A stretch of 64,000 bases of DNA from NCBI RefSeq assembly GCF_020736365.1, contig NZ_CP085988.1, positions 3,230,001 to 3,294,000 of the forward strand, in the 5' to 3' direction. Positions 1 through 64,000 of this stretch are shown here, piece by piece. The position numbers and the translations under genes are program-made. This DNA is from Clostridium sp. M62/1 (lineage in GTDB: Bacteria > Bacillota > Clostridia > Lachnospirales > Lachnospiraceae). The notes under the pieces were generated by a model. That model searched no databases, was not told where the DNA came from, and saw nothing but the letters and a program-made list of their open reading frames with translations. How positions within the stretch are numbered: position 1 is the first letter of the stretch; every line of letters begins with the position of its first letter.

Positions 1-789
1 CTTGCCAGCATTGGATGTGAATGTTCCTGTTGTAGCTGTAGTATTCACGCTCGTTGAAGAGATTGTAATACTGTTGCCATTCTTATCAACAGAATATCCG
101 CTGATGCCAAAATCAAAATCCGATAAAACACCATTGCTGTCAGATAATGTTGTTTCAAATCTCTGACTTCCCTCATTCCACTTTAATTCATAAGTTGGTG
201 CCTCACTGGTTCTGCGTGATGCAAAACTTGGAAGCGTTGCATTGTAGGAACTGTTGATATTGTCCCTGAGTCTCTCATAATAGCTGTATGAAGAATCAGG
301 ACTTGGTGCTGTGTTACAGAGCTTTCTTGCTGCCGAATCACCACTTCCGGTTCCAAAGATATCTGCTACAATAACCCATACCATTGCCTGAGTTGCGATA
401 TACTCATCACACTGGCTGTTGCTTGGTGCCGCCTTTTGTGTACTGTTAAACCCATAATAAAGGCAGTAACTTAAAAGCTTTCTCTGCTGTGCTGACATTG
501 ATGTGCTTGCATCATCGTAGCTGTTCATAAGCTGACCGCCATCTGCTCTTAATCCGAAATTCATACAATATGCCGAATTTCCGTCAAGAATTGAATACAG
601 AATCTTGCCATGATTAAATCCGGGCTTCAGCTCACTTACTTCTCCGGAATTTTTGACTGATGCATTCCAGAACGCAATATTTGCCTGCGGACTGGCTGCA
701 AATGCTGTTGTACCATTCGTAAAGAGTGTTCCAACCAGTGTGAGCATAGCCATAAATCCTGCCATAAAACGCTTTAGTTTCTGTTTCAT
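1..789 (-). CDS. Thioester-domain surface adhesin, N-terminal part (truncated by window edge)
   Basis: The frame is open from an ATG at 789 to the first base of the window, so about 263 N-terminal residues are present and the C-terminus is missing. The start follows a GGAGG-type site. A signal peptide is clear (basic start, hydrophobic core, cut near AFAASP). The mature part has a Cys in SAYCMNFG and a Gln in YIATQAMVWVI, the two residues that form the internal thioester in Gram-positive thioester adhesins. A long surface protein with further Ig-like or Cna-B domains and an anchor is expected outside the window (inference). Such proteins are common cargo on conjugative elements of Firmicutes. 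It is the last gene of the minus-strand accessory run. Confidence 0.75.
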   Translation of the reverse strand, partial: MKQKLKRFMAGFMAMLTLVGTLFTNGTTAFAASPQANIAFWNASVKNSGEVSELKPGFNHGKILYSILDGNSAYCMNFGLRADGGQLMNSYDDASTSMSAQQRKLLSYCLYYGFNSTQKAAPSNSQCDEYIATQAMVWVIVADIFGTGSGDSAARKLCNTAPSPDSSYSYYERLRDNINSSYNATLPSFASRRTSEAPTYELKWNEGSQRFETTLSDSNGVLSDFDFGISGYSVDKNGNSITISSTSVNTTATTGTFTSNAGK

Positions 790-880
790 GTGCTCTTTCC
801 TCCTTAATTAACGCATAAAAAAAGAAAGACATAAGTTTATGGCTTACATCTTTCTTCCTTCTGCTTCTATTCGTTTTTAT

Positions 881-1669
881 TTATCTGTGACACCGAAACT
901 CGTAATAGTCTGTGCCGCCTGTCGTGTAAACTCCATCATAACTGATGTAGAATACCGGATCTGTTTCCAAAAGTAACATACTTGCAATATATTCTGCGAT
1001 TGCATCCTCAGATGATAACCGCTGTCCATCAATGGTACTTGCTTTGTTAAGGTCTGTCTCTACAAACACACTATAATAAGAGCCTTCCATACCATCGTAA
1101 GGATAATACTCATTGTACTCTTCCTGCGTGATACTGCCATCATTCAAATGGTTCTGTAAATTCTGCTGTGTGGTAATCATTCCTCCTGCCTGACACTTTG
1201 CTGTTGCAAGTGACACAACATTCTGTGGACTGTATGCCACGGATGCAGGCTGTGGGTTGCTCACATTGTCTTTCGGACTGTCTGTAGTCTGACCACCATT
1301 ACCTGCATTACTCTGATTTCCGCCAGCTTCCTCATTATCATTTACAGGAGCTTTCTGTTCCGGCTCGTCATTCTGCTTTGGCTTTTCTTCCTGCTTTGAA
1401 GCAGTTTCATTATCTGCGGATCGGTTATCTTCTTTATCAGTCCTCTCTTCTGAATCTTTAGCCTCGGCAATATCTTTCTCTGTCTCATCACTTCCAGCTT
1501 CGGTTGTGACCTCTGTGACAGCTTCCGTTGCCATTTCTGCTTCTTCAGTTGGCTTTACGCTTTCCGTCTGTTTCTCTGTCTGATTATCAGCCTTTTCCTT
1601 ACCACCATTACAGGCAGCCATTGAAAAGACCAGTACTGCGGATAATAAGATAATACTTATCTTCTTCAT
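881..1669 (-). CDS. Lipoprotein of unknown function with acidic linker
   Basis: The start is placed at the ATG at 1669 because it begins a typical lipoprotein signal (MKKISIILLSAVLVFSMAAC) with lipobox Cys at residue 20. A longer frame upstream to 1765 lacks signal character. After the Cys come about 130 residues rich in Glu, Thr, Lys, Asn and Gln, a low-complexity spacer typical of proteins crossing the cell wall. A compact C-terminal domain of about 110 residues has Tyr-rich segments (YYPYDGMEGSYYSVF). I do not recognise the C-terminal domain. It lies 92 bp downstream of the adhesin start and is probably co-transferred with it. The protein is probably membrane-anchored and extracellular. 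Confidence 0.6.
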   Translation of the reverse strand: MKKISIILLSAVLVFSMAACNGGKEKADNQTEKQTESVKPTEEAEMATEAVTEVTTEAGSDETEKDIAEAKDSEERTDKEDNRSADNETASKQEEKPKQNDEPEQKAPVNDNEEAGGNQSNAGNGGQTTDSPKDNVSNPQPASVAYSPQNVVSLATAKCQAGGMITTQQNLQNHLNDGSITQEEYNEYYPYDGMEGSYYSVFVETDLNKASTIDGQRLSSEDAIAEYIASMLLLETDPVFYISYDGVYTTGGTDYYEFRCHR

Positions 1670-1904
1670 AGTAATCACCCATCCCTTCTCCGCAAGAGGG
1701 ACGGGCTTTGTGTTCCGTGCCATCCACCCTTGCAGTGAACTATTTATCTGTAATGCACGGGACACATAGGACTGTCCCGTATTCTGTGCATCTTAAACTC
1801 CTTTCATTATACCAGCTCTCTTATTTTAAAGAAATACTGCATAAGTCTTCTGTTTTTCTTATAATTTAAGAATAAACCCTTTACCTGCATACGCTCACCT
1901 CCTC

Positions 1905-2078
1905 TCAGAATGTGCCCATTCTTACGAATGAAAGAAATACCCTTGCCACCATTGCGAATAGAAGAAGAATTATTCTGGCAAGTCCTAAGACCAGCTTCAA
2001 AGCTCCAAGAATTATCCTTAATATCCACTTGAGTATCTCTAAAATCACTGTTCCTACGGCTCCCATAACTCTTCTCAT
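1905..2078 (-). CDS. Small hydrophobic membrane protein
   Basis: The ORF encodes 57 residues. The start at 2078 is preferred over 2105 because AAAGGAG lies 10 bases upstream. The protein is almost entirely hydrophobic with scattered Arg and Lys (ILEILKWILRIILGALKLVLG), which suggests one or two membrane or amphipathic helices. It starts 5 bases after the stop of the ParR-like gene, so it is translated from the same message. The function is unknown. Small proteins of this kind are frequent in conjugative elements. Confidence 0.55.
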   Translation of the reverse strand: MRRVMGAVGTVILEILKWILRIILGALKLVLGLARIILLLFAMVARVFLSFVRMGTF

Positions 2079-2083
2079 AATAA

Positions 2084-2530
2084 TCAGTCTCCTTTCGACA
2101 TCCATCCCATTGCAAGACCTGCAACATCTGCATCGTCCATAACATCTTCTGTAAGTTCTTGTGCTTCACTATTGGCTGCCTGCATAATTACCGGCTGACC
2201 AACATTCATCCCGGATATCACTCCGCCTAACAGCTTTATTACCTCTTTTCTAGCCTCATTGGTTGCTGCTTCAATGACTTCTTCCTTAATGTCATCAATA
2301 TCTTCTGACCGGATATATTCAGCCCTCTCTTTTTCCTTCTTCTTGATAACAAAGGTTTCCTTTCCATAATTATCAATGTAGAACTGAATCGCATCTATAA
2401 TGAACTGGTTCTTAGATTTGAAAATCTTCGGATCAAGGTTCTGAATCACATCATTGATTTTCACATGCTGGGGATTGCTCATGTTGAGGCGGACAGAAGT
2501 TTTTACTTCATATTCAAGTCTTCTTCCCAT
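2084..2530 (-). CDS. ParR/CopG-like DNA-binding partition protein
   Basis: The protein has about 148 residues. The N-terminus (YEVKTSVRLNMSNPQH) followed by predicted helices and SKNQFIIDAIQFYI fits a ribbon-helix-helix DNA-binding fold. The C-terminal half is acidic and helical. It sits directly downstream of an actin-like ATPase gene, with 11 bp between them, which is the usual layout of type II (ParMR) partition systems, so it is the likely centromere-binding partner. Two adjacent ATGs exist; the second (2530) has the better spacing from AAGGAGG. No centromere repeat array is obvious next to it. The function is inferred from fold and context. Confidence 0.6.
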   Translation of the reverse strand: MGRRLEYEVKTSVRLNMSNPQHVKINDVIQNLDPKIFKSKNQFIIDAIQFYIDNYGKETFVIKKKEKERAEYIRSEDIDDIKEEVIEAATNEARKEVIKLLGGVISGMNVGQPVIMQAANSEAQELTEDVMDDADVAGLAMGWMSKGD

Positions 2531-2541
2531 CATCTGCCTCC

Positions 2542-3462
2542 TTATGATAATCGCTTAGTGCTTTTAAGTCCCATTGTGGCAAGCTGCTCATATCCTCTTG
2601 CATTTGCCTTTACATCAAGGTTATAGGAAATGTTCTTGGCATCGTGGCTCCCAAAGTTTTTCATCACAACTGCCCCGCCACCGACAAATACAATCGGTGT
2701 AGTCTTTAAGTTATACCCAAACTCACGGATTGAGTTATATACCTTATCAACAAAATCCTCTATCTCAGCCTTGATAATGGCAAAGTATTCATCATCAATA
2801 TCTGACCTGCCATATCGCATGATGTTCTGTATCTCTGACTCGTCTACCTCTCCGTTAAGCTGTCTTACACACTGCTCATTGATAGAACGCATACAGGTAA
2901 TAAGACCTTTTGGAATCGTCACACACTTTGATTCATCCGGTGACTTGTTGATTACCGGCATAATGTCGATTGTCCAGCTTCCAATATCTACTATCAGTGT
3001 TTTCTTTGCCATAGCAGGAATCTTGTCCACTACTGCTGCATAGCACTGAGGAAATACTGCCACATCATCAATTTCAATATGATATGACTCATTCTCATAT
3101 TTGAAGCTTACACGCTTATTCTTTGTCAGGTACTTGATAAAATCATTCTTCTCTGCTCCAAATCTTGTAAGTGGAAGTCCTACAGCAAGAAATACCTTTG
3201 CCTCTGCAAGACCTCTTCTTTTAAGTTCCTTAGCAACTGCTGCAAGAGTGAGAAGATAAAAGCTGTCATCTTCGATCTTTGTATCCTTTACTTCCTGCCT
3301 CACAGCTCCAACCTTATAGAACTTTCCTTCATACTCAAGTACATCGCCGAAAAGTGCCGGAGTTGTTGTAATCTCCTTAACACCTGTGACAAATACCTGA
3401 GAGATTGTTTTCATCATTGACCATCCATGATCAATGCCGATTACTTCTAACTTGTTATTCAT
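2542..3462 (-). CDS. ParM/StbA-family actin-like ATPase
   Basis: The protein has about 306 residues counted from MNNKLEVIGIDHGW; an upstream GTG at 3513 is possible but adds an unlikely basic stretch. Actin-fold motifs are visible: phosphate-1 IDHGWSMMK near the N-terminus, phosphate-2 VDIGSWTIDI in the middle and the adenosine loop FVGGGAVV near the C-terminus. In plasmids and conjugative elements these proteins polymerise and segregate DNA bound by a ParR partner, here the gene immediately downstream. Length matches the family (300 to 330). Its presence suggests the element spends time as an extrachromosomal circle, or descends from a plasmid. Confidence 0.8.
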   Translation of the reverse strand: MNNKLEVIGIDHGWSMMKTISQVFVTGVKEITTTPALFGDVLEYEGKFYKVGAVRQEVKDTKIEDDSFYLLTLAAVAKELKRRGLAEAKVFLAVGLPLTRFGAEKNDFIKYLTKNKRVSFKYENESYHIEIDDVAVFPQCYAAVVDKIPAMAKKTLIVDIGSWTIDIMPVINKSPDESKCVTIPKGLITCMRSINEQCVRQLNGEVDESEIQNIMRYGRSDIDDEYFAIIKAEIEDFVDKVYNSIREFGYNLKTTPIVFVGGGAVVMKNFGSHDAKNISYNLDVKANARGYEQLATMGLKSTKRLS

Positions 3463-3513
3463 GTGTTTTGCACATCCTTTCTTCTTAAACAGCCACTTGA
3501 ACATCTTAACCAC

Positions 3514-3768
3514 CTACTTTCCTATCAGCTTTCGCATACAAGGAAAACAATAACCATTCCCTCGATAATATGGACATCCGACACATTCCGTCGGAAGTTT
3601 CTGTTCCTTTTTCTTAGATGGTTTACAACATGTTCCATTGGCACATCTGTTGTTATGTCCCCAGAAGAATCTACAATGCATACAATCTTTTAATTCTCTT
3701 TCAAGCTTTTCTTCTGAAGATACAAACCTGCGTTTCTTATGCTTATCTCTTTTTTCAACTGTTCCCAC
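3514..3768 (-). CDS. Small Cys-rich basic protein
   Basis: The protein has 84 residues starting at a GTG with a strong GGGAGGAG site 7 bases upstream. The N-terminal third is very basic (EKRDKHKKRRF). The remainder has nine Cys in pairs (CMHC, CANGTCC, CVGCPYYRGNGYCFPC), suggesting two zinc-binding knuckles. It overlaps the preceding small ORF by 14 bases and its stop lies 51 bases before the ParM start, so it belongs to the same operon. A nucleic-acid-binding role is possible but not shown. I do not recognise a named family. Confidence 0.5.
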   Translation of the reverse strand: MGTVEKRDKHKKRRFVSSEEKLERELKDCMHCRFFWGHNNRCANGTCCKPSKKKEQKLPTECVGCPYYRGNGYCFPCMRKLIGK

Positions 3769-3901
3769 CAGAGCTCTCCTCCCTTCCAAGGAGTGATTGC
3801 TCTCTTATCTGTTCCATTGTCCTGTCCGACTCTCCTGCCGTCCTAGCTAACGAATACAATACGATAAGAACAATAATTATTAATGCTATGCTAAATCCCA
3901 T
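3755..3901 (-). CDS. Small single-span membrane protein
   Basis: This is a 48-residue ORF. AAGGAGG lies 10 bases before the ATG. The N-terminus is a hydrophobic helix (MGFSIALIIIVLIVLYSLA) and the rest is charged. It overlaps the start of the Cys-rich gene by 14 bases, a sign of translational coupling. It is the first gene after the structured leader at 3960 to 4185. The function is unknown; it may be a small membrane component of the element. Confidence 0.45.
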   Translation of the reverse strand: MGFSIALIIIVLIVLYSLARTAGESDRTMEQIREQSLLGREESSGGNS

Positions 3902-3959
3902 CACCACTTTATCCTCCTTCAAATTAGTTGCCATATAGACAGAATTTGAATTTGGAAGT

Positions 3960-4185
3960 GATATAGTCTACATGGCTATGCTTAACGCTAAGCATGTAGG
4001 TACACGCCAGTCTTCTAGACTCCTATATCGCCCCGTGTACAAAGAGGTGTTCTCACCTCCGGGAGTTACAGACGAGCCACAAAATGTGTTTCACGACGCC
4101 CTTCTGAATTATCAGAAGCACTATCTCCTCTTTTAGCCTTTTGAGGATAAGGACGAACTTCTCGCCCTCTGTGGTTAATTATCCT
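3960..4185 (-). ncRNA. Candidate structured RNA (pseudoknotted leader of the partition operon)
   Basis: About 225 bases carry a dense set of perfect helices: 4144-4150 with 4179-4185 enclosing 4151-4156 with 4162-4167; 4101-4107 with 4112-4118 (loop ATTA); 4078-4081 with 4085-4088; 4044-4049 with 4054-4059 (loop TTCT); 4000-4005 with 4035-4040 enclosing 4009-4013 with 4017-4021; 3978-3984 with 3989-3995; and 3960-3966 with 4023-4029, which crosses the 4000-4040 helix as a pseudoknot. One helix (4151-4167) has a G-U pair only when read on the minus strand and an A-C mismatch on the plus strand, so minus is the likely sense. It lies directly upstream of the first gene of the operon. The RNA class is not recognised. 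Confidence 0.5.
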
Positions 4186-4297
4186 TACGCAACATGCCTA
4201 TTCCTTTTACCAGATTTCCATCCAGCTTCTCGCCCTTCATCTTTCGATCCATCAGACTACTAATATGATAGCTGTGACTTTCATCCTCCAGGTACAT
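4175..4297 (-). CDS. Possible 40-residue peptide
   Basis: A short ORF (MYLEDESHSYHISSLMDRKM at its start) ends in the outer arm of the structured RNA. Composition is protein-like (charged, no low complexity) but the ribosome binding site is poor: GGGG sits almost against the ATG. It may be a leader peptide, or a remnant of a longer gene, since an in-frame stop lies just upstream. Weak support. Confidence 0.2.
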   Translation of the reverse strand: MYLEDESHSYHISSLMDRKMKGEKLDGNLVKGIGMLRKDN

Positions 4298-4365
4298 ACC
4301 CCGTAAATTTACTACCTACAGATACTCTGCAGTGCAAACTACTTTGCAAATCTGTAACTGATTAT

Positions 4366-4400
4366 TCAATTGTTATGTCCAATCTCTCTTGGACAATTGA
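4366..4400. repeat. Nested inverted repeat, possible operator
   Basis: The inner arms TGTCCAA and TTGGACA are separated by six bases, and the outer arms TCAATTG and CAATTGA flank them with a five-base offset on one side. It sits in the gene-free stretch between the DUF6462 genes and the partition operon. It could be a repressor operator or a stem; no T-run follows on either strand, so a terminator is unlikely. Confidence 0.4.
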
Positions 4401-4450
4401 TATTCTACAATGCACTTTAATTTTACGGAAGTGACACCACTGGTGTATTT

Positions 4451-4735
4451 TTACGAATTTTCACCAGTTTTTGGTGTATTTGTCATTTCCTTTAATTTGT
4501 TCCATGTATGCTTAGGCAGTTCTCTTGCCGGCTCTCTGAATCGTTCAAGATATTTTTCAAATAATTCCGTATTGATTAATGCTGAATTACCGACTTTATA
4601 GACTGCTCCTGCCTCTCTCGCAATTACTATGATTCTAGATTTACTTATCCCATAAATAATCGCTCCTTCCTCTGCATTGACAAATTTTTTCATAAAATCC
4701 TTTGTATCTGAATAGCACTTATATGAGTAACTCAT
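4451..4735 (-). CDS. DUF6462-like protein (excisionase-like)
   Basis: The protein has 94 residues. Its core (MKKFVNAEEGAIIYGISKSR, then REAGAVYKVGNSALINTELFEKYLERFR) matches the pattern of DUF6462 proteins: a short winged-helix or MerR-like helix-turn-helix, a conserved YK-G turn and a C-terminal helix ending in F-R. These proteins are abundant on mobile elements of Lachnospiraceae and resemble excisionases or directionality factors. It is the last of three adjacent paralogues, 3 bases downstream of the two-domain one. A role in excision or in regulation of transfer is an inference. Confidence 0.6.
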   Translation of the reverse strand: MSYSYKCYSDTKDFMKKFVNAEEGAIIYGISKSRIIVIAREAGAVYKVGNSALINTELFEKYLERFREPARELPKHTWNKLKEMTNTPKTGENS

Positions 4736-4738
4736 TCA

Positions 4739-5197
4739 TCAGTCTCCTTTCACATTTGGCAATGGATGTTTCATTTCTGTTGGCGGTTCTCTGAATTGCT
4801 CCATATAATCATCAAAAATTTCCAAATTTATTAATATAGTATTTCCCTTAGCTGTTCCAATCTTATATACAGCACCCGCTGCTCTAGCCATTTCAATAAA
4901 TCTATGATGCCCTATGCTATATGTCATTGAAGCTTCCCCAATTCTTACAAACTTCTTTTCTACGATTTTGTTTGAACTAGGCACTCTTGCAAAATGTTTC
5001 ATAAATTTCATCAACCTTTCCTTATGTACTAATATAATCTTTGCAAGCTGATATCTTGCTCCAGCAGCTAATGCTATATCCATTGCCTCATCTCGTGTTA
5101 CATCTAATAAAGCCATTACTTCATCAATACGAATAAATCTTGGTTTTACAATTTCTTTTCTATAGGCACTAACTGAACCACTCAATGTATTTACCAT
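4739..5197 (-). CDS. Two-domain DUF6462-like protein
   Basis: The protein has 152 residues and contains two DUF6462-like units. Unit one runs from about residue 18 to 70 (PRFIRIDEVMALLDVTRDEA, AAGARYQLAKIILVHKERL). Unit two runs from about residue 83 to 145 (KKFVRIGEASMTYSIGHHRF, AAGAVYKIGTAKGNTILINL). Unit two is closer to the flanking single-domain paralogues, while unit one is diverged in the first helix. It lies between the other two family members with gaps of 3 and 8 bases. A fused pair could bind two DNA half-sites; this is inference. Confidence 0.55.
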   Translation of the reverse strand: MVNTLSGSVSAYRKEIVKPRFIRIDEVMALLDVTRDEAMDIALAAGARYQLAKIILVHKERLMKFMKHFARVPSSNKIVEKKFVRIGEASMTYSIGHHRFIEMARAAGAVYKIGTAKGNTILINLEIFDDYMEQFREPPTEMKHPLPNVKGD

Positions 5198-5205
5198 AAC
5201 ATCAC

Positions 5206-5427
5206 CTACTTATAAAACTCAGAATCTGTAATATGAAAAGTTTCAAGATACTTATCCAATATTTCTGTATTAACAAGTACAAGCTGACCAATCTTATAAC
5301 AAGCCTTGGCATCCTTAGCCACTTCTTGAAATTTTGTCATTCCCATACTGTACATCTTTGCACCATCTGAATATCTTACAAACTTTTTTGCATCCTCATA
5401 TCTATCTTTTTTCTTTGATTCATCCAT
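5206..5427 (-). CDS. DUF6462-like protein (excisionase-like)
   Basis: The protein has 73 residues and is the most canonical of the three paralogues: KKFVRYSDGAKMYSMGMTKF, then KACYKIGQLVLVNTEILDKY and LETF. It is the first gene of the minus-strand run of the element, close to the border with the lysS terminator, the position where excisionase genes usually sit relative to an attachment site. No integrase gene accompanies it in this window. Confidence 0.6.
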   Translation of the reverse strand: MDESKKKDRYEDAKKFVRYSDGAKMYSMGMTKFQEVAKDAKACYKIGQLVLVNTEILDKYLETFHITDSEFYK

Positions 5428-5462
5428 TGCTGTGCTCCTTTCACTTTGACTTCATAACAAAT

Positions 5463-5633
5463 GACGTATTTTCTCCATAACGCAAAAAAGAGGACATCTT
5501 CTAAATTTCTTTAGAAAATGTCCTCTTAGTAGTTCATATTCGATTGAGTCTTATTCTTTTCAGATTGTGTACTCTTTCATACTGATGTAAATGACTATGC
5601 CAAAATACGTCTTTTAATGCGTCCTTTGACGTA
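5463..5633. repeat. GACGTA repeat cluster at element border (possible attachment or recombinase-binding region)
   Basis: GACGTATTTT at 5463-5472 is repeated as its exact complement AAAATACGTC at 5602-5611, and a further GACGTA occurs at 5628-5633. The cluster flanks the lysS terminator and marks the change from accessory to core genes. Arm-type binding sites of a tyrosine recombinase would look like this, but the other end of the element is outside the window, so no core duplication can be checked. Confidence 0.3.
5484..5526 (-). terminator. Rho-independent terminator after lysS
   Basis: The minus-strand hairpin has stem AGAGGACAT with ATGTCCTCT, extended by an A/T stem, followed by six T. 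It is about 140 bases after the lysS stop and closes the greA-lysS transcript. Confidence 0.8.
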
Positions 5634-5666
5634 CTCAAATGCCTCAATCCCGCATAAACACTAGGT

Positions 5667-7160
5667 TTATTTATCCAAGCTCTTCATTGTCGGGAACAGC
5701 AGCACATCTCTGATAGCGTAGGAGTTGGTCAGCAGCATAACGAACCGATCGATGCCGATTCCAAGGCCTCCTGTCGGCGGCATGCCGATCATCAGGGCGT
5801 TGATAAAGTCCTCGTCCATGGAGCAGGCCTCGTCGTCTCCTGCTGCCTTTAAAGCCTCCTGGGCTAAAAATCTCTCTCTCTGGTCAATGGGATCATTTAA
5901 CTCAGAGTAAGCGTTTGCAAACTCCCTGCGGGTAATGTAGAGCTCAAAGCGCTCTGTATACTCCGGATCCTGAGGCTTTCTCTTGGAAAGCGGGGAAATA
6001 TCTACCGGGTGATCGGTGACGAAGGTAGGCTGAACCAGCTTATCCTCCACGTACTCCTCAAAGAACAGGTTCAGGATGTCGCCCTTCTTGTGGCGGGCCT
6101 CAAACTGGATGTTATGCTCCCTGGCAGCTGCCTTTGCCTCCTCGTCTGTATGGATCTCCCTGAAATCCACGCCGCTGTACTGCTTCACGGCATCGATCAT
6201 GGTGATACGGGCAAAGGGCTTCTCCAGATCGATGATCTCACCGTCGTACTCTACCTGAAGGGTTCCCAGCACCTTTCTGGCTACCTCACGGAACATGGTC
6301 TCTGTCAGCTCCATCATTCCCTCATAGTTGGTGAATGCCTGGTAAACCTCCAGAAGGGTAAACTCCGGATTGTGCTTTGTATCTGTTCCCTCGTTTCTGA
6401 ATACACGTCCGATCTCGTAAACGCGCTCCATTCCTCCGACGATCAGTCTCTTTAAGTAGAGCTCAAGGGAAATTCTTAAATTCACATCCTCGTCCAGAGC
6501 GTTGAAATGAGTCTGGAACGGTCTTGCGTTGGCGCCGCCTGCATTGGCTACGAGAACCGGTGTCTCCACCTCCATGAAGTTCCTGCCGTCCAGGAAATTC
6601 CTGATCTCCTTTACAATCTGGGAGCGTTTGATAAAGGTATCCTTTACCTCCGGATTCATGATCAGATCCACATATCTCTGACGATAGCGCATGTCTGTGT
6701 TGGTCAGGCCGTGGAACTTCTCCGGAAGGATCTGAAGGCTCTTGGAGAGCAGCTCAACACTTTTTGCATGGATGGAAATTTCACCTGTCTTAGTCTTGAA
6801 CACCACTCCGCGGATACCGATAATATCGCCGATATCCAGCTTCTTGAAATCCTTGTAGGCCTCCTCGCCGATATCATCCCTTGCAACGTAAGACTGGATA
6901 TTTCCCTGCAAATCCTGGAGGTTGCAGAAGGACGCCTTTCCCATGACACGCTTGGACATCATTCGTCCTGCCAGGGATACCTCTTTGCCCTCCATCTCCT
7001 CGTAGTTTTCCTTTACTTCCATGCTGTGCGCTGTCACATCGTACTTCGTGATCTGGAACGGATCCCTGCCGCTCTCGCAAAGCTCGGAAAGCTTCTCACG
7101 GCGCACCTTTAATAAATGGTTTAACTCCTGCTCTTCTCTGTTGTTCTGCTGCTCTGCCAC
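5667..7160 (-). CDS. lysS: Lysyl-tRNA synthetase, class II
   Basis: The enzyme charges tRNA-Lys with lysine using ATP, in the cytoplasm. The N-terminal OB-fold tRNA-binding domain (about residues 55 to 165) is followed by the class II catalytic core with motif 1 (FMEVETPVL), motif 2 ([20 protein letters not shown]) and motif 3 ([13 protein letters not shown]). Length is 497 residues, normal for the bacterial family. The GTG at 7160 is preferred because AAAGGAG lies 8 bases upstream; the in-frame GTG at 7169 overlaps that site. It follows greA by 25 bases and shares its promoter. Confidence 0.95.
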
Positions 7161-7185
7161 TGTCTTCACTCCTTTGTGCGGTTAT

Positions 7186-7668
7186 TTATGATACTCTCTG
7201 GATCTCCAGCACCTTGTACTGGATCATTCCTGCCTGTGTCTCCACATCCACTACGTCGCCCACCTTCTTGCCAAGCAGCGCATGGCCCACCGGCGACTCG
7301 TTGGAAATCTTGTTCTGAAGGCTGTTTGCCTCTGTGGAGCCCACAATCTTGAACTCCATCTCCTCATCCTCCTCCACATCGAGGAGCTTTACGCGGCAGC
7401 CGATGTTGATCTTCTCAAGGTCAATCTCCTCCTCAACAACAACCTCCGCATTTTTTAAGAGCTTTTCCAGCTGCTCAATCCTTGCCTCAATATCTCTCTG
7501 CTCATCCTTAGCAGCGTCGTACTCTGCGTTCTCAGACAGGTCGCCCTGCTCTCTCGCTTCCTTGATTTTCTGGGCGATCTCCTGGCGCTTGTTCACCTTT
7601 AAATCCTGCAGCTCGTCCTCGTACTGCTTTAAGCCTGTGTAAGTGAGAATGTGTTTCTTATCTGCCAT
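7186..7668 (-). CDS. greA: Transcription elongation factor GreA
   Basis: The protein has 160 residues. An N-terminal antiparallel coiled coil carries the acidic tip [16 protein letters not shown] that reaches into the RNA polymerase secondary channel and stimulates cleavage of backtracked RNA. The C-terminal FKBP-like domain has the conserved [14 protein letters not shown] segment. It is the first gene of a two-gene unit with lysS, driven by the promoter at 7788-7816. Confidence 0.95.
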
Positions 7669-7787
7669 GATACTTTCCTTCCTTTCGGATACATTTTATA
7701 GGGAAATCATCCCTTCTATTCCTGTGCCGCACCTTACTTTGGCACCTGTTTTTCTCTTTTTCTCTATTCTTTATTCTGCAACGCAAT

Positions 7788-7816
7788 ATTATAACTGAAT
7801 TGACCGGCGATGTCAA
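7788..7816 (-). promoter_or_regulatory. Consensus housekeeping promoter of greA-lysS
   Basis: On the minus strand TTGACA (7811-7816) and TATAAT (7788-7793) are both exact and separated by 17 bases. The start site would lie about 110 bases before greA. Confidence 0.85.
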
Positions 7817-7914
7817 GAATAGATCCCCCTGAACGCTCATATTTACAGGGTTTTCGGGGTGTCATAAAAGTACCGAAAGAGGGCTTGACGCGCCGCCTCC
7901 GTTCTCTGCATTTT

Positions 7915-8874
7915 CTACATCCGCTCCAGCACCAGCTCCGTAAGCTCCTCCATGGTTTCCACCAGGTTGATTTCATTTCGGAGGGCTGCCGAATGGGGGT
8001 ATCCGGCCGTGTACCAGGATACATGCTTTCTCATCTCCCGCATGGCCGTATACTCGCCCTTGAATGCGACAAGCAGCTCTGCATGGCGCAGGATCATCTG
8101 CTTCACTTCCTCCGGCCCCTGCTTTGGCAGCACCTCCCCTGTTTTCAGATAATGGTCAATCCTGCTGAAAATCCACGGATTTCCCTTGGCTCCTCTGGCC
8201 ACCATCACCCCGTCGCAGCCGGTTTCCTCCATCATTCTCCCGGCATCCTGGGGTGTGAAAATATCCCCGTTTCCGATGACCGGAATACTCACTGCCTCCT
8301 TCACCTGCCGGATAATGTCCCAGTCAGCCTTTCCGGAATAAAACTGTTCCCTGGTTCTCCCATGGACTGCCACAGCCGCCGCTCCGCTCTGCTCCGCCAT
8401 CTTTGCAAACTCCACGGCATTGACGCTCTCATCGTTAAACCCTTTTCGGAACTTGACTGTCACAGGCTTCTTCAGCTTTCTCGTCATGGCCGAGAGGATC
8501 TCTCCTGCCAGCTTGGGATTTTTCATCAGGGCTGAGCCCTCCCCGTTGTTCACAATCTTCGGAACCGGGCAGCCCATATTGACGTCAATGATATCATAAG
8601 GCCCTTCCTCCAGCATCAAGGCCATCTCACTCATGATCTCCGGATCAGAGCCAAAAAGCTGGACTGCCACAGGCCGTTCCTCCGGCTTCGTCTCCAGAAG
8701 GGGCTTCGTATTTCTGTTCTTGTAGAGAAGAGCCTTGGCGCTGACCATCTCCGTGCACATCAGACCGCATCCCTGCTCTCTGCAAAGGATGCGAAAGGGC
8801 AGATCCGTCACTCCCGCCATGGGCGCCAGGGCCACCGGGCTGTCAAGCTCCACATTTCCGATTTTCAGCTTCAT
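7915..8874 (-). CDS. dusB: tRNA-dihydrouridine synthase, DusB type
   Basis: This FMN enzyme reduces uridines in the tRNA D-loop. The TIM-barrel shows APMAGVTDLPFR at the N-terminus, the DVNMGCPVPKI segment containing the catalytic Cys, and FMN phosphate contacts (VHGRTREQ, IGNGDI, MVARGAKGNPW). Length is 319 residues, as usual. Its ATG overlaps the stop of the upstream DUF6145-like gene by 4 bases, so the two are translationally coupled. Confidence 0.92.
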   Translation of the reverse strand: MKLKIGNVELDSPVALAPMAGVTDLPFRILCREQGCGLMCTEMVSAKALLYKNRNTKPLLETKPEERPVAVQLFGSDPEIMSEMALMLEEGPYDIIDVNMGCPVPKIVNNGEGSALMKNPKLAGEILSAMTRKLKKPVTVKFRKGFNDESVNAVEFAKMAEQSGAAAVAVHGRTREQFYSGKADWDIIRQVKEAVSIPVIGNGDIFTPQDAGRMMEETGCDGVMVARGAKGNPWIFSRIDHYLKTGEVLPKQGPEEVKQMILRHAELLVAFKGEYTAMREMRKHVSWYTAGYPHSAALRNEINLVETMEELTELVLERM

Positions 8875-9344
8875 CTGTCCTGCCCTTTCCCGCTCTCCTG
8901 CGTCCTCTCTTCCTGAAGCCCGGCCTTCTCCTTTCTGGTCTCCGGCTCCTCTATTCCTTCCTTTCCGGCCTTCTCTGCCGCCTCCATCTCCTCAGCCTTC
9001 TTCAGAAGCTTTGCAATTTTCTCCCCGTCCTCGCGGATGAATACACGGTAGTAGAGTTCCAGTGATTCCAGCAGCTCTCTCTTTTCCCTCTGATACTGCT
9101 TGATTTTCAGCGCGCTTCCGATCTCGTCAAACAGATAGTCCGTATCAGCAGATGCCACCTTAAACTGGAGCTCTCCCTCCGGCGTAAATTCCAGTGTCAG
9201 CACGCCTCCCACATCCTCCGTAAACATGACGCACATAATCTGAAGCTCCTCCTTCACTGCTTCAGGAAGGCCCTTGAATTTTTCGTTAAAATAGTATTTT
9301 TCCACATAGGAGTTGGCTCCGCAGAGCACCATAGTTTCTTCCAT
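8871..9344 (-). CDS. Conserved Lachnospiraceae protein, DUF6145-like
   Basis: The protein has about 157 residues; a second in-frame ATG at 9332 is also a possible start. The N-terminal 100 residues form a compact alpha/beta domain (LCGANSYVEKYYFN, EDVGGVLTLEF, YYRVFIREDG). The C-terminus is a charged coiled-coil-like tail rich in Glu and Lys. It resembles the DUF6145 family, whose members are often found upstream of dusB in this group; the family name is from memory and the function is unknown. It is coupled to dusB by a 4-base overlap. Confidence 0.55.
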   Translation of the reverse strand: MEETMVLCGANSYVEKYYFNEKFKGLPEAVKEELQIMCVMFTEDVGGVLTLEFTPEGELQFKVASADTDYLFDEIGSALKIKQYQREKRELLESLELYYRVFIREDGEKIAKLLKKAEEMEAAEKAGKEGIEEPETRKEKAGLQEERTQESGKGQDR

Positions 9345-9446
9345 CTTCCTCTGTCATCCCCTTTCTCTTCTTTTGCCTTATCTGCTCCGGTCCGCCGCTT
9401 TGGGGCTCCGAAGCCTCTTATATGTCTTCGCCTCTCCTGTCCGTAC

Positions 9447-9484
9447 AAAAAGACACCAGGACGTCTCTCCACGTCCTGATGTCT
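9447..9484 (-). terminator. Terminator after pfkA
   Basis: The 13-bp minus-strand stem (AGACATCAGGACGT with its partner, one T-G pair) is followed by five T. On the plus strand the same site has a C-A mismatch, so it acts for dnaE-pfkA. Confidence 0.8.
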
Positions 9485-9536
9485 CTTTCTGAACTGTCAT
9501 CTTTTCTCTTTCCGAAGGGCGGCTTTCTGCCTGCCT

Positions 9537-10517
<981 letters not shown>

Positions 10518-10577
10518 CTACCTCCATTTGCTACATCTATCAAAACACAAATGTTTCTGTATTTTATCGTGTCCATT

Positions 10578-13500
10578 CTAATTCATTTTCCCTATCTTTT
10601 CAATAGTTTTTTCCACGACTCTGATATTTTTTTCACCAAGTTTTGCAGAAAGGTTTCTGAGCAGGGTTTCGTCGGCGCTCACATTCCAGTTGGCCGGAAG
10701 CACCTTTTTCGCCCGCTCTGCCTCGAGATAAATCACAACCTGGTCATGACCCTCGCTGAGCCGGAGCATTTCGAGAAGCTCCTGCTCCGCCCCGAAATAG
10801 GCCTCCTTGTTTGGATATTTCAGCCAGATTTCCTTGGGCACCATGGAAAATGGGATAATTCTTTCACAAATCACCTTTCCCACCGGATCGTCTCCGATGG
10901 AAACTCTTCCCTGGACAAATACCTTTTCATCCACAATCAGGAGATCCCTCTTTTTCTCATAATCCTTCGGAAAGATCAGCACCTCCACGGTTCCCGCCAG
11001 ATCCTCCACGGTGATAAAGGCCATCATCTTATTCTGTCTGGTAGTTTTGACCGTTTTTTCCGTAATCATGCCTCCGATTGTCACATAGGAGCCGTCTCTC
11101 ACCTTGGCATGTCCCTCCTCCTCGTCTACGATAAAGTCCGAGGAGACGGCGGTGACGTTCTTTTTCCAGAGGTCCATATACTCCTCCAGGGGATGACCGC
11201 TGACGTACACGCCCAGCATCTCTTTCTCAAAGGCCAGAAGCTCCTCCTTGGTGTACTCTCCCACATCCGGAAATGTAATCTGGAACTGCTCCTTCTCTTC
11301 CTCCTCCACAAAGTCGAACAGAGACATCTGCCCCTCCATGGAATTTTTCTTTTCTTTGTTTTTCTGCTCCAGAAGGGCGGCCGACACCAGGAATTTCTGT
11401 TTTCTTGTGCCGGGAAGACTGTCGAGGGCTCCCGATTTGATAAAGCTCTCGATGGTCCTCTTATTTACCTCCTTATTGCTCATCCGGTCAATAAAGTCTG
11501 CCAGGGATACAAAGGGTCCTCTCTCTGTTCTCTCTTTTACAATCTCATCCACCACAGTCTGCCCGATGCTCTTGAGCGCCGACAGGCCGTAGCGGATAGC
11601 GCCGTTTGATACGGAGAAGCCTCCCTCTCCCTCATTGATGTCGGGGGGCATGATTTTCATCCCCATCTGGCGGCAGGTGAGAATATACTCGGAAACCTTG
11701 GACACATTATCCTTCACGGATGTCATAAGGGCCGCCATAAACTCCACCGGATAGTAATACTTCAGATACGCTGTCTGGTAAGAAACCACCGCATAGGCCG
11801 CGGCGTGGGACTTGTTGAAGGCGTATTTTGCAAAGTCGATCATCTCGTCGTAGATGATGTTGGCCGTCTTTTCATCAATTCCGTTTGCGATGCAGCCCTT
11901 CACTCCCTCCTCCGGATTTCCGTAGACGAAATTCTGACGCTCCTTTTCCATAACAGCCGCCTTCTTCTTTGACATGGCACGGCGTACCAGGTCGCTTCGT
12001 CCCAGGGTGTAGCCGGCCAGATCCCGCACGATCTGCATTACCTGCTCCTGATAGACGATACAGCCGTAGGTGGGGCTCAAAATAGGCTCCAGCTGAGGGC
12101 AGTCGTAGGTGATGGAGGCCCTGTCGTTCTTTCCCTTCAGATACTTGGGGATAAAATCCATAGGACCCGGGCGGTACAGGGAGATTCCGGCGATAATGTC
12201 CTCCAGATTCTCCGGCTTCAGCTCCTTCATGAAGCTCTTCATTCCGCTGCTCTCCAGCTGGAACACGCCGTCATTCTTCCCCGTTCCCAGAGATTCCAGC
12301 ACCGCCTTGTCATTATAGTCAATCTTGTTTAAGTCGATTTTAATATGGTGTGTCTTTTCCGCCTGGCGCACGGCATTCTGAATCACCGTGAGGGTGCGAA
12401 GCCCCAGAAAGTCCATCTTTAAAAGCCCCAGCTCCTCCAGGGTAGTCATGGTAAACTGGGTGGTGATGGAGCCGTCTGCAGCCCTGGAGAGAGGCACGTA
12501 CTCATCTACCTTATTCCGGCTGATCACGACGCCGGCCGCATGCATGGACGTATGTCTGGGAAGTCCCTCGAGCCTTCGGCTCATGTCGATCAGATACTTG
12601 ATCTCCGGATCGCTGTCATAGGCCTCCCGAAGCTCCGGTGTCTTTAAAGCCTTGTCAAGGGTCATGCCCAGATCGCCCGGTATCATCTTGGCCACTGCGT
12701 CGCACTTTGCATAGGGCATGTCGAGCACTCTTCCCACGTCCCTGACCACACCCTTGGCTGCCAGGGTACCGAAGGTGACAATCTGAACCACCCGGTCCCT
12801 GCCGTACTTCTGAACCACATAGTCGATGACCTCCTGGCGCCTTTCAAAGCAGAAGTCTATATCAATATCCGGCATAGACACCCTCTCCGGGTTCAGAAAG
12901 CGCTCAAAAAGCAGGTTGTAGCGGATGGGATCAATGTCTGTAATCCTGAGGCAGTAGGACACAATGCTTCCAGCCGCAGAGCCCCGCCCCGGCCCCACCA
13001 TAATATCGTGGGAGCGGGCAAAGTGAATGAAGTCCCAGACAATGAGGAAATAGTCCACATACCCCATGGACTGAATTACGGACAGCTCATAGTCAAGCCT
13101 CTTTCTCAGAGTGCCGTCGTCGTCCGGGTACCGTGTCCGGAATCCCTCCTCGCACAGCTCATTTAAGTATTCCCAGGAGGTCTTTCCTCCCGGCACGTCG
13201 AACTGGGGGATCTTCGTGACGCCGAATTCAATCTCCACATTGCAGCGCTCTGCAATTTTATGGGTGTTCTCAAGGGCTTCCAGGGCATAGGGGAAGATAC
13301 TCTTCATCTCCTCCTCGGACTTGAGATAATACTGGCCTCCCTCATAGCGCATCCGGTTCTCGTCTGCCACCTTTTTCCCCGTCTGGATGCAGAGCAGAAT
13401 GTCATGAGATTTCTCGTCCTCCCTGTAGATATAGTGGCAGTCATTGGTGGCCACGAGAGGGATGCCCGTGTCCTGACTCATGCGCAGAAGTCCCTGGTTT

Positions 13501-14057
13501 ACGGTTTTCTGCAGGGGGATTCCGTGATCCTGAAGCTCCAGGAAGAAGTTTCCCTCCCCGAAAATGCTCTGGTACCTGAGAGCCGCCTTTTTTCCCTCCT
13601 CGTACATGCCGCGGGCCAGATTTCTCTGCACCTCACCTGCCAGACACGCAGAAAGGCAGATAAGTCCCCTGCTGTACCTTTCCAGAGTCTCAAAGTCCAC
13701 CCTGGGCTTGTAGTAGAATCCCTCCACAAAGCCCGTGGACACAATTTTCATCAGGTTCTGATATCCCTCATTGTTCTCTGCAAGCAGAATCAGATGATAG
13801 TACTTATCTTCTCCCGCGCCGATCTCCCGGTCGAACCTGGAGCCCGGGGCGACGTAGATCTCGCAGCCCAGAACAGGCTTAATTCCGGCTTCCCTGGCGG
13901 CGCGGTAAAAGTCAATCACTCCGTACATGACGCCGTGATCGGTGATTGCCAGACTGTCCATGCCCAGCTCCTTCGCCCTCGCCACCAGTTCCTTTATCTT
14001 GGACGACGCGTCCAGCAGGCTGTATTCTGTATGCACATGAAGATGTGTAAAAGCCAT
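10578..14057 (-). CDS. dnaE: DNA polymerase III subunit alpha (DnaE)
   Basis: This is a replicative DNA polymerase. The protein has 1159 residues from the ATG at 14057, chosen because AAAGGAG precedes it by 5 to 6 bases and the protein then begins MAFTHLHVHTEYSLLD, the standard PHP-domain start; the frame extends upstream to 14171 without support. An N-terminal PHP domain, palm with catalytic PDIDIDF, fingers, tandem helix-hairpin-helix region and C-terminal OB-fold (VTIGGMITEKTV) are present. It lacks the 3'-5' exonuclease of PolC, so it is the DnaE1/DnaE3 type. Confidence 0.93.
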   Translation of the reverse strand: MAFTHLHVHTEYSLLDASSKIKELVARAKELGMDSLAITDHGVMYGVIDFYRAAREAGIKPVLGCEIYVAPGSRFDREIGAGEDKYYHLILLAENNEGYQNLMKIVSTGFVEGFYYKPRVDFETLERYSRGLICLSACLAGEVQRNLARGMYEEGKKAALRYQSIFGEGNFFLELQDHGIPLQKTVNQGLLRMSQDTGIPLVATNDCHYIYREDEKSHDILLCIQTGKKVADENRMRYEGGQYYLKSEEEMKSIFPYALEALENTHKIAERCNVEIEFGVTKIPQFDVPGGKTSWEYLNELCEEGFRTRYPDDDGTLRKRLDYELSVIQSMGYVDYFLIVWDFIHFARSHDIMVGPGRGSAAGSIVSYCLRITDIDPIRYNLLFERFLNPERVSMPDIDIDFCFERRQEVIDYVVQKYGRDRVVQIVTFGTLAAKGVVRDVGRVLDMPYAKCDAVAKMIPGDLGMTLDKALKTPELREAYDSDPEIKYLIDMSRRLEGLPRHTSMHAAGVVISRNKVDEYVPLSRAADGSITTQFTMTTLEELGLLKMDFLGLRTLTVIQNAVRQAEKTHHIKIDLNKIDYNDKAVLESLGTGKNDGVFQLESSGMKSFMKELKPENLEDIIAGISLYRPGPMDFIPKYLKGKNDRASITYDCPQLEPILSPTYGCIVYQEQVMQIVRDLAGYTLGRSDLVRRAMSKKKAAVMEKERQNFVYGNPEEGVKGCIANGIDEKTANIIYDEMIDFAKYAFNKSHAAAYAVVSYQTAYLKYYYPVEFMAALMTSVKDNVSKVSEYILTCRQMGMKIMPPDINEGEGGFSVSNGAIRYGLSALKSIGQTVVDEIVKERTERGPFVSLADFIDRMSNKEVNKRTIESFIKSGALDSLPGTRKQKFLVSAALLEQKNKEKKNSMEGQMSLFDFVEEEEKEQFQITFPDVGEYTKEELLAFEKEMLGVYVSGHPLEEYMDLWKKNVTAVSSDFIVDEEEGHAKVRDGSYVTIGGMITEKTVKTTRQNKMMAFITVEDLAGTVEVLIFPKDYEKKRDLLIVDEKVFVQGRVSIGDDPVGKVICERIIPFSMVPKEIWLKYPNKEAYFGAEQELLEMLRLSEGHDQVVIYLEAERAKKVLPANWNVSADETLLRNLSAKLGEKNIRVVEKTIEKIGKMN

Positions 14058-14305
14058 GTATTCTCCTTTTCTTCTATTCTCTCTTTTATCTCTTTCTTCT
14101 GTTTCTTCTATAAATCTATCTCTTGAATCTATCTTTTGAACGATACCTTGGTTCTGATTTGGGTTTTCCATGTCCCATGACGATAGTGTATCACAAAAAT
14201 CCTCTTTTGGCGACCTCTATCCTCCCCCGGCCTGCAAAATTGCGGTGCCCTCTGTGGGGCAGCTTCTCTGCCTTCCGTCTGCTTCCCGTCCGGGCAAAAA
14301 CAGAC

Positions 14306-14338
14306 AAAAAAAGAGGGAAACAGCTGACCTGCTCCCTC
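14306..14338 (-). terminator. Terminator of the hprK-murB-rapZ-whiA-crh run
   Basis: The minus-strand stem GAGGGA with TCCCTC, with inner pairing GCAG and CTGT, is followed by seven T. It lies 50 bases after the HPr-like gene. Confidence 0.8.
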
Positions 14339-14387
14339 CGTGTCCATCTATATCTTGCCTTTCCACAGCAGCCGGACATACAGCTTC

Positions 14388-14642
14388 CTACTGTGCAGAC
14401 AGGTATCTCTCGATATTTTCGATCGCCAGCTCCTCATCGCTTCCGTCTGCTGTGACAGACACCTTTTCGCCTACCGGAAGTACAAGGGACATCATTCCCA
14501 TAATGCTCTTGGCATTTACCTTTTTATTTGCGTATTCCATATAAATACGGCTTTCATACTGACTCGCCACCTGTACCAGCATGGCAACCGGGCGCGCCTC
14601 CAGACCTGATGCCAGTTCGATAGTGATTTCCTTACTTCTCAT
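14388..14642 (-). CDS. HPr-like regulatory protein (Crh-like), active-site His replaced by Glu
   Basis: The protein has 84 residues from the ATG at 14642, which has AGGAGG six bases upstream. The HPr fold is clear (GLEARPVAML, VNAKSIMGMMSL). At position 15 the phosphotransfer His of HPr is Glu, while Ser46, the target of HPr kinase, is present in NAKSIMG at exactly position 46. That is the pattern of Bacillus Crh (Gln15, Ser46), which cannot pass phosphate in the PTS but works as a catabolite-repression cofactor. It lies directly after whiA, as crh does in Bacillus, and hprK is four genes upstream. A role in carbon regulation is inferred. Confidence 0.8.
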   Translation of the reverse strand: MRSKEITIELASGLEARPVAMLVQVASQYESRIYMEYANKKVNAKSIMGMMSLVLPVGEKVSVTADGSDEELAIENIERYLSAQ

Positions 14643-14676
14643 AACTTTCCTCCTCATTCTTTTAAGGAACAATTCC

Positions 14677-15636
14677 CTACTGCTGTTCTCTCTGCCCCCG
14701 CAGGTTCTCAGCAATGGCGCTGACCTTTCTCAGCCGGTGGTTGACTCCTGATTTTCCCACTGGCGGACTGAGGGCTTCTCCAAGTTCCTTCAAAGTTGCA
14801 TCTGGCCGTTCCAATCTCGCCTGGGCGATCTCAGCTAGTGATTCAGGCAGATAGTCCAGTCCGACTGTGTCCCTGATATACTCAATATCTTCCAGCTGCT
14901 TGACGGCAGCGGACACTGTCTTATTAATATTGGCAGTTTCACAGTTGACCTGGCGGTTCACACTGTTTCTCATCTCCTTGAGAATTCTGATGTTCTCAAG
15001 CTCCATCAGAGCTACAGGAGCCTCCATGACACTGAGGATCTCCACGATCTGACTGCCCTCTTTAATATATACCACATAATACTTCTTCCTGACAACTATT
15101 TTTGCCTCAACGGAAAAAGTCGCTATGATCTCTTTCAGCTGCTCCGCCTTCTCCATGGACGCGCAGACAATCTCAAAATGATAAAATTTTTCCGGATCAC
15201 TGATAGATCCAGCGGCTAGAAAGGCCCCCCGGATAAAGGCTCTACGACAGCAGGAATTCTGGATGATCAGGTTTTTGACAACAGACATGTTCTCATACAC
15301 GTCCCCGTCCTCGCAGAGAAGCCGGGCCGCCTGCAGCACTCTCACCGCATCCTCATTTTTCCTGACTGCCACTGTATACGTTCTGTTTTTTTTCAAAAAT
15401 GCATTCCTGCGGATTGCCACATCCGCTCTAATATTAAATGCTTTTTTCAGTAAAGTAAAGTATTTTCTTGCAACAGCCACATTTTCCGTATGGATCCGTA
15501 TGGTGTAGCTGTTGTCCTCCGTAATATGAACCTTCCCGCACAGGCTCAGAATAGCCGCTGTCTCCGCTATCTGGCAGTGTCTGGCAGGGCTCACCTGCCT
15601 AGACAGCTCCTCTTTCACATGTGAAGAAAAAGACAA
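14677..15636 (-). CDS. whiA: DNA-binding protein WhiA
   Basis: The protein has 319 residues. The N-terminal LAGLIDADG-like domain lacks nuclease residues. The C-terminal helix-turn-helix carries LPESLAEIAQARLERPDATL and GKSGVNHRLRK. WhiA proteins control sporulation genes in actinomycetes and cell division or chromosome segregation in Firmicutes. Translation starts at TTG (15634-15636) with AGGAGGG six bases upstream. It begins 2 bases after the rapZ stop. YvcK, which often sits between rapZ and whiA, is absent here. Confidence 0.9.
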   Translation of the reverse strand: MSFSSHVKEELSRQVSPARHCQIAETAAILSLCGKVHITEDNSYTIRIHTENVAVARKYFTLLKKAFNIRADVAIRRNAFLKKNRTYTVAVRKNEDAVRVLQAARLLCEDGDVYENMSVVKNLIIQNSCCRRAFIRGAFLAAGSISDPEKFYHFEIVCASMEKAEQLKEIIATFSVEAKIVVRKKYYVVYIKEGSQIVEILSVMEAPVALMELENIRILKEMRNSVNRQVNCETANINKTVSAAVKQLEDIEYIRDTVGLDYLPESLAEIAQARLERPDATLKELGEALSPPVGKSGVNHRLRKVSAIAENLRGQREQQ

Positions 15637-15638
15637 AT

Positions 15639-16520
15639 CTAACCCTCCTGCTTTCTCCTGCTGTCCTTCTCAATATCTCTGTGCTCAATTTTAAGACCTA
15701 TATCCTCCTCAGAGGAAAGCCTCTCATAGAGCTGATTGGCGATGGTGACAGAGCGGTGCTTTCCTCCGGTACATCCCACCGCGATGACAAGCTGGTTCTT
15801 TCCCTCCTCCACATAGTGGGGAAGGAGAAAGACAACCATATCGTAGAGCTTTTTCAGGAATTCCTCTGCAAGCCCTCCGCCCATGACAAACTCCTGTACC
15901 TTCGCCTCATTGCCCGTGTGATTTTTCAGCTCATCCACATAGTAGGGGTTGGGCAGAAAGCGCACATCAAACACCAGATCCGCATCCACCGGTATGCCGT
16001 ACTTAAAACCGAAGCTGAGCACGGTCACAAACAGACTCCTGTAATCCTCATTGGACACAAAGATTTTTTCCAGCTCCATCCGAAGCTCCTTAGTCAGGAG
16101 CATACTGGTATCCAGGATATAGTCGGCCTTCTTTTTCAGGAAAGCCACCCTCCTTCGCTCCCTCTCAATCCCCCGGTCAATCCGCTCCAGGCCTGCCAGG
16201 GGATGGCTTCTCCTGGTTTCCTTATACCGCTTGATGAGAACCTCGTCGCTGGCGTCCAGAAACAGGATTTCATAGGAAAATCCCTTCTGATCCCATTCCT
16301 TCAAAACGGCTCCCAGCTCTTCCAGAGATTCCCCGCTTCTGATGTCAATTCCCAGGGCCGCCCGGCTGTGTTCTCCTCTTCCAGCGCTTATCAGCTCCGC
16401 AAACTTTCCCACCAGCTGGATCGGAAGGTTATCCACACAGTAAAATCCCATATCCTCAAGCATTTTAAGGGCTGCCGTCTTTCCGGCTCCGCTCATTCCC
16501 GTTACGATGACAAGACGCAT
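15639..16520 (-). CDS. rapZ: RNase adapter / nucleotide-binding protein RapZ (YvcJ)
   Basis: The protein has 293 residues. Walker A GMSGAGKTAALK lies near the N-terminus. The C-terminal domain carries the conserved VGCTGGKHRSVTIA and the DVRFLPNPYYVDEL segment. Family members bind nucleotides; in Enterobacteria RapZ guides RNase E to small RNAs, in Bacillus YvcJ affects competence. The gene lies 3 bases after murB and 2 bases before whiA. Confidence 0.92.
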   Translation of the reverse strand: MRLVIVTGMSGAGKTAALKMLEDMGFYCVDNLPIQLVGKFAELISAGRGEHSRAALGIDIRSGESLEELGAVLKEWDQKGFSYEILFLDASDEVLIKRYKETRRSHPLAGLERIDRGIERERRRVAFLKKKADYILDTSMLLTKELRMELEKIFVSNEDYRSLFVTVLSFGFKYGIPVDADLVFDVRFLPNPYYVDELKNHTGNEAKVQEFVMGGGLAEEFLKKLYDMVVFLLPHYVEEGKNQLVIAVGCTGGKHRSVTIANQLYERLSSEEDIGLKIEHRDIEKDSRRKQEG

Positions 16521-16523
16521 AAT

Positions 16524-17582
16524 CTACTCCTTCTCTGCACCGTCTGCCTCCTGCCTGCCCCTGAAAAGCTCCTGCTGTCTGTTTTCATTTTCAAAGCCCA
16601 GAAACTTTACCTCAGGCTCAAGGCAAACGCCTGACGTCTCCCATACTCTCTTCTGTACTTCCTCTATCAGTGCTCTTATATCCTCCGGTGTGGCCTGATT
16701 TCTGTTGATGACAAAGCCGGCATGCTTTTCAGAAACCTGGGCTCCTCCCACAGAGTACCCCTTAAGCCCTGCATCCTGGATGAGCTTTCCTGCAAAATAG
16801 CCCTCCGGCCTTTTAAATGTGCTTCCCGCGCTGGGGTATTCAAGGGGCTGCTTTTCCCGCCTGGCTGCGGAAAGCTCTTCCATCCTGGCCCGTATCCTTC
16901 CTTCCTCCCCTTTTCTGAGAGTCAGCCTTGCAGAGAGGACGGTCAGTCCCCTCTCCGGAACACAGCTGTGGCGGTAGGACAGGGCAAGCTCTTGTGCAGG
17001 AAGCTCGCGGATCTGCCCCTCCCTCTCCATCACCCGTACAGAGCTCAGAATGTCCTTCATCTCGCCGCCGTAGGCCCCGGCGTTCATCACCACGGCCCCT
17101 CCCAGGGTTCCGGGGATTCCCGCTGCGAACTCAAAGCCTGTAAGCCCGCTTTCCATAGCCAGACGTCCGATTCGGGAGAGAAGAATCCCGGCTCCGGCGC
17201 AGACAGTCACGCTGCCGTCCTCCGCAGTCCGGAGGGGAAGCCTCTCTCCTGCTGCCTGGCCTTTATTTCCGTCCTTCTCGCAGACGGCATCCCTGTCTTT
17301 TTCCAGGCTGCAGCCAAGGAACTCTCCCTCCAGCTTAATCATCACCCCGTCATAGCCCCTGCTGCCCACCAGAAGGTTGCTTCCGTTTCCCAGAAGATAA
17401 AATGGTACCCCCCGCTCCCTGCACAGAAGCGTCACACGCCGCAGCGCTGCCTCATTCTGCACAGCCGCAAAAAATGCGGCCTTTCCTCCTGTCCGGAAGG
17501 TCGTGTGGGCAGCCATGGGCTCGTCTGCCCTTACGGCCTCTCCCCCTGCTGCCTCACAGAGACTCTCATAAAAATCACGCAT
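16524..17582 (-). CDS. murB: UDP-N-acetylenolpyruvoylglucosamine reductase
   Basis: This FAD/NADPH enzyme makes UDP-N-acetylmuramate for peptidoglycan. FAD-domain motifs: TTFRTGGKA, YLLGNGSNLLV, GIPGTLGGAVVMNAGAYGGE. The catalytic Ser is in SAGSTFKRPEGY and the C-terminal Glu is in CLEPEVKFLG. At 352 residues it is about 45 longer than usual: a charged insertion lies at about residues 88 to 115 and there is a short polar C-terminal tail. It sits between hprK and rapZ. Confidence 0.92.
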   Translation of the reverse strand: MRDFYESLCEAAGGEAVRADEPMAAHTTFRTGGKAAFFAAVQNEAALRRVTLLCRERGVPFYLLGNGSNLLVGSRGYDGVMIKLEGEFLGCSLEKDRDAVCEKDGNKGQAAGERLPLRTAEDGSVTVCAGAGILLSRIGRLAMESGLTGFEFAAGIPGTLGGAVVMNAGAYGGEMKDILSSVRVMEREGQIRELPAQELALSYRHSCVPERGLTVLSARLTLRKGEEGRIRARMEELSAARREKQPLEYPSAGSTFKRPEGYFAGKLIQDAGLKGYSVGGAQVSEKHAGFVINRNQATPEDIRALIEEVQKRVWETSGVCLEPEVKFLGFENENRQQELFRGRQEADGAEKE

Positions 17583-17690
17583 AAGCTGTCTTTATCCTTT
17601 CCATTTTTCCACCGCTCCCGTCCTGAGCAGGTCAAGTGTGCCTTTCTGCAGGCGAAGCGTTCTTCCGGCAAAAAAACTGTTCTCAGTCCC

Positions 17691-18620
17691 TTAATCGTTT
17701 TTTACAGCCAGATTGGCCTGAACACGGTTGTAGAGCTCCTTTGCCGCATTGTAGCCCATTTTCTTCTGTCTGTAATTGACGGCGGCGGATTCTACAATAA
17801 TCGCCAGGTTTCTGCCGGGACGGATGGGAATGGAGTGGCACACTACCTTATTTCCCAAAAACTCGATATACTGATCTTCCATTCCCAGGCGATCGTACTC
17901 TCTGTCCTTATCCCACTCTTCCAGCTTGATTACCATGTCGATGGACTGGGTATCCTTCACGCTCTCCACACCGAACAGCGTCTTCACATCGATGATCCCG
18001 ATTCCCCGAAGCTCGATAAAATGGCGGGTAATATCAGGTGCGGAGCCGATCAGAGTGTCGTCACTGACTCTCCTGAGCTCTACCACATCGTCGCTGACCA
18101 GCCTGTGTCCCCTCTTAATCAGCTCCAGGGCAGCCTCGCTTTTTCCGATTCCGCTCTCTCCCATAATCAGCACGCCCTCGCCGAACACATCGACCAGAAC
18201 ACCGTGAATGCTGATCATAGGGGCCAGCTTTACATTCAGCCAGCGGATCACCTCTGCCATCAGATTGGACGTAGGCTTTTTAGACACCATGCAGGGAACT
18301 CCGTAATAATTGCACAGCTCCAGCACGCACTCGTCCGGCTGCATCCCGCGGCTGTAAAGCAGACACGGAATCTTGCTGGAAATCAGCTTGTCGTAGACCT
18401 GACGCCGTCTTTCGCTGGTGAGCGTATCCAGATAGGCCTGCTCCACATACCCGATGATCTGAACCCTCTCCTTGTCAAAATGATCGAAAAAGCCGGTAAG
18501 CTGCAGAGCCGGACGGTTTACATCCGGGTGAACCAGCACTGTTTTCTCCGTATCCAGCTCTGGCGTCATATTTTTCAGATCCATCTTCTCAATCAGCTCT
18601 TTGATCGTTACTCCATACAT
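17691..18620 (-). CDS. hprK: HPr kinase/phosphorylase
   Basis: It phosphorylates and dephosphorylates Ser46 of HPr (and Crh), setting catabolite repression. The ATG at 18620 has AAAGGAG 9 bases upstream; a GTG at 18656 is less likely. Length is 309 residues, the family norm. The Walker A loop GESGIGKSE lies at about residues 154 to 162, and the family signature ELRGIGIIDVKTLFG and the C-terminal IPIRPGRN follow. Its likely substrate, the Crh-like protein, is in the same run of genes. Confidence 0.93.
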   Translation of the reverse strand: MYGVTIKELIEKMDLKNMTPELDTEKTVLVHPDVNRPALQLTGFFDHFDKERVQIIGYVEQAYLDTLTSERRRQVYDKLISSKIPCLLYSRGMQPDECVLELCNYYGVPCMVSKKPTSNLMAEVIRWLNVKLAPMISIHGVLVDVFGEGVLIMGESGIGKSEAALELIKRGHRLVSDDVVELRRVSDDTLIGSAPDITRHFIELRGIGIIDVKTLFGVESVKDTQSIDMVIKLEEWDKDREYDRLGMEDQYIEFLGNKVVCHSIPIRPGRNLAIIVESAAVNYRQKKMGYNAAKELYNRVQANLAVKND

Positions 18621-18741
18621 GGCATGTTTCTCCTTTTCTGCGTTTTCTTTTTTCACGTTTCCCGCGGTTTTTCCCTCTGTTCGTTCCTTCCGCGTCCTGT
18701 GTCTTCATATTTTCTGATCGTACCATCTTTTTTGCTATTTG

Positions 18742-20607
18742 TCACCCCTGACTGTGAAAGAAGCTGTAAACGGCCTCCGCCGCTGCCTGATTCATCTGAG
18801 GGACCTCAAGAAGCTCCTCCACGCCTGCCTCTCTGACCGCCTCAATGGTCTTAAAATAGCGCATAAGCGCCTTCCTTCTGGCAGGGCCAATCCCCCTGAT
18901 GTCATCCAGCACCGAGCGCACCTGCGTCTTTCCCCTGAGGCTTCTGTGATATTCTATGGCAAACCGGTGGGCTTCATCCTGAATCCTTGTGATGAGCTTA
19001 AACCCTTCTGAATACCTGTCAATGGGAACCTCCTCGTTGTTGTAGTAAAGCCCCCTGGTTCTGTGGCTGTCATCCTTCACCATTCCGCAGACGGGGATGG
19101 CGATTCCAAGCTCTTCAAGCACCTCCAGGGCAATATTGACCTGGCCTCTGCCGCCGTCCATCATAATCAGGTCCGGAAAACGGGTAAAGCTTCCCATGGA
19201 GAGATCCCCGCCTCCCTCCAGGATCTCCTCCCGCTCCGCAAGCCCGTGGGAAAATCTCCTGGTGAGAACCTCCCTCATGGATGCGTAGTCGTTGGGTCCC
19301 TGGACCGTCTTTATGCGGAATTTTCTGTAGTCGTTCCTCTTTGGCCTTCCATCCTCATAGACAATCATGGAGCCTACTGACTCAAAGCCGCTGATATTGG
19401 AAATATCATAAGCCTCAATCCGCCTCACCCTGGAAAGCCCGATGAGGCCTCCTATCTGGTTCATGGCGCCTGTCGTGCGCAGCTCCTCCCTCTTGATTTT
19501 CTCCTTGTCCTGGTCAAGCACCATCTTGGCATTCTTCTTGGCAAGCTCTACCAGCTTCTCCTTCTCCCCCTTCTTGGGAACGAGGATTTTCACCTTCTGC
19601 CCTCTTCTGCCGCTTAAAAAGCTGGATATTACCTCTGCGTCCTCCAGCTCCTCCTGGCACCAGATCTCATGGGGGATGAAGGGCGTCCCCGCATAGAACT
19701 GCTTGACAAAGCCGTTTAAAATCTGGCTGTTTGTCTCCGCCGTCCCAGCCTCCACATGGAAATGCTCTCTGCCGATCAGTCTTCCGTCCCTGACAAAGAA
19801 TACCTGTACCACCACATCCCGCTCATCCTTGGCCATAGCGATAATATCACGGTCATCCATGCTCTGGCTCGTGATCTTCTGCTTCTGGGCAATCTGGCGC
19901 ACACTCTTTAACAGGTCCCTGTATTCCGCCGCCTTCTCAAACTCCATCTCCTCTGAGGCCGCGTACATCCTGTCTGTCAGGAGCTTTGTCACCGGATCGT
20001 ATTTTCCGCTCAGGAAATCCAGAACCTCTTTAATCTGCTTCTGGTAATCCTCCTGTGAGATAAATCCCTGGCAGGGCCCGTCGCACTGCCTGATATGGTA
20101 GTAAAGACAGGGCCTGTCCTTTCCGATGTCCCTCGGCAGGTTTCTGGAACACGTTCTGATCCGGTAAATCTTATGGAGCAGGTCAATCATATCCTTCACT
20201 GCCCCGGAGCTGGTAAAGGGGCCGAAATACTTGTTTTTATCCTTTTTCATTGTCCTGGAAAACAGGATTCTGGGAAAAGCCTCGGAGACCGTCACTTTAA
20301 TGTAAGGATACGTCTTGTCGTCCTTGAGCATGGTATTGTATTTCGGCCTGTGCTCCTTGATCAGATTGCATTCCAGCACAAGAGCCTCCAGCTCCGAGTC
20401 AGTCAGGATGTACTCAAATCTGGCGATCCGGGAAACCATCTTTTCAATCTTCGCCGTCTTGTTCCTGCTGCTCTGGAAATACTGGCGCACCCTGTTTTTC
20501 AGGCTGATGGCCTTTCCCACATAGATTATCTCATCCTTGTCGTCGTGCATAATGTAAACCCCCGGCTGGGCCGGGAGCTTCTTCAGTTCCTCTTCTATAT
20601 TAAACAT
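18742..20607 (-). CDS. uvrC: UvrABC excinuclease subunit C
   Basis: It makes both incisions in nucleotide excision repair. Length is 621 residues. The N-terminal GIY-YIG nuclease ([19 protein letters not shown]), the UvrB-contacting UVR segment ([15 protein letters not shown]), the RNase H-like 5' nuclease domain ([21 protein letters not shown]) and a C-terminal tandem helix-hairpin-helix ([16 protein letters not shown]) are in order. It is the first gene of the run leading into hprK; uvrB is elsewhere in this window. Confidence 0.93.
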
Positions 20608-20693
20608 TGGGCTGATTCTCCACCTTCTGCTGTTCTCACGCTTTTTTCATCTTGTCTGCCCTGTCCCCGGTTCGCTGCCTCACCCGGTCTGTC

Positions 20694-21533
20694 CTAGTCC
20701 CGGCCTCTCCCCATCGGCTCCTGATAACCCCTGCGCAGCCGTGATGCGTCATACTTCAGCTGCATTTTCAGGTACTTTCGGATTCCCTCTGTCTGCTCCT
20801 CAAGGCTGCCATAGCGGGTGCTGATATCCAGGTACACGCAGATGCTGTCCAGCTCCCTCTTTCCCACACAGCCCTCCATCTTGCGGAGTATGGCCAGCTG
20901 ATCCTCTATGTCCTCGGCATCGAGAAATTCAATCAGAAAGGGATTTGGCTGATCCGGAACCGGCTCAATCGGAGAAAAGCCGTAGCCTCCGGCTCTCTGG
21001 GACGATACAATCCCCCGTCCTGCAAGACCGCTGTCTCTCCCATAAGTCTCCCTCTCATAGGCTGCCCTCTCATAAATGCGGGAGCGCTCCTCCTCTGACG
21101 GAGCTTCTGAATTCTTCTCCCCTGTTTCCTCCCCGGGCTGCGCCTCCCCGTTCTGGCTGCCTCTTCCCGGTTCCTGCAGGCCCTGCAGCTTTTCTGACCG
21201 GCTGTCTGCGCCTGGCCCTTCTCCCGCCTTTTCCTCCTGTCCGGACGGCGCCGGCTGAGAAGCAGGTGAGGCGGCAGCTGTGACTGCTCCCGGTTTTCTG
21301 AGCTCTACCCGCTCAAAGCGGTAGTGCTGGGCCGCATCGGGGTATTTTTCTCTGTCCACCGGGCTCACAAAGCTGCTCAGGGGGCGGGCATAGATTCCAA
21401 ACGTACCGTAAAGTGCCTGGTAGATCACAAGCTGCTCCCCTGTTTCTGAGTGTTCTGCAACTGCCAGTACCTGATACATGTTATTTTTAAAATGCCGGTA
21501 AAATTCTCCCGGTTTTGGGATTCTGTCCATCAT
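20694..21533 (-). CDS. DUF1653 domain protein with linker and helical C-terminus
   Basis: The protein has 279 residues. Residues 5 to 75 match DUF1653 ([35 protein letters not shown]), a small beta domain usually found alone in 70 to 90 residue proteins. A Gln/Glu/Pro-rich linker of about 100 residues follows, then a helical C-terminal segment of about 90 residues ([20 protein letters not shown]). The function is unknown. Two ATGs at the start are equally plausible. It lies between the glycoside-hydrolase-like lipoprotein and uvrC. Confidence 0.7.
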
Positions 21534-21548
21534 ATCTGCCTCCGTCCT

Positions 21549-22859
21549 TTAATTCTGCTGCTCTTCCTCTGATTCCAATGCGCCGTAATGGTATTTGTTC
21601 GATGCGCTCCACAGGATCCATTCCTCATAGCCTGCATCATAAACCGCCTGGATCTGGCTTCGGATCTCCTCGCCGCCGTAGGCAATGTGATTTTTCAGCC
21701 AGGAAGCCGTAAAATCCTGAAGCCACGGCCGCACCACCGCCGTTTTCTGTGTCGTTTCAGCTCCTGCCGTGTCAAGAGCCGTCTTTGAGTCTGCCAGGGC
21801 CCCCATAATCGTTTCATAGGGATGCAGATCCGGATGGTCCAGTCCAAAATTTCCATCTCCATAGTGGGACGGATAAATCATAGGACAGATATAGTCCAGG
21901 CTGGAGGCCAGAGCGGCATAGTCCTGTCCCACTGCCTGGGCATCGCCGCTGCTGGAGATAATCGCTCCAAATACATCCGCCGACACATACACTCCCTCAC
22001 TGCTCAGCTCATCATATATATATCCTGCAAGCTCCGTGATAATGTCTGTTTTTGAGCTTTCTCCCGCTGCTTTCGCAGCTGCCTTCTGCAGACTGTTATT
22101 TGTAGAAAAACGGATATAGTCAAACTGCACCTCGTCAAATCCTGCCAGCGCCGCCTGCCTTCCGACTTCCGCCAGGTACTCCCGTACCTCCTCATTGTAC
22201 GGATCCAGCCAGGCCATTTTATCACTGTCTCTCAGAACCTCTCCGCTCTCTGACTGAAAACACCACTGGGGCCTTGTCTCACCCATCTTCGGATCCCGAA
22301 GAGAGACTACTCTGGCAATGGTGTAAATGCCATGTTCCCTGAGCTCCGAAAGGAGTCCGGGCAGATCACTGATATAGGGCCTGCAGACCCCCAGCTCCTG
22401 AAGCATCGGGCTTTCCACCTCTGCCGTGATATTTCCGTTGTCATCCTTAAAATCAATCACCACAGCGTTCAGCTCTGTCCTGTCGATCTCCTCGATAATC
22501 CGGGCCATCCTCTCCCTGCTTCCCGCTGCATAAGCCGAGATATAGATCCCTTTTACTTTTACGGGTTCCCTGGGGCTGTCTGTGCTCCAGGCATCGTCGT
22601 AAATTTCAATCACAGGCCCGGCAGCCTCTGCCCTCACAGTGCTCTCATCTTCTCCCGATTTACCGGAAGCTGTTCCTTCGGCCGCCGCTTGGCCTTCATC
22701 AGTTTCCGCTGTTTCCTGGACAGCCCTCCCGCTCTCCGGTACAGCCTCCCCGCTCTCCATTTCCGGAGGCGTATATCTTGTGCAGCCTGCCAGGGGCAAA
22801 GCTGCGGCAAGCAAAAGCGCAGCAAGCAGCGCTCTCTTCTTTCCTCTATTTTCAAACAT
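21549..22859 (-). CDS. Putative glycoside hydrolase lipoprotein (DUF4015 type)
   Basis: The protein has 436 residues. The lipoprotein signal has lipobox LPLAGC (Cys at residue 26), followed by an acidic linker and a catalytic-type TIM barrel from about residue 95 (VKVKGIYISAYAAGS). Conserved segments of the DUF4015 putative glycosidases are present: NAVVIDFKDDNGNIT, FDEVQFDYIRFST, YVSADVFGA, ICPMIYPSHY. The Asp/Glu in the second and third are candidate catalytic residues. It is probably anchored outside the membrane and acts on a cell-wall or surface glycan (inference). It is followed by DUF1653 with 15 bases between. Confidence 0.8.
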   Translation of the reverse strand: MFENRGKKRALLAALLLAAALPLAGCTRYTPPEMESGEAVPESGRAVQETAETDEGQAAAEGTASGKSGEDESTVRAEAAGPVIEIYDDAWSTDSPREPVKVKGIYISAYAAGSRERMARIIEEIDRTELNAVVIDFKDDNGNITAEVESPMLQELGVCRPYISDLPGLLSELREHGIYTIARVVSLRDPKMGETRPQWCFQSESGEVLRDSDKMAWLDPYNEEVREYLAEVGRQAALAGFDEVQFDYIRFSTNNSLQKAAAKAAGESSKTDIITELAGYIYDELSSEGVYVSADVFGAIISSSGDAQAVGQDYAALASSLDYICPMIYPSHYGDGNFGLDHPDLHPYETIMGALADSKTALDTAGAETTQKTAVVRPWLQDFTASWLKNHIAYGGEEIRSQIQAVYDAGYEEWILWSASNKYHYGALESEEEQQN

Positions 22860-22897
22860 AACTTTTCTCTTTTCTTTTATCCCTTCTTATCCTGGCT

Positions 22898-22906
22898 ATT
22901 ATATCA
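22898..22906 (-). promoter_or_regulatory. Extended -10 promoter element of the glycosidase gene
   Basis: TGATATAAT lies on the minus strand about 40 bases before the ATG. No good -35 is visible at 16 to 18 bases, so it would rely on the extended TG. Confidence 0.4.
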
Positions 22907-23129
22907 TTTTCCACCCGCCTGTGCCAGTCAAAATCCCTCTTCACCTGCAGAAAAATAGCAGCTCTGATTTTCTCTCCTGACCCTTCTGCATCCTCCGTTT
23001 CACCGCCTCAGAGAAAGTTTTTCCAAAAAAATTGATTTTCCCTCTACTCAAAATCCATTTTTTGTAGCATAATAGATAGGAAAATTTACAGTGGTACAAA
23101 ATTTACAGATTAGATAAGGACGGTAAAAT

Positions 23130-24611
23130 ATGAGAACAGGATTCGATAATGACAAGTATCTGAAAATGCAGTCCGATCACATCCGCGAGAGAATCGGACA
23201 GTTCGGTGACAAGCTTTATCTGGAATTCGGCGGGAAGCTGTTTGACGACTACCATGCTTCAAGGGTGCTCCCGGGCTTTGCACCTGACAGTAAGCTGCGC
23301 ATGCTTCTTCAGCTTGCAGATCAGGCTGAAATCGTCATCGCCATCAACGCGGCAGACATTGAGAAAAACAAAGTCCGTTCCGATCTCGGAATTACCTATG
23401 ACGTGGATGTTCTCCGCCTGATTCAGACCTACACGGATAAGGGTCTTTACGTAGGAAGCGTTGTGATTACTCACTATTCAGGACAGTCCAGCGCTGATCT
23501 CTTTAAAAAGAAGCTGGAGAATCTCGGAATCAAGGTTTACCGCCACTATATCATTGAGGGGTATCCATCCAATGTATCCCTTATCGTCAGCGACGAGGGA
23601 TATGGAAAGAATGAGTACATTGAAACTACAAAGCCGCTGGTGATCGTGACTGCTCCAGGCCCCGGCAGCGGAAAGATGGCTACCTGCCTGTCCCAGCTCT
23701 ACCACGAAAATAAGAGAGGGATCAAGGCCGGCTACGCCAAGTTTGAAACCTTCCCTATCTGGAATATTCCGCTCAAGCATCCGGTCAACCTGGCCTATGA
23801 GGCGGCCACGGCGGATCTGAATGATGTAAATATGATCGATCCCTTCCACTTGGAGGCATACGGCGTAACTACTGTCAACTACAACCGGGATATTGAAATT
23901 TTCCCTGTTCTCAATGCTATCTTCGAGGGCATTTACGGAAGCTGCCCCTACAAGTCTCCCACCGATATGGGCGTAAACATGGCCGGCAACTGCATCTGTG
24001 ATGACGAAGCCTGCTGTGAGGCCTCCAGACAGGAGATTATCCGCCGCTATTATCAGGCATTAAGCCGTGTAGTCAAGGAGCAGCCAGGCGCTAAGAACGA
24101 GGTTTACAAGATTGAGCTCCTGATGAAACAGGCCAAAATTTCCACAGACATGAGAGCCGTCGTTCCTGCCGCCAATGAGCTGGCTGAAAAAGAAGGTGCT
24201 CCGGCTGCTGCTCTTGAACTGCCGGACGGAACTATCGTTACAGGAAAGACCAGCAACCTGCTGGGTGCATCTGCCGCCCTCCTGCTCAACGCAGTAAAGG
24301 TTCTGGGAGGGATCCCCCATGAGCGCCATCTGATCTCCCCGGCCTCTATTGAGCCAATCCAGAAGCTGAAGGTGGATTACCTGGGCGGTGTCAATCCTCG
24401 CCTCCATACAGATGAAATCCTCATCGCTCTCTCCGCCTGCGCAGCCTCCGACGAGGTTGCACAGAAGGCTATGAAGCAGCTTCCAAAGCTGAAGGGCTGC
24501 CAGGTTCACACCTCTGTTATGCTCTCCGATGTGGACATTAAGGTGTTCAAGAAGCTCGGCGTGGAGCTGACCTGTGAACCCGTTTACGAGCATAAAAAGC
24601 TCTACCACTAG
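23130..24611 (+). CDS. DUF1846 family protein
   Basis: The protein has 493 residues and is full length. It begins MRTGFDNDKYLKMQSDHI, the family start. Other conserved stretches: LYLEFGGKLFDDYHA, VTAPGPGSGKMATCLSQ, GSCPYKSPTDMGVN and GGVNPRLHTDEILI. Solved members show an N-terminal Rossmann-like part and a second domain, but no enzymatic activity is settled to my knowledge. A stand-alone plus-strand gene with a 270-base divergent upstream region, ended by the strong hairpin at 24652-24717. Confidence 0.88.
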   Translation: MRTGFDNDKYLKMQSDHIRERIGQFGDKLYLEFGGKLFDDYHASRVLPGFAPDSKLRMLLQLADQAEIVIAINAADIEKNKVRSDLGITYDVDVLRLIQTYTDKGLYVGSVVITHYSGQSSADLFKKKLENLGIKVYRHYIIEGYPSNVSLIVSDEGYGKNEYIETTKPLVIVTAPGPGSGKMATCLSQLYHENKRGIKAGYAKFETFPIWNIPLKHPVNLAYEAATADLNDVNMIDPFHLEAYGVTTVNYNRDIEIFPVLNAIFEGIYGSCPYKSPTDMGVNMAGNCICDDEACCEASRQEIIRRYYQALSRVVKEQPGAKNEVYKIELLMKQAKISTDMRAVVPAANELAEKEGAPAAALELPDGTIVTGKTSNLLGASAALLLNAVKVLGGIPHERHLISPASIEPIQKLKVDYLGGVNPRLHTDEILIALSACAASDEVAQKAMKQLPKLKGCQVHTSVMLSDVDIKVFKKLGVELTCEPVYEHKKLYH

Positions 24612-24651
24612 ACGTTTCGGGAGCCGCAGAAACGGCCCCGGAAAAACTGTT

Positions 24652-24717
24652 AAAAAACGCCTGTGCAGAGGAGAAAGACACATTCATGTATACTTTCCAT
24701 CTGCACAGGCGTTTTTT
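24652..24717. terminator. Bidirectional terminator between DUF1846 and ftsH genes
   Basis: Perfect 18-base arms (AAAAAACGCCTGTGCAGA and its complement) have runs of A before and T after, so it works for both convergent transcripts. Confidence 0.9.
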
Positions 24718-24773
24718 GCTGCCGCCGAAGCGGCCTGCTTTTCCATTTATTTTCTCAGTTTCTTAGGGTGTTC

Positions 24774-26873
24774 CTATTCTTCAGAGTCCGTTTTTTTATC
24801 CGCTCCGCTTTCTTTCACAGTCACATTCCCGCTGTCCCCTGTGTCTGAATCTGCCGGTGCACCGGAGGGCAAACAGTCAGCCTCAGATTCTTCCGCCGCC
24901 TCAGCAGCGGAGCTTTCAGTCTCCTGCAGGGCGCCTCTGTCTGGCGATTCTTTCTTTTCCTCCAGACGGCTTTCCCTGCTGCCCTCCTCCGGCTCAGGCA
25001 GCCCCTTGATCTCGCGAAGGATCTTCATAAACTCCTTGCCGGTAATCGTTTCCTTCTCAATCAGGAAGGCCGCTATGGCGTCAAGAGCATCCCTGTTCTC
25101 TGACAGCATCTGCTTCGCCTCGTCGTAAGCCTCCTTGAGAATCATCATGACCTCTTTGTCAATGTCTGCCGCTGTCTCGTCGCTGCAGTTTAACACGGTT
25201 CGTCCGCTCAGGTACTGATCCTCTCTGGTGGCAAGCCCCATCAGTCCGAACTTATCAGACATTCCGTACTGGGTCACCATAGCTCTGGCAATTCTTGTGG
25301 CCTGTTCAATATCGTTGGCTGCTCCTGTGGTTACCGTGTCAAAGACAATCTCCTCTGCCGCGCGGCCGGCCAGAAAGCCTACCAGCATGGCATGGATTTC
25401 TTTCTTTGTATTTAAGTATTTTTCCTCCTCAGGAACCTGCATCACGTAGCCCAGAGCACCCATCGTTCTCGGAACAATGGTAATCTTCTGAACCGGCTCT
25501 GCATCCTTCTGAAGGGCATTTACCAGCGCATGGCCTACCTCGTGGTAGGATACAATCCTGCGCTCCTCTTTGCTGAGAATCCTGTCCTTTTTCTCTTTTC
25601 CTACCAGAACAACCTCCACCGCCTCAAACAGATCCTTCTGTGAAACGGCACTGCGGCCGTGCTTGACGGCTGTGATGGCGGCCTCATTCATCATATTGGC
25701 CAGATCCGCGCCTACGGCGCCGGAGGTAGCCAGCGCAATCTCCTCAAAGTTTACGGTTTCATCCAGCTTTACATCCTTTGAGTGAACCTTTAAGATATTG
25801 ATTCTTCCCTTTAAGTCCGGTTTATCTACAATCACCCGTCTGTCAAAACGGCCGGGGCGCAGAAGAGCCGGATCCAGAATCTCCGGACGGTTAGTGGCAG
25901 CCATAACGAGAAGTCCCTTGGAGGAATCAAAACCATCCATCTCCGAGAGAAGCTGGTTTAAGGTCTGCTCCCTCTCATCATTCCCTCCCAGACGGGAATC
26001 ACGGCTTTTTCCGATGGCGTCCACCTCGTCAATGAAAATAATACACGGCGCAGACTCCTGAGCCTGCTTAAACAGGTCGCGGACACGGGAGGCTCCCACG
26101 CCCACAAACATCTCCACAAAGTCAGAACCAGACAGGGAGAAGAACGGCACCTTCGCCTCTCCTGCCACAGCCTTGGCAAGCAGTGTCTTTCCGGTTCCCG
26201 GAGGGCCTACCAGCAGCGCGCCCTTGGGCAGCTTTGCGCCAATCTTCGTGTACTTTCCGGGGTTGTGAAGAAAATCCACAATCTCCTTCAGCGACTCCTT
26301 GGCCTCGTCCTCACCTGCCACGTCCTTGAAGGTAATGCCTGTTTCCTTCTGGACATAGACCTTGGCGTTGCTCTTTCCAACACCCATGATTCCGTTTCCG
26401 CCGCCCATCCTTTTCATCATAAAGTTAAAAAGCAGGAACAGTAGCGCAACCGGCAGAATCCAGCTCATGAGGAAAGCCATAACCTGGGCGCTGGCATCAG
26501 CTTCAGCCTCCTCGTATCTCTCCACTCCCGCCTGTTCCAGCTTATTCAACAGATCCGGATCGTAGATCGGTACTGTATAATACTCCTTTCCAATCAGGTT
26601 TCCCCATCTATCTCTGCTGGCTGTGTACTTGTCAGATTTCTCATTTGGAATAATCGTAATCTTATTTCCGTTAATGACTACCGATTCTACCTCACCATTT
26701 TCCAGCATGTCGTTAAACTCGCTGTACGGCAGCTTTTCCGTATTCGTCCGGTTCAGCAGTGAGTTCATGCCCATGACACAGATTAATGTAAAGATCATGG
26801 TAATGACAAAAACCGTAATGTTCCCTCTCTTCGGCTCTTTCTGATTGTTGCCATTCTTACTGTTGTTATCCAT
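24774..26873 (-). CDS. ftsH: ATP-dependent zinc metalloprotease FtsH
   Basis: This is a membrane-anchored AAA+ protease that degrades misfolded and regulatory proteins. The N-terminal membrane segment ([20 protein letters not shown]), an extracytoplasmic domain and a second membrane segment ([20 protein letters not shown]) precede the AAA domain: Walker A GPPGTGKT, Walker [12 protein letters not shown], second region of homology [20 protein letters not shown]. The Zn-site HEVGHAL has Val instead of the common Ala. The C-terminal 75 residues are an acidic Ser/Glu-rich tail, longer than usual; total 699 residues. Confidence 0.95.
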
Positions 26874-26923
26874 AAATGTAAGTTCTCCATTCTGAATAGA
26901 TTATGCTCCACCTATTCTATACC

Positions 26924-26952
26924 ATTATAGTGTCCATCTCCCCATAAATCAA
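26924..26952 (-). promoter_or_regulatory. Promoter of ftsH
   Basis: TTGATT (26947-26952) and TATAAT (26924-26929) are separated by 17 bases on the minus strand, about 50 bases before the ATG. Confidence 0.75.
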
Positions 26953-27066
26953 GAACTGAAAATATTAAAATGTTATAAAGATCAGCCGTCCCTTCTCCCC
27001 CTGGGGCGGGTTGCGCACCCGGCTTTTTTGTGGTACGCTTGAAAAAATCTGCGAAGGAGAGCACTT

Positions 27067-27565
27067 ATGTCAAGAGAAATACACACGATTCCCCCTGTTT
27101 TTGACAGCCATTCCAAAATTTTGATTCTGGGTTCCTTTCCCTCCGTCAAATCCAGGGAAAGCCAGTTTTTTTACGGCCATCCCCAGAATCGTTTCTGGCG
27201 TGTGCTGGCAGCCGTAACCGGCCAGCCGCTTCCGTCAGACATTGCTGAAAAAAAAGGAATTTCTGCTGAGAAACCATATCGCTTTGTGGGACGTCATAGA
27301 AAGCTGCGAGATAACGGGGTCCAGCGACAGTTCCATCCGGAATGCAGTTCCAAATAACCTGAACCGCATCCTTTGCGCCGCCCCTGTGTGCCAGATTTTT
27401 ACAAACGGCAGAACCGCCGGCAGGCTCTACGACAAATACTGTCTGAACGATACCGGCAGACCTGCCCTCTGCCTTCCTTCCACAAGCCCTGCCAATGCCG
27501 CCTGGTCTCTCGACCGCCTTGTCACAGCCTGGAATGCTGTCAGAACTGCTCTGCAGGATGCGTAA
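27067..27565 (+). pseudogene. DNA-deoxyinosine/uracil glycosylase gene with frameshift at an A8 run
   Basis: The first frame (27067 on) gives SKILILGSFPSVKSRESQFF and YGHPQNRFWRVLAAVTGQ, the start of Mug-like deoxyinosine glycosylases. At eight A (27248-27255) the coding sense moves to another frame, which continues LLRNHIALWDVIESCEI, SSDSSIRNAVPNNL and LPSTSPANAAWS to the stop at 27565. With seven A the two halves join into one normal protein of about 165 residues. All family motifs are intact on both sides. It is a recent frameshift, a phase-variable or slippage site, or a sequencing error. AAGGAG precedes the ATG. Confidence 0.8.
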
Positions 27566-27619
27566 ACGCAAGCGCATATTTTTTCATCTGCGGAACACAT
27601 TATAGGATGAGGTGATCAT

Positions 27620-27925
27620 ATGAAATCTATCCATGAAAGTGATGACAGCAATTACAGCAGAAACGGGGAGAGGATGCATCCGGAAAAAAATCCTCCCATC
27701 CGGAAAATGACCGCGGATGAACTGCGGAGACGGTATGAAAAAGAGCTGCGGGCTATGGACAGGAATCCTCCCCGCTTTTCAGATATATCGGATCTGGATA
27801 CCTGCTCCGCCACGGACTGCACCGGACTGATTCCCTCCCTTCCCCAGTCGGAAGCAGAAAGGGAAGCATATGATGATATTCACCACATGCTTCCCAAAAT
27901 TCCTTCCGCCACGGACACCCCTTAA
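27620..27925 (+). CDS. Small acidic protein of unknown function
   Basis: The protein has 101 residues. GAGGTG lies 5 bases before the ATG. It is polar, rich in Asp, Glu, Arg and Pro, with one likely helix (MTADELRRRYEKELRAM) and no membrane segment or metal motif. It follows the glycosylase gene on the same strand by 55 bases. No family is recognised. Confidence 0.5.
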   Translation: MKSIHESDDSNYSRNGERMHPEKNPPIRKMTADELRRRYEKELRAMDRNPPRFSDISDLDTCSATDCTGLIPSLPQSEAEREAYDDIHHMLPKIPSATDTP

Positions 27926-28025
27926 GTCGCAGTATGCGGGGACTAATTTCCCTCTGGCTGATCAGTTTATGTCCGGTCAGAGAAGGACTCTGCTCTGCCT
28001 TCTGTTCCCTGTTCCAGGTGCCCGC

Positions 28026-28352
28026 CTAAAATACGGCCTGCACCAGAACCATATAGAGCACAGTCCCCGCCCCGATGCTCAAAAGAGAATTTCTTTTCAG
28101 CACATGGAGCAGCGCCACAGCTGCGCAGGACAAAATCTCCGGAATCCCAAAGGGAGCCTGAAGGATATCCACTCCCTTCAGGCAGTAGACAACTAAAAGC
28201 CCCATGGTGGCATAGGGAAGCGTCCCGCCCAGATACTCCACGTATCTGGGCATTTTCCTGCCCTGGGGAAACAGAAGAAAGGGCAGAAACCTGGTTATCA
28301 CCGTCCCCGCTGTCAGGGCTGCCAGAATCATAAGCATATATCTATTGTCCAT
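28026..28352 (-). CDS. azlD: AzlD-type branched-chain amino acid exporter subunit
   Basis: The protein has 108 residues with about four membrane helices, matching AzlD length and the typical TRFLPFLLF and TLPYATMGLLVVYCLK segments. With AzlC it forms a two-part exporter of branched-chain amino acids. It overlaps the 3' end of azlC by 11 bases. Confidence 0.85.
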   Translation of the reverse strand: MDNRYMLMILAALTAGTVITRFLPFLLFPQGRKMPRYVEYLGGTLPYATMGLLVVYCLKGVDILQAPFGIPEILSCAAVALLHVLKRNSLLSIGAGTVLYMVLVQAVF

Positions 28353-29091
28353 TAAACTCTTCTCCCTTCTCTTTTGTTATCCCTTTTCCCTTTAATTCCG
28401 ACGCATTCTTCCTGTAACGGGCCGAGACCGCAGCCAGGATCAGGAGCATAGCCGGAATGATAAACCGGTCTGCACCGAACAGGGCCAGGCTGATGACAGA
28501 ACAGATCACTCCCGTCAGCGCCGGAACGTGACTGTCAGCCGACAGCCACTGTTCTGTAAAAATTACTACAAAAAGCGCAGTCAGGGCAAAATCCAGCCCT
28601 TCCGTATTGAAAGAAATCACTTCTCCGGCAGCAGAGCCTAAAAGGGTTCCTGCCACCCAGTAGCACTGGTCAAGAAATGTGATCCAGAAAAATTTTCTCT
28701 TCTCTGTCTGGTTTTCAGGCCGGGGCTCAGCGCAGACGACGGAAAAGGTTTCGTCTGACAGTCCGAAAATCAGATAGGGCTTCCATTTTCCCATTTCGGA
28801 ATATTTTCCCAACATGGAAATTCCATAGAAAAGATGGCGTGCATTGATCATCAGAGCCATCAGAAAAGCAGCTGCCGGGCTCACGGCTGCTGTCAGAAGA
28901 TTAATGCCCACGTACTGCAGACTTCCGGCATACACGATAATGCTCATCAGCACAGCCCATATGGCGCCAAAACCATTCACACTCATCAGAATTCCATAAG
29001 CGATCCCTAAAAACAGATAGCCTACCATCACGGGTACTGTTTTGGGAAATGCCTGCATAAAAGGGCTGTCCGTCCGTTTTTTTCTTGCCAT
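28342..29091 (-). CDS. azlC: AzlC-type branched-chain amino acid exporter subunit
   Basis: The protein has 249 residues from the ATG at 29091, where AGGGG precedes; the frame runs upstream to 29163 without support. Family segments: PVMVGYLFLGIAYGILM, YAGSLQYVGINLL, INARHLFYGISM and FGLSDETFSV. Several membrane helices are present. It partners with AzlD just downstream. No Lrp-type regulator gene is adjacent. Confidence 0.88.
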   Translation of the reverse strand: MARKKRTDSPFMQAFPKTVPVMVGYLFLGIAYGILMSVNGFGAIWAVLMSIIVYAGSLQYVGINLLTAAVSPAAAFLMALMINARHLFYGISMLGKYSEMGKWKPYLIFGLSDETFSVVCAEPRPENQTEKRKFFWITFLDQCYWVAGTLLGSAAGEVISFNTEGLDFALTALFVVIFTEQWLSADSHVPALTGVICSVISLALFGADRFIIPAMLLILAAVSARYRKNASELKGKGITKEKGEEFNGQ

Positions 29092-29239
29092 TTTTCCCCT
29101 GCTCCTGCTATACTTATTGTCGAATCTGTCTGCAGAGGAGTTTTCCGGGCCGGCAGCAGTCACAGAAAACTGCCCTGCGGCAGACTGATATGTTAAATTA
29201 TTTTAAAGGCTTCTGTCAGCCATGTCAATCGGGGGAGAT

Positions 29240-30205
29240 ATGAATTATCAGACATCAGATATAACTTCAGATTATAACAGTTTATCCTTTATGGACGCCT
29301 ACAAGTCCTGCCGCCTCTGTCCTCGCAGCTGCGGCGTCGACAGGTACAGGGAATCTGGCTTCTGTGGCTGCGGCCCTGTCGCAAAAGCAGCCCGGGCTGC
29401 TCTGCACCAGTGGGAAGAGCCCTGCATCAGCGGCATAAACGGAAGCGGCACCGTCTTTTTCTCCGGGTGTACTCTGCGCTGCTGTTTCTGTCAGAATTAT
29501 AAAATCAGCAGTGAGGGATTTGGGCGGGAAATCAGCCTCTCCCGTCTTGCCGATATCTTTCTGGAACTGCAGGAGCAGGGCGCGCACAATATCAACCTGG
29601 TCACAGCCACTCAGTATGTGCCCTCTGTCATACAGGCCCTTGACCGCGTCAAAGGGCGGCTCACCATCCCGGTCGTCTACAACTGCGGCGGATATGAAAG
29701 TCTGGAAACCATCCGCACCCTTGAGCCGTATATAGACATCTGGCTGCCGGATCTGAAATACATGGACAGCTCCCTTTCCCGGCGCTACTCTGCGGCCCCT
29801 GACTATTTTGAGGTTGCATCTGAGGCTGTCAAACTCATGATCCGTCAGACCGGCCCTCTTGTCTTCGAGGATTTTTCCGACGGCCAGCAGACCTGCCGCC
29901 TGATGAAAAGAGGCACCATTATCCGCCATATGGTTCTGCCCGGCCAGAAGGAAGATTCTATACGGCTGCTGGACTGGATCAGCCGGTCTCTTCCCAGAGA
30001 ACAGTTCCTCATCAGCCTGATGAGCCAGTACACCCCCTTCTATAAAAGCCAGGACTATCCTGAAATAAACCGCCGCATCACCACCTATGAATATGAGAAA
30101 GTAGTCGACCATGCCATAGCTCTCGGGCTTGACAGCGGTTTTATGCAGGAAAAAAGCAGCGCAAAGGAAGAGTATACGCCGCCGTTTGAGCTGCAGGGAA
30201 TTTAA
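29240..30205 (+). CDS. Radical SAM protein, PflA-like (COG1313 type)
   Basis: The protein has 321 residues from the ATG at 29240 (GGGGAG upstream); 29222 is an alternative. The N-terminus has a Cys cluster (CRLCPRSCGVDR, GFCGCG) and then the radical SAM motif CTLRCCFCQNY (Cys-x3-Cys-x2-Cys). Downstream segments NINLVTATQYVPS, YNCGGYES, DIWLPDLKYMD and LISLMSQYTP are typical of the PflX-like group. It probably binds one 4Fe-4S cluster and SAM; the substrate is unknown. No glycyl-radical enzyme gene is nearby. Confidence 0.85.
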   Translation: MNYQTSDITSDYNSLSFMDAYKSCRLCPRSCGVDRYRESGFCGCGPVAKAARAALHQWEEPCISGINGSGTVFFSGCTLRCCFCQNYKISSEGFGREISLSRLADIFLELQEQGAHNINLVTATQYVPSVIQALDRVKGRLTIPVVYNCGGYESLETIRTLEPYIDIWLPDLKYMDSSLSRRYSAAPDYFEVASEAVKLMIRQTGPLVFEDFSDGQQTCRLMKRGTIIRHMVLPGQKEDSIRLLDWISRSLPREQFLISLMSQYTPFYKSQDYPEINRRITTYEYEKVVDHAIALGLDSGFMQEKSSAKEEYTPPFELQGI

Positions 30206-30250
30206 ACCGGTCACCTGCTCCTTCAGCCGAGCCAGGATTTTACCGCAGAA

Positions 30251-30292
30251 AAAGCGGGTATTGATGTTATTTTATTCATCAATACCCGCTTT
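30251..30292 (-). terminator. Strong terminator of a minus-strand transcript
   Basis: Perfect 16-base arms (AAAGCGGGTATTGATG and complement) enclose a 10-base A/T loop. Five T follow on the minus strand and none on the plus strand, so it ends a leftward transcript, not the radical SAM gene. Confidence 0.8.
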
Positions 30293-30668
30293 AAACTATC
30301 TCATCCATGGGTTTGTACCTCGTTTCATTAGTTTATCTATATGAAGTTTTCTTTTCCCCTTTCCTTTATTTTTCTCTGCCGAATCTTTTTCGTTCACTCC
30401 TTTACCTATTTCGCTGCGAACCGTTCTTCCTAATAATACTTTCTCGTCATATTACTAAGCCGACTCTTTCGAATTTTTAATAGATATTTTTTCGGCCTCC
30501 TCTTCTATAAAGGTTTTAGGGGGTTCCTCTGTCTGATTCATTTATTTGAAATGTATCAGACTAAATTGATTCTCCTGGTGGTCTGTACCTCCTTATCTGA
30601 GATTTCCTTTGGACTTTTTCCTTTTGGAAAATTCCTTTGGATTAGTGGTTAAGTTCTTTTGTTTTGTT
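30251..30668 (-). ncRNA. Candidate small RNA or tiny-peptide transcript
   Basis: The consensus promoter at 30675-30703 and the terminator at 30251-30292 define a unit of about 415 bases. Inside are three near-repeats of TCCAAAGGAA (30604-30641), AAGGAGG near 30590, and a hairpin at 30531-30561 (GTCTGAT and ATCAGAC arms). An ATG in that hairpin opens a 28-residue frame (30455-30541) that ends in TAG TAA and then stays open in the same frame for a further 49 codons to 30296, through a charged stretch (KGKGKRKLHIDKLMKRG). Neither part has a well-placed ribosome site. It could be a regulatory RNA, a small-peptide gene, or a decayed gene. No known RNA class is recognised. Confidence 0.5.
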
Positions 30669-30674
30669 GTCTTT

Positions 30675-30703
30675 ATTATATACATTAAAATTGATTTTGT
30701 CAA
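30675..30703 (-). promoter_or_regulatory. Consensus promoter of the small transcript
   Basis: Exact TTGACA (30698-30703) and exact TATAAT (30675-30680) are 17 bases apart on the minus strand. Confidence 0.8.
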
Positions 30704-31345
30704 TACTTTTTTGTTGTTTTTTATTGTTATTTATTTTATACAGGACTTTATCCCATTTTATTTTGTTATCAATGTTTATATTTTAATATTTATAGATATT
30801 TTTTGTATTATATATTTAATTTCAGTCTTTTTTGTTTCTCTTTCAGGGGACGGTCTGCTTTCTTCCGGCACCGGCACCGGCGGTCCCCCCAATCCTGCTC
30901 TTACTTATGCTCCTACTCAAGGGCAGATTTTTCATTCTTTTAGGAAATCTTCTGCAATTCTTCTGAAAAGTCCTTGTAATTTCCTCTCTGTTTCGGTATA
31001 ATATTTCCATCTTTCCAGATTCTGTTTCTCTTCTGTTTTTCTCTATCGTTTAAGTTCTGTTTTCTGGTCTGCAGCTTATTTCCATCTGCCTTCTGTACCG
31101 GTTTCAGCTCTTACGCACTCTATTTTTATGCTCTGACCGGCAGCCTGAGATATCTTCCTATCTGTTTGCTCCCGTCTGGCTGTAAGCCTTCGCCTCTGAA
31201 GCTGCTCTTAACATTCTTAAACTTTTTGATTTCTTTTAATTTCTTTTAATCTCATTGATAATTCTGAACGGCGCCTGCGCCTTTTCTGATTATCCCTGAA
31301 ATTTTTCCACTTTTACACATTTTCTTAATCTGAAGGAGAGATTCT
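30704..31345. other. AT-rich gap with no convincing gene
   Basis: About 640 bases. The plus-strand reading frame here is a run of Phe, Ile and Tyr from T-rich DNA and antisense to the promoter. A 55-codon minus frame near 31010 to 30850 has a weak start (GGAAAG) and no recognisable content. GGGGAC and GTCCCC near 30846-30890 could pair around a CCGG-rich loop. A short GGCGC/GCGCC hairpin with a T-rich tail is at 31270-31285. Confidence 0.4.
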
Positions 31346-32305
31346 ATGACATACGAAAATTTTCTATCTGCAATTCTTTTAGCTGTGAAGGCACAGGCCG
31401 GCCCGGAAGTGTCCGTCAGTATCCAGAAAGTCCTGAAAAACAACGGAATCGAGATGGACGGGCTGTGCATCCGGGAAAAGGATTCCCCCTTTGCCCCGGC
31501 AGTCTATCTTGAGTCCTACTATGAGGAAGCTCTGAAGGGCACCCCTGTCTCTGAGATAGCCTCTTCGATTCTGGAGGCATCTGCAGACAGGAGAGCCTTT
31601 AGCCCAGAGCTTGACACATGGATTTACGATTTCTCACAGGTGTCAGAAAAAGTAGCTTTCCGTCTCGTTTCCAGCCGGAAGAATGAAGCTCTTCTCTCTT
31701 CTGTACCACATATCCGTTTTCTGGATCTGGCTCTGATTTTTTATCTGATCCTGGAACAGAAGGAGGACGGACAGATGACCGTTCTGATCCGCAACGAACA
31801 TGCAAGCCTGTGGGGCACGGACTCCAGAGAGCTTTATCGCCTGGCAGAACAAAACACTCCCCGCCTCCTTCCTGCCAAAATCGAGCCCATCGAAAATTTT
31901 CTCTTCTCTGTTCCCAAAAATACTCTCACACAGGTTCTCGACAAGGAAGCGCTCACCTGTCTTTTTGAGGAGGCTTCGCCTGTAAACCTCTATATTCTGA
32001 CAAATTCAGCAGGACTTTACGGCGCTGCCTGTATGTTTTATCCGGACATATTAAAAGACTTCGCAGCGCTTACAGGGGATGATCTGTTCATCCTCCCATC
32101 AAGCATCCACGAAGTCCTCTTAAGCCCTGTGAACAAGAGCCTCACAGTTGAAGAAACTAATCAGATGATCTGCGAGATCAACCGGCTTGAGGTTTCTGCC
32201 GAAGAGCAGCTGTCTGATCATGTCTATTATTATCAGGCCTCCTGTGATCGGATTTCCCTGCCCCTTACTGTTTCTGCATCAGACGGAAAATGGAATCCAC
32301 AATAA
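31346..32305 (+). CDS. DUF5688 family protein
   Basis: The protein has 319 residues; GAAGGAG precedes the ATG. It starts MTYENFLSAILLAVKAQ and has NGIEMDGLCIREKD, APAVYLESYYEEAL, YLILEQKEDGQMTVLIRNEH and FILPSSIHEVLL, all typical of the large DUF5688 family that is strongly expanded in Lachnospiraceae. The function is unknown; no membrane segments. Its 3' end overlaps the convergent exporter gene by 41 bases. Confidence 0.75.
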   Translation: MTYENFLSAILLAVKAQAGPEVSVSIQKVLKNNGIEMDGLCIREKDSPFAPAVYLESYYEEALKGTPVSEIASSILEASADRRAFSPELDTWIYDFSQVSEKVAFRLVSSRKNEALLSSVPHIRFLDLALIFYLILEQKEDGQMTVLIRNEHASLWGTDSRELYRLAEQNTPRLLPAKIEPIENFLFSVPKNTLTQVLDKEALTCLFEEASPVNLYILTNSAGLYGAACMFYPDILKDFAALTGDDLFILPSSIHEVLLSPVNKSLTVEETNQMICEINRLEVSAEEQLSDHVYYYQASCDRISLPLTVSASDGKWNPQ

Positions 32306-32684
32306 AAATCGCCATAGCCATTGCACCTGAAATCTGAAGAGTTTCTATGAAATAGGAATTGGACAGAGCCGGATCCCCCTGTATCATGTAATAGACACAG
32401 CGGTAAATGGAAGCCCCCGGTACAGTCGGGAGAATTCCCGATACAAGGAACACTGTAACAGGCGCCTTAAACACCCTGGCAAAAATATGGCTCAGCAAAG
32501 CCACCAGTATGCTTGACCAGAATGCTGCAGCAATAAGGGAATAGCCCATCTCCTGCACCAGAAGATAGGAAAGCCAGCAGACAGCACCTGCAATCCCTGC
32601 ATGGATCACATGCCTCGCCGGCACTTCCAAAAGAATTCCAAAACCCACAATCGCGATAAACGAAGCTACTGCCTGAGCCGCCAT
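32265..32684 (-). CDS. Threonine/serine exporter, C-terminal half (ThrE_2 type)
   Basis: The protein has 139 residues with about four membrane helices (IAIVGFGILLEVPAR, VFLVSGILPTVPGASIY, MAMAIFIVDSIF). In Firmicutes the ThrE exporter is often split in two; this is the small half. Its ATG overlaps the last base of the stop of the large half. The 3' end overlaps DUF5688 tail to tail. Confidence 0.85.
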   Translation of the reverse strand: MAAQAVASFIAIVGFGILLEVPARHVIHAGIAGAVCWLSYLLVQEMGYSLIAAAFWSSILVALLSHIFARVFKAPVTVFLVSGILPTVPGASIYRCVYYMIQGDPALSNSYFIETLQISGAMAMAIFIVDSIFRLMQKQ

Positions 32685-33454
32685 TACACCGCACCTCCCA
32701 ACATTCCGCCAAGCATCATGGCCGCTCCTGTGCCGGAAGCCACCGCCAGGGCAACCACAATGGCTTCAAGGATCCTCGCTATTCCAGATGTGTAATCTCC
32801 ATTTAAAGTATCTCTGATAGCCGAGGTAAAGGTTACCCCCGGCACAAGCGGCATCAGGTCGCTGATAATCACTGCATCGATATTGAGAGAGGGCAGAAAA
32901 GCAGCCTGGACAGCCAGGGAGAGAAACGCCGCGATAAAAGCCTCCGAGGCGCTGGAACAGAAATCATTCAGCCGCACCCGTCCAATCAGAATCTCAAGGA
33001 GAGCCATCACCATTCCGAAGGCCCCGGCTGCCAGAACCTCCAGCCAGCCGCCGCCGAACATGATGGCGAAGGCGGCCGGCGTGAGCGTATAGCCGAGGAT
33101 GCGCAGCTTTCTGCCATATTGGATTTCCCCTGCAATCTCCCTCAGCTGTTTTCCAGAATCCTCCAGGGAAAGCGTTCCCCTGCAGAACCTTCTCGATACA
33201 TCGTTTACCCGGTAAACACGGTTCATATTCGTCGCCCGCTTCCTGACTCTGCGCACCACGCTGAGAGGTTCCCCCTCAGCGGACGCTAAAGTAATGAAAA
33301 TACCGGTGGCCATTACAACCACCTCTGTCTCCGCTGCTCCCGAATATCGGAGAATACGGATAATTGTATCTTCCACCCGGTAAATTTCCGCTCCGCTGAC
33401 CAGCATAATCTCACCTGCCAGCGCCGCCATATCTACCAGCACTCTGTCTTTCAT
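32684..33454 (-). CDS. Threonine/serine exporter, N-terminal half (ThrE_1 type)
   Basis: The protein has 256 residues from the ATG at 33454 with AAAGGAG 8 bases upstream. A soluble N-terminal region has the family core (MLVSGAEIYRVEDTI, TGIFITLAS, NRVYRVNDVS), followed by about five membrane helices including ISDLMPLVPGVTFTSAIRDT. It acts with the small half as an amino acid exporter in the membrane. Confidence 0.87.
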   Translation of the reverse strand: MKDRVLVDMAALAGEIMLVSGAEIYRVEDTIIRILRYSGAAETEVVVMATGIFITLASAEGEPLSVVRRVRKRATNMNRVYRVNDVSRRFCRGTLSLEDSGKQLREIAGEIQYGRKLRILGYTLTPAAFAIMFGGGWLEVLAAGAFGMVMALLEILIGRVRLNDFCSSASEAFIAAFLSLAVQAAFLPSLNIDAVIISDLMPLVPGVTFTSAIRDTLNGDYTSGIARILEAIVVALAVASGTGAAMMLGGMLGGAV

Positions 33455-33561
33455 TCGTCGTACTCCTTTAACTCCTCCAGGCCGCAAATTTCGGATTGCG
33501 GGGAATATCTTTCATCCGCTCTGCAGAACTGTTTCAGAATCGCTCTCTGATTTCTGTCCTG

Positions 33562-35565
33562 TCAGAAAAGCCGGCTTCCCACCTGGTAGACCGCCACGGC
33601 AGCTACCCAGGCCACGATCAGCTGGAATGCCATCATGCCGCAGGTCCACTTCCAGGAATGGGTTTCCCGCTTGATCGTGGCAATCGTGGCCGCGCATGGG
33701 GTATAGAGCAGACAGAAAATCATCAGCGCATAAGCATTGACCGGTCCGAAGCCAGAGGCCGACAGCGCTGTGCCAAGCTGTGCCATGCCTCCTGCCGAGT
33801 TGATGTTTCCGATTCCGTAGAGCACGGAAAAGCTGGAAACCACAACCTCCTTTGCCGAGATCCCTGAGATGAGGGCAACGACAATCTGCCAGCTTCCAAG
33901 TCCTGCCGGAACTAAGAGGAAGGAAATATAATGGCCAATCATTGCGGCAAAGCTGTCCGATACATCTGTCACCAGACCAGACGGCCCCAGATTTAAGATA
34001 AACCAGAGAATGATGGAAGCCACAAAAATGGTGGTTCCCGCCTTTGTCAGGTAATCCTTCACCTTGTCCCAGACATAGATCGCCACCGTACGCCCATTGG
34101 GCGTCTTGTACTCCGGAAGCTCAATCAGGAGTATATTCTCATACTCCTCCTTTGAGGAACGGTATACGATAAATGCCACCAGAATCGCCACTGCAAGGCC
34201 GATCAGGTAGAGGGAATAAGCTACCAGAAGGGCATGATCCGGGAAGAACAGTTCTGCAAACAGAACGTAAATCGTAAGTCTGGCGGAGCAGGACATAAAG
34301 GGGGTCACAAGAATGGTGCGCCGCCTGTCCTTCTGGCTTTCCAGTGCCCTGGTCGCCATAATCGCCGGAACCGTACATCCAAATCCCAGAAGCATGGGGA
34401 GAAAGGCCTTTCCCGACAGGCCCACCATTCCCATGGTTTCGTTCATAACGTAGGCCACACGGGACATGTAGCCGCTGTCCTCCAAAAAGGCCAGCGCAAG
34501 AAACAGGATGAAAATGTTGGGGAGGAAGGTCAAAATACCGCCTACTCCCGCAATAATGCCATCGACAATTAAAGACTCCATCCAGCCGGCCACGTGAATA
34601 CCCGTCAGAAACGCCTGGGCCGAGGCAGAGAACCAGTCCAGCCCTGCCTCAAAATAACCTTTCAGAAAATCGCCTACGGTAAAGGTGAAGAAAAATACCA
34701 GCGCCATAATTCCAAGGAAAACCGGAATTCCCAGAACCGGATGTGTCAGAAGCCGGTCTATCTGATCGGTCCGCTCTGACTTGCTCTCCTTGTTGACCAG
34801 GCACTCAGAGATAATCTCCTCTATGTAGTCATATTTCTCATTGATAATGTCCTTTTCGTAGCTTCTGTCGATAATATTGCTCAGATCCACCGGGTGCTCC
34901 TGACACACGGTTTCATCGTATTCCAGCATTTTTATCGCATGCCAGCGAAGGTTTTCCATCTCGCCGAACCTGGCTCTCAGGACCACCTCCGTCTTTTCAA
35001 TAAGCCTCTCAATAGGCTCCTGATAGCGGACGACAATGCCATGAGGCCCCTCCTCGTAGTGGTGAACCACTGCATGCATCAGCACATCAAGACCTGTTCT
35101 TTTTCTGGCCGATACAGGGATACACGGGATGCCGCCAAGCATCTCGGGAAGGCGGTGGAGATCGATCTCCATTCCCCTCTCCTCCACAATATCCATCATG
35201 TTTAAGGCCAGGATTACCGGCTTTTTAAGCTCCAGAAGCTGCAGGGTCAGATAGAGATTTCTCTCCAGAGATGAGGCGTCCACAACATTGATGATGACAT
35301 CCACCTCATTTTCCTCAATACATTTTCTCGTGACCCGCTCCTCGATAGTATAGGAGGTCAGGCTGTAGATTCCCGGCAGGTCGATGACCCGGATGGGGCG
35401 CCCCTTGTAGCTTGTCTCCCCTTCCACCCGCTCGACTGTCACGCCTGGCCAGTTGGCCACCTTGAGCTTTGCTCCTGTAAATGCGTTGAACAGCGTAGTC
35501 TTTCCGCAGTTTGGATTTCCCACAAAGCCAACGGTTATCTGTTTTTCCTGATTCTGTCCGCTCAC
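33562..35565 (-). CDS. feoB: Ferrous iron transporter FeoB
   Basis: The protein has 667 residues. N-terminal GTPase: G1 GNPNCGKTTLF, G3 DLPGIYSL, G4 NMMD, with G2 in NWPGVT. A helical GDI-like domain and about eight membrane helices follow, with gate segments (LPNIFILFLALAFLEDSGYM, LLGFGCTVPAIMATR, SGISAKEVVVS, LLYTPCAATIATIKRE). It imports Fe2+. The start overlaps the feoA stop by 4 bases. Confidence 0.95.
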   Translation of the reverse strand: MSGQNQEKQITVGFVGNPNCGKTTLFNAFTGAKLKVANWPGVTVERVEGETSYKGRPIRVIDLPGIYSLTSYTIEERVTRKCIEENEVDVIINVVDASSLERNLYLTLQLLELKKPVILALNMMDIVEERGMEIDLHRLPEMLGGIPCIPVSARKRTGLDVLMHAVVHHYEEGPHGIVVRYQEPIERLIEKTEVVLRARFGEMENLRWHAIKMLEYDETVCQEHPVDLSNIIDRSYEKDIINEKYDYIEEIISECLVNKESKSERTDQIDRLLTHPVLGIPVFLGIMALVFFFTFTVGDFLKGYFEAGLDWFSASAQAFLTGIHVAGWMESLIVDGIIAGVGGILTFLPNIFILFLALAFLEDSGYMSRVAYVMNETMGMVGLSGKAFLPMLLGFGCTVPAIMATRALESQKDRRRTILVTPFMSCSARLTIYVLFAELFFPDHALLVAYSLYLIGLAVAILVAFIVYRSSKEEYENILLIELPEYKTPNGRTVAIYVWDKVKDYLTKAGTTIFVASIILWFILNLGPSGLVTDVSDSFAAMIGHYISFLLVPAGLGSWQIVVALISGISAKEVVVSSFSVLYGIGNINSAGGMAQLGTALSASGFGPVNAYALMIFCLLYTPCAATIATIKRETHSWKWTCGMMAFQLIVAWVAAVAVYQVGSRLF

Positions 35566-35807
35566 TGTGCCGTTCCCTCCCTTCCGTCCAAGGGCTGGAT
35601 TTCAATTCCCTCTGCAATGCCGCGCCCAAGAGCCAGCCGGGTGCCTCTCACCTTTACAATCAGGGACCCGCTCTTTTTTTTATTCATAATGGTAATTTTT
35701 GTCTTTTCATTGACGCCAAGGGCTTCCAGACGCCTGGTCAGACGGTCGGCTACCATCACCTCTCTGACAAGGTAGCTCTCTCCTTTTATTCCTTCATATA
35801 GTTTCAT
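35562..35807 (-). CDS. feoA: FeoA-type SH3-like iron transport protein
   Basis: The protein has 81 residues from the ATG at 35807, where GGAGAGAGAT precedes; the frame to 35834 is unsupported. Beta-rich core: RLEALGVNEKTKITIMN, GSLIVKVRGTRLALGRGIAEGIEI. It supports FeoB, with which it is translationally coupled. Confidence 0.9.
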   Translation of the reverse strand: MKLYEGIKGESYLVREVMVADRLTRRLEALGVNEKTKITIMNKKKSGSLIVKVRGTRLALGRGIAEGIEIQPLDGREGTAQ

Positions 35808-35887
35808 ATCTCTCTCCGTCCTTCGTCCAGACATTAATTTCCAGAGGCAGCCTTCCGGGCCTCCTCCTCATTCTGAACTGCACGTTT

Positions 35888-35916
35888 ATTTTAATAGAAT
35901 ACGCATTCATTGTCAA
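35888..35916 (-). promoter_or_regulatory. Promoter of feoAB with palindromic operator-like spacer
   Basis: TTGACA (35911-35916) and TAAAAT (35888-35893) are 17 bases apart. The spacer contains the perfect palindrome-with-gap GAATGCGTATTC (35897-35908), a good position for an iron-responsive repressor of the Fur or DtxR type. The regulator is an inference. Confidence 0.65.
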
Positions 35917-35951
35917 TGTCTGGTATCTGCCATGCCTCTCCACTGTCTTTC

Positions 35952-37943
35952 CTAATCTTCTTCCAGCTGAAGGAGCATTTTTTTGATCTCCACCATCCGG
36001 TCGCGGAGGATGGCCGCCTCCTCAAAATTCAGCTCTGCAGCTGCCTGGTGCATCTTCTTTGTCAGCTCCTTCACCAACTTCTTAAGCTCCTTCTCATCCA
36101 TAGACTCCGGATCCTTTGTCACCTCGTTGGTCACGCCCTCTGCCGCCTGGGAAATGCTGATCAGATCCCGTACTGCCTTTTTGATCGTCGTCGGCGTAAT
36201 ATGATGCTCCTCATTGTAGGCCTGCTGAATCTCTCTCCTCCTCTTCGTCTCCTCGATGGCGACGCGCATAGAATCGGTGATCGTGTCGGCATACATGATT
36301 ACATGCCCCTCGGAATTTCGCGCTGCCCTTCCCACAGTCTGGATCAGGGAAGTCTCTGAGCGCAGGAAGCCTTCCTTGTCTGCGTCGAGAATCGCCACCA
36401 GGGAGATTTCCGGTATATCCAGTCCCTCTCTCAGAAGGTTGATGCCCACCAGAACATCAAATACGTCAAGGCGCATATCACGGATGATCTCTGCCCTTTC
36501 CAGCGTGTCAATATCGGAGTGCAGATATTTCACGCGGATGCCGGCATCCCTCATATAATCCGTCAGATCCTCAGCCATCCGCTTCGTCAGAGTGGTGATG
36601 AGCACCTTTCCCTTCTTCTTGATTTCCCGATTGACCTCGCTGACCAGATCATCAATCTGCCCCTCCACCGGGCGCACATCAATGGGCGGATCGAGAAGGC
36701 CGGTGGGACGGATGATCTGCTCTGCCCGGAGCATTTCGTGGGCCTCCTCATAGTCAGAAGGAGTGGCAGAGACAAAGAGCATCTGATCGATTTTCGACTC
36801 GAACTCCTCAAAATTCAGAGGACGGTTATCGAGAGCTGACGGGAGGCGAAAGCCGTACTCCACCAGGGTCTTTTTTCTGGATCGGTCGCCGGCGTACATT
36901 CCCCTGATCTGGGGCAGGGTAATATGGGACTCGTCTATTATAATAAGGAAATCCTCCGGGAAATAGTCGATGAGGGTGCAGGGCGGCTCCCCCGGCGCAG
37001 AGCCCGTCAGGTGGCGGGAGTAGTTTTCAATTCCCGAGCAGAATCCTGTTTCCCGCATCATCTCCACATCGAAGTTGGTTCTCTCCAAGATGCGCTGCGC
37101 CTCAAGGAGCTTGTCCTCGCTCTTGAACCAGGCCACCTGCTCCTTGAGCTCTTCCAGAATGTTTTTAGCTGCCAGCTCCATCTTCTCTTTTGGAATGACA
37201 TAGTGGGACGCGGGGAAAATAGCCACATGTCCCAGCTGCGCCTTGATCTCCCCGGTCAGGGTATCGATCTCTGTAATCCGGTCCACCTCATCCCCGAAGA
37301 ATTCTATCCGGTAGGCATCGCCGCCGGAATAGGCGGGATAGATTTCCAGCACATCGCCGCGGACACGGAAAGAACCGCGCTTGAAATCCATGTCGTTTCT
37401 CGTGTACTGGATGTCGATGAGCTTGTGTATCACCTCATCCCTGTCCTTGATCATGCCGGGGCGCAGGGAGATCACCATCTCCTTATAGTCGATAGGGCTT
37501 CCCAGACCGTAGATGCAGGAGACAGAAGCCACGATAATGACATCGCTTCTCTCGGAGAGGGCTGCGGTAGCCGAGTGGCGAAGCTTATCGATCTCGTCAT
37601 TGATGGATGAGTCCTTTTCAATATAGGTGTCCGTGGACGGGACGTAAGCTTCGGGCTGGTAGTAGTCGTAGTAGGAGACAAAATACTCCACTGCATTGTT
37701 GGGAAAAAATTCCTTAAATTCACTGTAGAGCTGAGCCGCAAGGGTCTTATTGTGGGCAATGATCAGCGTAGGCTTGTTTAAGGCCTGGATGACGTTTGCC
37801 ATGGTGAATGTCTTGCCGGAGCCGGTAACGCCAAGCAGCGTTTCAAATTGATTTCCTTCTTTAAAGCCCTTAACCAGTTCGGCGATGGCCTGGGGCTGGT
37901 CGCCGGTGGGGGCGTATTCGGATACTAGTTCGAAATGGTCCAT
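35952..37943 (-). CDS. uvrB: UvrABC excinuclease subunit B
   Basis: This helicase-like damage verifier of nucleotide excision repair has 663 residues. Walker [14 protein letters not shown], beta-hairpin region [24 protein letters not shown] box [13 protein letters not shown], helicase motifs V-VI ([25 protein letters not shown]) and C-terminal UVR motif ([16 protein letters not shown]). It follows the NADAR gene by 26 bases on the same strand, so it may be partly co-transcribed with the ADP-ribosylation cassette. Confidence 0.95.
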
Positions 37944-37969
37944 AATTTACTCCTTCAATCACAATTATA

Positions 37970-38464
37970 CTATTTTTCTGTATTCTGGTTCTGCACAGAT
38001 ATTTCTGCCCTCACCTGCATCAAAATTTTCCCCAGAAGGTTCTGACCCTTCCATTTATCCGCACAAAATCGTTCCTCATCCTGCATAGAAAGACCAATCC
38101 CCCAGATTCGGTCTTTTACTGCACATTCTGCAATCATCTGTTCTCCTGTCTCCAGAAGTTTTTCAGCCAGTTCAGGATTTTGAAGAAATTTCTGGAGTAC
38201 CCCTTTATGGACGATTGCTTCTCTCTTCTCCCTCCAGATTTTTTCATCAAAATGCTGCACCATTCTGCCCAAAACCTTTATCTCGGCCACATCACCCGTC
38301 TCCAAAATCTTTTCCGCTGTCCTCTGATCCTGAAACAGAATTGCCTTTTTAAACATCATATACTGTTCCATTGATGAAAACGTGATTTCATCAACCGTAA
38401 ACGCGGAACGGTACCAATTACTCAAATACCCGTTTTGTTCTTCCGGATTATGAAAACATATCAA
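37970..38464 (-). CDS. NADAR-family ADP-ribose hydrolase (YbiA/RibX-like)
   Basis: The protein has 164 residues. It starts at TTG with GGGAGG eight bases upstream. NADAR features: FHNPEEQNGYLSNWY, FTVDEITFSSMEQYMMFKKA (the conserved Glu in the S-x-E-x-Y segment), and the C-terminal DRIWGIGLS. Members remove ADP-ribose or split glycosidic bonds; some NADAR domains act as antitoxins that strip ADP-ribose from guanine in DNA (established for DarT1-DarG1-type systems). Here it is the third gene after a DUF3990 ADP-ribosyltransferase-like gene, 18 bases after the middle gene, which suggests the reversing enzyme of the pair (inference). Confidence 0.85.
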   Translation of the reverse strand: MICFHNPEEQNGYLSNWYRSAFTVDEITFSSMEQYMMFKKAILFQDQRTAEKILETGDVAEIKVLGRMVQHFDEKIWREKREAIVHKGVLQKFLQNPELAEKLLETGEQMIAECAVKDRIWGIGLSMQDEERFCADKWKGQNLLGKILMQVRAEISVQNQNTEK

Positions 38465-38482
38465 TGGTTTTCCCTCCCAAAA

Positions 38483-38929
38483 TCATCTGTCCTCTTTTGG
38501 CTCTTTCAAACCGCATTGATTTCCAACTTTGTAGACGGCTGTCTGAAGATCAAGATCATGCAGTCCTGGATAACCTTCAAACATAAAATGAACCGGAATT
38601 AACTCCACTACATCTTTACTGGTAAGCTGGTAAGTCCATTGAAACAGCGCATAGAACTGCCCGATCCAGTTAGGTGCAAATCCGCCGTTAGACTCTCCTC
38701 TTTTGATTTCATAGTGATCATTTGAAAGAAAATAATGAAACAGCGATTCCGCATCCATGGTACATACATAAGCCTGTCCTTTATCAATCATTGCCCGGGT
38801 ATGACTTTTCATATATGTTTCAATAAAATTTTCGATGTCCATCTCCGGGTAATTATCCTGTGCATATTCAAACAGCTTTCCCTGATTTTCAACTACTTCT
38901 TCTAAATAACTTTTGCTGAACACGTCCAT
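38483..38929 (-). CDS. Unknown protein in ADP-ribosylation cassette
   Basis: The protein has 148 residues and is soluble and acidic. Segments: SYLEEVVENQGKLFEYAQ, FIETYMKSHTRAMIDKGQAY, NWIGQFYALFQWTYQLTSKD, FMFEGYPGLHDLDLQTAVYK. No catalytic motif is recognised. It lies between the DUF3990 gene (10-base gap) and the NADAR gene (18-base gap), so it is very likely part of the same functional unit, for example a helper or neutralising partner of the transferase. Confidence 0.7.
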   Translation of the reverse strand: MDVFSKSYLEEVVENQGKLFEYAQDNYPEMDIENFIETYMKSHTRAMIDKGQAYVCTMDAESLFHYFLSNDHYEIKRGESNGGFAPNWIGQFYALFQWTYQLTSKDVVELIPVHFMFEGYPGLHDLDLQTAVYKVGNQCGLKEPKEDR

Positions 38930-38939
38930 TTTCTACCTC

Positions 38940-39617
38940 TTATATCAATTTGCTGAATACCTTGTCTATCTTATTTTCATCGGAATTAATCAAAGCATAC
39001 ATGGCCTCTCTCGCCGTTCTGTCACGCTGAATATATTGAGGATTTGCTTTTGAAAATTCAACCTCCTTCAAAGCCGAATGCTCTTCTTTTAAGGCCTGAA
39101 ACGCTTTTTCTGATTTTAAGCAATACTGAATCCCCAGATCACCCAGTTTTAATAAATCTGGAAGAATACTGATATCCACTTCATCTCTGACAAAACATTT
39201 TGCAATATAAAAATAAGATGCATTTGCACGCCATCCCTTAATTACATCATAGTCCTCTGTAGGGATCTGGTACTTTTCAATAAACCTCGGTGCCAGCACT
39301 TTGTATCTTCGTCCCGTATCAGCATCGCGATGCTTCATTAGTTCCGCCAACCATGACAAAATATCACGTTTTTCAAAATCCAGTATTTTTAAATCACTGG
39401 TGTCTAATATGAATTTATGCACCCAACCATTCTTTTCTACCGGATTGCAGACAGACCACTCGGATGCCAATGCCGGGCTTTCCGTCAGATAAAATCCTCT
39501 GCCGTAATCGTGCTTATCGTTTCCCAATCCGTATGTAGGAACAACCTCTTTGTTCGGACTTCCGTGATATAAAATAATTTCCTTTTTATTGTTCTCCACT
39601 TTATATACCCCATTCAA
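38940..39617 (-). CDS. DUF3990 protein, ADP-ribosyltransferase-like
   Basis: The protein has about 225 residues. The N-terminal half matches DUF3990: IILYHGSPNKEV with the His of an H-Y type ADP-ribosyltransferase, HDYGRGFYLTES with the Tyr, ALASEWSVC, then FILDTSDLKILDF. A third catalytic residue cannot be assigned by eye. The start is uncertain: TTG at 39617 has no ribosome site, while GTG at 39599 has GGGG eight bases upstream. First gene of a three-gene unit with an unknown protein and a NADAR hydrolase. A toxin that ADP-ribosylates a cellular or phage target is inferred from family and neighbours. Confidence 0.75.
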   Translation of the reverse strand: MNGVYKVENNKKEIILYHGSPNKEVVPTYGLGNDKHDYGRGFYLTESPALASEWSVCNPVEKNGWVHKFILDTSDLKILDFEKRDILSWLAELMKHRDADTGRRYKVLAPRFIEKYQIPTEDYDVIKGWRANASYFYIAKCFVRDEVDISILPDLLKLGDLGIQYCLKSEKAFQALKEEHSALKEVEFSKANPQYIQRDRTAREAMYALINSDENKIDKVFSKLI

Positions 39618-39693
39618 ATTTTATAGGTTCTTCTTATATCGCTTTTCGTCATCAGTGTCCTAATCTCTTGAGGAGCTGTCATCTGTCTCGCTG

Positions 39694-39931
39694 CTACTCT
39701 TCATAAAGACATACCATCATTTTCTGATTCTTCCAGTATATTGACAAGTTTCTCCCTTGCCTTTGCCAGCAATGATAAAATTTCGGGGAATACTTGAAGC
39801 AGGCACAAAGCTCTCTCTCTGCTATAATGTCTCGTTTGCTTCTTTCTTCCTTGTATGTATCTTTGCGAATGAAGGTCACCTGTTTTACCTAAGCCACCTG
39901 TTTTATCTGCCCATACAGTCATATAGTACAC
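39694..39931 (-). pseudogene. Possible gene remnant upstream of the DUF3990 cassette
   Basis: Two overlapping minus frames each look protein-like over part of their length: one at its start (KDTYKEERSKRDIIAERELC), the other at its end (LLQVFPEILSLLAKAREKLV, ending in a Glu-rich tail). Joining them near 39800 gives one plausible sequence, so this may be a frameshifted short gene. No ribosome site is evident. The rest of 39618 to 40292 shows no gene. Confidence 0.25.
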
Positions 39932-40292
39932 GATTCTGGTGCATAAACAGCATCAAACATCTCAGAATTCACTTCGCAGATTCTGTAAGCCTCAGAACCT
40001 CGGCTCTTCGCTGCCAGATCGGCAATAGTTAATGCTCCCTTTAAGCATACCTGCTTTTCTGCCAGTCAGACAAATTATAGCATGAATAGTAAAAAAAGTA
40101 TAGCCAGCAAACAGAACATCTGTTCTTTTTTGCTGTACTTTTTCGTACAGAGCGCGCCAGCCCCGAAGGAATTTGGATTCCAGGATGTCCTGAGGGTATA
40201 CCTTTCCCTGCGCTCAGGGATTTTGACTATGCAGGGCTAATTTTTGCCTTTCCCGCAGTTGATTTTCCAGCCTTATAACACCAAAATTTCTC

Positions 40293-40520
40293 CTATCGCT
40301 CCAAAGCCTTCATCCTCTTTTTATCCGCTCTTTTATCCTTTCTTCCATCTGCTTCCTCACTTTGGACGAAAAATTCAAGAAGCGGATAAAAATAATCTCT
40401 GAAATAATTCAGAGAACACAGGAGCAGAAAGGCTGCCTCCAGACTAAAACCATCCAATATTCCAAATAGAAGCAGCGTAAAGGGCATAACGGTGAGAATG
40501 CCCTCTTCCCTTCTTCTCAT
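40293..40520 (-). CDS. Small membrane protein of unknown function
   Basis: The protein has about 75 residues from the ATG at 40520; the frame also allows TTG at 40532. Basic N-terminus, two probable membrane helices (GILTVMPFTLLLFGILDGF and AAFLLLCSLNYFRDYFY), then a highly charged tail (DGRKDKRADKKRMKALE). It is divergent from the threonine aldolase gene. The ribosome site (GGGAG) is at long spacing, so support is moderate. Confidence 0.45.
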   Translation of the reverse strand: MRRREEGILTVMPFTLLLFGILDGFSLEAAFLLLCSLNYFRDYFYPLLEFFVQSEEADGRKDKRADKKRMKALER

Positions 40521-40677
40521 TTTCCTTGACAACTCCCTGCCAATCCATCAAAATAGAAACAAATCAGACAAATTTAAAGCCAGAACAGAAGCCCGTCCCA
40601 GAGCCGGCTGCGAGGGCGGCCGGTATGCAGAAACGCGTCTGCTCTGCACATCACTTACAAAACAGGAGGATTGAACC

Positions 40678-41745
40678 ATGCAGCATCACAGATTTACAAA
40701 CGACTACAGCGAAGGGGCCCATCCACGGATTCTGGAAGCTCTCATGAATACAAACCTTACTCAGCACACCGGTTATGGGATGGATGAACACTGCCAGAAG
40801 GCGGCAGAGCTGATCTGCCGCGAGTGCAGTCACATAGCCTCTGGCGCAGACAGTCATCCAACCATACGAACGGATCTGGATATTCACTTCCTTGTGGGCG
40901 GGACACAGACCAACCGGATTGTCATCGACGCGGCTCTCCGGCCATACCAGGCTGTGATCGCCGTCTCCACCGGTCACATCAATGTCCATGAAACAGGAGC
41001 TGTTGAGGCCTCCGGCCACAAGGTGATTGCTGTTCCGGGTGAGGACGGAAAACTGACAGCCAGCGCCGTTGAAAAGGTGCTCTCCGCCCACAGGGATGAG
41101 CACATGGTTCAGCCGAAAATGGTCTACATCTCCAATACCACAGAGCTGGGAACACAGTATACTAAAAAAGAGCTGGAAGAACTCAGCCGTCTCTGCCGTT
41201 TAAAAGGACTCTATCTCTTCCTCGACGGCGCAAGACTCGGCTCCGCCCTCACGAGTCCCATCAATGATCTGACCATGGCGGATCTGGCTGACCTGACAGA
41301 TGCCTTCTATATCGGAGGAACGAAAAACGGCGCCCTGTTTGGCGAGGCCCTTGTCATCCGCAACGATTCCATCAAGAAAGATTTTCGCTATATGATCAAG
41401 CAGAACGGCGCTATGCTGGCAAAGGGATGGCTTTTGGGAATCCAGTTTGAAACACTCTTTACAGACGGACTTTTCTATGAAATGGCTGCCCAAGCCAATG
41501 AACTTGCACAAATCATGAGAAAGGGATTTGAGGACTGCCAGATTCCCTTCTTATCTTCTTCTGCCTCAAACCAGCTCTTCCCCATCGTCGATGACAGCCT
41601 GGCTGAAAAGCTGATGAGACTGTACGGAGCCAACGCAGAGAAAAAGACAGATGACACGCATACGGCCATCCGTTTTGTCACATCCTGGGCAACTCCCCGG
41701 GAAGCTGCCCAGGAGTTTGTCCGGGAGCTGAAAGCGATGGTATAG
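40678..41745 (+). CDS. Low-specificity L-threonine aldolase / beta-eliminating lyase
   Basis: The protein has 355 residues; AGGAGG lies 7 bases upstream. This PLP enzyme of fold type I cleaves threonine or allo-threonine to glycine and acetaldehyde. It begins FTNDYSEGAHPRIL, has FLVGGTQTNRIV (phosphate contact), ISNTTELGTQYTKKEL, FLDGARLGSAL (Asp to the PLP nitrogen) and YIGGTKNGALFGEA with the Lys that binds PLP. A single-gene unit. Confidence 0.9.
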   Translation: MQHHRFTNDYSEGAHPRILEALMNTNLTQHTGYGMDEHCQKAAELICRECSHIASGADSHPTIRTDLDIHFLVGGTQTNRIVIDAALRPYQAVIAVSTGHINVHETGAVEASGHKVIAVPGEDGKLTASAVEKVLSAHRDEHMVQPKMVYISNTTELGTQYTKKELEELSRLCRLKGLYLFLDGARLGSALTSPINDLTMADLADLTDAFYIGGTKNGALFGEALVIRNDSIKKDFRYMIKQNGAMLAKGWLLGIQFETLFTDGLFYEMAAQANELAQIMRKGFEDCQIPFLSSSASNQLFPIVDDSLAEKLMRLYGANAEKKTDDTHTAIRFVTSWATPREAAQEFVRELKAMV

Positions 41746-41854
41746 CTTCCGTATGCCCATGCAGCACTGCCCAGCCGTCTTGAACATTTCGGCCTGAGCT
41801 TCTGGCTGGAGCTTCTGCTCTGCTTTTGTTCTGTCCGGCATATCTGGCATAAAA

Positions 41855-41897
41855 CACCCCCTGACAGGGCGCAGAAATGCAGACCTGCCAGGGGGTG
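41855..41897 (-). terminator. Terminator of the membrane protein gene
   Basis: Nine-base arms CACCCCCTG and CAGGGGGTG are followed by four T on the minus strand, 40 bases after the stop of the gene at 41937. It may also serve the convergent aldolase gene. Confidence 0.65.
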
Positions 41898-41936
41898 ATA
41901 ATCTGTTTTCATCTGTTCGTTTTTAGCTGTTCATTA

Positions 41937-42419
41937 TTAGCTGTCCATCTTCTCCGCTCCATCATCCTCTGTTCCGCTGTCCCCTCTCTGCACGGCCAGT
42001 TCCTTCCTGGCCTTATTGGCATTGACAATGATAAACACAGCGGCAATTACCTCTCCGGCCATTACTACTGTCATAAAATTAAAGGATGTAAGGCTGGTCA
42101 GGCACCAGAAGCCGGAAATGATCAGGATCACAATCCCAAATCCAAAGCACAGACCCGCTTTTTCCTTATTTTTGCTCTTGATCAGAATCAGAAGACTAAA
42201 CAGGAATTGAATCCCTCCGTTCATCACCAGAGCAATAACCGTGGCCGCAGCCATCACCCCGCCAACTACCGCTCCGCTTGCCCCCGCTGCTCCTGCCATA
42301 CCGCTTACGACCAGACCGACGGCAGCCATGCCTATAAGCATCACAACAATGGTGATAATGCTGAGGACAAGCACAATAATCGAACCTGTTTTGACTTTTT
42401 TCATTTCTTCCATACCCAT
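41937..42419 (-). CDS. Four-helix membrane protein of unknown function
   Basis: The protein has about 160 residues. The start at 42419 is chosen because the promoter at 42466-42494 excludes the longer frame and GAAAGG lies upstream. Hydrophobic stretches: SIIVLVLSIITIVVMLIGMA, VVGGVMAAATVIALVM, FLFSLLILI, and FGFGIVILIISGFW. A Gly/Ala-rich loop (GAAGASGAVVGG) separates the first two. The tail is acidic. No family is recognised. Confidence 0.65.
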   Translation of the reverse strand: MGMEEMKKVKTGSIIVLVLSIITIVVMLIGMAAVGLVVSGMAGAAGASGAVVGGVMAAATVIALVMNGGIQFLFSLLILIKSKNKEKAGLCFGFGIVILIISGFWCLTSLTSFNFMTVVMAGEVIAAVFIIVNANKARKELAVQRGDSGTEDDGAEKMDS

Positions 42420-42465
42420 ACCCTTTCCTTTCTCTTTTGAACCAGTGAACTTCCTGTTATCTTTT

Positions 42466-42494
42466 ATTCTACCAATTAAATCAGTGTATTTCAA
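42466..42494 (-). promoter_or_regulatory. Promoter of the membrane protein gene
   Basis: TTGAAA (42489-42494) and TAGAAT (42466-42471) lie 17 bases apart on the minus strand, 47 bases before the chosen ATG. Confidence 0.6.
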
Positions 42495-42560
42495 TATTTC
42501 ATTTATTTTTTTAGTTTTTATTGCTGTCTTATGTTTTTATTTCTGTCTTTTTATTCATCT

Positions 42561-42730
42561 TTCTATTTTCTGTTCAAACTTTCTATTTCCTATTCAAACT
42601 CTCTATTTTCTATTCACATCCTTCATTTTCTATTCAAACTCTCTATTTTCTATTCACACCCTTCATTTGCTATCCAAACTCTTTGTTTTCTATCCACACC
42701 CTTTATTTGCTGTTTAAACTCTTTGTTTCT
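42561..42730. repeat. 20-bp tandem repeat, about 8.5 copies
   Basis: Units follow the pattern CTCTATTTTCTATTCAAACT with an exact 20-base period. Copies alternate between endings CAAACT and CACACC, so a 40-base higher-order unit is visible from the third copy on. The strand asymmetry is strong (one strand nearly all pyrimidine). It lies upstream of the membrane protein promoter and downstream of the Ctp protease terminator. The period is not a multiple of three and the frames through it are not protein-like. Confidence 0.9.
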
Positions 42731-42846
42731 GGGAGACAGCCTTTGGAGCATAGCAGAAAGCGATAAAATACATTCAGGATATTCAAATTCTGTCTCGCCA
42801 GGGTACTTTTCTGGGGCTTCTGAAACCGCCTGCTGAAAAACTGCAC

Positions 42847-42897
42847 AAAAAATACGCCTTGCATTAGAGAAAAACTCTTCAGCAAGACGTATTTTTT
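42847..42897 (-). terminator. Terminator of the Ctp protease gene
   Basis: A/T-flanked arms ATACGTCTTGC and GCAAGGCGTAT (one T-G pair, minus strand only) are followed by six T. It begins 17 bases after the stop. Confidence 0.85.
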
Positions 42898-42913
42898 ATT
42901 TCAGGTTCTCTTA

Positions 42914-44224
42914 TCAGGCTGCCTCATCTCCTGCCTCAGTACTGTCTTCCTGGGTATTGGCCTCTTCCCCATTCAGCACATTGAGAGCAGCGGTGAGCTG
43001 ATTGTCCTGATCCTTGGGTATTTCTATCATCGTCGCCAGATCTTCGTTCAGCTCCACCGTCACATCCGGCTCTATTCCCGTTCCGTGGAGATCTGTTCCG
43101 TCCGGCGTATAGTAATGCTCCGTTGTGAGCTTGACTCCGCTTCCGTCCTGCAGAGTGTACAGAGACTGCACAATTCCCTTTCCGAATGTGGTAGTTCCGA
43201 CGATCGTTGCCCTGTCATGATCCTTCATGGCTCCTGTAAATACCTCGGAAGCGCTGGCGGAATTTCCGTTTACGAGAATTGCTGTGGGAATATCCAGCTC
43301 ATGTCCATCCTCTGATGTGTAGGTTTCCCCCACTCCATTTCGATCTGCAATGGAAACAATTGTCTGTCCGTCCGGGAGCAGGTAGTCAACCATGGACACA
43401 GCGGCGTTCAGCTCACCTCCCGGATTATTTCTGAAATCCAGAATGAGCTGCTCCATTCCCTGACTGAGAAGCCCGTCGATTCCGGACTTAAACTGCTCTG
43501 CCGTCACGGTGTCAAATTCTGTCACCAGCAGGTATCCTGTCTTACCATCGTCCATCATCTGGTACTCTACTGTCTGAACCTCCAGCTTACGGCGGTTCAT
43601 AGTAACCTCTACTTCTTCCCCGTCGCGGTAAACCGTGAGCGTTACAGAAGTATTCTCTTCTCCCCTCACATACTGGCTGACAACGGTGTCGAGATCCATG
43701 CCGCTCACATCAAGCCCGTCTACCTTGTAGAGAATATCGCCCGGAAGAAGTCCTCCCTCCTCAGCCGGCGAATCCTTGTAAACCTTGATAATTGTGGAAA
43801 CATTTGTCATCCTGTCCTGGGAGATCATGGCACCGATTCCGCAGTATTCCCCGTTTGTTTCCTCCATCATGGCGGTCATCTCCTCCGGGGTATAGTAGTC
43901 GGCGTAGAGATCTCCCAGGCTGTACATAAGCCCCTTGTAGATTCCCGCCTCCTCAATGGCCGGATCCGTGTCAAACAGGTAGACCTCATTAATCAAATCC
44001 AGAATGACTCCCAGTTTCCCGGTGACCTGGTTCATATCAAGGGAAGCTGCTTCGTCCGAGCTTGCCTCCTGCCCGGAGCCGCCCTGGCCGCTTCCTGCTC
44101 TCAGCAGAATCTGACGTCCGAACATATAGATTCCAATGGAAGCCCCCACCGTCACCAGGCAGACAAATGCTGTGGCGAACACGCCCACCATTACACCCTT
44201 CCAAAATTTATTTTTATTGTCCAT
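42914..44224 (-). CDS. S41 family C-terminal processing protease
   Basis: The protein has 436 residues from the ATG at 44224 (GAGGAGG six bases upstream). N-terminal membrane anchor (VMVGVFATAFVCLVTVGASI), a linker, a PDZ domain at about residues 125 to 210 (SPAEEGGLLPGDILYKVDG) and the S41 core with catalytic Ser in NGNSASASEVF and Lys in TTFGKG. It acts outside the membrane on peptides or envelope proteins. Next to the EnvC-like gene and ftsEX, it may tune peptidoglycan hydrolysis during division or sporulation (inference). Confidence 0.9.
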   Translation of the reverse strand: MDNKNKFWKGVMVGVFATAFVCLVTVGASIGIYMFGRQILLRAGSGQGGSGQEASSDEAASLDMNQVTGKLGVILDLINEVYLFDTDPAIEEAGIYKGLMYSLGDLYADYYTPEEMTAMMEETNGEYCGIGAMISQDRMTNVSTIIKVYKDSPAEEGGLLPGDILYKVDGLDVSGMDLDTVVSQYVRGEENTSVTLTVYRDGEEVEVTMNRRKLEVQTVEYQMMDDGKTGYLLVTEFDTVTAEQFKSGIDGLLSQGMEQLILDFRNNPGGELNAAVSMVDYLLPDGQTIVSIADRNGVGETYTSEDGHELDIPTAILVNGNSASASEVFTGAMKDHDRATIVGTTTFGKGIVQSLYTLQDGSGVKLTTEHYYTPDGTDLHGTGIEPDVTVELNEDLATMIEIPKDQDNQLTAALNVLNGEEANTQEDSTEAGDEAA

Positions 44225-44334
44225 AATTAGCCTCCTCACCAGCCGCAGAGCAAATCTGCCCCCTGCCTGTTTGCAGAAAATGGAGCCGAACTCTCTATTA
44301 TGCGGTATTTTATGCCAGTTTTTACTTCAGCCTT

Positions 44335-45534
44335 CTATGGGCTCACATACTGTGAAGGGTTGACGTATGCCCCATTCACTCTGACTCCGAAATGAAGGTG
44401 CGGCCCCGTTGAATATCCGGTAGAGCCAACCTTGGCTATAACCTGCCCCTTCTTAACTGTCTCACCCACAGATACCAGAAGCTTGGAACAGTGCATGTAT
44501 ACAGTGGATACCCCGCCTCCATGGTTTATCATAATGTAGTTTCCGGCCGAGTAGCTGTATGTAGAGATAGTGACTGTTCCGTCGGCAGCTGCGACAATAT
44601 CACTTCCCGACGATGCCCCTATATCGATTCCCTTGTGGTTGCTGGAAGCTCCCTCCGTCGGTGAGCTTCTCCCGCCAAACCCGGAGGTGATACGGCTGCT
44701 GGAAGGGCACGGCCATATAAAGCTAATATTCCCAATACTTACCGTTTTATACTCCTCTCCCTTCTCCTGGGCCTTCTTCCTTGCCTCCTCTTCCTGGCGT
44801 TTCAGCTCTGCCTCTATCTGCTGAATTCTGTTTTCCTGGGCCTCTATATCTTCCTGATAGGAGGCAAGCTGCGATTCATTGGCTGCAATCTGATTCTGGT
44901 ATTTCTGCAGCTCCCTCGACTTTTCTCCCACCAGTTTCTCCACAGAGTCCTGCTTGGCCTTTGTCTGCTCCTGCAGGGTCAGAAGCTCTTCATGTTCTGC
45001 TTCCAGCTTCTCTTCATCGTCAGCTATCTTCTCCTTTATCTCTCCGTATTCGGTGAGCTTTTTTCTGTCATAGGATGAAATCTGCTGGATATACTCTGCC
45101 CTGTTCAGCATCTCAGACATGGAGCCGGATTCCAAAAGCAGATCGAGATAGCTTGTATCCCCTTTTTCATACATATATTTTATCCTCAGCTTCATGGAGG
45201 CATACTGCTCTTCCTCCGTCTTTTTAGCCTCCTCAAGCTGAGCCTTCGTCTCCTCAATGTCGGCTTCCTTGTCTGTAATCCGGCTGTCCAGGGAAGAGAG
45301 CTCATCATCTAACCGGGCCAGTTCCCCGTCCAGCTCCTTCACATAACTCTCCGTATCTGCCTTCAGCTTCTCCAGCTCCTGTATCGTTTCCTCCGTCTTT
45401 TTCTTCTCCTCCTCCAGAGAAGATATTTTGTCCTTTGCGCTGTCAATATCACCCTTTCCCGCCGCCTGAACCGGTATAACGGCCAGAACCGCAGCCAGCG
45501 CAATCAATCCAGTTTTTATACTGCGTTTTCCCAT
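44335..45534 (-). CDS. EnvC-like murein hydrolase (coiled coil plus M23 peptidase)
   Basis: The protein has 399 residues from the ATG at 45534, which has AGGAG nine bases upstream. Signal peptide (TGLIALAAVLAVIPVQA), then about 210 residues of heptad-rich coiled coil (SSLEEEKKKTEETIQELEKL), then a LytM/M23 domain with Zn ligands in NHKGIDIGAS and GPHLHFGVRV, both present, so it may be an active endopeptidase. FtsEX with an extracellular coiled-coil hydrolase is a known division module, and here the order is ftsE, ftsX, this gene. Confidence 0.9.
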   Translation of the reverse strand: MGKRSIKTGLIALAAVLAVIPVQAAGKGDIDSAKDKISSLEEEKKKTEETIQELEKLKADTESYVKELDGELARLDDELSSLDSRITDKEADIEETKAQLEEAKKTEEEQYASMKLRIKYMYEKGDTSYLDLLLESGSMSEMLNRAEYIQQISSYDRKKLTEYGEIKEKIADDEEKLEAEHEELLTLQEQTKAKQDSVEKLVGEKSRELQKYQNQIAANESQLASYQEDIEAQENRIQQIEAELKRQEEEARKKAQEKGEEYKTVSIGNISFIWPCPSSSRITSGFGGRSSPTEGASSNHKGIDIGASSGSDIVAAADGTVTISTYSYSAGNYIMINHGGGVSTVYMHCSKLLVSVGETVKKGQVIAKVGSTGYSTGPHLHFGVRVNGAYVNPSQYVSP

Positions 45535-45546
45535 GTGCCTCATCTC

Positions 45547-46455
45547 CTAAACCTTAAGGTGCCTGCGGATTGTAAAAAAGCTTCCCACAAAGCCAATCCC
45601 TACTCCCAGCAACATGGCCACTCCCACCATATACGGGAAAATAACGTGGAGCGGAATGAACACAACAATATTGGAAAGCATCTCAAAATGCTCTCCCAGA
45701 TAGGATATCACCTGTCTGTAAACCATATAGATCAGCCCCAGAGGAATGGCAGCTCCCACCAGACCGATAATAATTCCCTCCACCACGAACGGGGATCGGA
45801 TCATAAAATTTGTGGCGCCGATCAGCCTCATAATTCTGTTCTCATTCTTCCTGAAGGCAGCCGCTGTCCTGATGGTATTGCTGATCAGGAAAATAGACAC
45901 GGCCAGAAGAAGAATAATAATCCCAAGAGACACGCTCCCCAGTATTTTGTTAAAATCCGTCATCCCTGCAGCTACATCCTTGGAGTAGTTGACTCTCCGC
46001 ACTCCGTCAAGGGACTGAAGCCACGACACCATATGTTCCTGGCTCGTCAGATCCGTCAGGAAAATTTCATAAGAAGCAGAGTCTGCCAGGGGATTATCCT
46101 GTTCAAACCCCTCTGCCAAATCCTCCATACCCGCAAAATAGTCCGCCTTAAACGATTCCCAGGCCTCCTCCGGCGAGGTGTAGACGCATTCCTTCACATT
46201 CGGCTGTTTTACTATCTCAGCTCCAATAGCCTGAATCTCCTCCTGTGTCAGGTTTTCATCAAAGAAAACTGTGATTCCCACCGTAGTTTCCACATTTTTC
46301 ACCATGTAGCGCACATTCGCCACAAGGGAGAAAAAAATGCAGAACAAAAAGATACAGGCGGATACAACAGCCACAGAGGCCAGCGAAAACCAAATATTTT
46401 TTCCTATATTTTTTATGCCTTCCTTCAGGCAGTACCAAAATGTGCCTACTCTCAT
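45547..46455 (-). CDS. ftsX: Cell division ABC permease FtsX
   Basis: The protein has 302 residues. One N-terminal membrane helix (FSLASVAVVSACIFLFCIFF), an extracellular domain of about 110 residues (GITVFFDENLTQEEIQAI, TSPEEAWESFKADYF), then three helices. It couples FtsE ATP hydrolysis to the outside hydrolase. Its start overlaps the ftsE stop by 4 bases, and the EnvC-like gene follows 12 bases after its stop. Confidence 0.93.
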   Translation of the reverse strand: MRVGTFWYCLKEGIKNIGKNIWFSLASVAVVSACIFLFCIFFSLVANVRYMVKNVETTVGITVFFDENLTQEEIQAIGAEIVKQPNVKECVYTSPEEAWESFKADYFAGMEDLAEGFEQDNPLADSASYEIFLTDLTSQEHMVSWLQSLDGVRRVNYSKDVAAGMTDFNKILGSVSLGIIILLLAVSIFLISNTIRTAAAFRKNENRIMRLIGATNFMIRSPFVVEGIIIGLVGAAIPLGLIYMVYRQVISYLGEHFEMLSNIVVFIPLHVIFPYMVGVAMLLGVGIGFVGSFFTIRRHLKV

Positions 46456-47423
46456 ATCTGTTTTCCTCTTCCTCTGTCCCGTCCTCTCTGCTCTCTTACC
46501 TGGCTGAAGGATACAGTTTTGTCCGCAGACTGGCTGTCCACAGGCACTTCCATGGCTCCTCCATAACTCTTTGCGCCAGAACCATATTCCTCACGGCCCA
46601 AGCCGCGGCCGCTCCGGCTCTCTGCCTGACTGCGGACACTTCTCTCATACTTTTCTCTTTCATCCCTGACTGCTCTTTTTGTGCTCTCCGACTCTTTTAC
46701 GACAGGTCCCCGCCTGGAATGAATCTCTTCCACCTGCAGCTCCCCGTAATCCCACGGCTCCATAACCTCATCACTGACGACACAGCCTCTGTCAATGGTA
46801 ATCACCCGTTTTCCCATTTTTTCCACAATCTCATGGCTGTGGGTAACGACCACCACCGTAGTCCCCCGCCGGTTGATCTGCTCCAGAAGTCCCATGATCT
46901 CCATGGAATTATGAGCGTCCAGGTTTCCTGTGGGCTCATCGGCCAGAAGAACCGCCGGATTGTTGATCAGCGCCCTTGCGATGGCCACTCTCTGCTGTTC
47001 TCCTCCTGAGAGCTGGTTCGGATAGGACTTATATTTTGAGGAAAGTCCCACCTGCCGCAGGATGGCGGGAACATTTTCCTTTATCTTCCTTGTGGGTATT
47101 CCGAGAACCCGCTGGGCAAAGGCCACATTCTCGTATACGGTCATGTCCTTCAGCAGACGAAAATCCTGAAACACGACTCCCAGCATTTTTCTGTATTTCG
47201 GCACATAGCGCCGGGGCATCTTTCCCAGCTCCATATCATTTACAATAACCTTTCCGGATGTTGGCTCCACTTCCTTTAAAAGAATCTTCATCAGGGTAGA
47301 TTTGCCGGAACCGCTGCGCCCCATGATAAAAACAAACTCTCCCTCCTCGATGCGTATGTTGATATTTTTCAGAGCCTTATTCTTATTGTCATATGTCTTA
47401 TTGAGATTGATGATCTCTATCAT
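46452..47423 (-). CDS. ftsE: Cell division ATP-binding protein FtsE with long C-terminal tail
   Basis: The protein has 323 residues. The first 230 are a normal FtsE: Walker [18 protein letters not shown]-loop [10 protein letters not shown], signature [15 protein letters not shown], Walker [13 protein letters not shown]-loop [11 protein letters not shown]. The last 90 or so residues are an extra hydrophilic, Arg/Ser/Glu/Gly-rich, probably disordered tail ([20 protein letters not shown]) not found in typical FtsE of about 228 residues. The reading frame of the tail continues directly into the ftsX overlap, so it is not an annotation error. Confidence 0.93.
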
Positions 47424-47447
47424 GCTCTTCTCCTCAGATTATGTAAA

Positions 47448-47504
47448 CTGCTGCAACACATGGGCCCCATTTCTGCACAATTGCTCCCCCACATATTGCA
47501 GCAG
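47448..47504 (-). promoter_or_regulatory. Long hairpin directly upstream of ftsE
   Basis: A 17-bp stem forms on the minus strand with three G-U pairs (arms CTGCTGCAATATGTGGG and CCCATGTGTTGCAGCAG); the plus strand has A-C mismatches instead. It ends 25 bases before the ftsE ATG, after the CdaR gene, and only three T follow. It may be an attenuator, a weak terminator or an RNA processing site. The rest of 47505 to 47740 shows nothing. Confidence 0.55.
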
Positions 47505-47740
47505 TCCGCTTTCTGCTTATATTTCTTTTCACACTGGCCCGGCGGTCCTGAACAGTACCGCCGCAGGCACTCACTATTTTCAGCCGTGCACACCAGTCCT
47601 GGTTTCTTAAAGCTTTCCCGGGCAGCATTCCCCAAAACTTCCCGGACAGTATTCCTCAAAACCTTCCCCGGACAGCGCTCCCCGCTTTTCTCTGAATCGG
47701 CTGCGAAGCCGCCAGAAAATTTATCGCCCTGCCATCGGGA

Positions 47741-48829
47741 TTAATAGTCAAGATTTTCCATATACTTCATATATTTTACAACCATGAGCGCAATCTTAAA
47801 GGTAATCGCGTCCTCAAACACCCGCAGATCGAGACCTGTGCTCTTCTGGAGCTTATCCAGGCGGTAAACCAGAGTGTTTCTGTGAATATAGAGTTGTCTG
47901 GACGTTTCTGATACGTTTAAACTGTTCTCAAAGAACTTGTTGATCGTGGTCAGGGTCTCCTCGTCAAAGTCATCCGGTGACTTTCCATCGAAGATTTCCT
48001 TGATAAACATACGGCACAGGGGCAGCGGAAGCTGGTAGATCAGACGTCCGATTCCCAGGTTGCTGTAGGCCACTACGTTCTTTGTGCTGTAGAAAATCTT
48101 TCCCACATCCAGGGCCATCCTGGCCTCCTTGTAGGAGCGGGATACATCCTTAATCTCATTGACAATGGTTCCGAATGCCACATTGACCTTCGACAGAGCC
48201 TCCGTGTTCAGCATGTCGAGAATCATGTTCGCCGTCTTTTCCAGATCGCTGTAGGTCTCACCCGGCTTTACCTCCTTGACAAGAATAATATTTTTCTCGT
48301 CTACTGCCGTAATGAAGTCCTTCGTCTTTGTGGAAAACAGGCTTCTCACAGTTTCCAGGGCGTTTCCGTCCTTCTCCATCTGTGTCTCGATAATGAATAC
48401 CACACGCTTCACATTGGTCTCAATGTGGAGCTTCTTTGCGCGGTTGTATATATCTACTAAAAGCAGGTTGTCGAGCAGAAGATTCTTGATAAAGTTGTCC
48501 TTGTCAAACCTCTCCTTATAGGCAACCAACAGGTTCTGTATCTGAAACGCCGCCATCTTGCCAACCATATATACATCATCGCTTCCGCCTCTTGCCAGCA
48601 GAACGTACTCCAGCTGATGCTCATCGAATACCTTAAAGAACTGATGCCCCTGAAGCACCTGGCTGTCAGCCGGTGACTCCACAAATGCCAGAATTGCATT
48701 TTCGTACTCTTCCGCACCGGAAAAAGTGGAGGCCAGAATCTTTCCCTCTGTATCGCAGATACACAGATCAACTCTTGTAATCCCTTTTAACCCCTCAATA
48801 TTTGTCTGGAGTATCTGATTTGATATCAT
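47741..48829 (-). CDS. CdaR/PucR-family transcriptional regulator
   Basis: The protein has 362 residues. The N-terminal sensor part (VDLCICDTEGKILASTF) resembles a sugar-diacid-binding domain, the middle has a GGDEF-like regulator fold (NVAFGTIVNEIKDVSRSYKE), and the C-terminus is the PucR helix-turn-helix (FFENSLNVSETSRQLYIHRN, TLVYRLDKL). The ligand is unknown, and no transport or catabolic genes are adjacent. ftsE follows 317 bases after its stop. Confidence 0.85.
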   Translation of the reverse strand: MISNQILQTNIEGLKGITRVDLCICDTEGKILASTFSGAEEYENAILAFVESPADSQVLQGHQFFKVFDEHQLEYVLLARGGSDDVYMVGKMAAFQIQNLLVAYKERFDKDNFIKNLLLDNLLLVDIYNRAKKLHIETNVKRVVFIIETQMEKDGNALETVRSLFSTKTKDFITAVDEKNIILVKEVKPGETYSDLEKTANMILDMLNTEALSKVNVAFGTIVNEIKDVSRSYKEARMALDVGKIFYSTKNVVAYSNLGIGRLIYQLPLPLCRMFIKEIFDGKSPDDFDEETLTTINKFFENSLNVSETSRQLYIHRNTLVYRLDKLQKSTGLDLRVFEDAITFKIALMVVKYMKYMENLDY

Positions 48830-49015
48830 AGCCTTCTCTCCTTTTCAAAAATTTTCCCTGATTACTATATTAATGCAAAACGCCGAAAAATGAAAGAGTA
48901 ATTATTAATTCTTCACAAAAAAACGCAAATTTTTTTCGATTCTGATTCGATTCCGACAGGAAGCTGTTAAAAATTCCCAGTCACTGCCAAGGCAGCAAGG
49001 TCTTTCCTGCAGCGC

Positions 49016-49047
49016 AAAAAAGGCAGACTGTGCGAAAACAGCCTGCC
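49016..49047 (-). terminator. Terminator of the ABC ATPase gene
   Basis: Stem GGCAGGCTGT with ACAGTCTGCC (one G-U on the minus strand) is followed by six T, 79 bases after the stop at 49126. The remaining sequence to 48830 shows no gene. Confidence 0.85.
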
Positions 49048-49125
49048 AATCGGGAAACTTTTTAAGCTGCAGACAAAGGTCTTAAGACCTCCGCTCTGAA
49101 GACCATCTGAATGCTTATCTGAAAG

Positions 49126-50235
49126 CTATCTGAGGATATTGCGTCCGCTCTCCTTGTCAAACACACACATATTCTCCTTTTTCACATGGAAGGATACTGT
49201 TTCCTTCGAAAGTTCTCCCAGAGGCTCTGCAAGGCGGAGCACAAAGGCCCCCTCCTCTCTGTTCATGGACAGCAGCTTCCCGTCCCCGGACAGTTCACAC
49301 GCCTCTGCCGGAACCGTGAACACCTCATTCTCAGGATGCTCTCGGTCTGCCCCGAGACAGGCATCCTCCGGACGGATTCCTACGGTGATTTCCTTTCCGT
49401 CGTACCCCAGCTCCTTTATCTTTCTTCCCAGCTCCTTTGGAAGCAGGATGCGGCCTTTCTCTAATTCCACATATACCTGAGGGCCTTCGCTGACTGCAGT
49501 GCCATCCATCATGTTCATGCCAGGATTACCCACAAATTCCGCCACAAAGCGGTTGACCGGACAGCAGTAGATATTTCTCGGCGAATCTGCCTGCTGAATG
49601 GTGCCATCCTTCATTACAACGACCGTTTTTCCCATCTTGAGAGCCTCCATGGGATCGCCTGTCGCATAGATCGCCGTGGTCTGCATTCTCTCATACAGCT
49701 TCAGCAGCTCGTTCTGCATATCCTCCCTGGTCTTTTCATCCCGACTGGAAAAGGGTTTGTCCATCAGAAAAATTCCGGGCCTCCTGGCAATGGCACGCCC
49801 CACTGCCACCAGCTGTCTCTGGGCCTCTGTCAGCTTTTCCGGCATACAGTCAAGCACCTCTGCCAGATCCAGAATCTCTGCTGTCTCTCTCACCAGGCAG
49901 TCAATCTCCTTCTGCGGAAGATGTTTCAGTTTAAGTCCGAAAGCCATATTTTCATAGACAGACATCTGGGGATAGAGAGTACAGTTTTGAAAAATCATGG
50001 CAATCTCCCGCTCTCTGGGTCCTGCCTCATTTGCCCTCTGTCCGTCTATCAGAAGCTCCCCCGAAGAAATATCCTCCAGTCCTGCTATCATACGCAGCAC
50101 AGTGGATCGTCCGCAGCCTTCCGGCCCCACAAGCACAACAAAATCATGATCTTCTATCTCAAGATTAAAATCCTTTACAACTACATGTCCGTTCTGATAG
50201 TATTTTGTGATGTTCTTCAGTGACAATCCAGCCAT
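49126..50235 (-). CDS. MsmX/UgpC-like ABC ATPase with altered catalytic motifs (probable pseudo-ATPase)
   Basis: The protein has 369 residues from the ATG at 50235 (AGGAGGAG upstream). It is collinear with the sugar-importer ATPases MsmX/MalK, including the C-terminal regulatory OB-like domain (TVGIRPEDACLG). Key residues are changed: Walker A GPEGCGRST (Lys to Arg), signature LTEAQRQ instead of LSGGQ, Walker B LMDKP (catalytic Glu to Lys), D-loop SSRD, H-loop YATGD (His to Gly). The frame is intact, so this is not simple decay by frameshift. MsmX serves several permeases from a solitary locus; a dead version could act as a regulator (inference). No permease genes nearby. Confidence 0.85.
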   Translation of the reverse strand: MAGLSLKNITKYYQNGHVVVKDFNLEIEDHDFVVLVGPEGCGRSTVLRMIAGLEDISSGELLIDGQRANEAGPREREIAMIFQNCTLYPQMSVYENMAFGLKLKHLPQKEIDCLVRETAEILDLAEVLDCMPEKLTEAQRQLVAVGRAIARRPGIFLMDKPFSSRDEKTREDMQNELLKLYERMQTTAIYATGDPMEALKMGKTVVVMKDGTIQQADSPRNIYCCPVNRFVAEFVGNPGMNMMDGTAVSEGPQVYVELEKGRILLPKELGRKIKELGYDGKEITVGIRPEDACLGADREHPENEVFTVPAEACELSGDGKLLSMNREEGAFVLRLAEPLGELSKETVSFHVKKENMCVFDKESGRNILR

Positions 50236-50269
50236 TTCTTCTCCTCCTAGATAACCCTTTCGTTTATAT

Positions 50270-50286
50270 GTATCATATCTTGATAC
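50270..50286. promoter_or_regulatory. Perfect inverted repeat, possible operator of the ABC ATPase gene
   Basis: GTATCA and TGATAC are separated by five bases, 35 bases before the ATG at 50235. TTGTCT with a TGATAC at 17 bases would make a weak promoter overlapping it. Confidence 0.45.
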
Positions 50287-50652
50287 GGAACCAGACAAAT
50301 TTCATCGCCAGCCTTTGCAGTCATTATACCTTGAAACATCCACGCTGAACTATCGTCTCAACTGCCAAAAAAAGCCTTATTTTTTGTATATGTTGTAATA
50401 AGTCGGAAAAAAACTGTTCAATTTGCCAAATATTACACTCTCTTTTCTCCCAATTCCATATAAAATCATTACGAATCCCATGTTGCTTCAAAAGTGCCGA
50501 ATATTTCTGTGAAAAGTTCACAATAGGTACCGCCTCTTTTCGGGGAATGTGAGAGTGTTTTGCATAAATGTCAGAGAATTCTAAGCAGAGGAGGCAAACA
50601 GAACGTAAGTCTATGTAACACGTCTTTTTCTGAAAACAGAAAAATTCTGCAG

Positions 50653-50693
50653 AAAAAAAGCACCAGCTTCTGCTCTCGCAGATAACTGATGCT
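50653..50693 (-). terminator. Terminator of tRNA-Gln
   Basis: AGCATCAG pairs with CTGGTGCT (one T-G) around an inner TCTGC/GCAGA stem, then seven T on the minus strand. The gene-free stretch from 50299 to 50652 beyond it reads as a protein-like tail in one minus frame near 50330 to 50550 but has no start and no recognisable family. Confidence 0.8.
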
Positions 50694-50708
50694 CTCTCCA
50701 GTTTATAA

Positions 50709-50780
50709 CTGGGGTACAAGGATTCGAACCTTGAAATGACGGAGTCAGAGTCCGTTGCCTTACCATTTGGCGATACCCCA
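50709..50780 (-). tRNA. tRNA-Gln (anticodon CTG)
   Basis: The cloverleaf is readable on the minus strand: acceptor TGGGGTA with TACCCCA, D arm, anticodon stem ACGGA/TCCGT with loop CTCTGAC (anticodon CTG, codon CAG), and T arm with GGTTCGAATCC. The U1-A72 pair is a Gln identity feature. CCA is not encoded. Confidence 0.95.
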
Positions 50781-50873
50781 ACAACGAATGTCATTATACT
50801 ATATGGTTTCGTGTCCGTCAATAGTTTTTTTAATTTTTTTTATTTTTCTGCCAAATCAGCTTTTTCTTCAGCA

Positions 50874-51146
50874 TCAATCATAGTCATCTACCAGCTTAAT
50901 GCGGACAGCCACTGTGTTGATAAAACCGCCCTCCGGAAGTTCCAAATCTGCTTCATGGCTGATTCCAGGAAGCTCCCAGCTGTCCTCCAGCTCCACACGA
51001 ATCCATGCCTCCTCAGCCTCCTTGGCTCTCTCAAGGGCCTCTTCAAAGTTATCTCCCTCAGCCACGCATCCCTCCAAATCAGGGAATACAACTTTATATC
51101 TTCCATTCTCATCCAGAATAAAAATTGCCGGATATGCAAATTTCAT
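50874..51146 (-). CDS. HicB-like antitoxin family protein without HicA
   Basis: The protein has 90 residues from the ATG at 51146 (AGGAGG seven bases upstream). The HicB RNase-H-like fold is clear: FAYPAIFILDENGRYKVVFP, DLEGCVAEGDNFEEALERAK, AEEAWIRVELEDSWELPG. The C-terminal part lacks an obvious ribbon-helix-helix DNA-binding domain. HicA, normally directly upstream, is absent; in its place is a hairpin-rich leader of about 220 bases. It may be an orphan or a protein with a new partner. Confidence 0.8.
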   Translation of the reverse strand: MKFAYPAIFILDENGRYKVVFPDLEGCVAEGDNFEEALERAKEAEEAWIRVELEDSWELPGISHEADLELPEGGFINTVAVRIKLVDDYD

Positions 51147-51159
51147 GATCATTCCTCCT

Positions 51160-51385
51160 GCCTTTAGTTAGTTTCCCTTCCCGATGGCATGTCGGTGCTT
51201 CAGCTCCAGCATGATCCGGGAATGCAGGCATCACTGCCAGCCCAAACATAATGCCATATCCTCTGGATATGCTACTCTCTCCGGGGGATGCGCACTCGCC
51301 GCAGTGGTGTTTTGGCTCCCTTCGGGTCCCATCGGGACGTTAGTCAAATGCATGCTCATGCAAGCATGGCATGCATTTTTCTCGC
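51160..51385 (-). ncRNA. Hairpin-rich leader of the orphan hicB
   Basis: Between the promoter at 51387-51415 and the HicB gene lie several perfect helices read on the minus strand: ATGCATGC/GCATGCAT (51347-51376 region), GTCCC/GGGAC with a three-base loop (51326-51338), CATATCC/GGATATG with loop AGA (51255-51271) and GGCA/TGCC (near 51225-51240). A 33-codon frame with no good ribosome site also lies inside. On the plus strand the outermost helix is followed by five T. No T-box or known riboswitch signature is seen. Confidence 0.45.
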
Positions 51386-51386
51386 T

Positions 51387-51415
51387 ATTATATCATAAAA
51401 ACAGCTGCGTGGCAA
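51387..51415 (-). promoter_or_regulatory. Promoter of the hicB leader
   Basis: TTGCCA (51410-51415) and TATAAT (51387-51392) are separated by 17 bases on the minus strand, about 240 bases before hicB. Confidence 0.65.
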
Positions 51416-51438
51416 ACAGGAAACGCCGTTTCGTAAAA

Positions 51439-51503
51439 CAGACAAAGCGGATCTGCCTCCCAAAGATTTCTCTCCTCTTTTCTGTGCAGATTCGCTTTGT
51501 CTG
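51439..51503. terminator. Terminator between RsgI-like and hicB units
   Basis: Eighteen-base arms (CAGACAAAGCGGATCTGC and partner) enclose a 29-base loop. A G-T pair occurs only on the plus strand, but T-runs follow on both sides. It closes the sigma/RsgI transcript on the minus strand. No gene is seen in the remaining gap to 51705. Confidence 0.65.
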
Positions 51504-51705
51504 GTTTTCTTTTATTAAAATTCCGTTTGTTTTAATCTCTGTCTGTTTTCTGTGTCTTTATCAATAGCTTCCGTCCCGCCCGCTTTTGTCCATGCAGTAT
51601 TCTGTCTCCTCACCCGGTCTCCACTCTCCGCTTGGGGCGGGCAGAGTGACTGGCATGCCGCTCGCCTCTTTCGCACTGTCCGAAAAGTCACACGCGCACT
51701 TAACA

Positions 51706-53196
51706 TCAGACCTGTATTTCCGTTCCCTGCTCCTTAGGCGGAACAGACCTGGATTCTGCAGGCTCAGTCAGCGCAGGCAGTTCTGCTGCGGCTGCATCCG
51801 AGGTTTCTGTGCCCTCCTGGCTTTCACCCTTTGATCCTTCGTTTTCCTGGCTGCCCTGCTCTCCTTCGCTCTCCTCAGTCTCCTCCTCTGTATCTCCGTC
51901 ATCTTCGTCCGGGTCATCCGGGCTTTCTTCGTCTCCATTGCCCATGGCGCCGTCGCTGATGTCAGGAGTATCAAAATAGCCCTTCACCGTTCCGTAGGAG
52001 CCTCCCTCTCTGGGCTTTACGCCGCTTAAGATAAAGACATAGGATTCTCCTCCTTCCAGGCCTTCTATCTCGATGGCGCAGGAGTCAGGACCCGTATCTG
52101 TGATCTTGGCTGAATAGCTTCCGCCGTTTGAGTCCTGCACAGAAATAGTCGGATTTTTCCATCTCACCCGTTCTTTAAAGGTCACATCTAAAATGCCCTC
52201 GTAGTAATCTACATAGTCGATTCTGGCCTTCTTTCCGCTTTCTGCCTCTTCCTCCTGCTCCTCTGTTTCAGGAGTTCCGGCTGTAGAGACAGGGGGAGCC
52301 GTCGCAGTTGGCTGAGAGGTGCTCACACTCTCTGTACTCTGACTCTCCTCAGAGCTTTCTGTCTGTATCTGTGAAGTTTCTGTCTCGGCTGCAGAGGTTG
52401 TGTTCTGTGAAGATGCTTCCTCCGTTTCTGCAGTGCCGCCTATCTGATAGGAACGCTCCGCAATTTCCCTGGCAATCTCCTCCATGGTCATTCCTGCAAA
52501 AGCCTCCAGCTCCGCTTCAGACAATCCGTTTTCTTCTACCAGCTCATACAGGAAGCATGCCTTTCCATAGGAAATATTGTACTGATCTGCAATCTCGCCA
52601 ATCTCCTGGGTATCCGTCGCCTGCTGATCATAGACCACCGCATTGACCTTATGGGCCTCCAGGGAGGTCTCAATGTCAGTCACCACATCCTTCCTGAGCA
52701 CGGAGGCCTTCTCCGTATCCTCATTGGTAACGGTAACCAGAATCGCGTTGTCCAGCTCGTCCAGGTAGCCGCATCGAACCATCGAACCGATAATGGCATT
52801 GACTCCTATATTCAGGTCAACCCCTTCCAAGTCCATGTCCGCCAGAACTGTGACGGCATCCTCATTCAGTGCCTCTGTCTCGAGTATCTTGTCCTTACGG
52901 TTTACTGAAATTTCAATGCTTGGATTTACATCCAGCCCGATAACCGAATCCACCCGTGTATTCTGATAATGCATCACGCCGCCGTACAGGGCTGCCACAC
53001 AGAGACAGGCTGCAGCCGCCGTAACCGCTCTTCTCATCTTCCTGTATACCTTCAGACGTTTTGGCTGCTCTATATACCGAAGCTGCGGGGTGTCCAGATC
53101 GATCCTGTCTAATACATTGGGAGTCAGGGCTTCCACCGCCGATTTCAAATGGCTGGCAATCTCATCATTATTCCATTTTTCATGTGCATCGGCCAA
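51706..53196 (-). CDS. RsgI-like anti-sigma factor
   Basis: The protein has 496 residues. Cytoplasmic N-terminal region of about 55 residues, one membrane helix (AVTAAAACLCVAALYGGVMHY), then the RsgI-type extracellular core VIGLDVNPSIEISVNRKD with the Asn-Pro pair known as an autocleavage site in RsgI proteins, and NAIIGSMVRCGYLDELDNAI. A Ser/Thr/Glu linker, an Ig-like domain at about 320 to 410 (DVTFKERVRWKNPTISVQD) and a long acidic tail follow. It starts 2 bases after the ECF sigma gene, so it is the likely regulator of that sigma. Classical RsgI controls SigI rather than an ECF sigma. Confidence 0.8.
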   Translation of the reverse strand: MADAHEKWNNDEIASHLKSAVEALTPNVLDRIDLDTPQLRYIEQPKRLKVYRKMRRAVTAAAACLCVAALYGGVMHYQNTRVDSVIGLDVNPSIEISVNRKDKILETEALNEDAVTVLADMDLEGVDLNIGVNAIIGSMVRCGYLDELDNAILVTVTNEDTEKASVLRKDVVTDIETSLEAHKVNAVVYDQQATDTQEIGEIADQYNISYGKACFLYELVEENGLSEAELEAFAGMTMEEIAREIAERSYQIGGTAETEEASSQNTTSAAETETSQIQTESSEESQSTESVSTSQPTATAPPVSTAGTPETEEQEEEAESGKKARIDYVDYYEGILDVTFKERVRWKNPTISVQDSNGGSYSAKITDTGPDSCAIEIEGLEGGESYVFILSGVKPREGGSYGTVKGYFDTPDISDGAMGNGDEESPDDPDEDDGDTEEETEESEGEQGSQENEGSKGESQEGTETSDAAAAELPALTEPAESRSVPPKEQGTEIQV

Positions 53197-53198
53197 TG

Positions 53199-53783
53199 TT
53201 ATCCCTCCTCTCTCAAATAATTTTTCAATTTCTTCATGGCGCGGCTGTACTTTGACAGCACAGTGGCTAACGGCATACCCAAATCTGCCGCGATCTCCCT
53301 GTGCTTCAATCCTGCTGTCGTATGTAGCAGTACAATCTGCCGCTCCTCTTCCTTCAGGATTTTCAGGGCCCCGTAGAGCACCAGCTTATCGGCGGCATCT
53401 TCTATCTGAGGACAGAATTCACCTGTCTCCATCTCTGAAAGATCAGAAAGCCCCATGTCCGACTCATGCTTCTGATCCCTGAATCTCATATAGCAGAGAT
53501 TTCTGGCTATCGTAAACATCCAGGCCAGGGGTTTTCCCTGGGACTGGTAGCTGCCCGCTGAGGTCCACACCTTCAGATAGGCTTCCTGCATGATCTCCTC
53601 CGCGTCCTGAGGATTTCTCACAACAGAAAGAATAAAGCTGTACATGGACTTATCCGTATTCTGATATAACTGGCGGAATGCCTCCTGATCGCCTCCGGCA
53701 ATCTTTAAAAGAAGCTTCTCGTCACTCAGCCTCCCATAATCGTCAGGCCCCTCCAGGGCGGCAAACATCCCCATCAAAAACAT
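53199..53783 (-). CDS. ECF-type RNA polymerase sigma factor
   Basis: The protein has 194 residues. Region 2 (AFRQLYQNTDKSMYSFILSV, DAEEIMQEAYLKVW, WMFTIARNLCYMRFRDQK) and region 4 (LKILKEEERQIVLLHTTAGL, KHREIAADLGMPLATVLSKY) are intact. Two further in-frame ATGs follow the first within six codons, so the exact start is open. Coupled to the RsgI-like anti-sigma. The target promoters are unknown; envelope stress or surface polysaccharide sensing is a guess from the partner. Confidence 0.9.
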   Translation of the reverse strand: MFLMGMFAALEGPDDYGRLSDEKLLLKIAGGDQEAFRQLYQNTDKSMYSFILSVVRNPQDAEEIMQEAYLKVWTSAGSYQSQGKPLAWMFTIARNLCYMRFRDQKHESDMGLSDLSEMETGEFCPQIEDAADKLVLYGALKILKEEERQIVLLHTTAGLKHREIAADLGMPLATVLSKYSRAMKKLKNYLREEG

Positions 53784-53828
53784 GGATTTTGTTTCCTTTC
53801 TATTAGTTTAATGCACCAGAACCGTTTA

Positions 53829-54656
53829 TTATTGCATGAGCTGTAAACTTTTTTCATCATATCTCACGCTTTTTAACAGCAGTCCCTCCGCCGGAGCCGT
53901 AAAACCGGCGTTTTCCCTGTCTTGCGATTCAAGCGCCTTCCTCACGGAATCGACAGTTCTCCTGTGAAGTCCGATCTCTATCAGCGTTCCCGTCAGAATC
54001 CTCACCATATTATAGAGAAAGCCGTTTCCCGTAAACTCCAGAAGCACACGGCTTCCGTCCCTGTGAATCTCGATTTTTCGAAGTTCCCGGACTGTGGACT
54101 TCTTCATCCTCTTTGCCGAACTGAACGCCCTGAAATCATGGCTTCCCAGAAGGAGCTTCGCTGCCTCTTTCATTGCCAAAAGATCAAGCTCCTCTCCCAG
54201 GCCATAGATATACTTTCTCTCAAACACATTTTTCCGGCCGGCCGTTTCGATCTGGTAGAGATACGTCTTTTCCACTGCGTTCAGGCGGCTGTGAAACCGC
54301 TCCGGAACCTCCATGGCACTGATGACTGCAATATCCTCCGGCAGATAACGGTTCAGATAGTCCATCACTGCGGCGGATACGCTTGATGCTTTTCCTCCAT
54401 TTTCTTTCTTTTCCGGTGTTTTATCCACAAGTTCTTCCAGACAGCGTTCCTCTAACCGGAAGTTGGCTACCTGTCCCAGAGCATGAACGCCTGCGTCTGT
54501 GCGCCCTGAACCGTGAATCTCCACAGGTTCGCCTGCCAGTTTCTCCAGAACTGCTTCCAGCTTTCCCTGGATGGTATTTTTTGTATTGCCCTGCTTCTGC
54601 CAGCCGTCATATCGGCTTCCGTCATACTGAAGAACGATTTTTATATTTCTGTACAC
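53829..54656 (-). CDS. truA: tRNA pseudouridine(38-40) synthase TruA
   Basis: The protein has 275 residues starting at GTG with GGGAG eight bases upstream. It isomerises uridines 38 to 40 in the tRNA anticodon arm. The catalytic Asp is in GSGRTDAGVHALGQV; other motifs: QYDGSRYDGWQKQ, RFHSRLNAVEKTYLYQI, HDFRAFSSA, FTGNGFLYNMVRI. A Glu/Lys insertion occurs near residues 78 to 92. It follows vanZ by 87 bases. Confidence 0.93.
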   Translation of the reverse strand: MYRNIKIVLQYDGSRYDGWQKQGNTKNTIQGKLEAVLEKLAGEPVEIHGSGRTDAGVHALGQVANFRLEERCLEELVDKTPEKKENGGKASSVSAAVMDYLNRYLPEDIAVISAMEVPERFHSRLNAVEKTYLYQIETAGRKNVFERKYIYGLGEELDLLAMKEAAKLLLGSHDFRAFSSAKRMKKSTVRELRKIEIHRDGSRVLLEFTGNGFLYNMVRILTGTLIEIGLHRRTVDSVRKALESQDRENAGFTAPAEGLLLKSVRYDEKSLQLMQ

Positions 54657-54743
54657 TGCCGTTTCTCCCTGCCTGCGCCGGAGCCCTCTTTTAAGGCTGC
54701 CTGACGCCTGTTGTTATGTTTCCCTGTATTTTCCAAATTATCC

Positions 54744-55205
54744 TCAGCCTTCTCTTTCTCCCTTTTTCATGAGATATGCCGCTGCCCTGAAAAAGCAGAC
54801 GGCGGCGGCAGTTCCAAACAGCACACCGCTCATATCCAGCCACACATCGCTGATCTGCCCGGAGCGCCCCGGTGTGAAAAGCTGGATTGTCTCGTCCACA
54901 AACGGCAGAAAGACGCTGAGGAAAAGCTGAAGCAGAACCCGGCATCTTCCAAAGCCCTGCACCTGATTCAGACTCTGTGTCAATAGAACTCCCAGGAGTG
55001 TGTACTCACAGAAATGAGCACATTTTCTGATAATATGGTCTGTCAGCCACAAAGCGCTGATCCCCGCACTGTCCAGCAGGCCGTGAACCAGTTCCAGGAC
55101 AAAACCGCTCTCCTGAGATGAAATAGCAGCCGGGGTCATGGAATTGGAATATATAAACAGCACATAGCATACAAGGACTATGTGCCAGATACGAGTTTTC
55201 TTCAT
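54744..55205 (-). CDS. VanZ family membrane protein
   Basis: The protein has 153 residues. Four probable membrane helices and the VanZ-type segments IYSNSMTPAAISSQES, IRKCAHFCEYTLLGVLL and FVDETIQLFTPGRSGQISDV. VanZ proteins affect envelope properties and lipoglycopeptide tolerance in some cases; here the function is not known. First gene after the promoter at 55270-55298; truA follows. Confidence 0.88.
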   Translation of the reverse strand: MKKTRIWHIVLVCYVLFIYSNSMTPAAISSQESGFVLELVHGLLDSAGISALWLTDHIIRKCAHFCEYTLLGVLLTQSLNQVQGFGRCRVLLQLFLSVFLPFVDETIQLFTPGRSGQISDVWLDMSGVLFGTAAAVCFFRAAAYLMKKGEREG

Positions 55206-55269
55206 GTCATCGTTCTTCCCTTCTCTCCGCCTGCTTCTGGCTGTGCGGATACTCTTATCTTAAAATTTC

Positions 55270-55298
55270 ATTATAGTACAGGCACTTTCGATTGTAAA
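55270..55298 (-). promoter_or_regulatory. Promoter of vanZ-truA
   Basis: TTTACA (55293-55298) and TATAAT (55270-55275) are 17 bases apart on the minus strand, 65 bases before the vanZ-type ATG. From 55299 to 55579 no gene is visible. Confidence 0.75.
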
Positions 55299-55579
55299 GA
55301 ATCTGTGGAGCTGCTCCTTCCCGCTTCCTCTTAATTTTATTTTGCTATATGCCCCATTTTCTGGATATTCTATTCTTCAGCCGTTCTTATCTTTTGATCA
55401 AATTCCGTTTATCTGCTCAAAAATGTCAAATCGTCTTCTCTCACAAATTTCTTTTCTTTTTTCAGCCTCATTTCGTCCTTTTGACGGAGCTCATAAACAC
55501 CCGATGAAACATCGTATTATCCCCTGTTTATAGACGAAAAATTGTTTTTGAAAAGGTACAAAAAATATGGTTTCCGTTA

Positions 55580-55607
55580 TTGACAATTTATTTTAGGGTG
55601 CTATACT
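55580..55607 (+). promoter_or_regulatory. Promoter of the 57-residue protein gene
   Basis: TTGACA (55580-55585) and TATACT (55602-55607) with 16 bases between. The leader of about 95 bases contains two hairpins: ATCAAAGG/CCTTTGAT (55615-55637) and GAGGG/CCCTC (near 55654-55666). Confidence 0.75.
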
Positions 55608-55707
55608 GAGGGCAATCAAAGGGAACGTGCCTTTGATAAAACTTAGAAAAGCTGAGGGATTCCCTCTGCAAAAACAGCATAATATTAAAAGCGAAAGGAT
55701 GATTATC

Positions 55708-55881
55708 ATGTCCAACAATGAGAAAAAGGATTTAGTTCATGAGGTAAACGTAGCTGCTTCTCTTTACAGCTTTAATACAGATACAAAAAAGGAAGAGGAT
55801 GCACACGCACACCCGGCTGAGGATACCTTAGAGAGAGAACTGACAGACATCTCCCTGCTCTACAACCTGGAAAATAAATAA
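55708..55881 (+). CDS. Small acidic protein with its own promoter and terminator
   Basis: The protein has 57 residues from the ATG at 55708, which has AAAGGA eight bases upstream; the frame begins earlier but without a ribosome site. The sequence is hydrophilic and acidic (MSNNEKKDLVHEVNVAASLY at the start, LERELTDISLLYNLENK at the end) with a His-rich middle (DAHAHPAED) and no membrane segment or signal. No family is recognised. The complete unit (strong promoter, structured leader, good ribosome site, strong terminator) indicates a well-expressed gene. Confidence 0.65.
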   Translation: MSNNEKKDLVHEVNVAASLYSFNTDTKKEEDAHAHPAEDTLERELTDISLLYNLENK

Positions 55882-55927
55882 AAGACAGGCGTGAAACAGC
55901 TTCCTGTTTTAAACTGTTTCCGCTCAG

Positions 55928-55981
55928 AATACCGCAGCCAGTACCGGGCCTGCATGCAGCCTGGTTCTGGCTGCGGTATTT
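55928..55981 (+). terminator. Terminator of the 57-residue protein gene
   Basis: Fourteen-base arms (AATACCGCAGCCAG and complement) are followed by TTTTCTTTT on the plus strand. Confidence 0.85.
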
Positions 55982-56042
55982 TCTTTTCTCCCGGTTCTAT
56001 CTTCCCGCCGCCAGTTCTGCTTATTGGGAATACATAATAGAA

Positions 56043-56148
56043 CCGCGCGGCTGCTTTAAGCAGCCTTTTCCTCTGCGCGGCGTGCGCATCCCGCCCGGCA
56101 GGGCTTTTTGTATTATAGGAAATTCGGAGGAATTTCCTATAATACAAG
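56043..56148. repeat. Dispersed palindromic repeat, copy 1
   Basis: A GC-rich part (CCGCGC/GCGCGG enclosing GGCTGC/GCAGCC, then GTGCGCATCCCGC) is followed by a perfect 18-bp A/T-rich palindrome at 56109-56148 (arms TTGTATTATAGGAAATTC and complement, loop GGAG). A similar two-part element lies at 62521-62583. The shared layout (GTGCG, ATCCC, T-run, TAT-A-AGG palindrome) suggests a repeat family. Confidence 0.7.
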
Positions 56149-56149
56149 A

Positions 56150-56174
56150 AAAACCCCTGAAAAATCAAGGGTTT
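56150..56174 (-). terminator. Short terminator of tRNA-Ser
   Basis: On the minus strand AAACCC pairs with GGGTTT, followed by five T, four bases after the tRNA end. Confidence 0.6.
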
Positions 56175-56178
56175 CAAG

Positions 56179-56268
56179 CGGAGACGGTGGGATTCGAACC
56201 CACGTGCCGGGATGAACCGACAAACGCATTTCGAGTGCGCCGCGTTACGGCCTCTTCGCTACATCTCC
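56179..56268 (-). tRNA. tRNA-Ser (anticodon CGA)
   Basis: The 90-base type II tRNA on the minus strand has acceptor GGAGATG/CGTCTCC with G73, anticodon stem GCGCA/TGCGT with loop CTCGAAA (anticodon CGA, codon TCG), a long variable arm typical of Ser, and T arm GTGGGTTCGAATCCCAC. CCA is not encoded. Confidence 0.95.
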
Positions 56269-56372
56269 AGTCTGTACCGCTGGCCTTCCAGCGGCATCTT
56301 TTGTATTATACAAAATTTTTCCCGGTTTGTCACCTGGTTTTACAGCTTTTTTGCCTTTTTCTTCTGTCTTCT

Positions 56373-57908
56373 CTACTCTCCGGAGCTGAAAAACTGATCA
56401 AGGCCGTCGGCAATTCCCAGAGCGATTCTGTCCTGGTACTCCTCCTGAGATAAAAGCAGCTCCTCCTGCTGGTTGCTCAGAAATCCAACCTCCAGAACCG
56501 TAACCGGAACCTGGCTCCAGTTTATTTCGCTGAGTGTATCTGTCTGCTGTACACCGCGGTTTCTGGCTCCTGTAGCCTGGCTGACGCTGCCCGAGATGCT
56601 TCTGGAAAGAGCGTAGCTTCTGCCGTATATGCCGCTGTTGTAGGGATTTCCCGATGACTGACAGGTGGCAAGGATACCTGATACGGATGTACTCTCCTGG
56701 CTGTGAGTATGGATGTGGACAAGGGCTCCTGCACCGCTTCGGTTGGCTATCTCCGCCCTCTCCGCGCAGCTCAGGTTGATGTCATTGCTCTCTCTGGTCA
56801 TAATGACTGTATAACCTCTCTCTGTGAGAATCTGCTTCGCCTTCCTGGCGATCGACAGCGTCACATCACACTCTCTGAGTCCCAGAGAATTTCCCACAGC
56901 TCCGGCCGGCATTTTCTGCCTCTGGGAGAAAGAATCCGGCCCTGCCGGCTCCTTTGAGGTATTTTCCTTTCCCTGATGGCCTGCGTCCAGCACAACAATC
57001 CGCCCATTGGAGACTGGGATCACCGTCCCGTCAGAGGCCGCCATAACTGCCGCGTCGGCCGGCACAGCTCTTCCCTGCGGCGCATCAGCCTCCGGCACAG
57101 GCTCCTGTACGATTTTTTCCGGCTCCTGAACCTTCACATACTGGGACGCCACATAGCAGGTCCTTCCGTCATAGAGTACACGGCTCCACTCTTCATTTTT
57201 TCCGGTCCTTTCAAGCACCTCTCCTGCCTGAAGCTGCGTAATGATACGGCTTCCCGTCTGGCTTTCCGCCCTCAGATTAACTCCGTTTTCCTGAACGGTC
57301 ACCAGATCCTCTGTATCCGCAAAACCATTGGAGGTAGTCAGGGCGCTGTCCAGCTGATCAATCTGCGGCTCTCCGTCCCCGGAAACAGCCTGACCCTCTG
57401 CCTGGCTGCCGGCTCCGCCCGCAACTGCGTCGCTCAGATAAAGCTCCTGCTTCTCTCCTTCTTTTTCCTGCCCTTCTGCAGCCTCGGCTGCCATAAGTTC
57501 TGCAGTAGTCTCTGCCTGTGCCTCCTTCAGTACCTCCGTTTTATCTGAAAAAATCCTGAAGCCCTCTCCCAGATAAAACCCTCCGGCGCAGAGACAGACA
57601 GCAAGCAGAGCTGCTGCTGCCAGGCCATATGCCAAATCTCTTTTGGGTCTTTTGCCTCGTCCGGGCCTTGCCCCCTGCATAATTTTAACCTTACGCCCCT
57701 GGTTCGCCGTCCGCCCTGCAGCGGCCGGCCGGCCAAGGCTCAGACTCTTTGAAGGCCTGCTTCCCAGCCCTGACTTCCTGTCAGAAATTAGGCTGCGGAG
57801 GGCTTCCAGCTTCTGCACAGGGAATCTGGCGCCTCCTTTTTTCCTCTCTGCATTTTTTACATTGCGGCGGGATCTTCCTCTCTGCTTTTCACTCTGATTC
57901 TGAATCAT
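56373..57908 (-). CDS. N-acetylmuramoyl-L-alanine amidase with SH3 domain
   Basis: The protein has 511 residues. A very basic cytoplasmic N-terminus of about 90 residues (QRGRSRRNVKNAERKKG), one membrane helix (LAYGLAAAALLAVCLCAGGF), an acidic linker, a bacterial SH3 domain at about 205 to 265 (NGVNLRAESQTGSRIITQLQ) and an Amidase_3 domain with Zn ligands in VVLDAGHQG, LRECD and HIHTHSQ and catalytic Glu in VLEVGFLSN. It cuts the sugar-peptide bond of peptidoglycan. Its start overlaps the mnmA stop by 4 bases. Confidence 0.9.
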   Translation of the reverse strand: MIQNQSEKQRGRSRRNVKNAERKKGGARFPVQKLEALRSLISDRKSGLGSRPSKSLSLGRPAAAGRTANQGRKVKIMQGARPGRGKRPKRDLAYGLAAAALLAVCLCAGGFYLGEGFRIFSDKTEVLKEAQAETTAELMAAEAAEGQEKEGEKQELYLSDAVAGGAGSQAEGQAVSGDGEPQIDQLDSALTTSNGFADTEDLVTVQENGVNLRAESQTGSRIITQLQAGEVLERTGKNEEWSRVLYDGRTCYVASQYVKVQEPEKIVQEPVPEADAPQGRAVPADAAVMAASDGTVIPVSNGRIVVLDAGHQGKENTSKEPAGPDSFSQRQKMPAGAVGNSLGLRECDVTLSIARKAKQILTERGYTVIMTRESNDINLSCAERAEIANRSGAGALVHIHTHSQESTSVSGILATCQSSGNPYNSGIYGRSYALSRSISGSVSQATGARNRGVQQTDTLSEINWSQVPVTVLEVGFLSNQQEELLLSQEEYQDRIALGIADGLDQFFSSGE

Positions 57909-58984
57909 AGGATGGTACCTCCTCCAGCCACATATTCCCCGTCGTACAGCACAACGGCCTGTCCCGGCGTGATGGCTCTCTGAGGCTCGTCAAATACACA
58001 TTCCGCCAGGTCACTGCCTATTTCCCTCACTGTGCAGGGTGCTCCCTTGTGGCCATAGCGGATTTTGGCGATGAAGCGGTGTTCCTCTCCGTGAAGCCCG
58101 TCCACTGCCATCCAGTTGATCCGGTTAAACCGCAGCGTTCTGGAAAATACATCACTGTTCTCCCCGATCACCACCTCGTTGGTCTCCGGACGGATTTCGA
58201 CCACGAAAACAGGATGGCCCATGGAAAGGTTTAAGCCCTTTCTCTGGCCCACCGTGTAGTGAGTGATCCCTTTGTGGCGTCCTAAAACATTTCCCTGCAG
58301 ATCCACAAAATTTCCTTCCGGAAGCTCCTTTCCTATGTCCTCCCTGATAAATTTGGCATAATCATTGTCAGGGATAAAACAGATCTCCTGGCTGTCGGGT
58401 TTGTGGGCCACTCTCAGGTTCAGCTCCTGCGCCATCTTCCGAATCTCGTCCTTCGTGTACTCGCCCACAGGCATGAGTGTGTGGGCGAGCTGCTCCTGAG
58501 TGAGATTATAGAGGGCGTAGGTCTGATCCTTGGCTGCTGTGGCAGATTTTTTCAGGGCATAGCGGCCATTTGGCAGCTTCTCAATCCTGGCATAGTGGCC
58601 TGTGGCAATGTAGTCCGCTCCTATTTCCAGACTCCGTTTTAAGAGGGACTCCCATTTCACAAACCGGTTGCAGGCAATGCAGGGATTTGGAGTGCGGCCT
58701 CTTAAGTACTCAGCCACAAAGTAATCCATGACGTTCTCCCTGAACTCTTTTTTAAAGTTCATCACATAATAGGGGATGGCGAGATCCTCCGCCACCCTTC
58801 TGGCGTCGTCCACCGCGCTGAGTCCGCAGCAGCCGCCGTTCTCTTCCACAGCTTCCGGTTCCTCATCCTGCCAGATCTGCATGGTCACGCCGATCACGTC
58901 ATACCCCTGTTTTTTCAAAAGCCAGGCAGCCACGGAGGAGTCAACTCCTCCTGACATGCCTACCACTACCTTCTTTTTCTCCAT
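57905..58984 (-). CDS. mnmA: tRNA-specific 2-thiouridylase MnmA
   Basis: It adds sulfur to U34 of Lys, Glu and Gln tRNAs. The protein has 359 residues. PP-loop GMSGGVDSSVAAWLL, catalytic Cys in TPNPCIACNRFVKW and SQEICFIPD, C-terminal beta domain with GQAVVLYDGEYVAGGG. The sulfur donor, a NifS-type desulfurase, is encoded two genes upstream, so the cluster nifS-nifU-mnmA forms a sulfur delivery unit. Confidence 0.95.
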   Translation of the reverse strand: MEKKKVVVGMSGGVDSSVAAWLLKKQGYDVIGVTMQIWQDEEPEAVEENGGCCGLSAVDDARRVAEDLAIPYYVMNFKKEFRENVMDYFVAEYLRGRTPNPCIACNRFVKWESLLKRSLEIGADYIATGHYARIEKLPNGRYALKKSATAAKDQTYALYNLTQEQLAHTLMPVGEYTKDEIRKMAQELNLRVAHKPDSQEICFIPDNDYAKFIREDIGKELPEGNFVDLQGNVLGRHKGITHYTVGQRKGLNLSMGHPVFVVEIRPETNEVVIGENSDVFSRTLRFNRINWMAVDGLHGEEHRFIAKIRYGHKGAPCTVREIGSDLAECVFDEPQRAITPGQAVVLYDGEYVAGGGTIL

Positions 58985-58989
58985 GGTGA

Positions 58990-59427
58990 TTAGTACTCTT
59001 CTTCCTCTTCTTCTTCACCGATATCAGACTTTGGCTTCTCAAGGCCTTCGATCTTGATTCCGTTCTTCTCAGCATAGTCCCAGAGTGCGGCGTGAATAGC
59101 CTCCTCTGCCAGCAGGGAGCAGTGAACCTTCACCGGCGGAAGCCCGTCAAGCGCCTCCATAACGGCCTTGTTTGTCACCTGCATGGCCTCTTTAATACTC
59201 TTGCCCTTCACAAGCTCTGTGGCCATACTGCTGGTGGCAACGGCTGCTCCGCAGCCGAAGGTCTTAAACTTCACATCCCGGATAATCTGGTTCTCGTCAA
59301 TGTCCAGGTAAATTCTCATAATGTCTCCGCACTTGGCGTTTCCAACGGTTCCCATTCCGCTGGGGTTCTCTATCTCTCCCACATTTCTGGGATTCTGAAA
59401 GTGGTCCATAACTTTCTCTGAATACAT
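58990..59427 (-). CDS. nifU: NifU/IscU-type iron-sulfur scaffold protein
   Basis: The protein has 145 residues. The three cluster Cys are in GNAKCGD, TFGCGAAVA and KVHCSLLAEEA. The C-terminus has a short run of seven Glu (EEEEEEE) not seen in the core family. It assembles Fe-S clusters with sulfur from NifS. It lies 5 bases before mnmA and about 190 bases after nifS; the gap 59428 to 59613 holds imperfect CTGCAG-type hairpins but no gene. Confidence 0.92.
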   Translation of the reverse strand: MYSEKVMDHFQNPRNVGEIENPSGMGTVGNAKCGDIMRIYLDIDENQIIRDVKFKTFGCGAAVATSSMATELVKGKSIKEAMQVTNKAVMEALDGLPPVKVHCSLLAEEAIHAALWDYAEKNGIKIEGLEKPKSDIGEEEEEEEY

Positions 59428-59613
59428 AGTATTTCTCCTGTCTTTTCTGTCATACTGTTTTCGTGTTTCTGCATAAATTCACGTTTCTGCTGCAGTCTGC
59501 CGTCCTTCTCTGTCAGGCTGTGCTGCAGCAGGCTGAAATTTTTCTAAGGCCAAAGCAGCTTGGCCAGACCGTGCCTGACAGGCCGGTTTCCCGGCTGCCT
59601 GTTTCTCCCGCCG

Positions 59614-60795
59614 CTATCTCTGATGCTTGACAAAGTCCTCGTAGAGCGGGGACATGGAGCGCAGTCTCTCCACAATCTTTTTGATGCTCTCCACGGTATA
59701 GTCAATCTGGTCCTTTGTGATCTCGTCGTTTAAGGTGAGCCTCAGAGAGCCGTGGGCAATCTCGTGAGGCAGGCCGATGGCGAGAAGCACGTGAGACGGA
59801 TCCAGGGAGCCTGAGGTGCAGGCAGAACCGCTGGAGCCGCAGATCCCATCCATATCCAGCATAATCAGAAGAGATTCTCCCTCAATAAACTGGAAGGCAA
59901 AATTCGCATTGTTGGAGAGGCGCTCTGTGGGATGCCCGTTAAGCCTTGTGTAGGGGATTTCCTTCATCACTCTGGCGATCAGGTAGTCCCTCATCTCCTT
60001 CTCCTTTTTGGTGCGCTCTTCCATGGAAGCCATGGCAAGCTCGCAGGCCTTTCCCAGTCCCACAATTCCGGGTGTGTTCTCTGTGCCTCCGCGGCGCTTT
60101 CTCTCCTGTGCTCCTCCGTGAATGAAAGAGCGCGATTTCACGCCGGTTCTGATATATAAAAATCCGATTCCCTTCGGCCCGTTAAATTTGTGTCCGCTGG
60201 CGCTCAGCATATCTATGCCGCACTCGTCCACATCAATCGGAACATGGCCGAAAGCCTGGACAGCATCTGTGTGGAACAGAATTCCGTGTTCCTTGGCAAT
60301 GGCGCCTATCTGGCGGACAGGCTCAATGGTTCCGATCTCATTGTTCGCAAACATGATGGAGATTAAAATAGTTTCCGGCCGAATTGCCTTTTTAAGCTCC
60401 TCTAACTTTACAACGCCATTCTCATCCACGTCCAGGTATGTCACCTCAAAGCCGCGCTTTTCCAGGTACTCACAGGTGTGGAGAATGGCGTGATGCTCAA
60501 TCTTTGAAGTAATAATGTGGTTTCCCTTCGCCCGGTAGGCCTCGGCCGTAGCCACTAACGCCCAGTTGTCGGACTCGGTTCCCCCTGCTGTAAAATAAAT
60601 CTCGTTCGTCTTTGCGCCCAGAGCCTTCGCGATAGTCTCCCTTGCGTGGGCAATCGCCTTCTTAGGGCCCGAGGAAAAATCATAGACAGAGGATGGATTT
60701 CCATACTGCTCTGTAAAATAGGGAAGCATAGCCTCCACTACCTCCGGCCTGGTCTTTGTGGTGGCCGCATTGTCGAGATAAATCAACTGTTTCAT
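59614..60795 (-). CDS. nifS: Cysteine desulfurase NifS
   Basis: The protein has 393 residues from the ATG at 60795 (AAAGGCGG upstream); the longer frame to 60846 is unlikely. PLP enzyme that turns cysteine into alanine and a bound persulfide: start IYLDNAATTKTRPEVV, PLP Lys in SASGHKFNGPKG, catalytic Cys in SSGSACTSGSLDPS. It is the first gene of the nifS-nifU-mnmA-amidase run. No IscR-type regulator is adjacent. Confidence 0.94.
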   Translation of the reverse strand: MKQLIYLDNAATTKTRPEVVEAMLPYFTEQYGNPSSVYDFSSGPKKAIAHARETIAKALGAKTNEIYFTAGGTESDNWALVATAEAYRAKGNHIITSKIEHHAILHTCEYLEKRGFEVTYLDVDENGVVKLEELKKAIRPETILISIMFANNEIGTIEPVRQIGAIAKEHGILFHTDAVQAFGHVPIDVDECGIDMLSASGHKFNGPKGIGFLYIRTGVKSRSFIHGGAQERKRRGGTENTPGIVGLGKACELAMASMEERTKKEKEMRDYLIARVMKEIPYTRLNGHPTERLSNNANFAFQFIEGESLLIMLDMDGICGSSGSACTSGSLDPSHVLLAIGLPHEIAHGSLRLTLNDEITKDQIDYTVESIKKIVERLRSMSPLYEDFVKHQR

Positions 60796-60857
60796 TTTAA
60801 ATCCGCCTTTCGTCTTATTTTGTAGGAATAAAGGTAAAAGCTTCATCTACGTTTACT

Positions 60858-60885
60858 ATTATAAAGGAAATTTTGCGAAACACAA
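60858..60885 (-). promoter_or_regulatory. Promoter of the nifS run
   Basis: TTGTGT (60880-60885) and TATAAT (60858-60863) are 16 bases apart on the minus strand, about 60 bases before the nifS ATG, in the divergent region shared with the flippase gene. Confidence 0.65.
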
Positions 60886-60946
60886 GTAGTAATAATTCTT
60901 GTTTATAAAAATATAATACTATTAATTCCCCAGGTTCGGAGCTTTT

Positions 60947-62509
60947 ATGAAAAAAAATCCACTGATTGCCGGCACTCTCCTGCTGACGGCTGCCGGCTTT
61001 TTAAGCCGGATTCTCGGCTTTTTCTACCGGATCTTTCTCTCACGGGCCGTAGGGGCCGAGGGACTCGGCATTTATCAGATGGTATTTCCTGTCCATTCGG
61101 TTGCATTTGCCCTGTGCTGCGGGGCTATCCAGACCTCAATCTCCCGTCTGGTGGCCAGGGATGCCGGCTCCGGAAAGGCTTCTCTCCGGACAGGACTTAT
61201 CATTTCCCTGTCTTTATCAGGGCTTCTTGCAGGACTTATCTGGCAGTTCGCTCCGTTTATCGCCCGCTTTGTCCTCTTAGAGCCGGCCTGCGAGCCGCTT
61301 TTGCCGGTCATGGCCCTGTCCATTCCCTTTTCCTCCATCCACGCCTGCATCTGCGGCTACTATTATGGTATGAAGCGCACTGCCGTTCCGGCACTCTCCC
61401 AGATGTTCGAGCAGGTCATCCGCATGAGCGCCGTCTTTCTGATGGTACAGGTCCTGACGGCAAACGGAGAGCCTGTAACGGTGTCTGTGGCGGTCTGGGG
61501 CATGTTTATCGGCGAAGCTGGATCGGCTGTGTACAGCTATCTGGTTTATGCAGTGAAAGACAGGAATAACGGCAGACGGCCGCAGGCTCAGAAACATGCA
61601 AAGAGAAGGCGACATAAAAGCGAATCTTCCTCTTTTGTCCCCTCAGCCGGTTTTCTCGCCACAGCGGTCCCCCTCATGGCCATGGCAGTGCCTCTCATGG
61701 GAAACCGGCTGATTTTAAACTGCCTTCAGAGCCTGGAAGCAATCTTTGTCCCAAACAGACTGATTGAATTTGGGCTGAACCACTCAGATGCCCTGAGTAT
61801 GTACGGCGTTCTGACAGGAATGGCTCTCCCCTTTATCTATTTTCCCTCTGCCATCACCAACTCTCTTTCCGTCGTCCTGCTCCCCACTGTAGCCGAAGCC
61901 CAGGCTCAGGAAAACACGGCCCGGATTGAAAAAACAATCTACATGGCTCTGCGCTACAGCCTGTACATGGGAATTCTCTGTGTAGGACTTTTTGTCCTCT
62001 TCGGGCCGGAGCTTGGAATGACCGTGTTCCAGAACACCGCTGCCGGGGACTATATCCGCATTCTGGCCTGGCTCTGCCCGTTCATGTACATCTCCACCAC
62101 CATGGGCAGTATCTTAAACGGCCTCGGAAAAACCTCCTCCGTCTTCGTTCACAACGCAGTTTCCATGCTTCTCAATCTGTCCTTTGTGGTGTTTGGGATT
62201 CCCCATATGGGAATGAGAGCTTACTTCTATGGGCTCCTGCTCAGCGAGCTTCTGCTGGCCCTTCTGCACATTGTGTGCCTGAACGGCGAGGTGAAAGTTC
62301 CCATGAGAGCCGGTGAGATGATTGTAAAGCCCTGCCTGTGCCTGGCCGTGGCGGTGGGAATTTTGTATGCTCTGGAGCCTGTGACTGCCTGGATGAAAGC
62401 CTCGGAGATGAACGGGTTCGTGCAGCTGGCGGCAAAGGGAGGCGTGATCTGTGCAGCATACGGAGGGATGCTCTGGGTGGTGCATGAGGGAAAAAGAGAG
62501 AAAGAGTAA
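60947..62509 (+). CDS. SpoVB-like polysaccharide/lipid II flippase (MOP superfamily)
   Basis: The protein has 520 residues with about 14 membrane helices. It begins IAGTLLLTAAGFLSRILGFF, the family start, and has GLGIYQMVFPVHSVAF, ISRLVARD, YYGMKRTAVPALSQMFEQVI, LPFIYFPSAITNSLSVVLLP and GSILNGLGKTS. SpoVB/MurJ relatives move lipid-linked sugars across the membrane for wall or spore cortex synthesis; which substrate applies here is not certain. A basic loop of about 25 residues (KHAKRRRHKSESS) lies between helices 6 and 7. Confidence 0.88.
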   Translation: MKKNPLIAGTLLLTAAGFLSRILGFFYRIFLSRAVGAEGLGIYQMVFPVHSVAFALCCGAIQTSISRLVARDAGSGKASLRTGLIISLSLSGLLAGLIWQFAPFIARFVLLEPACEPLLPVMALSIPFSSIHACICGYYYGMKRTAVPALSQMFEQVIRMSAVFLMVQVLTANGEPVTVSVAVWGMFIGEAGSAVYSYLVYAVKDRNNGRRPQAQKHAKRRRHKSESSSFVPSAGFLATAVPLMAMAVPLMGNRLILNCLQSLEAIFVPNRLIEFGLNHSDALSMYGVLTGMALPFIYFPSAITNSLSVVLLPTVAEAQAQENTARIEKTIYMALRYSLYMGILCVGLFVLFGPELGMTVFQNTAAGDYIRILAWLCPFMYISTTMGSILNGLGKTSSVFVHNAVSMLLNLSFVVFGIPHMGMRAYFYGLLLSELLLALLHIVCLNGEVKVPMRAGEMIVKPCLCLAVAVGILYALEPVTAWMKASEMNGFVQLAAKGGVICAAYGGMLWVVHEGKREKE

Positions 62510-62520
62510 AAGGAGTCCTT

Positions 62521-62583
62521 TTCGCCGCAGTGCGATCCCCGCAGAGCGTTTTTCTATAACAGGGAACGAAGTTTCCTGTTATA
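62521..62583. repeat. Dispersed palindromic repeat, copy 2
   Basis: CGCCGCAGTGCGATCCCCGC, then a T-run, then the palindrome TATAACAGG...CCTGTTATA (62555-62583; G-T pairs on the plus strand). It shares the order of parts with the element at 56043-56148. Confidence 0.6.
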
Positions 62584-62585
62584 AT

Positions 62586-62636
62586 AAAAAAAGCGGAAGG
62601 ACAAAACGCCTCACGCGCTCCGTTCTTTCGCTTTTT
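62586..62636 (+). terminator. Terminator of the flippase gene
   Basis: AAAAAGCGGAAGGAC pairs with GTTCTTTCGCTTTTT; two G-U pairs occur only on the plus strand. A T-rich tail follows. Confidence 0.75.
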
Positions 62637-62681
62637 CTTTTCTTTCAGTCTCTGACTCTAACCGGCCTGAACTTCTGTCTC

Positions 62682-63122
62682 TTAAGCCTTCTCTGCGATT
62701 CTCTCACACAGTCCGTCCCACTCACAGTTCCCGCAGACTTCCCTTCTCTTTCCGGCTCTGATAATCCTGCTTACTACCGCCTGCCTGAACTCTTCCCAGC
62801 GCAGCTCATTTTCTGAGCCTCCCGGCCCATTCTGACTGCCGAAGAGGCCGCAGAGCTCCAGCACCTTTCTGTCGTATGATTCTGCCTTCTGCCTTTCGCT
62901 GCATCCCCGGGGAGTCCGGTTGGGACAGGAGGAGCAGACCTCGTCCTCCCCGACTGTCAGAATAATCCTCGGGTTATCTTTCAGACTGCGGATTACCTCT
63001 TTCATGTGCTCTGTAAATTCTTCGCTGTACCCGCTTCCTCTGAAATAGTAAATACAGAGTCCGTGGTGGGGTCTGAGTCTCAGCGGCAGATTTTTTTCTG
63101 TCCTTTTATCTGTATTCGTCAT
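62682..63122 (-). CDS. DUF1284 family protein
   Basis: The protein has about 146 residues from the ATG at 63122; a TTG four codons upstream is possible. The family start LRLRPHHGLCIYYFRGSGYS and the Cys set (CSSCPNR, GCSERQ, CGNCEWDGLC) suggest a metal or Fe-S site. The function is unknown. It follows bioY on the minus strand. A duplicated GAGGATTGAATCG lies just upstream of the start. Confidence 0.8.
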   Translation of the reverse strand: MTNTDKRTEKNLPLRLRPHHGLCIYYFRGSGYSEEFTEHMKEVIRSLKDNPRIILTVGEDEVCSSCPNRTPRGCSERQKAESYDRKVLELCGLFGSQNGPGGSENELRWEEFRQAVVSRIIRAGKRREVCGNCEWDGLCERIAEKA

Positions 63123-63201
63123 CTCTCGATTCAATCCTCTTTCCGATTCAATCCTCTTTCCTTTTTCTGCAGAATCTCAGTCAGTCTACTTCTGACCGCT
63201 C

Positions 63202-63777
63202 CTAGGCTTCCATGCTTCTTACAGCCTTTCCGAGTCTTTTGCTCATAGCTGCCGCCAGTGTGATTTTCAGCAGATCGGGGATGACAAACGGGATCACACA
63301 CCATCCCAGAACCGTCATAATGCCCACCGGCTCAGCCGTTCTGGCATACATAAACAGATACCAGAAGGTTCCAAAGGCATAGCATGCCATAAGCCCCAGC
63401 ACGGCGGAACACCAGAAAACAGCAGTTTTTCTTCCAAAGGCCCGCTCCATCCCCCACATAATCAGGGCAGTTAAGACAAATCCCGCTATATAGCCTCCCG
63501 TCAGGCCCACCAAAACTCCGATGCCGCCTGAGAATCCGGCAAATACCGGCATTCCCACGGCTCCCAGCAGAATATATACCAGCACGGCCATCGTTCCTCT
63601 CCTGCCTCCAAATACGCCTACTGCCAGAAATACCGCAAACGTCTGCATGGTAAACGGCACTGCCGTTGGTATGGAAATCCATGAACATACCGCCATAAAA
63701 GCAACCATTATTCCAATGTAGGTGAGATCTCTCACCCCTGCTCTGCGTCCTGCTTTCTGCTCCGCTGTTCTCTCCAT
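63202..63777 (-). CDS. bioY: BioY biotin transporter substrate-binding subunit
   Basis: The protein has 191 residues from the ATG at 63777 (AAGGAG seven bases upstream). Six membrane helices typical of ECF S-components; family segments IPTAVPFTMQTFAVFLA, GVFGGRRGTMAVLVYILLGA, GMPVFAGFSGG and GPTGGY-like GLTGGYIAGF. It binds biotin and works with a shared EcfAT module, not seen here. Controlled by the probable BirA operator upstream. Confidence 0.9.
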   Translation of the reverse strand: MERTAEQKAGRRAGVRDLTYIGIMVAFMAVCSWISIPTAVPFTMQTFAVFLAVGVFGGRRGTMAVLVYILLGAVGMPVFAGFSGGIGVLVGLTGGYIAGFVLTALIMWGMERAFGRKTAVFWCSAVLGLMACYAFGTFWYLFMYARTAEPVGIMTVLGWCVIPFVIPDLLKITLAAAMSKRLGKAVRSMEA

Positions 63778-63905
63778 GTTCCCTCTCCTTTTCATTTTTG
63801 GCTTTCCCAAAATTTTTCTGTTTATCTTCTCATTGCCGCAGATTTTCTGCACACAGTTCTGCCTAAGAAACAGACAGCCCGATCATTTATCCTCTGTCTG
63901 TGTCT

Positions 63906-63958
63906 ATCTTAGATCTGTCTCTTTTGTTTGTCAACTATTTTTATTTTTTAGTTTACAT
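63906..63958 (-). promoter_or_regulatory. bioY promoter overlapped by a BirA-type operator
   Basis: TTGACA (63929-63934) and TAAGAT (63906-63911) lie 17 bases apart. Overlapping the -35, TTGTCAAC (63928-63935) and GTTTACAT (63951-63958) form a dyad with a 15-base A/T spacer, the layout of BirA biotin operators. Biotin-dependent repression is inferred. Confidence 0.7.
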
Positions 63959-64000
63959 TCCGTTTTCAATCAGTCTCGCAGACGGCAGCAGACAAGTCTG

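Follow-up and report, generated by a model that had tools for sequence, protein, structure and literature searches.

A candidate toxin-antitoxin cassette of a DUF3990 protein, an all-helical partner and a NADAR protein upstream of uvrB in Clostridium sp. M62/1

NADAR proteins and ADP-ribosyltransferases (ARTs) have been described together in toxin-antitoxin systems. In the available part of one report, YarT-YbiA of myxobacteria is a toxin-antitoxin pair in which a YbiA-type NADAR neutralizes the ART toxin (PMC11125620). The DarTG1 system (DarT1-NADAR) combines a transferase and a NADAR eraser in the same logic, and in DarTG2 (DarT2-DarG) one antitoxin combines mark erasure with toxin binding, according to the accessible sections of PMC11543638. 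The family DUF3990 has been placed in the ART clan of Pfam (PMC7955679) and also forms the end of an Rhs effector (PMC4524185), as stated in the portions available of each source. Our search of the open PMC literature found no paper joining NADAR and DUF3990; DUF3990 by itself appears in 4 papers.

A DUF3990 protein and a NADAR protein do occur together, along with a third protein, in PDC-M42, a candidate phage defense system in PADLOC-DB. The model entries for PDC-M42 carry no description of function, and the library calls its models known and candidate systems. Here, we analyze a cassette of this composition and assign a probability of about 0.6 to our main reading, that it is a three-component toxin-antitoxin or anti-phage cassette with A as toxin, B as antitoxin, and C as eraser, and that its lineage was carried into uvrB by a defense-carrying element.

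Layout of the cassette

The window analyzed is a 64,000-nucleotide stretch of the genome of the gut bacterium Clostridium sp. M62/1, with the following features.

38940 to 39617, minus strand: gene A, putative toxin with a DUF3990 ADP-ribosyltransferase fold (PDC-M42A); 225-amino-acid ORF; PF13151, PADLOC PDLC04641
38483 to 38929, minus strand: gene B, putative antitoxin, all-helical (PDC-M42B); 148 amino acids; PADLOC PDLC04642
37970 to 38464, minus strand: gene C, NADAR protein of the YbiA (Glu) type and predicted ADP-ribosyl hydrolase (PDC-M42C); 164 amino acids; Pfam NADAR, PADLOC PDLC04643
35952 to 37943, minus strand: uvrB, host gene and integration site in relatives; its start lies 26 bases past the C stop
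37671 to 37672, minus strand: point after base 2 of uvrB codon 91, equivalent to the end of the uvrB-matching 5' fragment in seven related genomes
40114 to 40125, no strand assigned: LexA/DinR-like SOS box GAACATCTGTTC, located 508 bases before the start of the A ORF

The three genes are separated by gaps of 10 and 18 bases, and the location and spacing given for them in an earlier note on this DNA were confirmed. From the spacing, we infer that A, B, and C form one operon. The minus strand from A to uvrB contains no terminator-like site, and uvrB is possibly cotranscribed with the cassette. The true start of A is probably the GTG at 39599, giving 219 amino acids, because versions of this length are found at L037, L038, L039, L044, L046, and L047; in the two sequences inspected (L037 and L044), A begins at the equivalent codon.

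The genes evolve under constraint-like ratios, with a dN/dS of 0.128 for B (window versus L031) and of 0.112 and 0.128 for C (window versus L031 and L034). For A, two relatives (L034 and L037) gave 0.091, the comparisons with window A being saturated in dS. These low values, the recurrence of the A-B-C order in many genomes, and the catalogued candidate system together indicate that the trio is more than a chance arrangement. All three proteins matched the corresponding PDC-M42 models, and the genes are adjacent on one strand. The earlier note had proposed a toxin-antitoxin or defense module of a type it did not recognize; a candidate transferase-fold toxin, a predicted ADP-ribose eraser, and a conserved third protein are indeed present and likely form such a module, but the type had already been catalogued as PDC-M42.

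The transferase-fold protein, its helical partner, and the NADAR protein

Gene A encodes a protein that matched DUF3990 (PF13151) in Pfam at 6.7e-35 and PDLC04641 (PDC-M42A) at 1.3e-115. A Pfam scan up to an E value of 1 gave no match to the DarT family, returning only DUF3990 and a weak ART-PolyVal match. The AF2 model of A (pLDDT 85.7) suggests an ART fold: its listed PDB matches (best 50) are all PARP1/2 catalytic domains, the best at E 3.8e-3 and TM 0.37 and none at E≤0.001. A sequence search gave no solved structure for A. The modeling check proposed in the earlier note thus gave an ART-fold model, although its PDB matches were weak.

Residues H18, Y43, and Q164 of A are each present in 34 of 34 aligned proteins. 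The third catalytic residue, which the earlier note had hoped to locate by modeling, is likely Q164, a Gln and not a Glu, as mapped by strand order and not by measured superposition. We therefore describe A as a putative H-Y-Q mono-ADP-ribosyltransferase toxin, with a fold backed by the model and a predicted activity. Since Gln stands where classical ARTs carry Glu, A could be weak or inactive. All A searches were single-pass, as an iterated A profile proved contaminated with B and was set aside.

The middle protein, B, had been described as unrecognized, but a profile search matched it to PDLC04642 (PDC-M42B) at 1.1e-66; no family in Pfam or NCBIfam scored above its curated cut-off. Its AF2 model is all-helical (pLDDT 91.8) and had no match at E≤0.001 in the PDB or a viral structure library, and a sequence search of solved structures gave one weak match (E 0.015).

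A and B are almost inseparable. We counted A places at E≤1e-20 in 397 related genomes, including some partial copies and leaving out two pieces of one broken A, and B adjoins A at 87 of the 90 places. Two of the others lie at a contig edge, and one (L154) has a phosphoesterase instead of B next to A. Co-occurrence of the families, suggested earlier as a check on the module, holds. In type II toxin-antitoxin systems no toxin gene stands without an antitoxin gene, and this is the pattern found here, the two contig ends and L154 aside. Among 34 contig loci, 20 have an intact A (ORF of at least 200 amino acids), 7 have a damaged A, 4 have none, and 3 have A at the edge of a contig. B was intact at all 20 loci with intact A and at 9 of the 11 where A is damaged or missing; by our reading of these loci, B often outlives A. 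A C-terminal helix-turn-helix domain (HTH_3, Cro/C1) occurs in 20 of 43 proteins of the B family alignment, and window B had no HTH match in the Pfam scan; among type II antitoxins a DNA-binding domain is frequent but not universal. Copies on phages and plasmids are very rare: among 50,697 phage and 72,556 plasmid records, B was found once in each set, A was found in 3 phage records, and 40 matches to a search pattern in viral contigs all went unconfirmed.

Gene C encodes a protein matching Pfam NADAR at 1e-51 and PDLC04643 (PDC-M42C) at 4.9e-81. When C is aligned to 8bau, E33, K40, R67, E113, D118, and W121 fall on ADP-ribose-site positions, and all six are invariant in 17 of 17 sequences. 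Glu113 aligns with Glu125 of 8bau, placing C in the catalytic-Glu, YbiA type. The distribution of NADAR is restricted. Of the 20 rows belonging to the M42-like A type, 17 have a NADAR. Among 48 additional A loci there is a single case (L192, weaker than 1e-15), and the 40 distant B loci have none. NADAR presence requires six changes on the B tree, which is rooted at the midpoint only, so a single gain is not established. Some NADAR genes of the C type stand alone, with 6 of 33 strong places lacking B and 2 more at contig edges, and at L252 a NADAR gene lies beside uvrB together with RhuM, with neither A nor B. C may therefore have a use of its own.

From gene content, the core of the cassette is A-B, and NADAR is not the core partner, as A-B occurs without it across the wider family. 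B is most likely the antitoxin that restrains A, based on its survival where A is lost, the HTH domains in its family, and the distant B loci that have no NADAR. C, judged by its residues and by analogy with characterized NADARs, probably erases ADP-ribose as a lineage-specific second protector.

An alternative is that the antitoxin role belongs to the NADAR protein, on the model of DarT1-NADAR and YarT-YbiA, with B as an accessory, for example, a substrate adaptor, an activator, or a phage sensor for A. NADAR antitoxins are established for two ART families in the available text of PMC11543638 and PMC11125620, C has the catalytic positions, and C is intact at five loci where A is broken or missing (L032, L035, L041, L042, and L043). 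We nevertheless consider this unlikely. In the wider family, A-B pairs commonly lack NADAR, and with C missing something else has to restrain A, making C an improbable sole antitoxin. The near-constant presence of B beside A and the antitoxin-like HTH domains of its family also argue against an accessory role.

The uvrB neighborhood

In seven related genomes, duplicated uvrB 5' fragments stop matching after base 272, which is base 2 of codon 91. In all seven, the fragment is followed by a conserved left end (about 150 bp), and the cargo behind it differs, including PARIS-, AbiTii-, and Lamassu-like genes. Of seven genomes picked out by a junction pattern, three (G081, G286, and G260) had no uvrB in the stretch examined and were excluded as insertions. 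G401, of the same genus as the window, carries the cassette together with the left end, and both element ends were seen in relatives. Thus, the cassette of close relatives is carried by an element that sits at codon 91 of uvrB and provides the gene with a new 5' end. A Wadjet-like set adjoins duplicated uvrB fragments in G397; this is a weaker case, as we did not find the left-end motif at that place. G350 has a second left-end match (L251) away from uvrB. On reading the small uvrB elements, as opposed to a family-level search, we noticed no integrase or recombinase.

The window and the rest of its genome contain no uvrB duplicate, remnant, or left end by DNA, pattern, or translated searches. 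Because the window shows no element ends, we can only infer that its cassette also arrived with a uvrB element, of which the cassette and the upstream SOS box would be all that remains. Codon 91 of uvrB is a probable defense hotspot in this bacterial family; the open PMC literature yielded nothing on point about uvrB as an integration or defense hotspot. As the same site takes other defense cargo in relatives, the uvrB neighborhood is probably not functional. Insertion, as observed in relatives, accounts for the position before uvrB better than a role in repair does.

We consider it quite unlikely that the SOS response governs the cassette jointly with uvrB, with nucleotide excision repair and NADAR clearing ADP-ribosylated bases. 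The stretch from A to uvrB without a terminator-like site is consistent with such an operon, as are SOS-type boxes lying no more than 1.5 kb upstream of the cassette, one in the window and others at 5 of the 15 further loci inspected. In the available parts of the sources, UvrB is recruited to DarT lesions and excision repair aids survival (PMC7003065), and E. coli ybiA sits in a LexA-controlled operon (PMC11125620). The box GAACATCTGTTC has one match in the window (chance mean of 0.22 per window), and in 6 of the 22 relatives, 4 of these 6 from the window's genus, a relaxed box was located no farther than 500 bp from uvrB, against about 0.2 expected at the background rate. The window box is possibly the ancestral uvrB promoter box. 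Against a repair operon, the uvrB duplications show insertion, and all 15 uvrB-linked B rows fall within a single 20-row clade of the 54-row B tree, the other 5 rows of the clade having no uvrB in the available sequence. A repair operon as the primary meaning was set aside because the linkage is confined to this clade and the same uvrB point takes other defense-family cargo in other genomes. The two ideas are compatible if insertion came first and co-regulation afterwards.

Proposed mechanism and comparison with known systems

In the toxin-antitoxin reading that we favor, B would keep A inactive, probably by direct binding, as suggested by their inseparability, the asymmetric survival of B, and its HTH-fused homologues. 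Infection or damage would release A from B, and freed A would modify nucleic acid, stopping phage replication or the cell. C, present in part of the family, would act as the second protector, hydrolyzing ADP-ribose off the product of A (most plausibly guanine in DNA or RNA, judging from its residues and from characterized NADARs) and so limiting self-damage. B and C would thus divide the binding and erasing functions that DarG2 unites in one protein. The cassette lineage would travel as cargo of a defense-carrying element entering uvrB at codon 91, and the replacement uvrB 5' end supplied by the element would leave the cassette before uvrB, as presumed for the window.

That A instead modifies a soluble metabolite or a protein (abortive NAD+ consumption or a signaling nucleotide), with NADAR removing the product, is highly improbable: NADARs act on riboflavin intermediates and low-molecular-weight ADP-ribose derivatives have been proposed as substrates (available portion of PMC9503650), but the four E. 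coli and phage NADAR types tested and the YarT-linked YbiA hydrolyze guanine-ADP-ribose in vitro (available portion of PMC11125620), and no separate signal-effector gene was seen among the ORFs neighboring the cassette.

We regard as evenly poised a broader proposal, that DUF3990 and B form a widespread, undescribed ART toxin-antitoxin family with an H-Y-Q site and a new all-helical antitoxin fold. NADAR would have been recruited as a separate eraser in one part of this family, and one lineage would have been spread by undescribed, defense-loaded elements that insert at codon 91, rebuild uvrB with a 5' end of their own, and can place the cassette under control of the SOS promoter of that gene.

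The analysis turns PDC-M42 from an unexplained catalogue entry into a testable mechanism, namely, which partner restrains the transferase and what the eraser does. It also marks uvrB codon 91 in this bacterial family as a place to seek further anti-phage systems and cautions against reading a repair function into the uvrB neighborhood.

Tandem cargo-bearing elements that enter one gene and supply a gene end are familiar from the staphylococcal cassette chromosome arrays at rlmH. The uvrB element differs in that the 5' end of the gene is replaced and no recombinase was noticed. DS-32 protein 2 (NCBIfam NF053876, "NADAR family anti-phage protein") is a NADAR in a curated anti-phage family. C is not a member, scoring 52.6 bits against a cut-off of 240, and a search of open PMC papers for DS-32 by name gave only unrelated ones.

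Compared with the ART systems, as the available parts of their reports describe them, the cassette shares with YarT-YbiA an ART carrying the H-Y-[E/D/Q] triad (with Q164 assigned from strand order) beside a catalytic-Glu NADAR in a presumed operon. YarT-YbiA consists of two genes and has no B protein, and YarT, which has a conserved Glu, groups with Rhs HYD1 toxins, whereas A is a DUF3990 protein with Gln. DarTG1 pairs a DarT toxin with a BC4488-type NADAR with a catalytic Asp; A has no DarT match, and C has the invariant Glu113. DarTG2 houses both protective functions in one macrodomain protein, and here they apparently reside in two proteins, one of them a NADAR. PDC-M42 comprises the same three proteins in the same combination, to which our analysis adds that the A-B core also occurs without C, that the B family has HTH-fused members, and that an element at uvrB carries the cassette in relatives.

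Cassette layout and the A-B core

The earlier note had described three minus-strand genes lying 10 and 18 bases apart in front of uvrB, and ORF coordinates and family matches confirmed this arrangement:

38940-39617, minus strand: gene A, DUF3990 ADP-ribosyltransferase (ART)-like protein, putative toxin (Pfam DUF3990, 6.7e-35; PADLOC PDC-M42 A model, 1.3e-115)
38483-38929, minus strand: gene B, 148-residue protein, putative antitoxin (PADLOC PDC-M42 B model, 1.1e-66)
37970-38464, minus strand: gene C, NADAR protein, putative eraser (Pfam NADAR, 1e-51; PADLOC PDC-M42 C model, 4.9e-81)

The start of uvrB lies 26 bases beyond C. B matched no Pfam or NCBIfam family above cut-off, and both B and the module type had been thought unrecognised; a model search with all three proteins overturned this view, as the trio is already held in PADLOC-DB as the candidate phage-defence system PDC-M42. 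We found no printed function for PDC-M42 in the open literature, judged by title among the best 20 of 131 matching papers, and no open paper with NADAR and DUF3990 together. B is single-copy in the window's genome, and the closest named relatives by B, loci L031 and L032 (88% and 87% identical), come from metagenome-assembled genomes (Candidatus Copromonas, uncultured Lachnospiraceae).

B homologues were present in 68 of 397 family genomes. Among 40 stretches with distant B proteins (16-24% identity to window B over the 43-member B alignment), a DUF3990 gene adjoined B in 32, and no stretch held a NADAR gene; the eight without A include one at a contig end (L097) and one whose A has an internal deletion (L103). 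Conversely, we searched these 397 genomes for A and kept 90 places at E<=1e-20, some of them partial; two fragments of a single broken A in G012 were left out. A B match adjoined A in 42, and the remaining 48 were examined individually. A B profile placed B directly downstream of A in 43 of these, often with an A/B overlap of 17-41 bases; in one of them, L192, B is incomplete and lies at the edge of its contig. Reading the loci showed B in two more (L155, L197), and two were at contig ends. The last, L154, has a full-length A without B and a calcineurin-like phosphoesterase in B's place. The co-occurrence expected from the earlier note is thus borne out for A and B, adjacent in 87 of 88 assessable places; a NADAR matched in one of the 48 further A loci (L192, weaker than 1e-15). 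A and B are the core of the system.

Calcineurin-like phosphoesterases were seen at L154:1580-2128, L246:7093-7659 and L247:9453-10025 (the last by Pfam match, the others by look), those of L246 and L247 as cargo of two uvrB elements. Such a protein is possibly an alternative partner or eraser.

We judged the state of each gene by reading 34 close loci. A was intact in 20, damaged in seven (L032, L041, L043, L052, L056, L057, L059), absent from four (L035, L042, L058, L063) and truncated where the contig ends in three (L031, L045, L051). B was intact in all 20 loci with intact A and in nine of the 11 with damaged or absent A (exceptions L058 and L063). In G035, unrelated sequence replaces the N-terminal ART half of A, and B and C are whole. 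That B outlasts A is the pattern expected if a toxin is lost before its antitoxin.

Insertion at uvrB in relatives

The position before uvrB had been taken as a sign of module function; an insertion element in relatives probably accounts better for the placement, given its junctions and the single B-tree clade. All 15 B proteins with uvrB nearby fall in one strongly supported 20-row clade of a 54-row tree; the other five rows (L004, L038, L041, L045, L063) show no visible uvrB, in part explained by contig ends, and the uvrB fragment in L041 came to light through DNA comparison and the junction motif alone. Seven genomes carry a second uvrB 5' copy (L034, L037, L044/G401, G035, G350, G028, G388). 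This copy (uvrB') matches uvrB up to base 272, where codon 91 changes from TAC to TAG. Next come TGTGCCGG and a conserved left end (about 150 bp), behind which the cargo varies. The parts are arranged as uvrB'-[left end-cargo]-full uvrB, with tandem copies in some genomes, as in G035 (A*-B-C-uvrB'-[RhuM, ATPase]-uvrB, A* being the damaged A). Junctions were seen at L034, L037, L044/L228, L143, L145, L144 and L140, and further left ends at L246-L250; the left end occurs in 8 of 378 family genomes and in L251 lies away from uvrB.

The two 5' copies within one genome share 77-96% DNA identity in five comparisons (262/272, 244/272, 258/272, 236/272 and, with 164 bases available in G028, 127/164; L247 was left out as out of frame). 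Such divergence fits a 5' end borrowed by the element, and may alternatively have arisen after duplication. These sequences point to a family of mobile elements that insert at uvrB codon 91, bringing a uvrB 5' copy of their own and defence-family cargo of various kinds. Counting genes behind the left end or beside uvrB copies, PADLOC models identified AriAB (G181), LmuA/LmuB-like (G104), AbiTii (G350), PDC-M28C (G035) and RhuM (PDC-S05). G397, of the window's genus, has JetA and JetC beside duplicated uvrB fragments, and the left-end motif was not found there. From the model names, we take AriAB to be PARIS, LmuA/LmuB Lamassu and JetA/JetC Wadjet.

A RhuM-family protein recurs in uvrB elements whose other cargo differs, and might serve as a core gene of the element, perhaps even as its recombination factor. 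Copies lie at L228:1314-1868, L143:10374-11378, L229:10996-11988 and L247:10157-11167 (PF13310 or PDC-S05 in all four scanned) and, by look alone, at L246:7669-8697 and in L248, L249 and L252.

In the window's genus, the left end, RhuM and A-B-C occur together with both uvrB copies in G401; G222 lacks the cassette, and its uvrB is uninterrupted. The window's genome has neither uvrB duplicate nor left end; judging from relatives, its cassette would have reached uvrB by this route. Compared with the close relative L032, the window has about 350 additional bases between the SOS-type box and A; this stretch (39640-40070) matched nothing convincingly in sequence comparisons and is possibly an old insertion scar. 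Elsewhere in the window, a tandem array at 42548-42728 is flanked by threonine-aldolase-like and S41-peptidase-like genes, named by eye; it is built of 20/40-base units, the 20-base unit occurring about 7-8 times, and several of its reading frames are open.

One putative regulatory site lies 508 bases before the A ORF:

40114-40125: SOS-type box, GAACATCTGTTC as read on the plus strand

Relaxed boxes occur at 0.02 per kb in the sequences examined. Of 22 relatives, among them one cassette carrier (L201), six have such a box no more than 500 bases from uvrB, and four of these six belong to the window's genus. In 6 of 16 loci, one of them with C only, a relaxed box is found in the 1.5 kb upstream of the cassette. 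Since we found no terminator-like sites between A and uvrB, the cassette may be transcribed from uvrB's own SOS promoter. A link with nucleotide excision repair is plausible, given the recruitment of UvrB to DarT lesions described in PMC7003065; it would be a consequence of insertion, not its cause.

Putative transferase, antitoxin and eraser

DUF3990 belongs to the Pfam ART clan (excerpt of PMC7955679). The structure model of A (pLDDT 85.7, from 24 aligned sequences) matched PARP1/PARP2 catalytic domains in all of the best 50 of 179 PDB matches, the best with E 3.8e-3, probability 0.99 and TM 0.37, none reaching E 0.001; as matches of one kind, these weakly suggest an ART. His18 (YHGS), Asp37, Tyr43 (GFYLT) and Gln164 (GIQYCLK) are each invariant in 34 of 34 aligned A proteins. 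The comparison with known transferases proposed in the earlier note therefore upheld the ART fold class, weakly, and the third catalytic residue is likely Gln164, not Glu, since strand order would put it at the classical ART Glu position. The active site would then read H-Y-Q, within the H-Y-[E/D/Q] class described in part of PMC11125620. A Serratia Rhs effector ending in a DUF3990 domain (PMC4524185, in part) fits A as a toxin.

Type II antitoxins typically have a small domain, nearly always accompany their toxin gene and are often fused to a DNA-binding domain. A C-terminal Cro/C1-type HTH_3 occurs in 20 of the 43 aligned B proteins and a weak DUF3791 match in six; window B, itself one of the 43, has no HTH. 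Its model is all-helical, with nine helices (pLDDT 91.8), and had no match at E<=0.001 in the PDB or viral library. We infer that B is an antitoxin binding A. Two DUF3990 proteins (L069:3475-4329, L073:3523-4386) have an N-terminal HTH-like extension that their B partners lack (HTH_3 matched 2 of 34 A proteins), so the DNA-binding portion seems to have changed partners.

C was found in 25 of the 34 close loci (the nine without it include L063, which ends soon after B), within 2.5 kb in 17 of 20 M42-like A places checked, and in none of seven rows of the outer B-tree lineage (Bacteroidales, Spirochaetota, Verrucomicrobiota, Kiritimatiellota). Its presence on the midpoint-rooted tree needs six changes; that C was gained once and lost thereafter is a guess. 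Of 33 strong C matches at E<=1e-50 in the 397 genomes, 25 have B adjacent, two are at contig edges and six lack B; C is thus an add-on that mostly accompanies A-B and sometimes stands by itself. At L252:3199-3762 (G329), a C-type NADAR immediately precedes uvrB, accompanied by a RhuM-like gene and by neither A nor B, so the eraser can persist on its own.

We aligned C to the Phytophthora NADAR 8bau, with ADP-ribose contacts taken from part of PMC11543638. The residues at these positions (Glu33, Lys40, Lys63, Arg67, Trp77, Arg81, Glu113, Asp118, Trp121) are invariant in 17 of 17 C proteins. Glu113 marks C as a YbiA-type NADAR, whereas DarT1-linked NADARs have Asp there. In PMC11125620, the YbiA-type NADARs tested showed hydrolase activity on guanine-ADPr, and the ART YarT has one of them as its antitoxin. 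The toxin-antitoxin or phage-defence role suggested in the earlier note is partly supported: the cassette would be a variant of ADP-ribosyltransferase toxin-antitoxin systems with a binder-type partner (B) and an eraser (C) as distinct proteins, and in relatives a uvrB defence element carries it.
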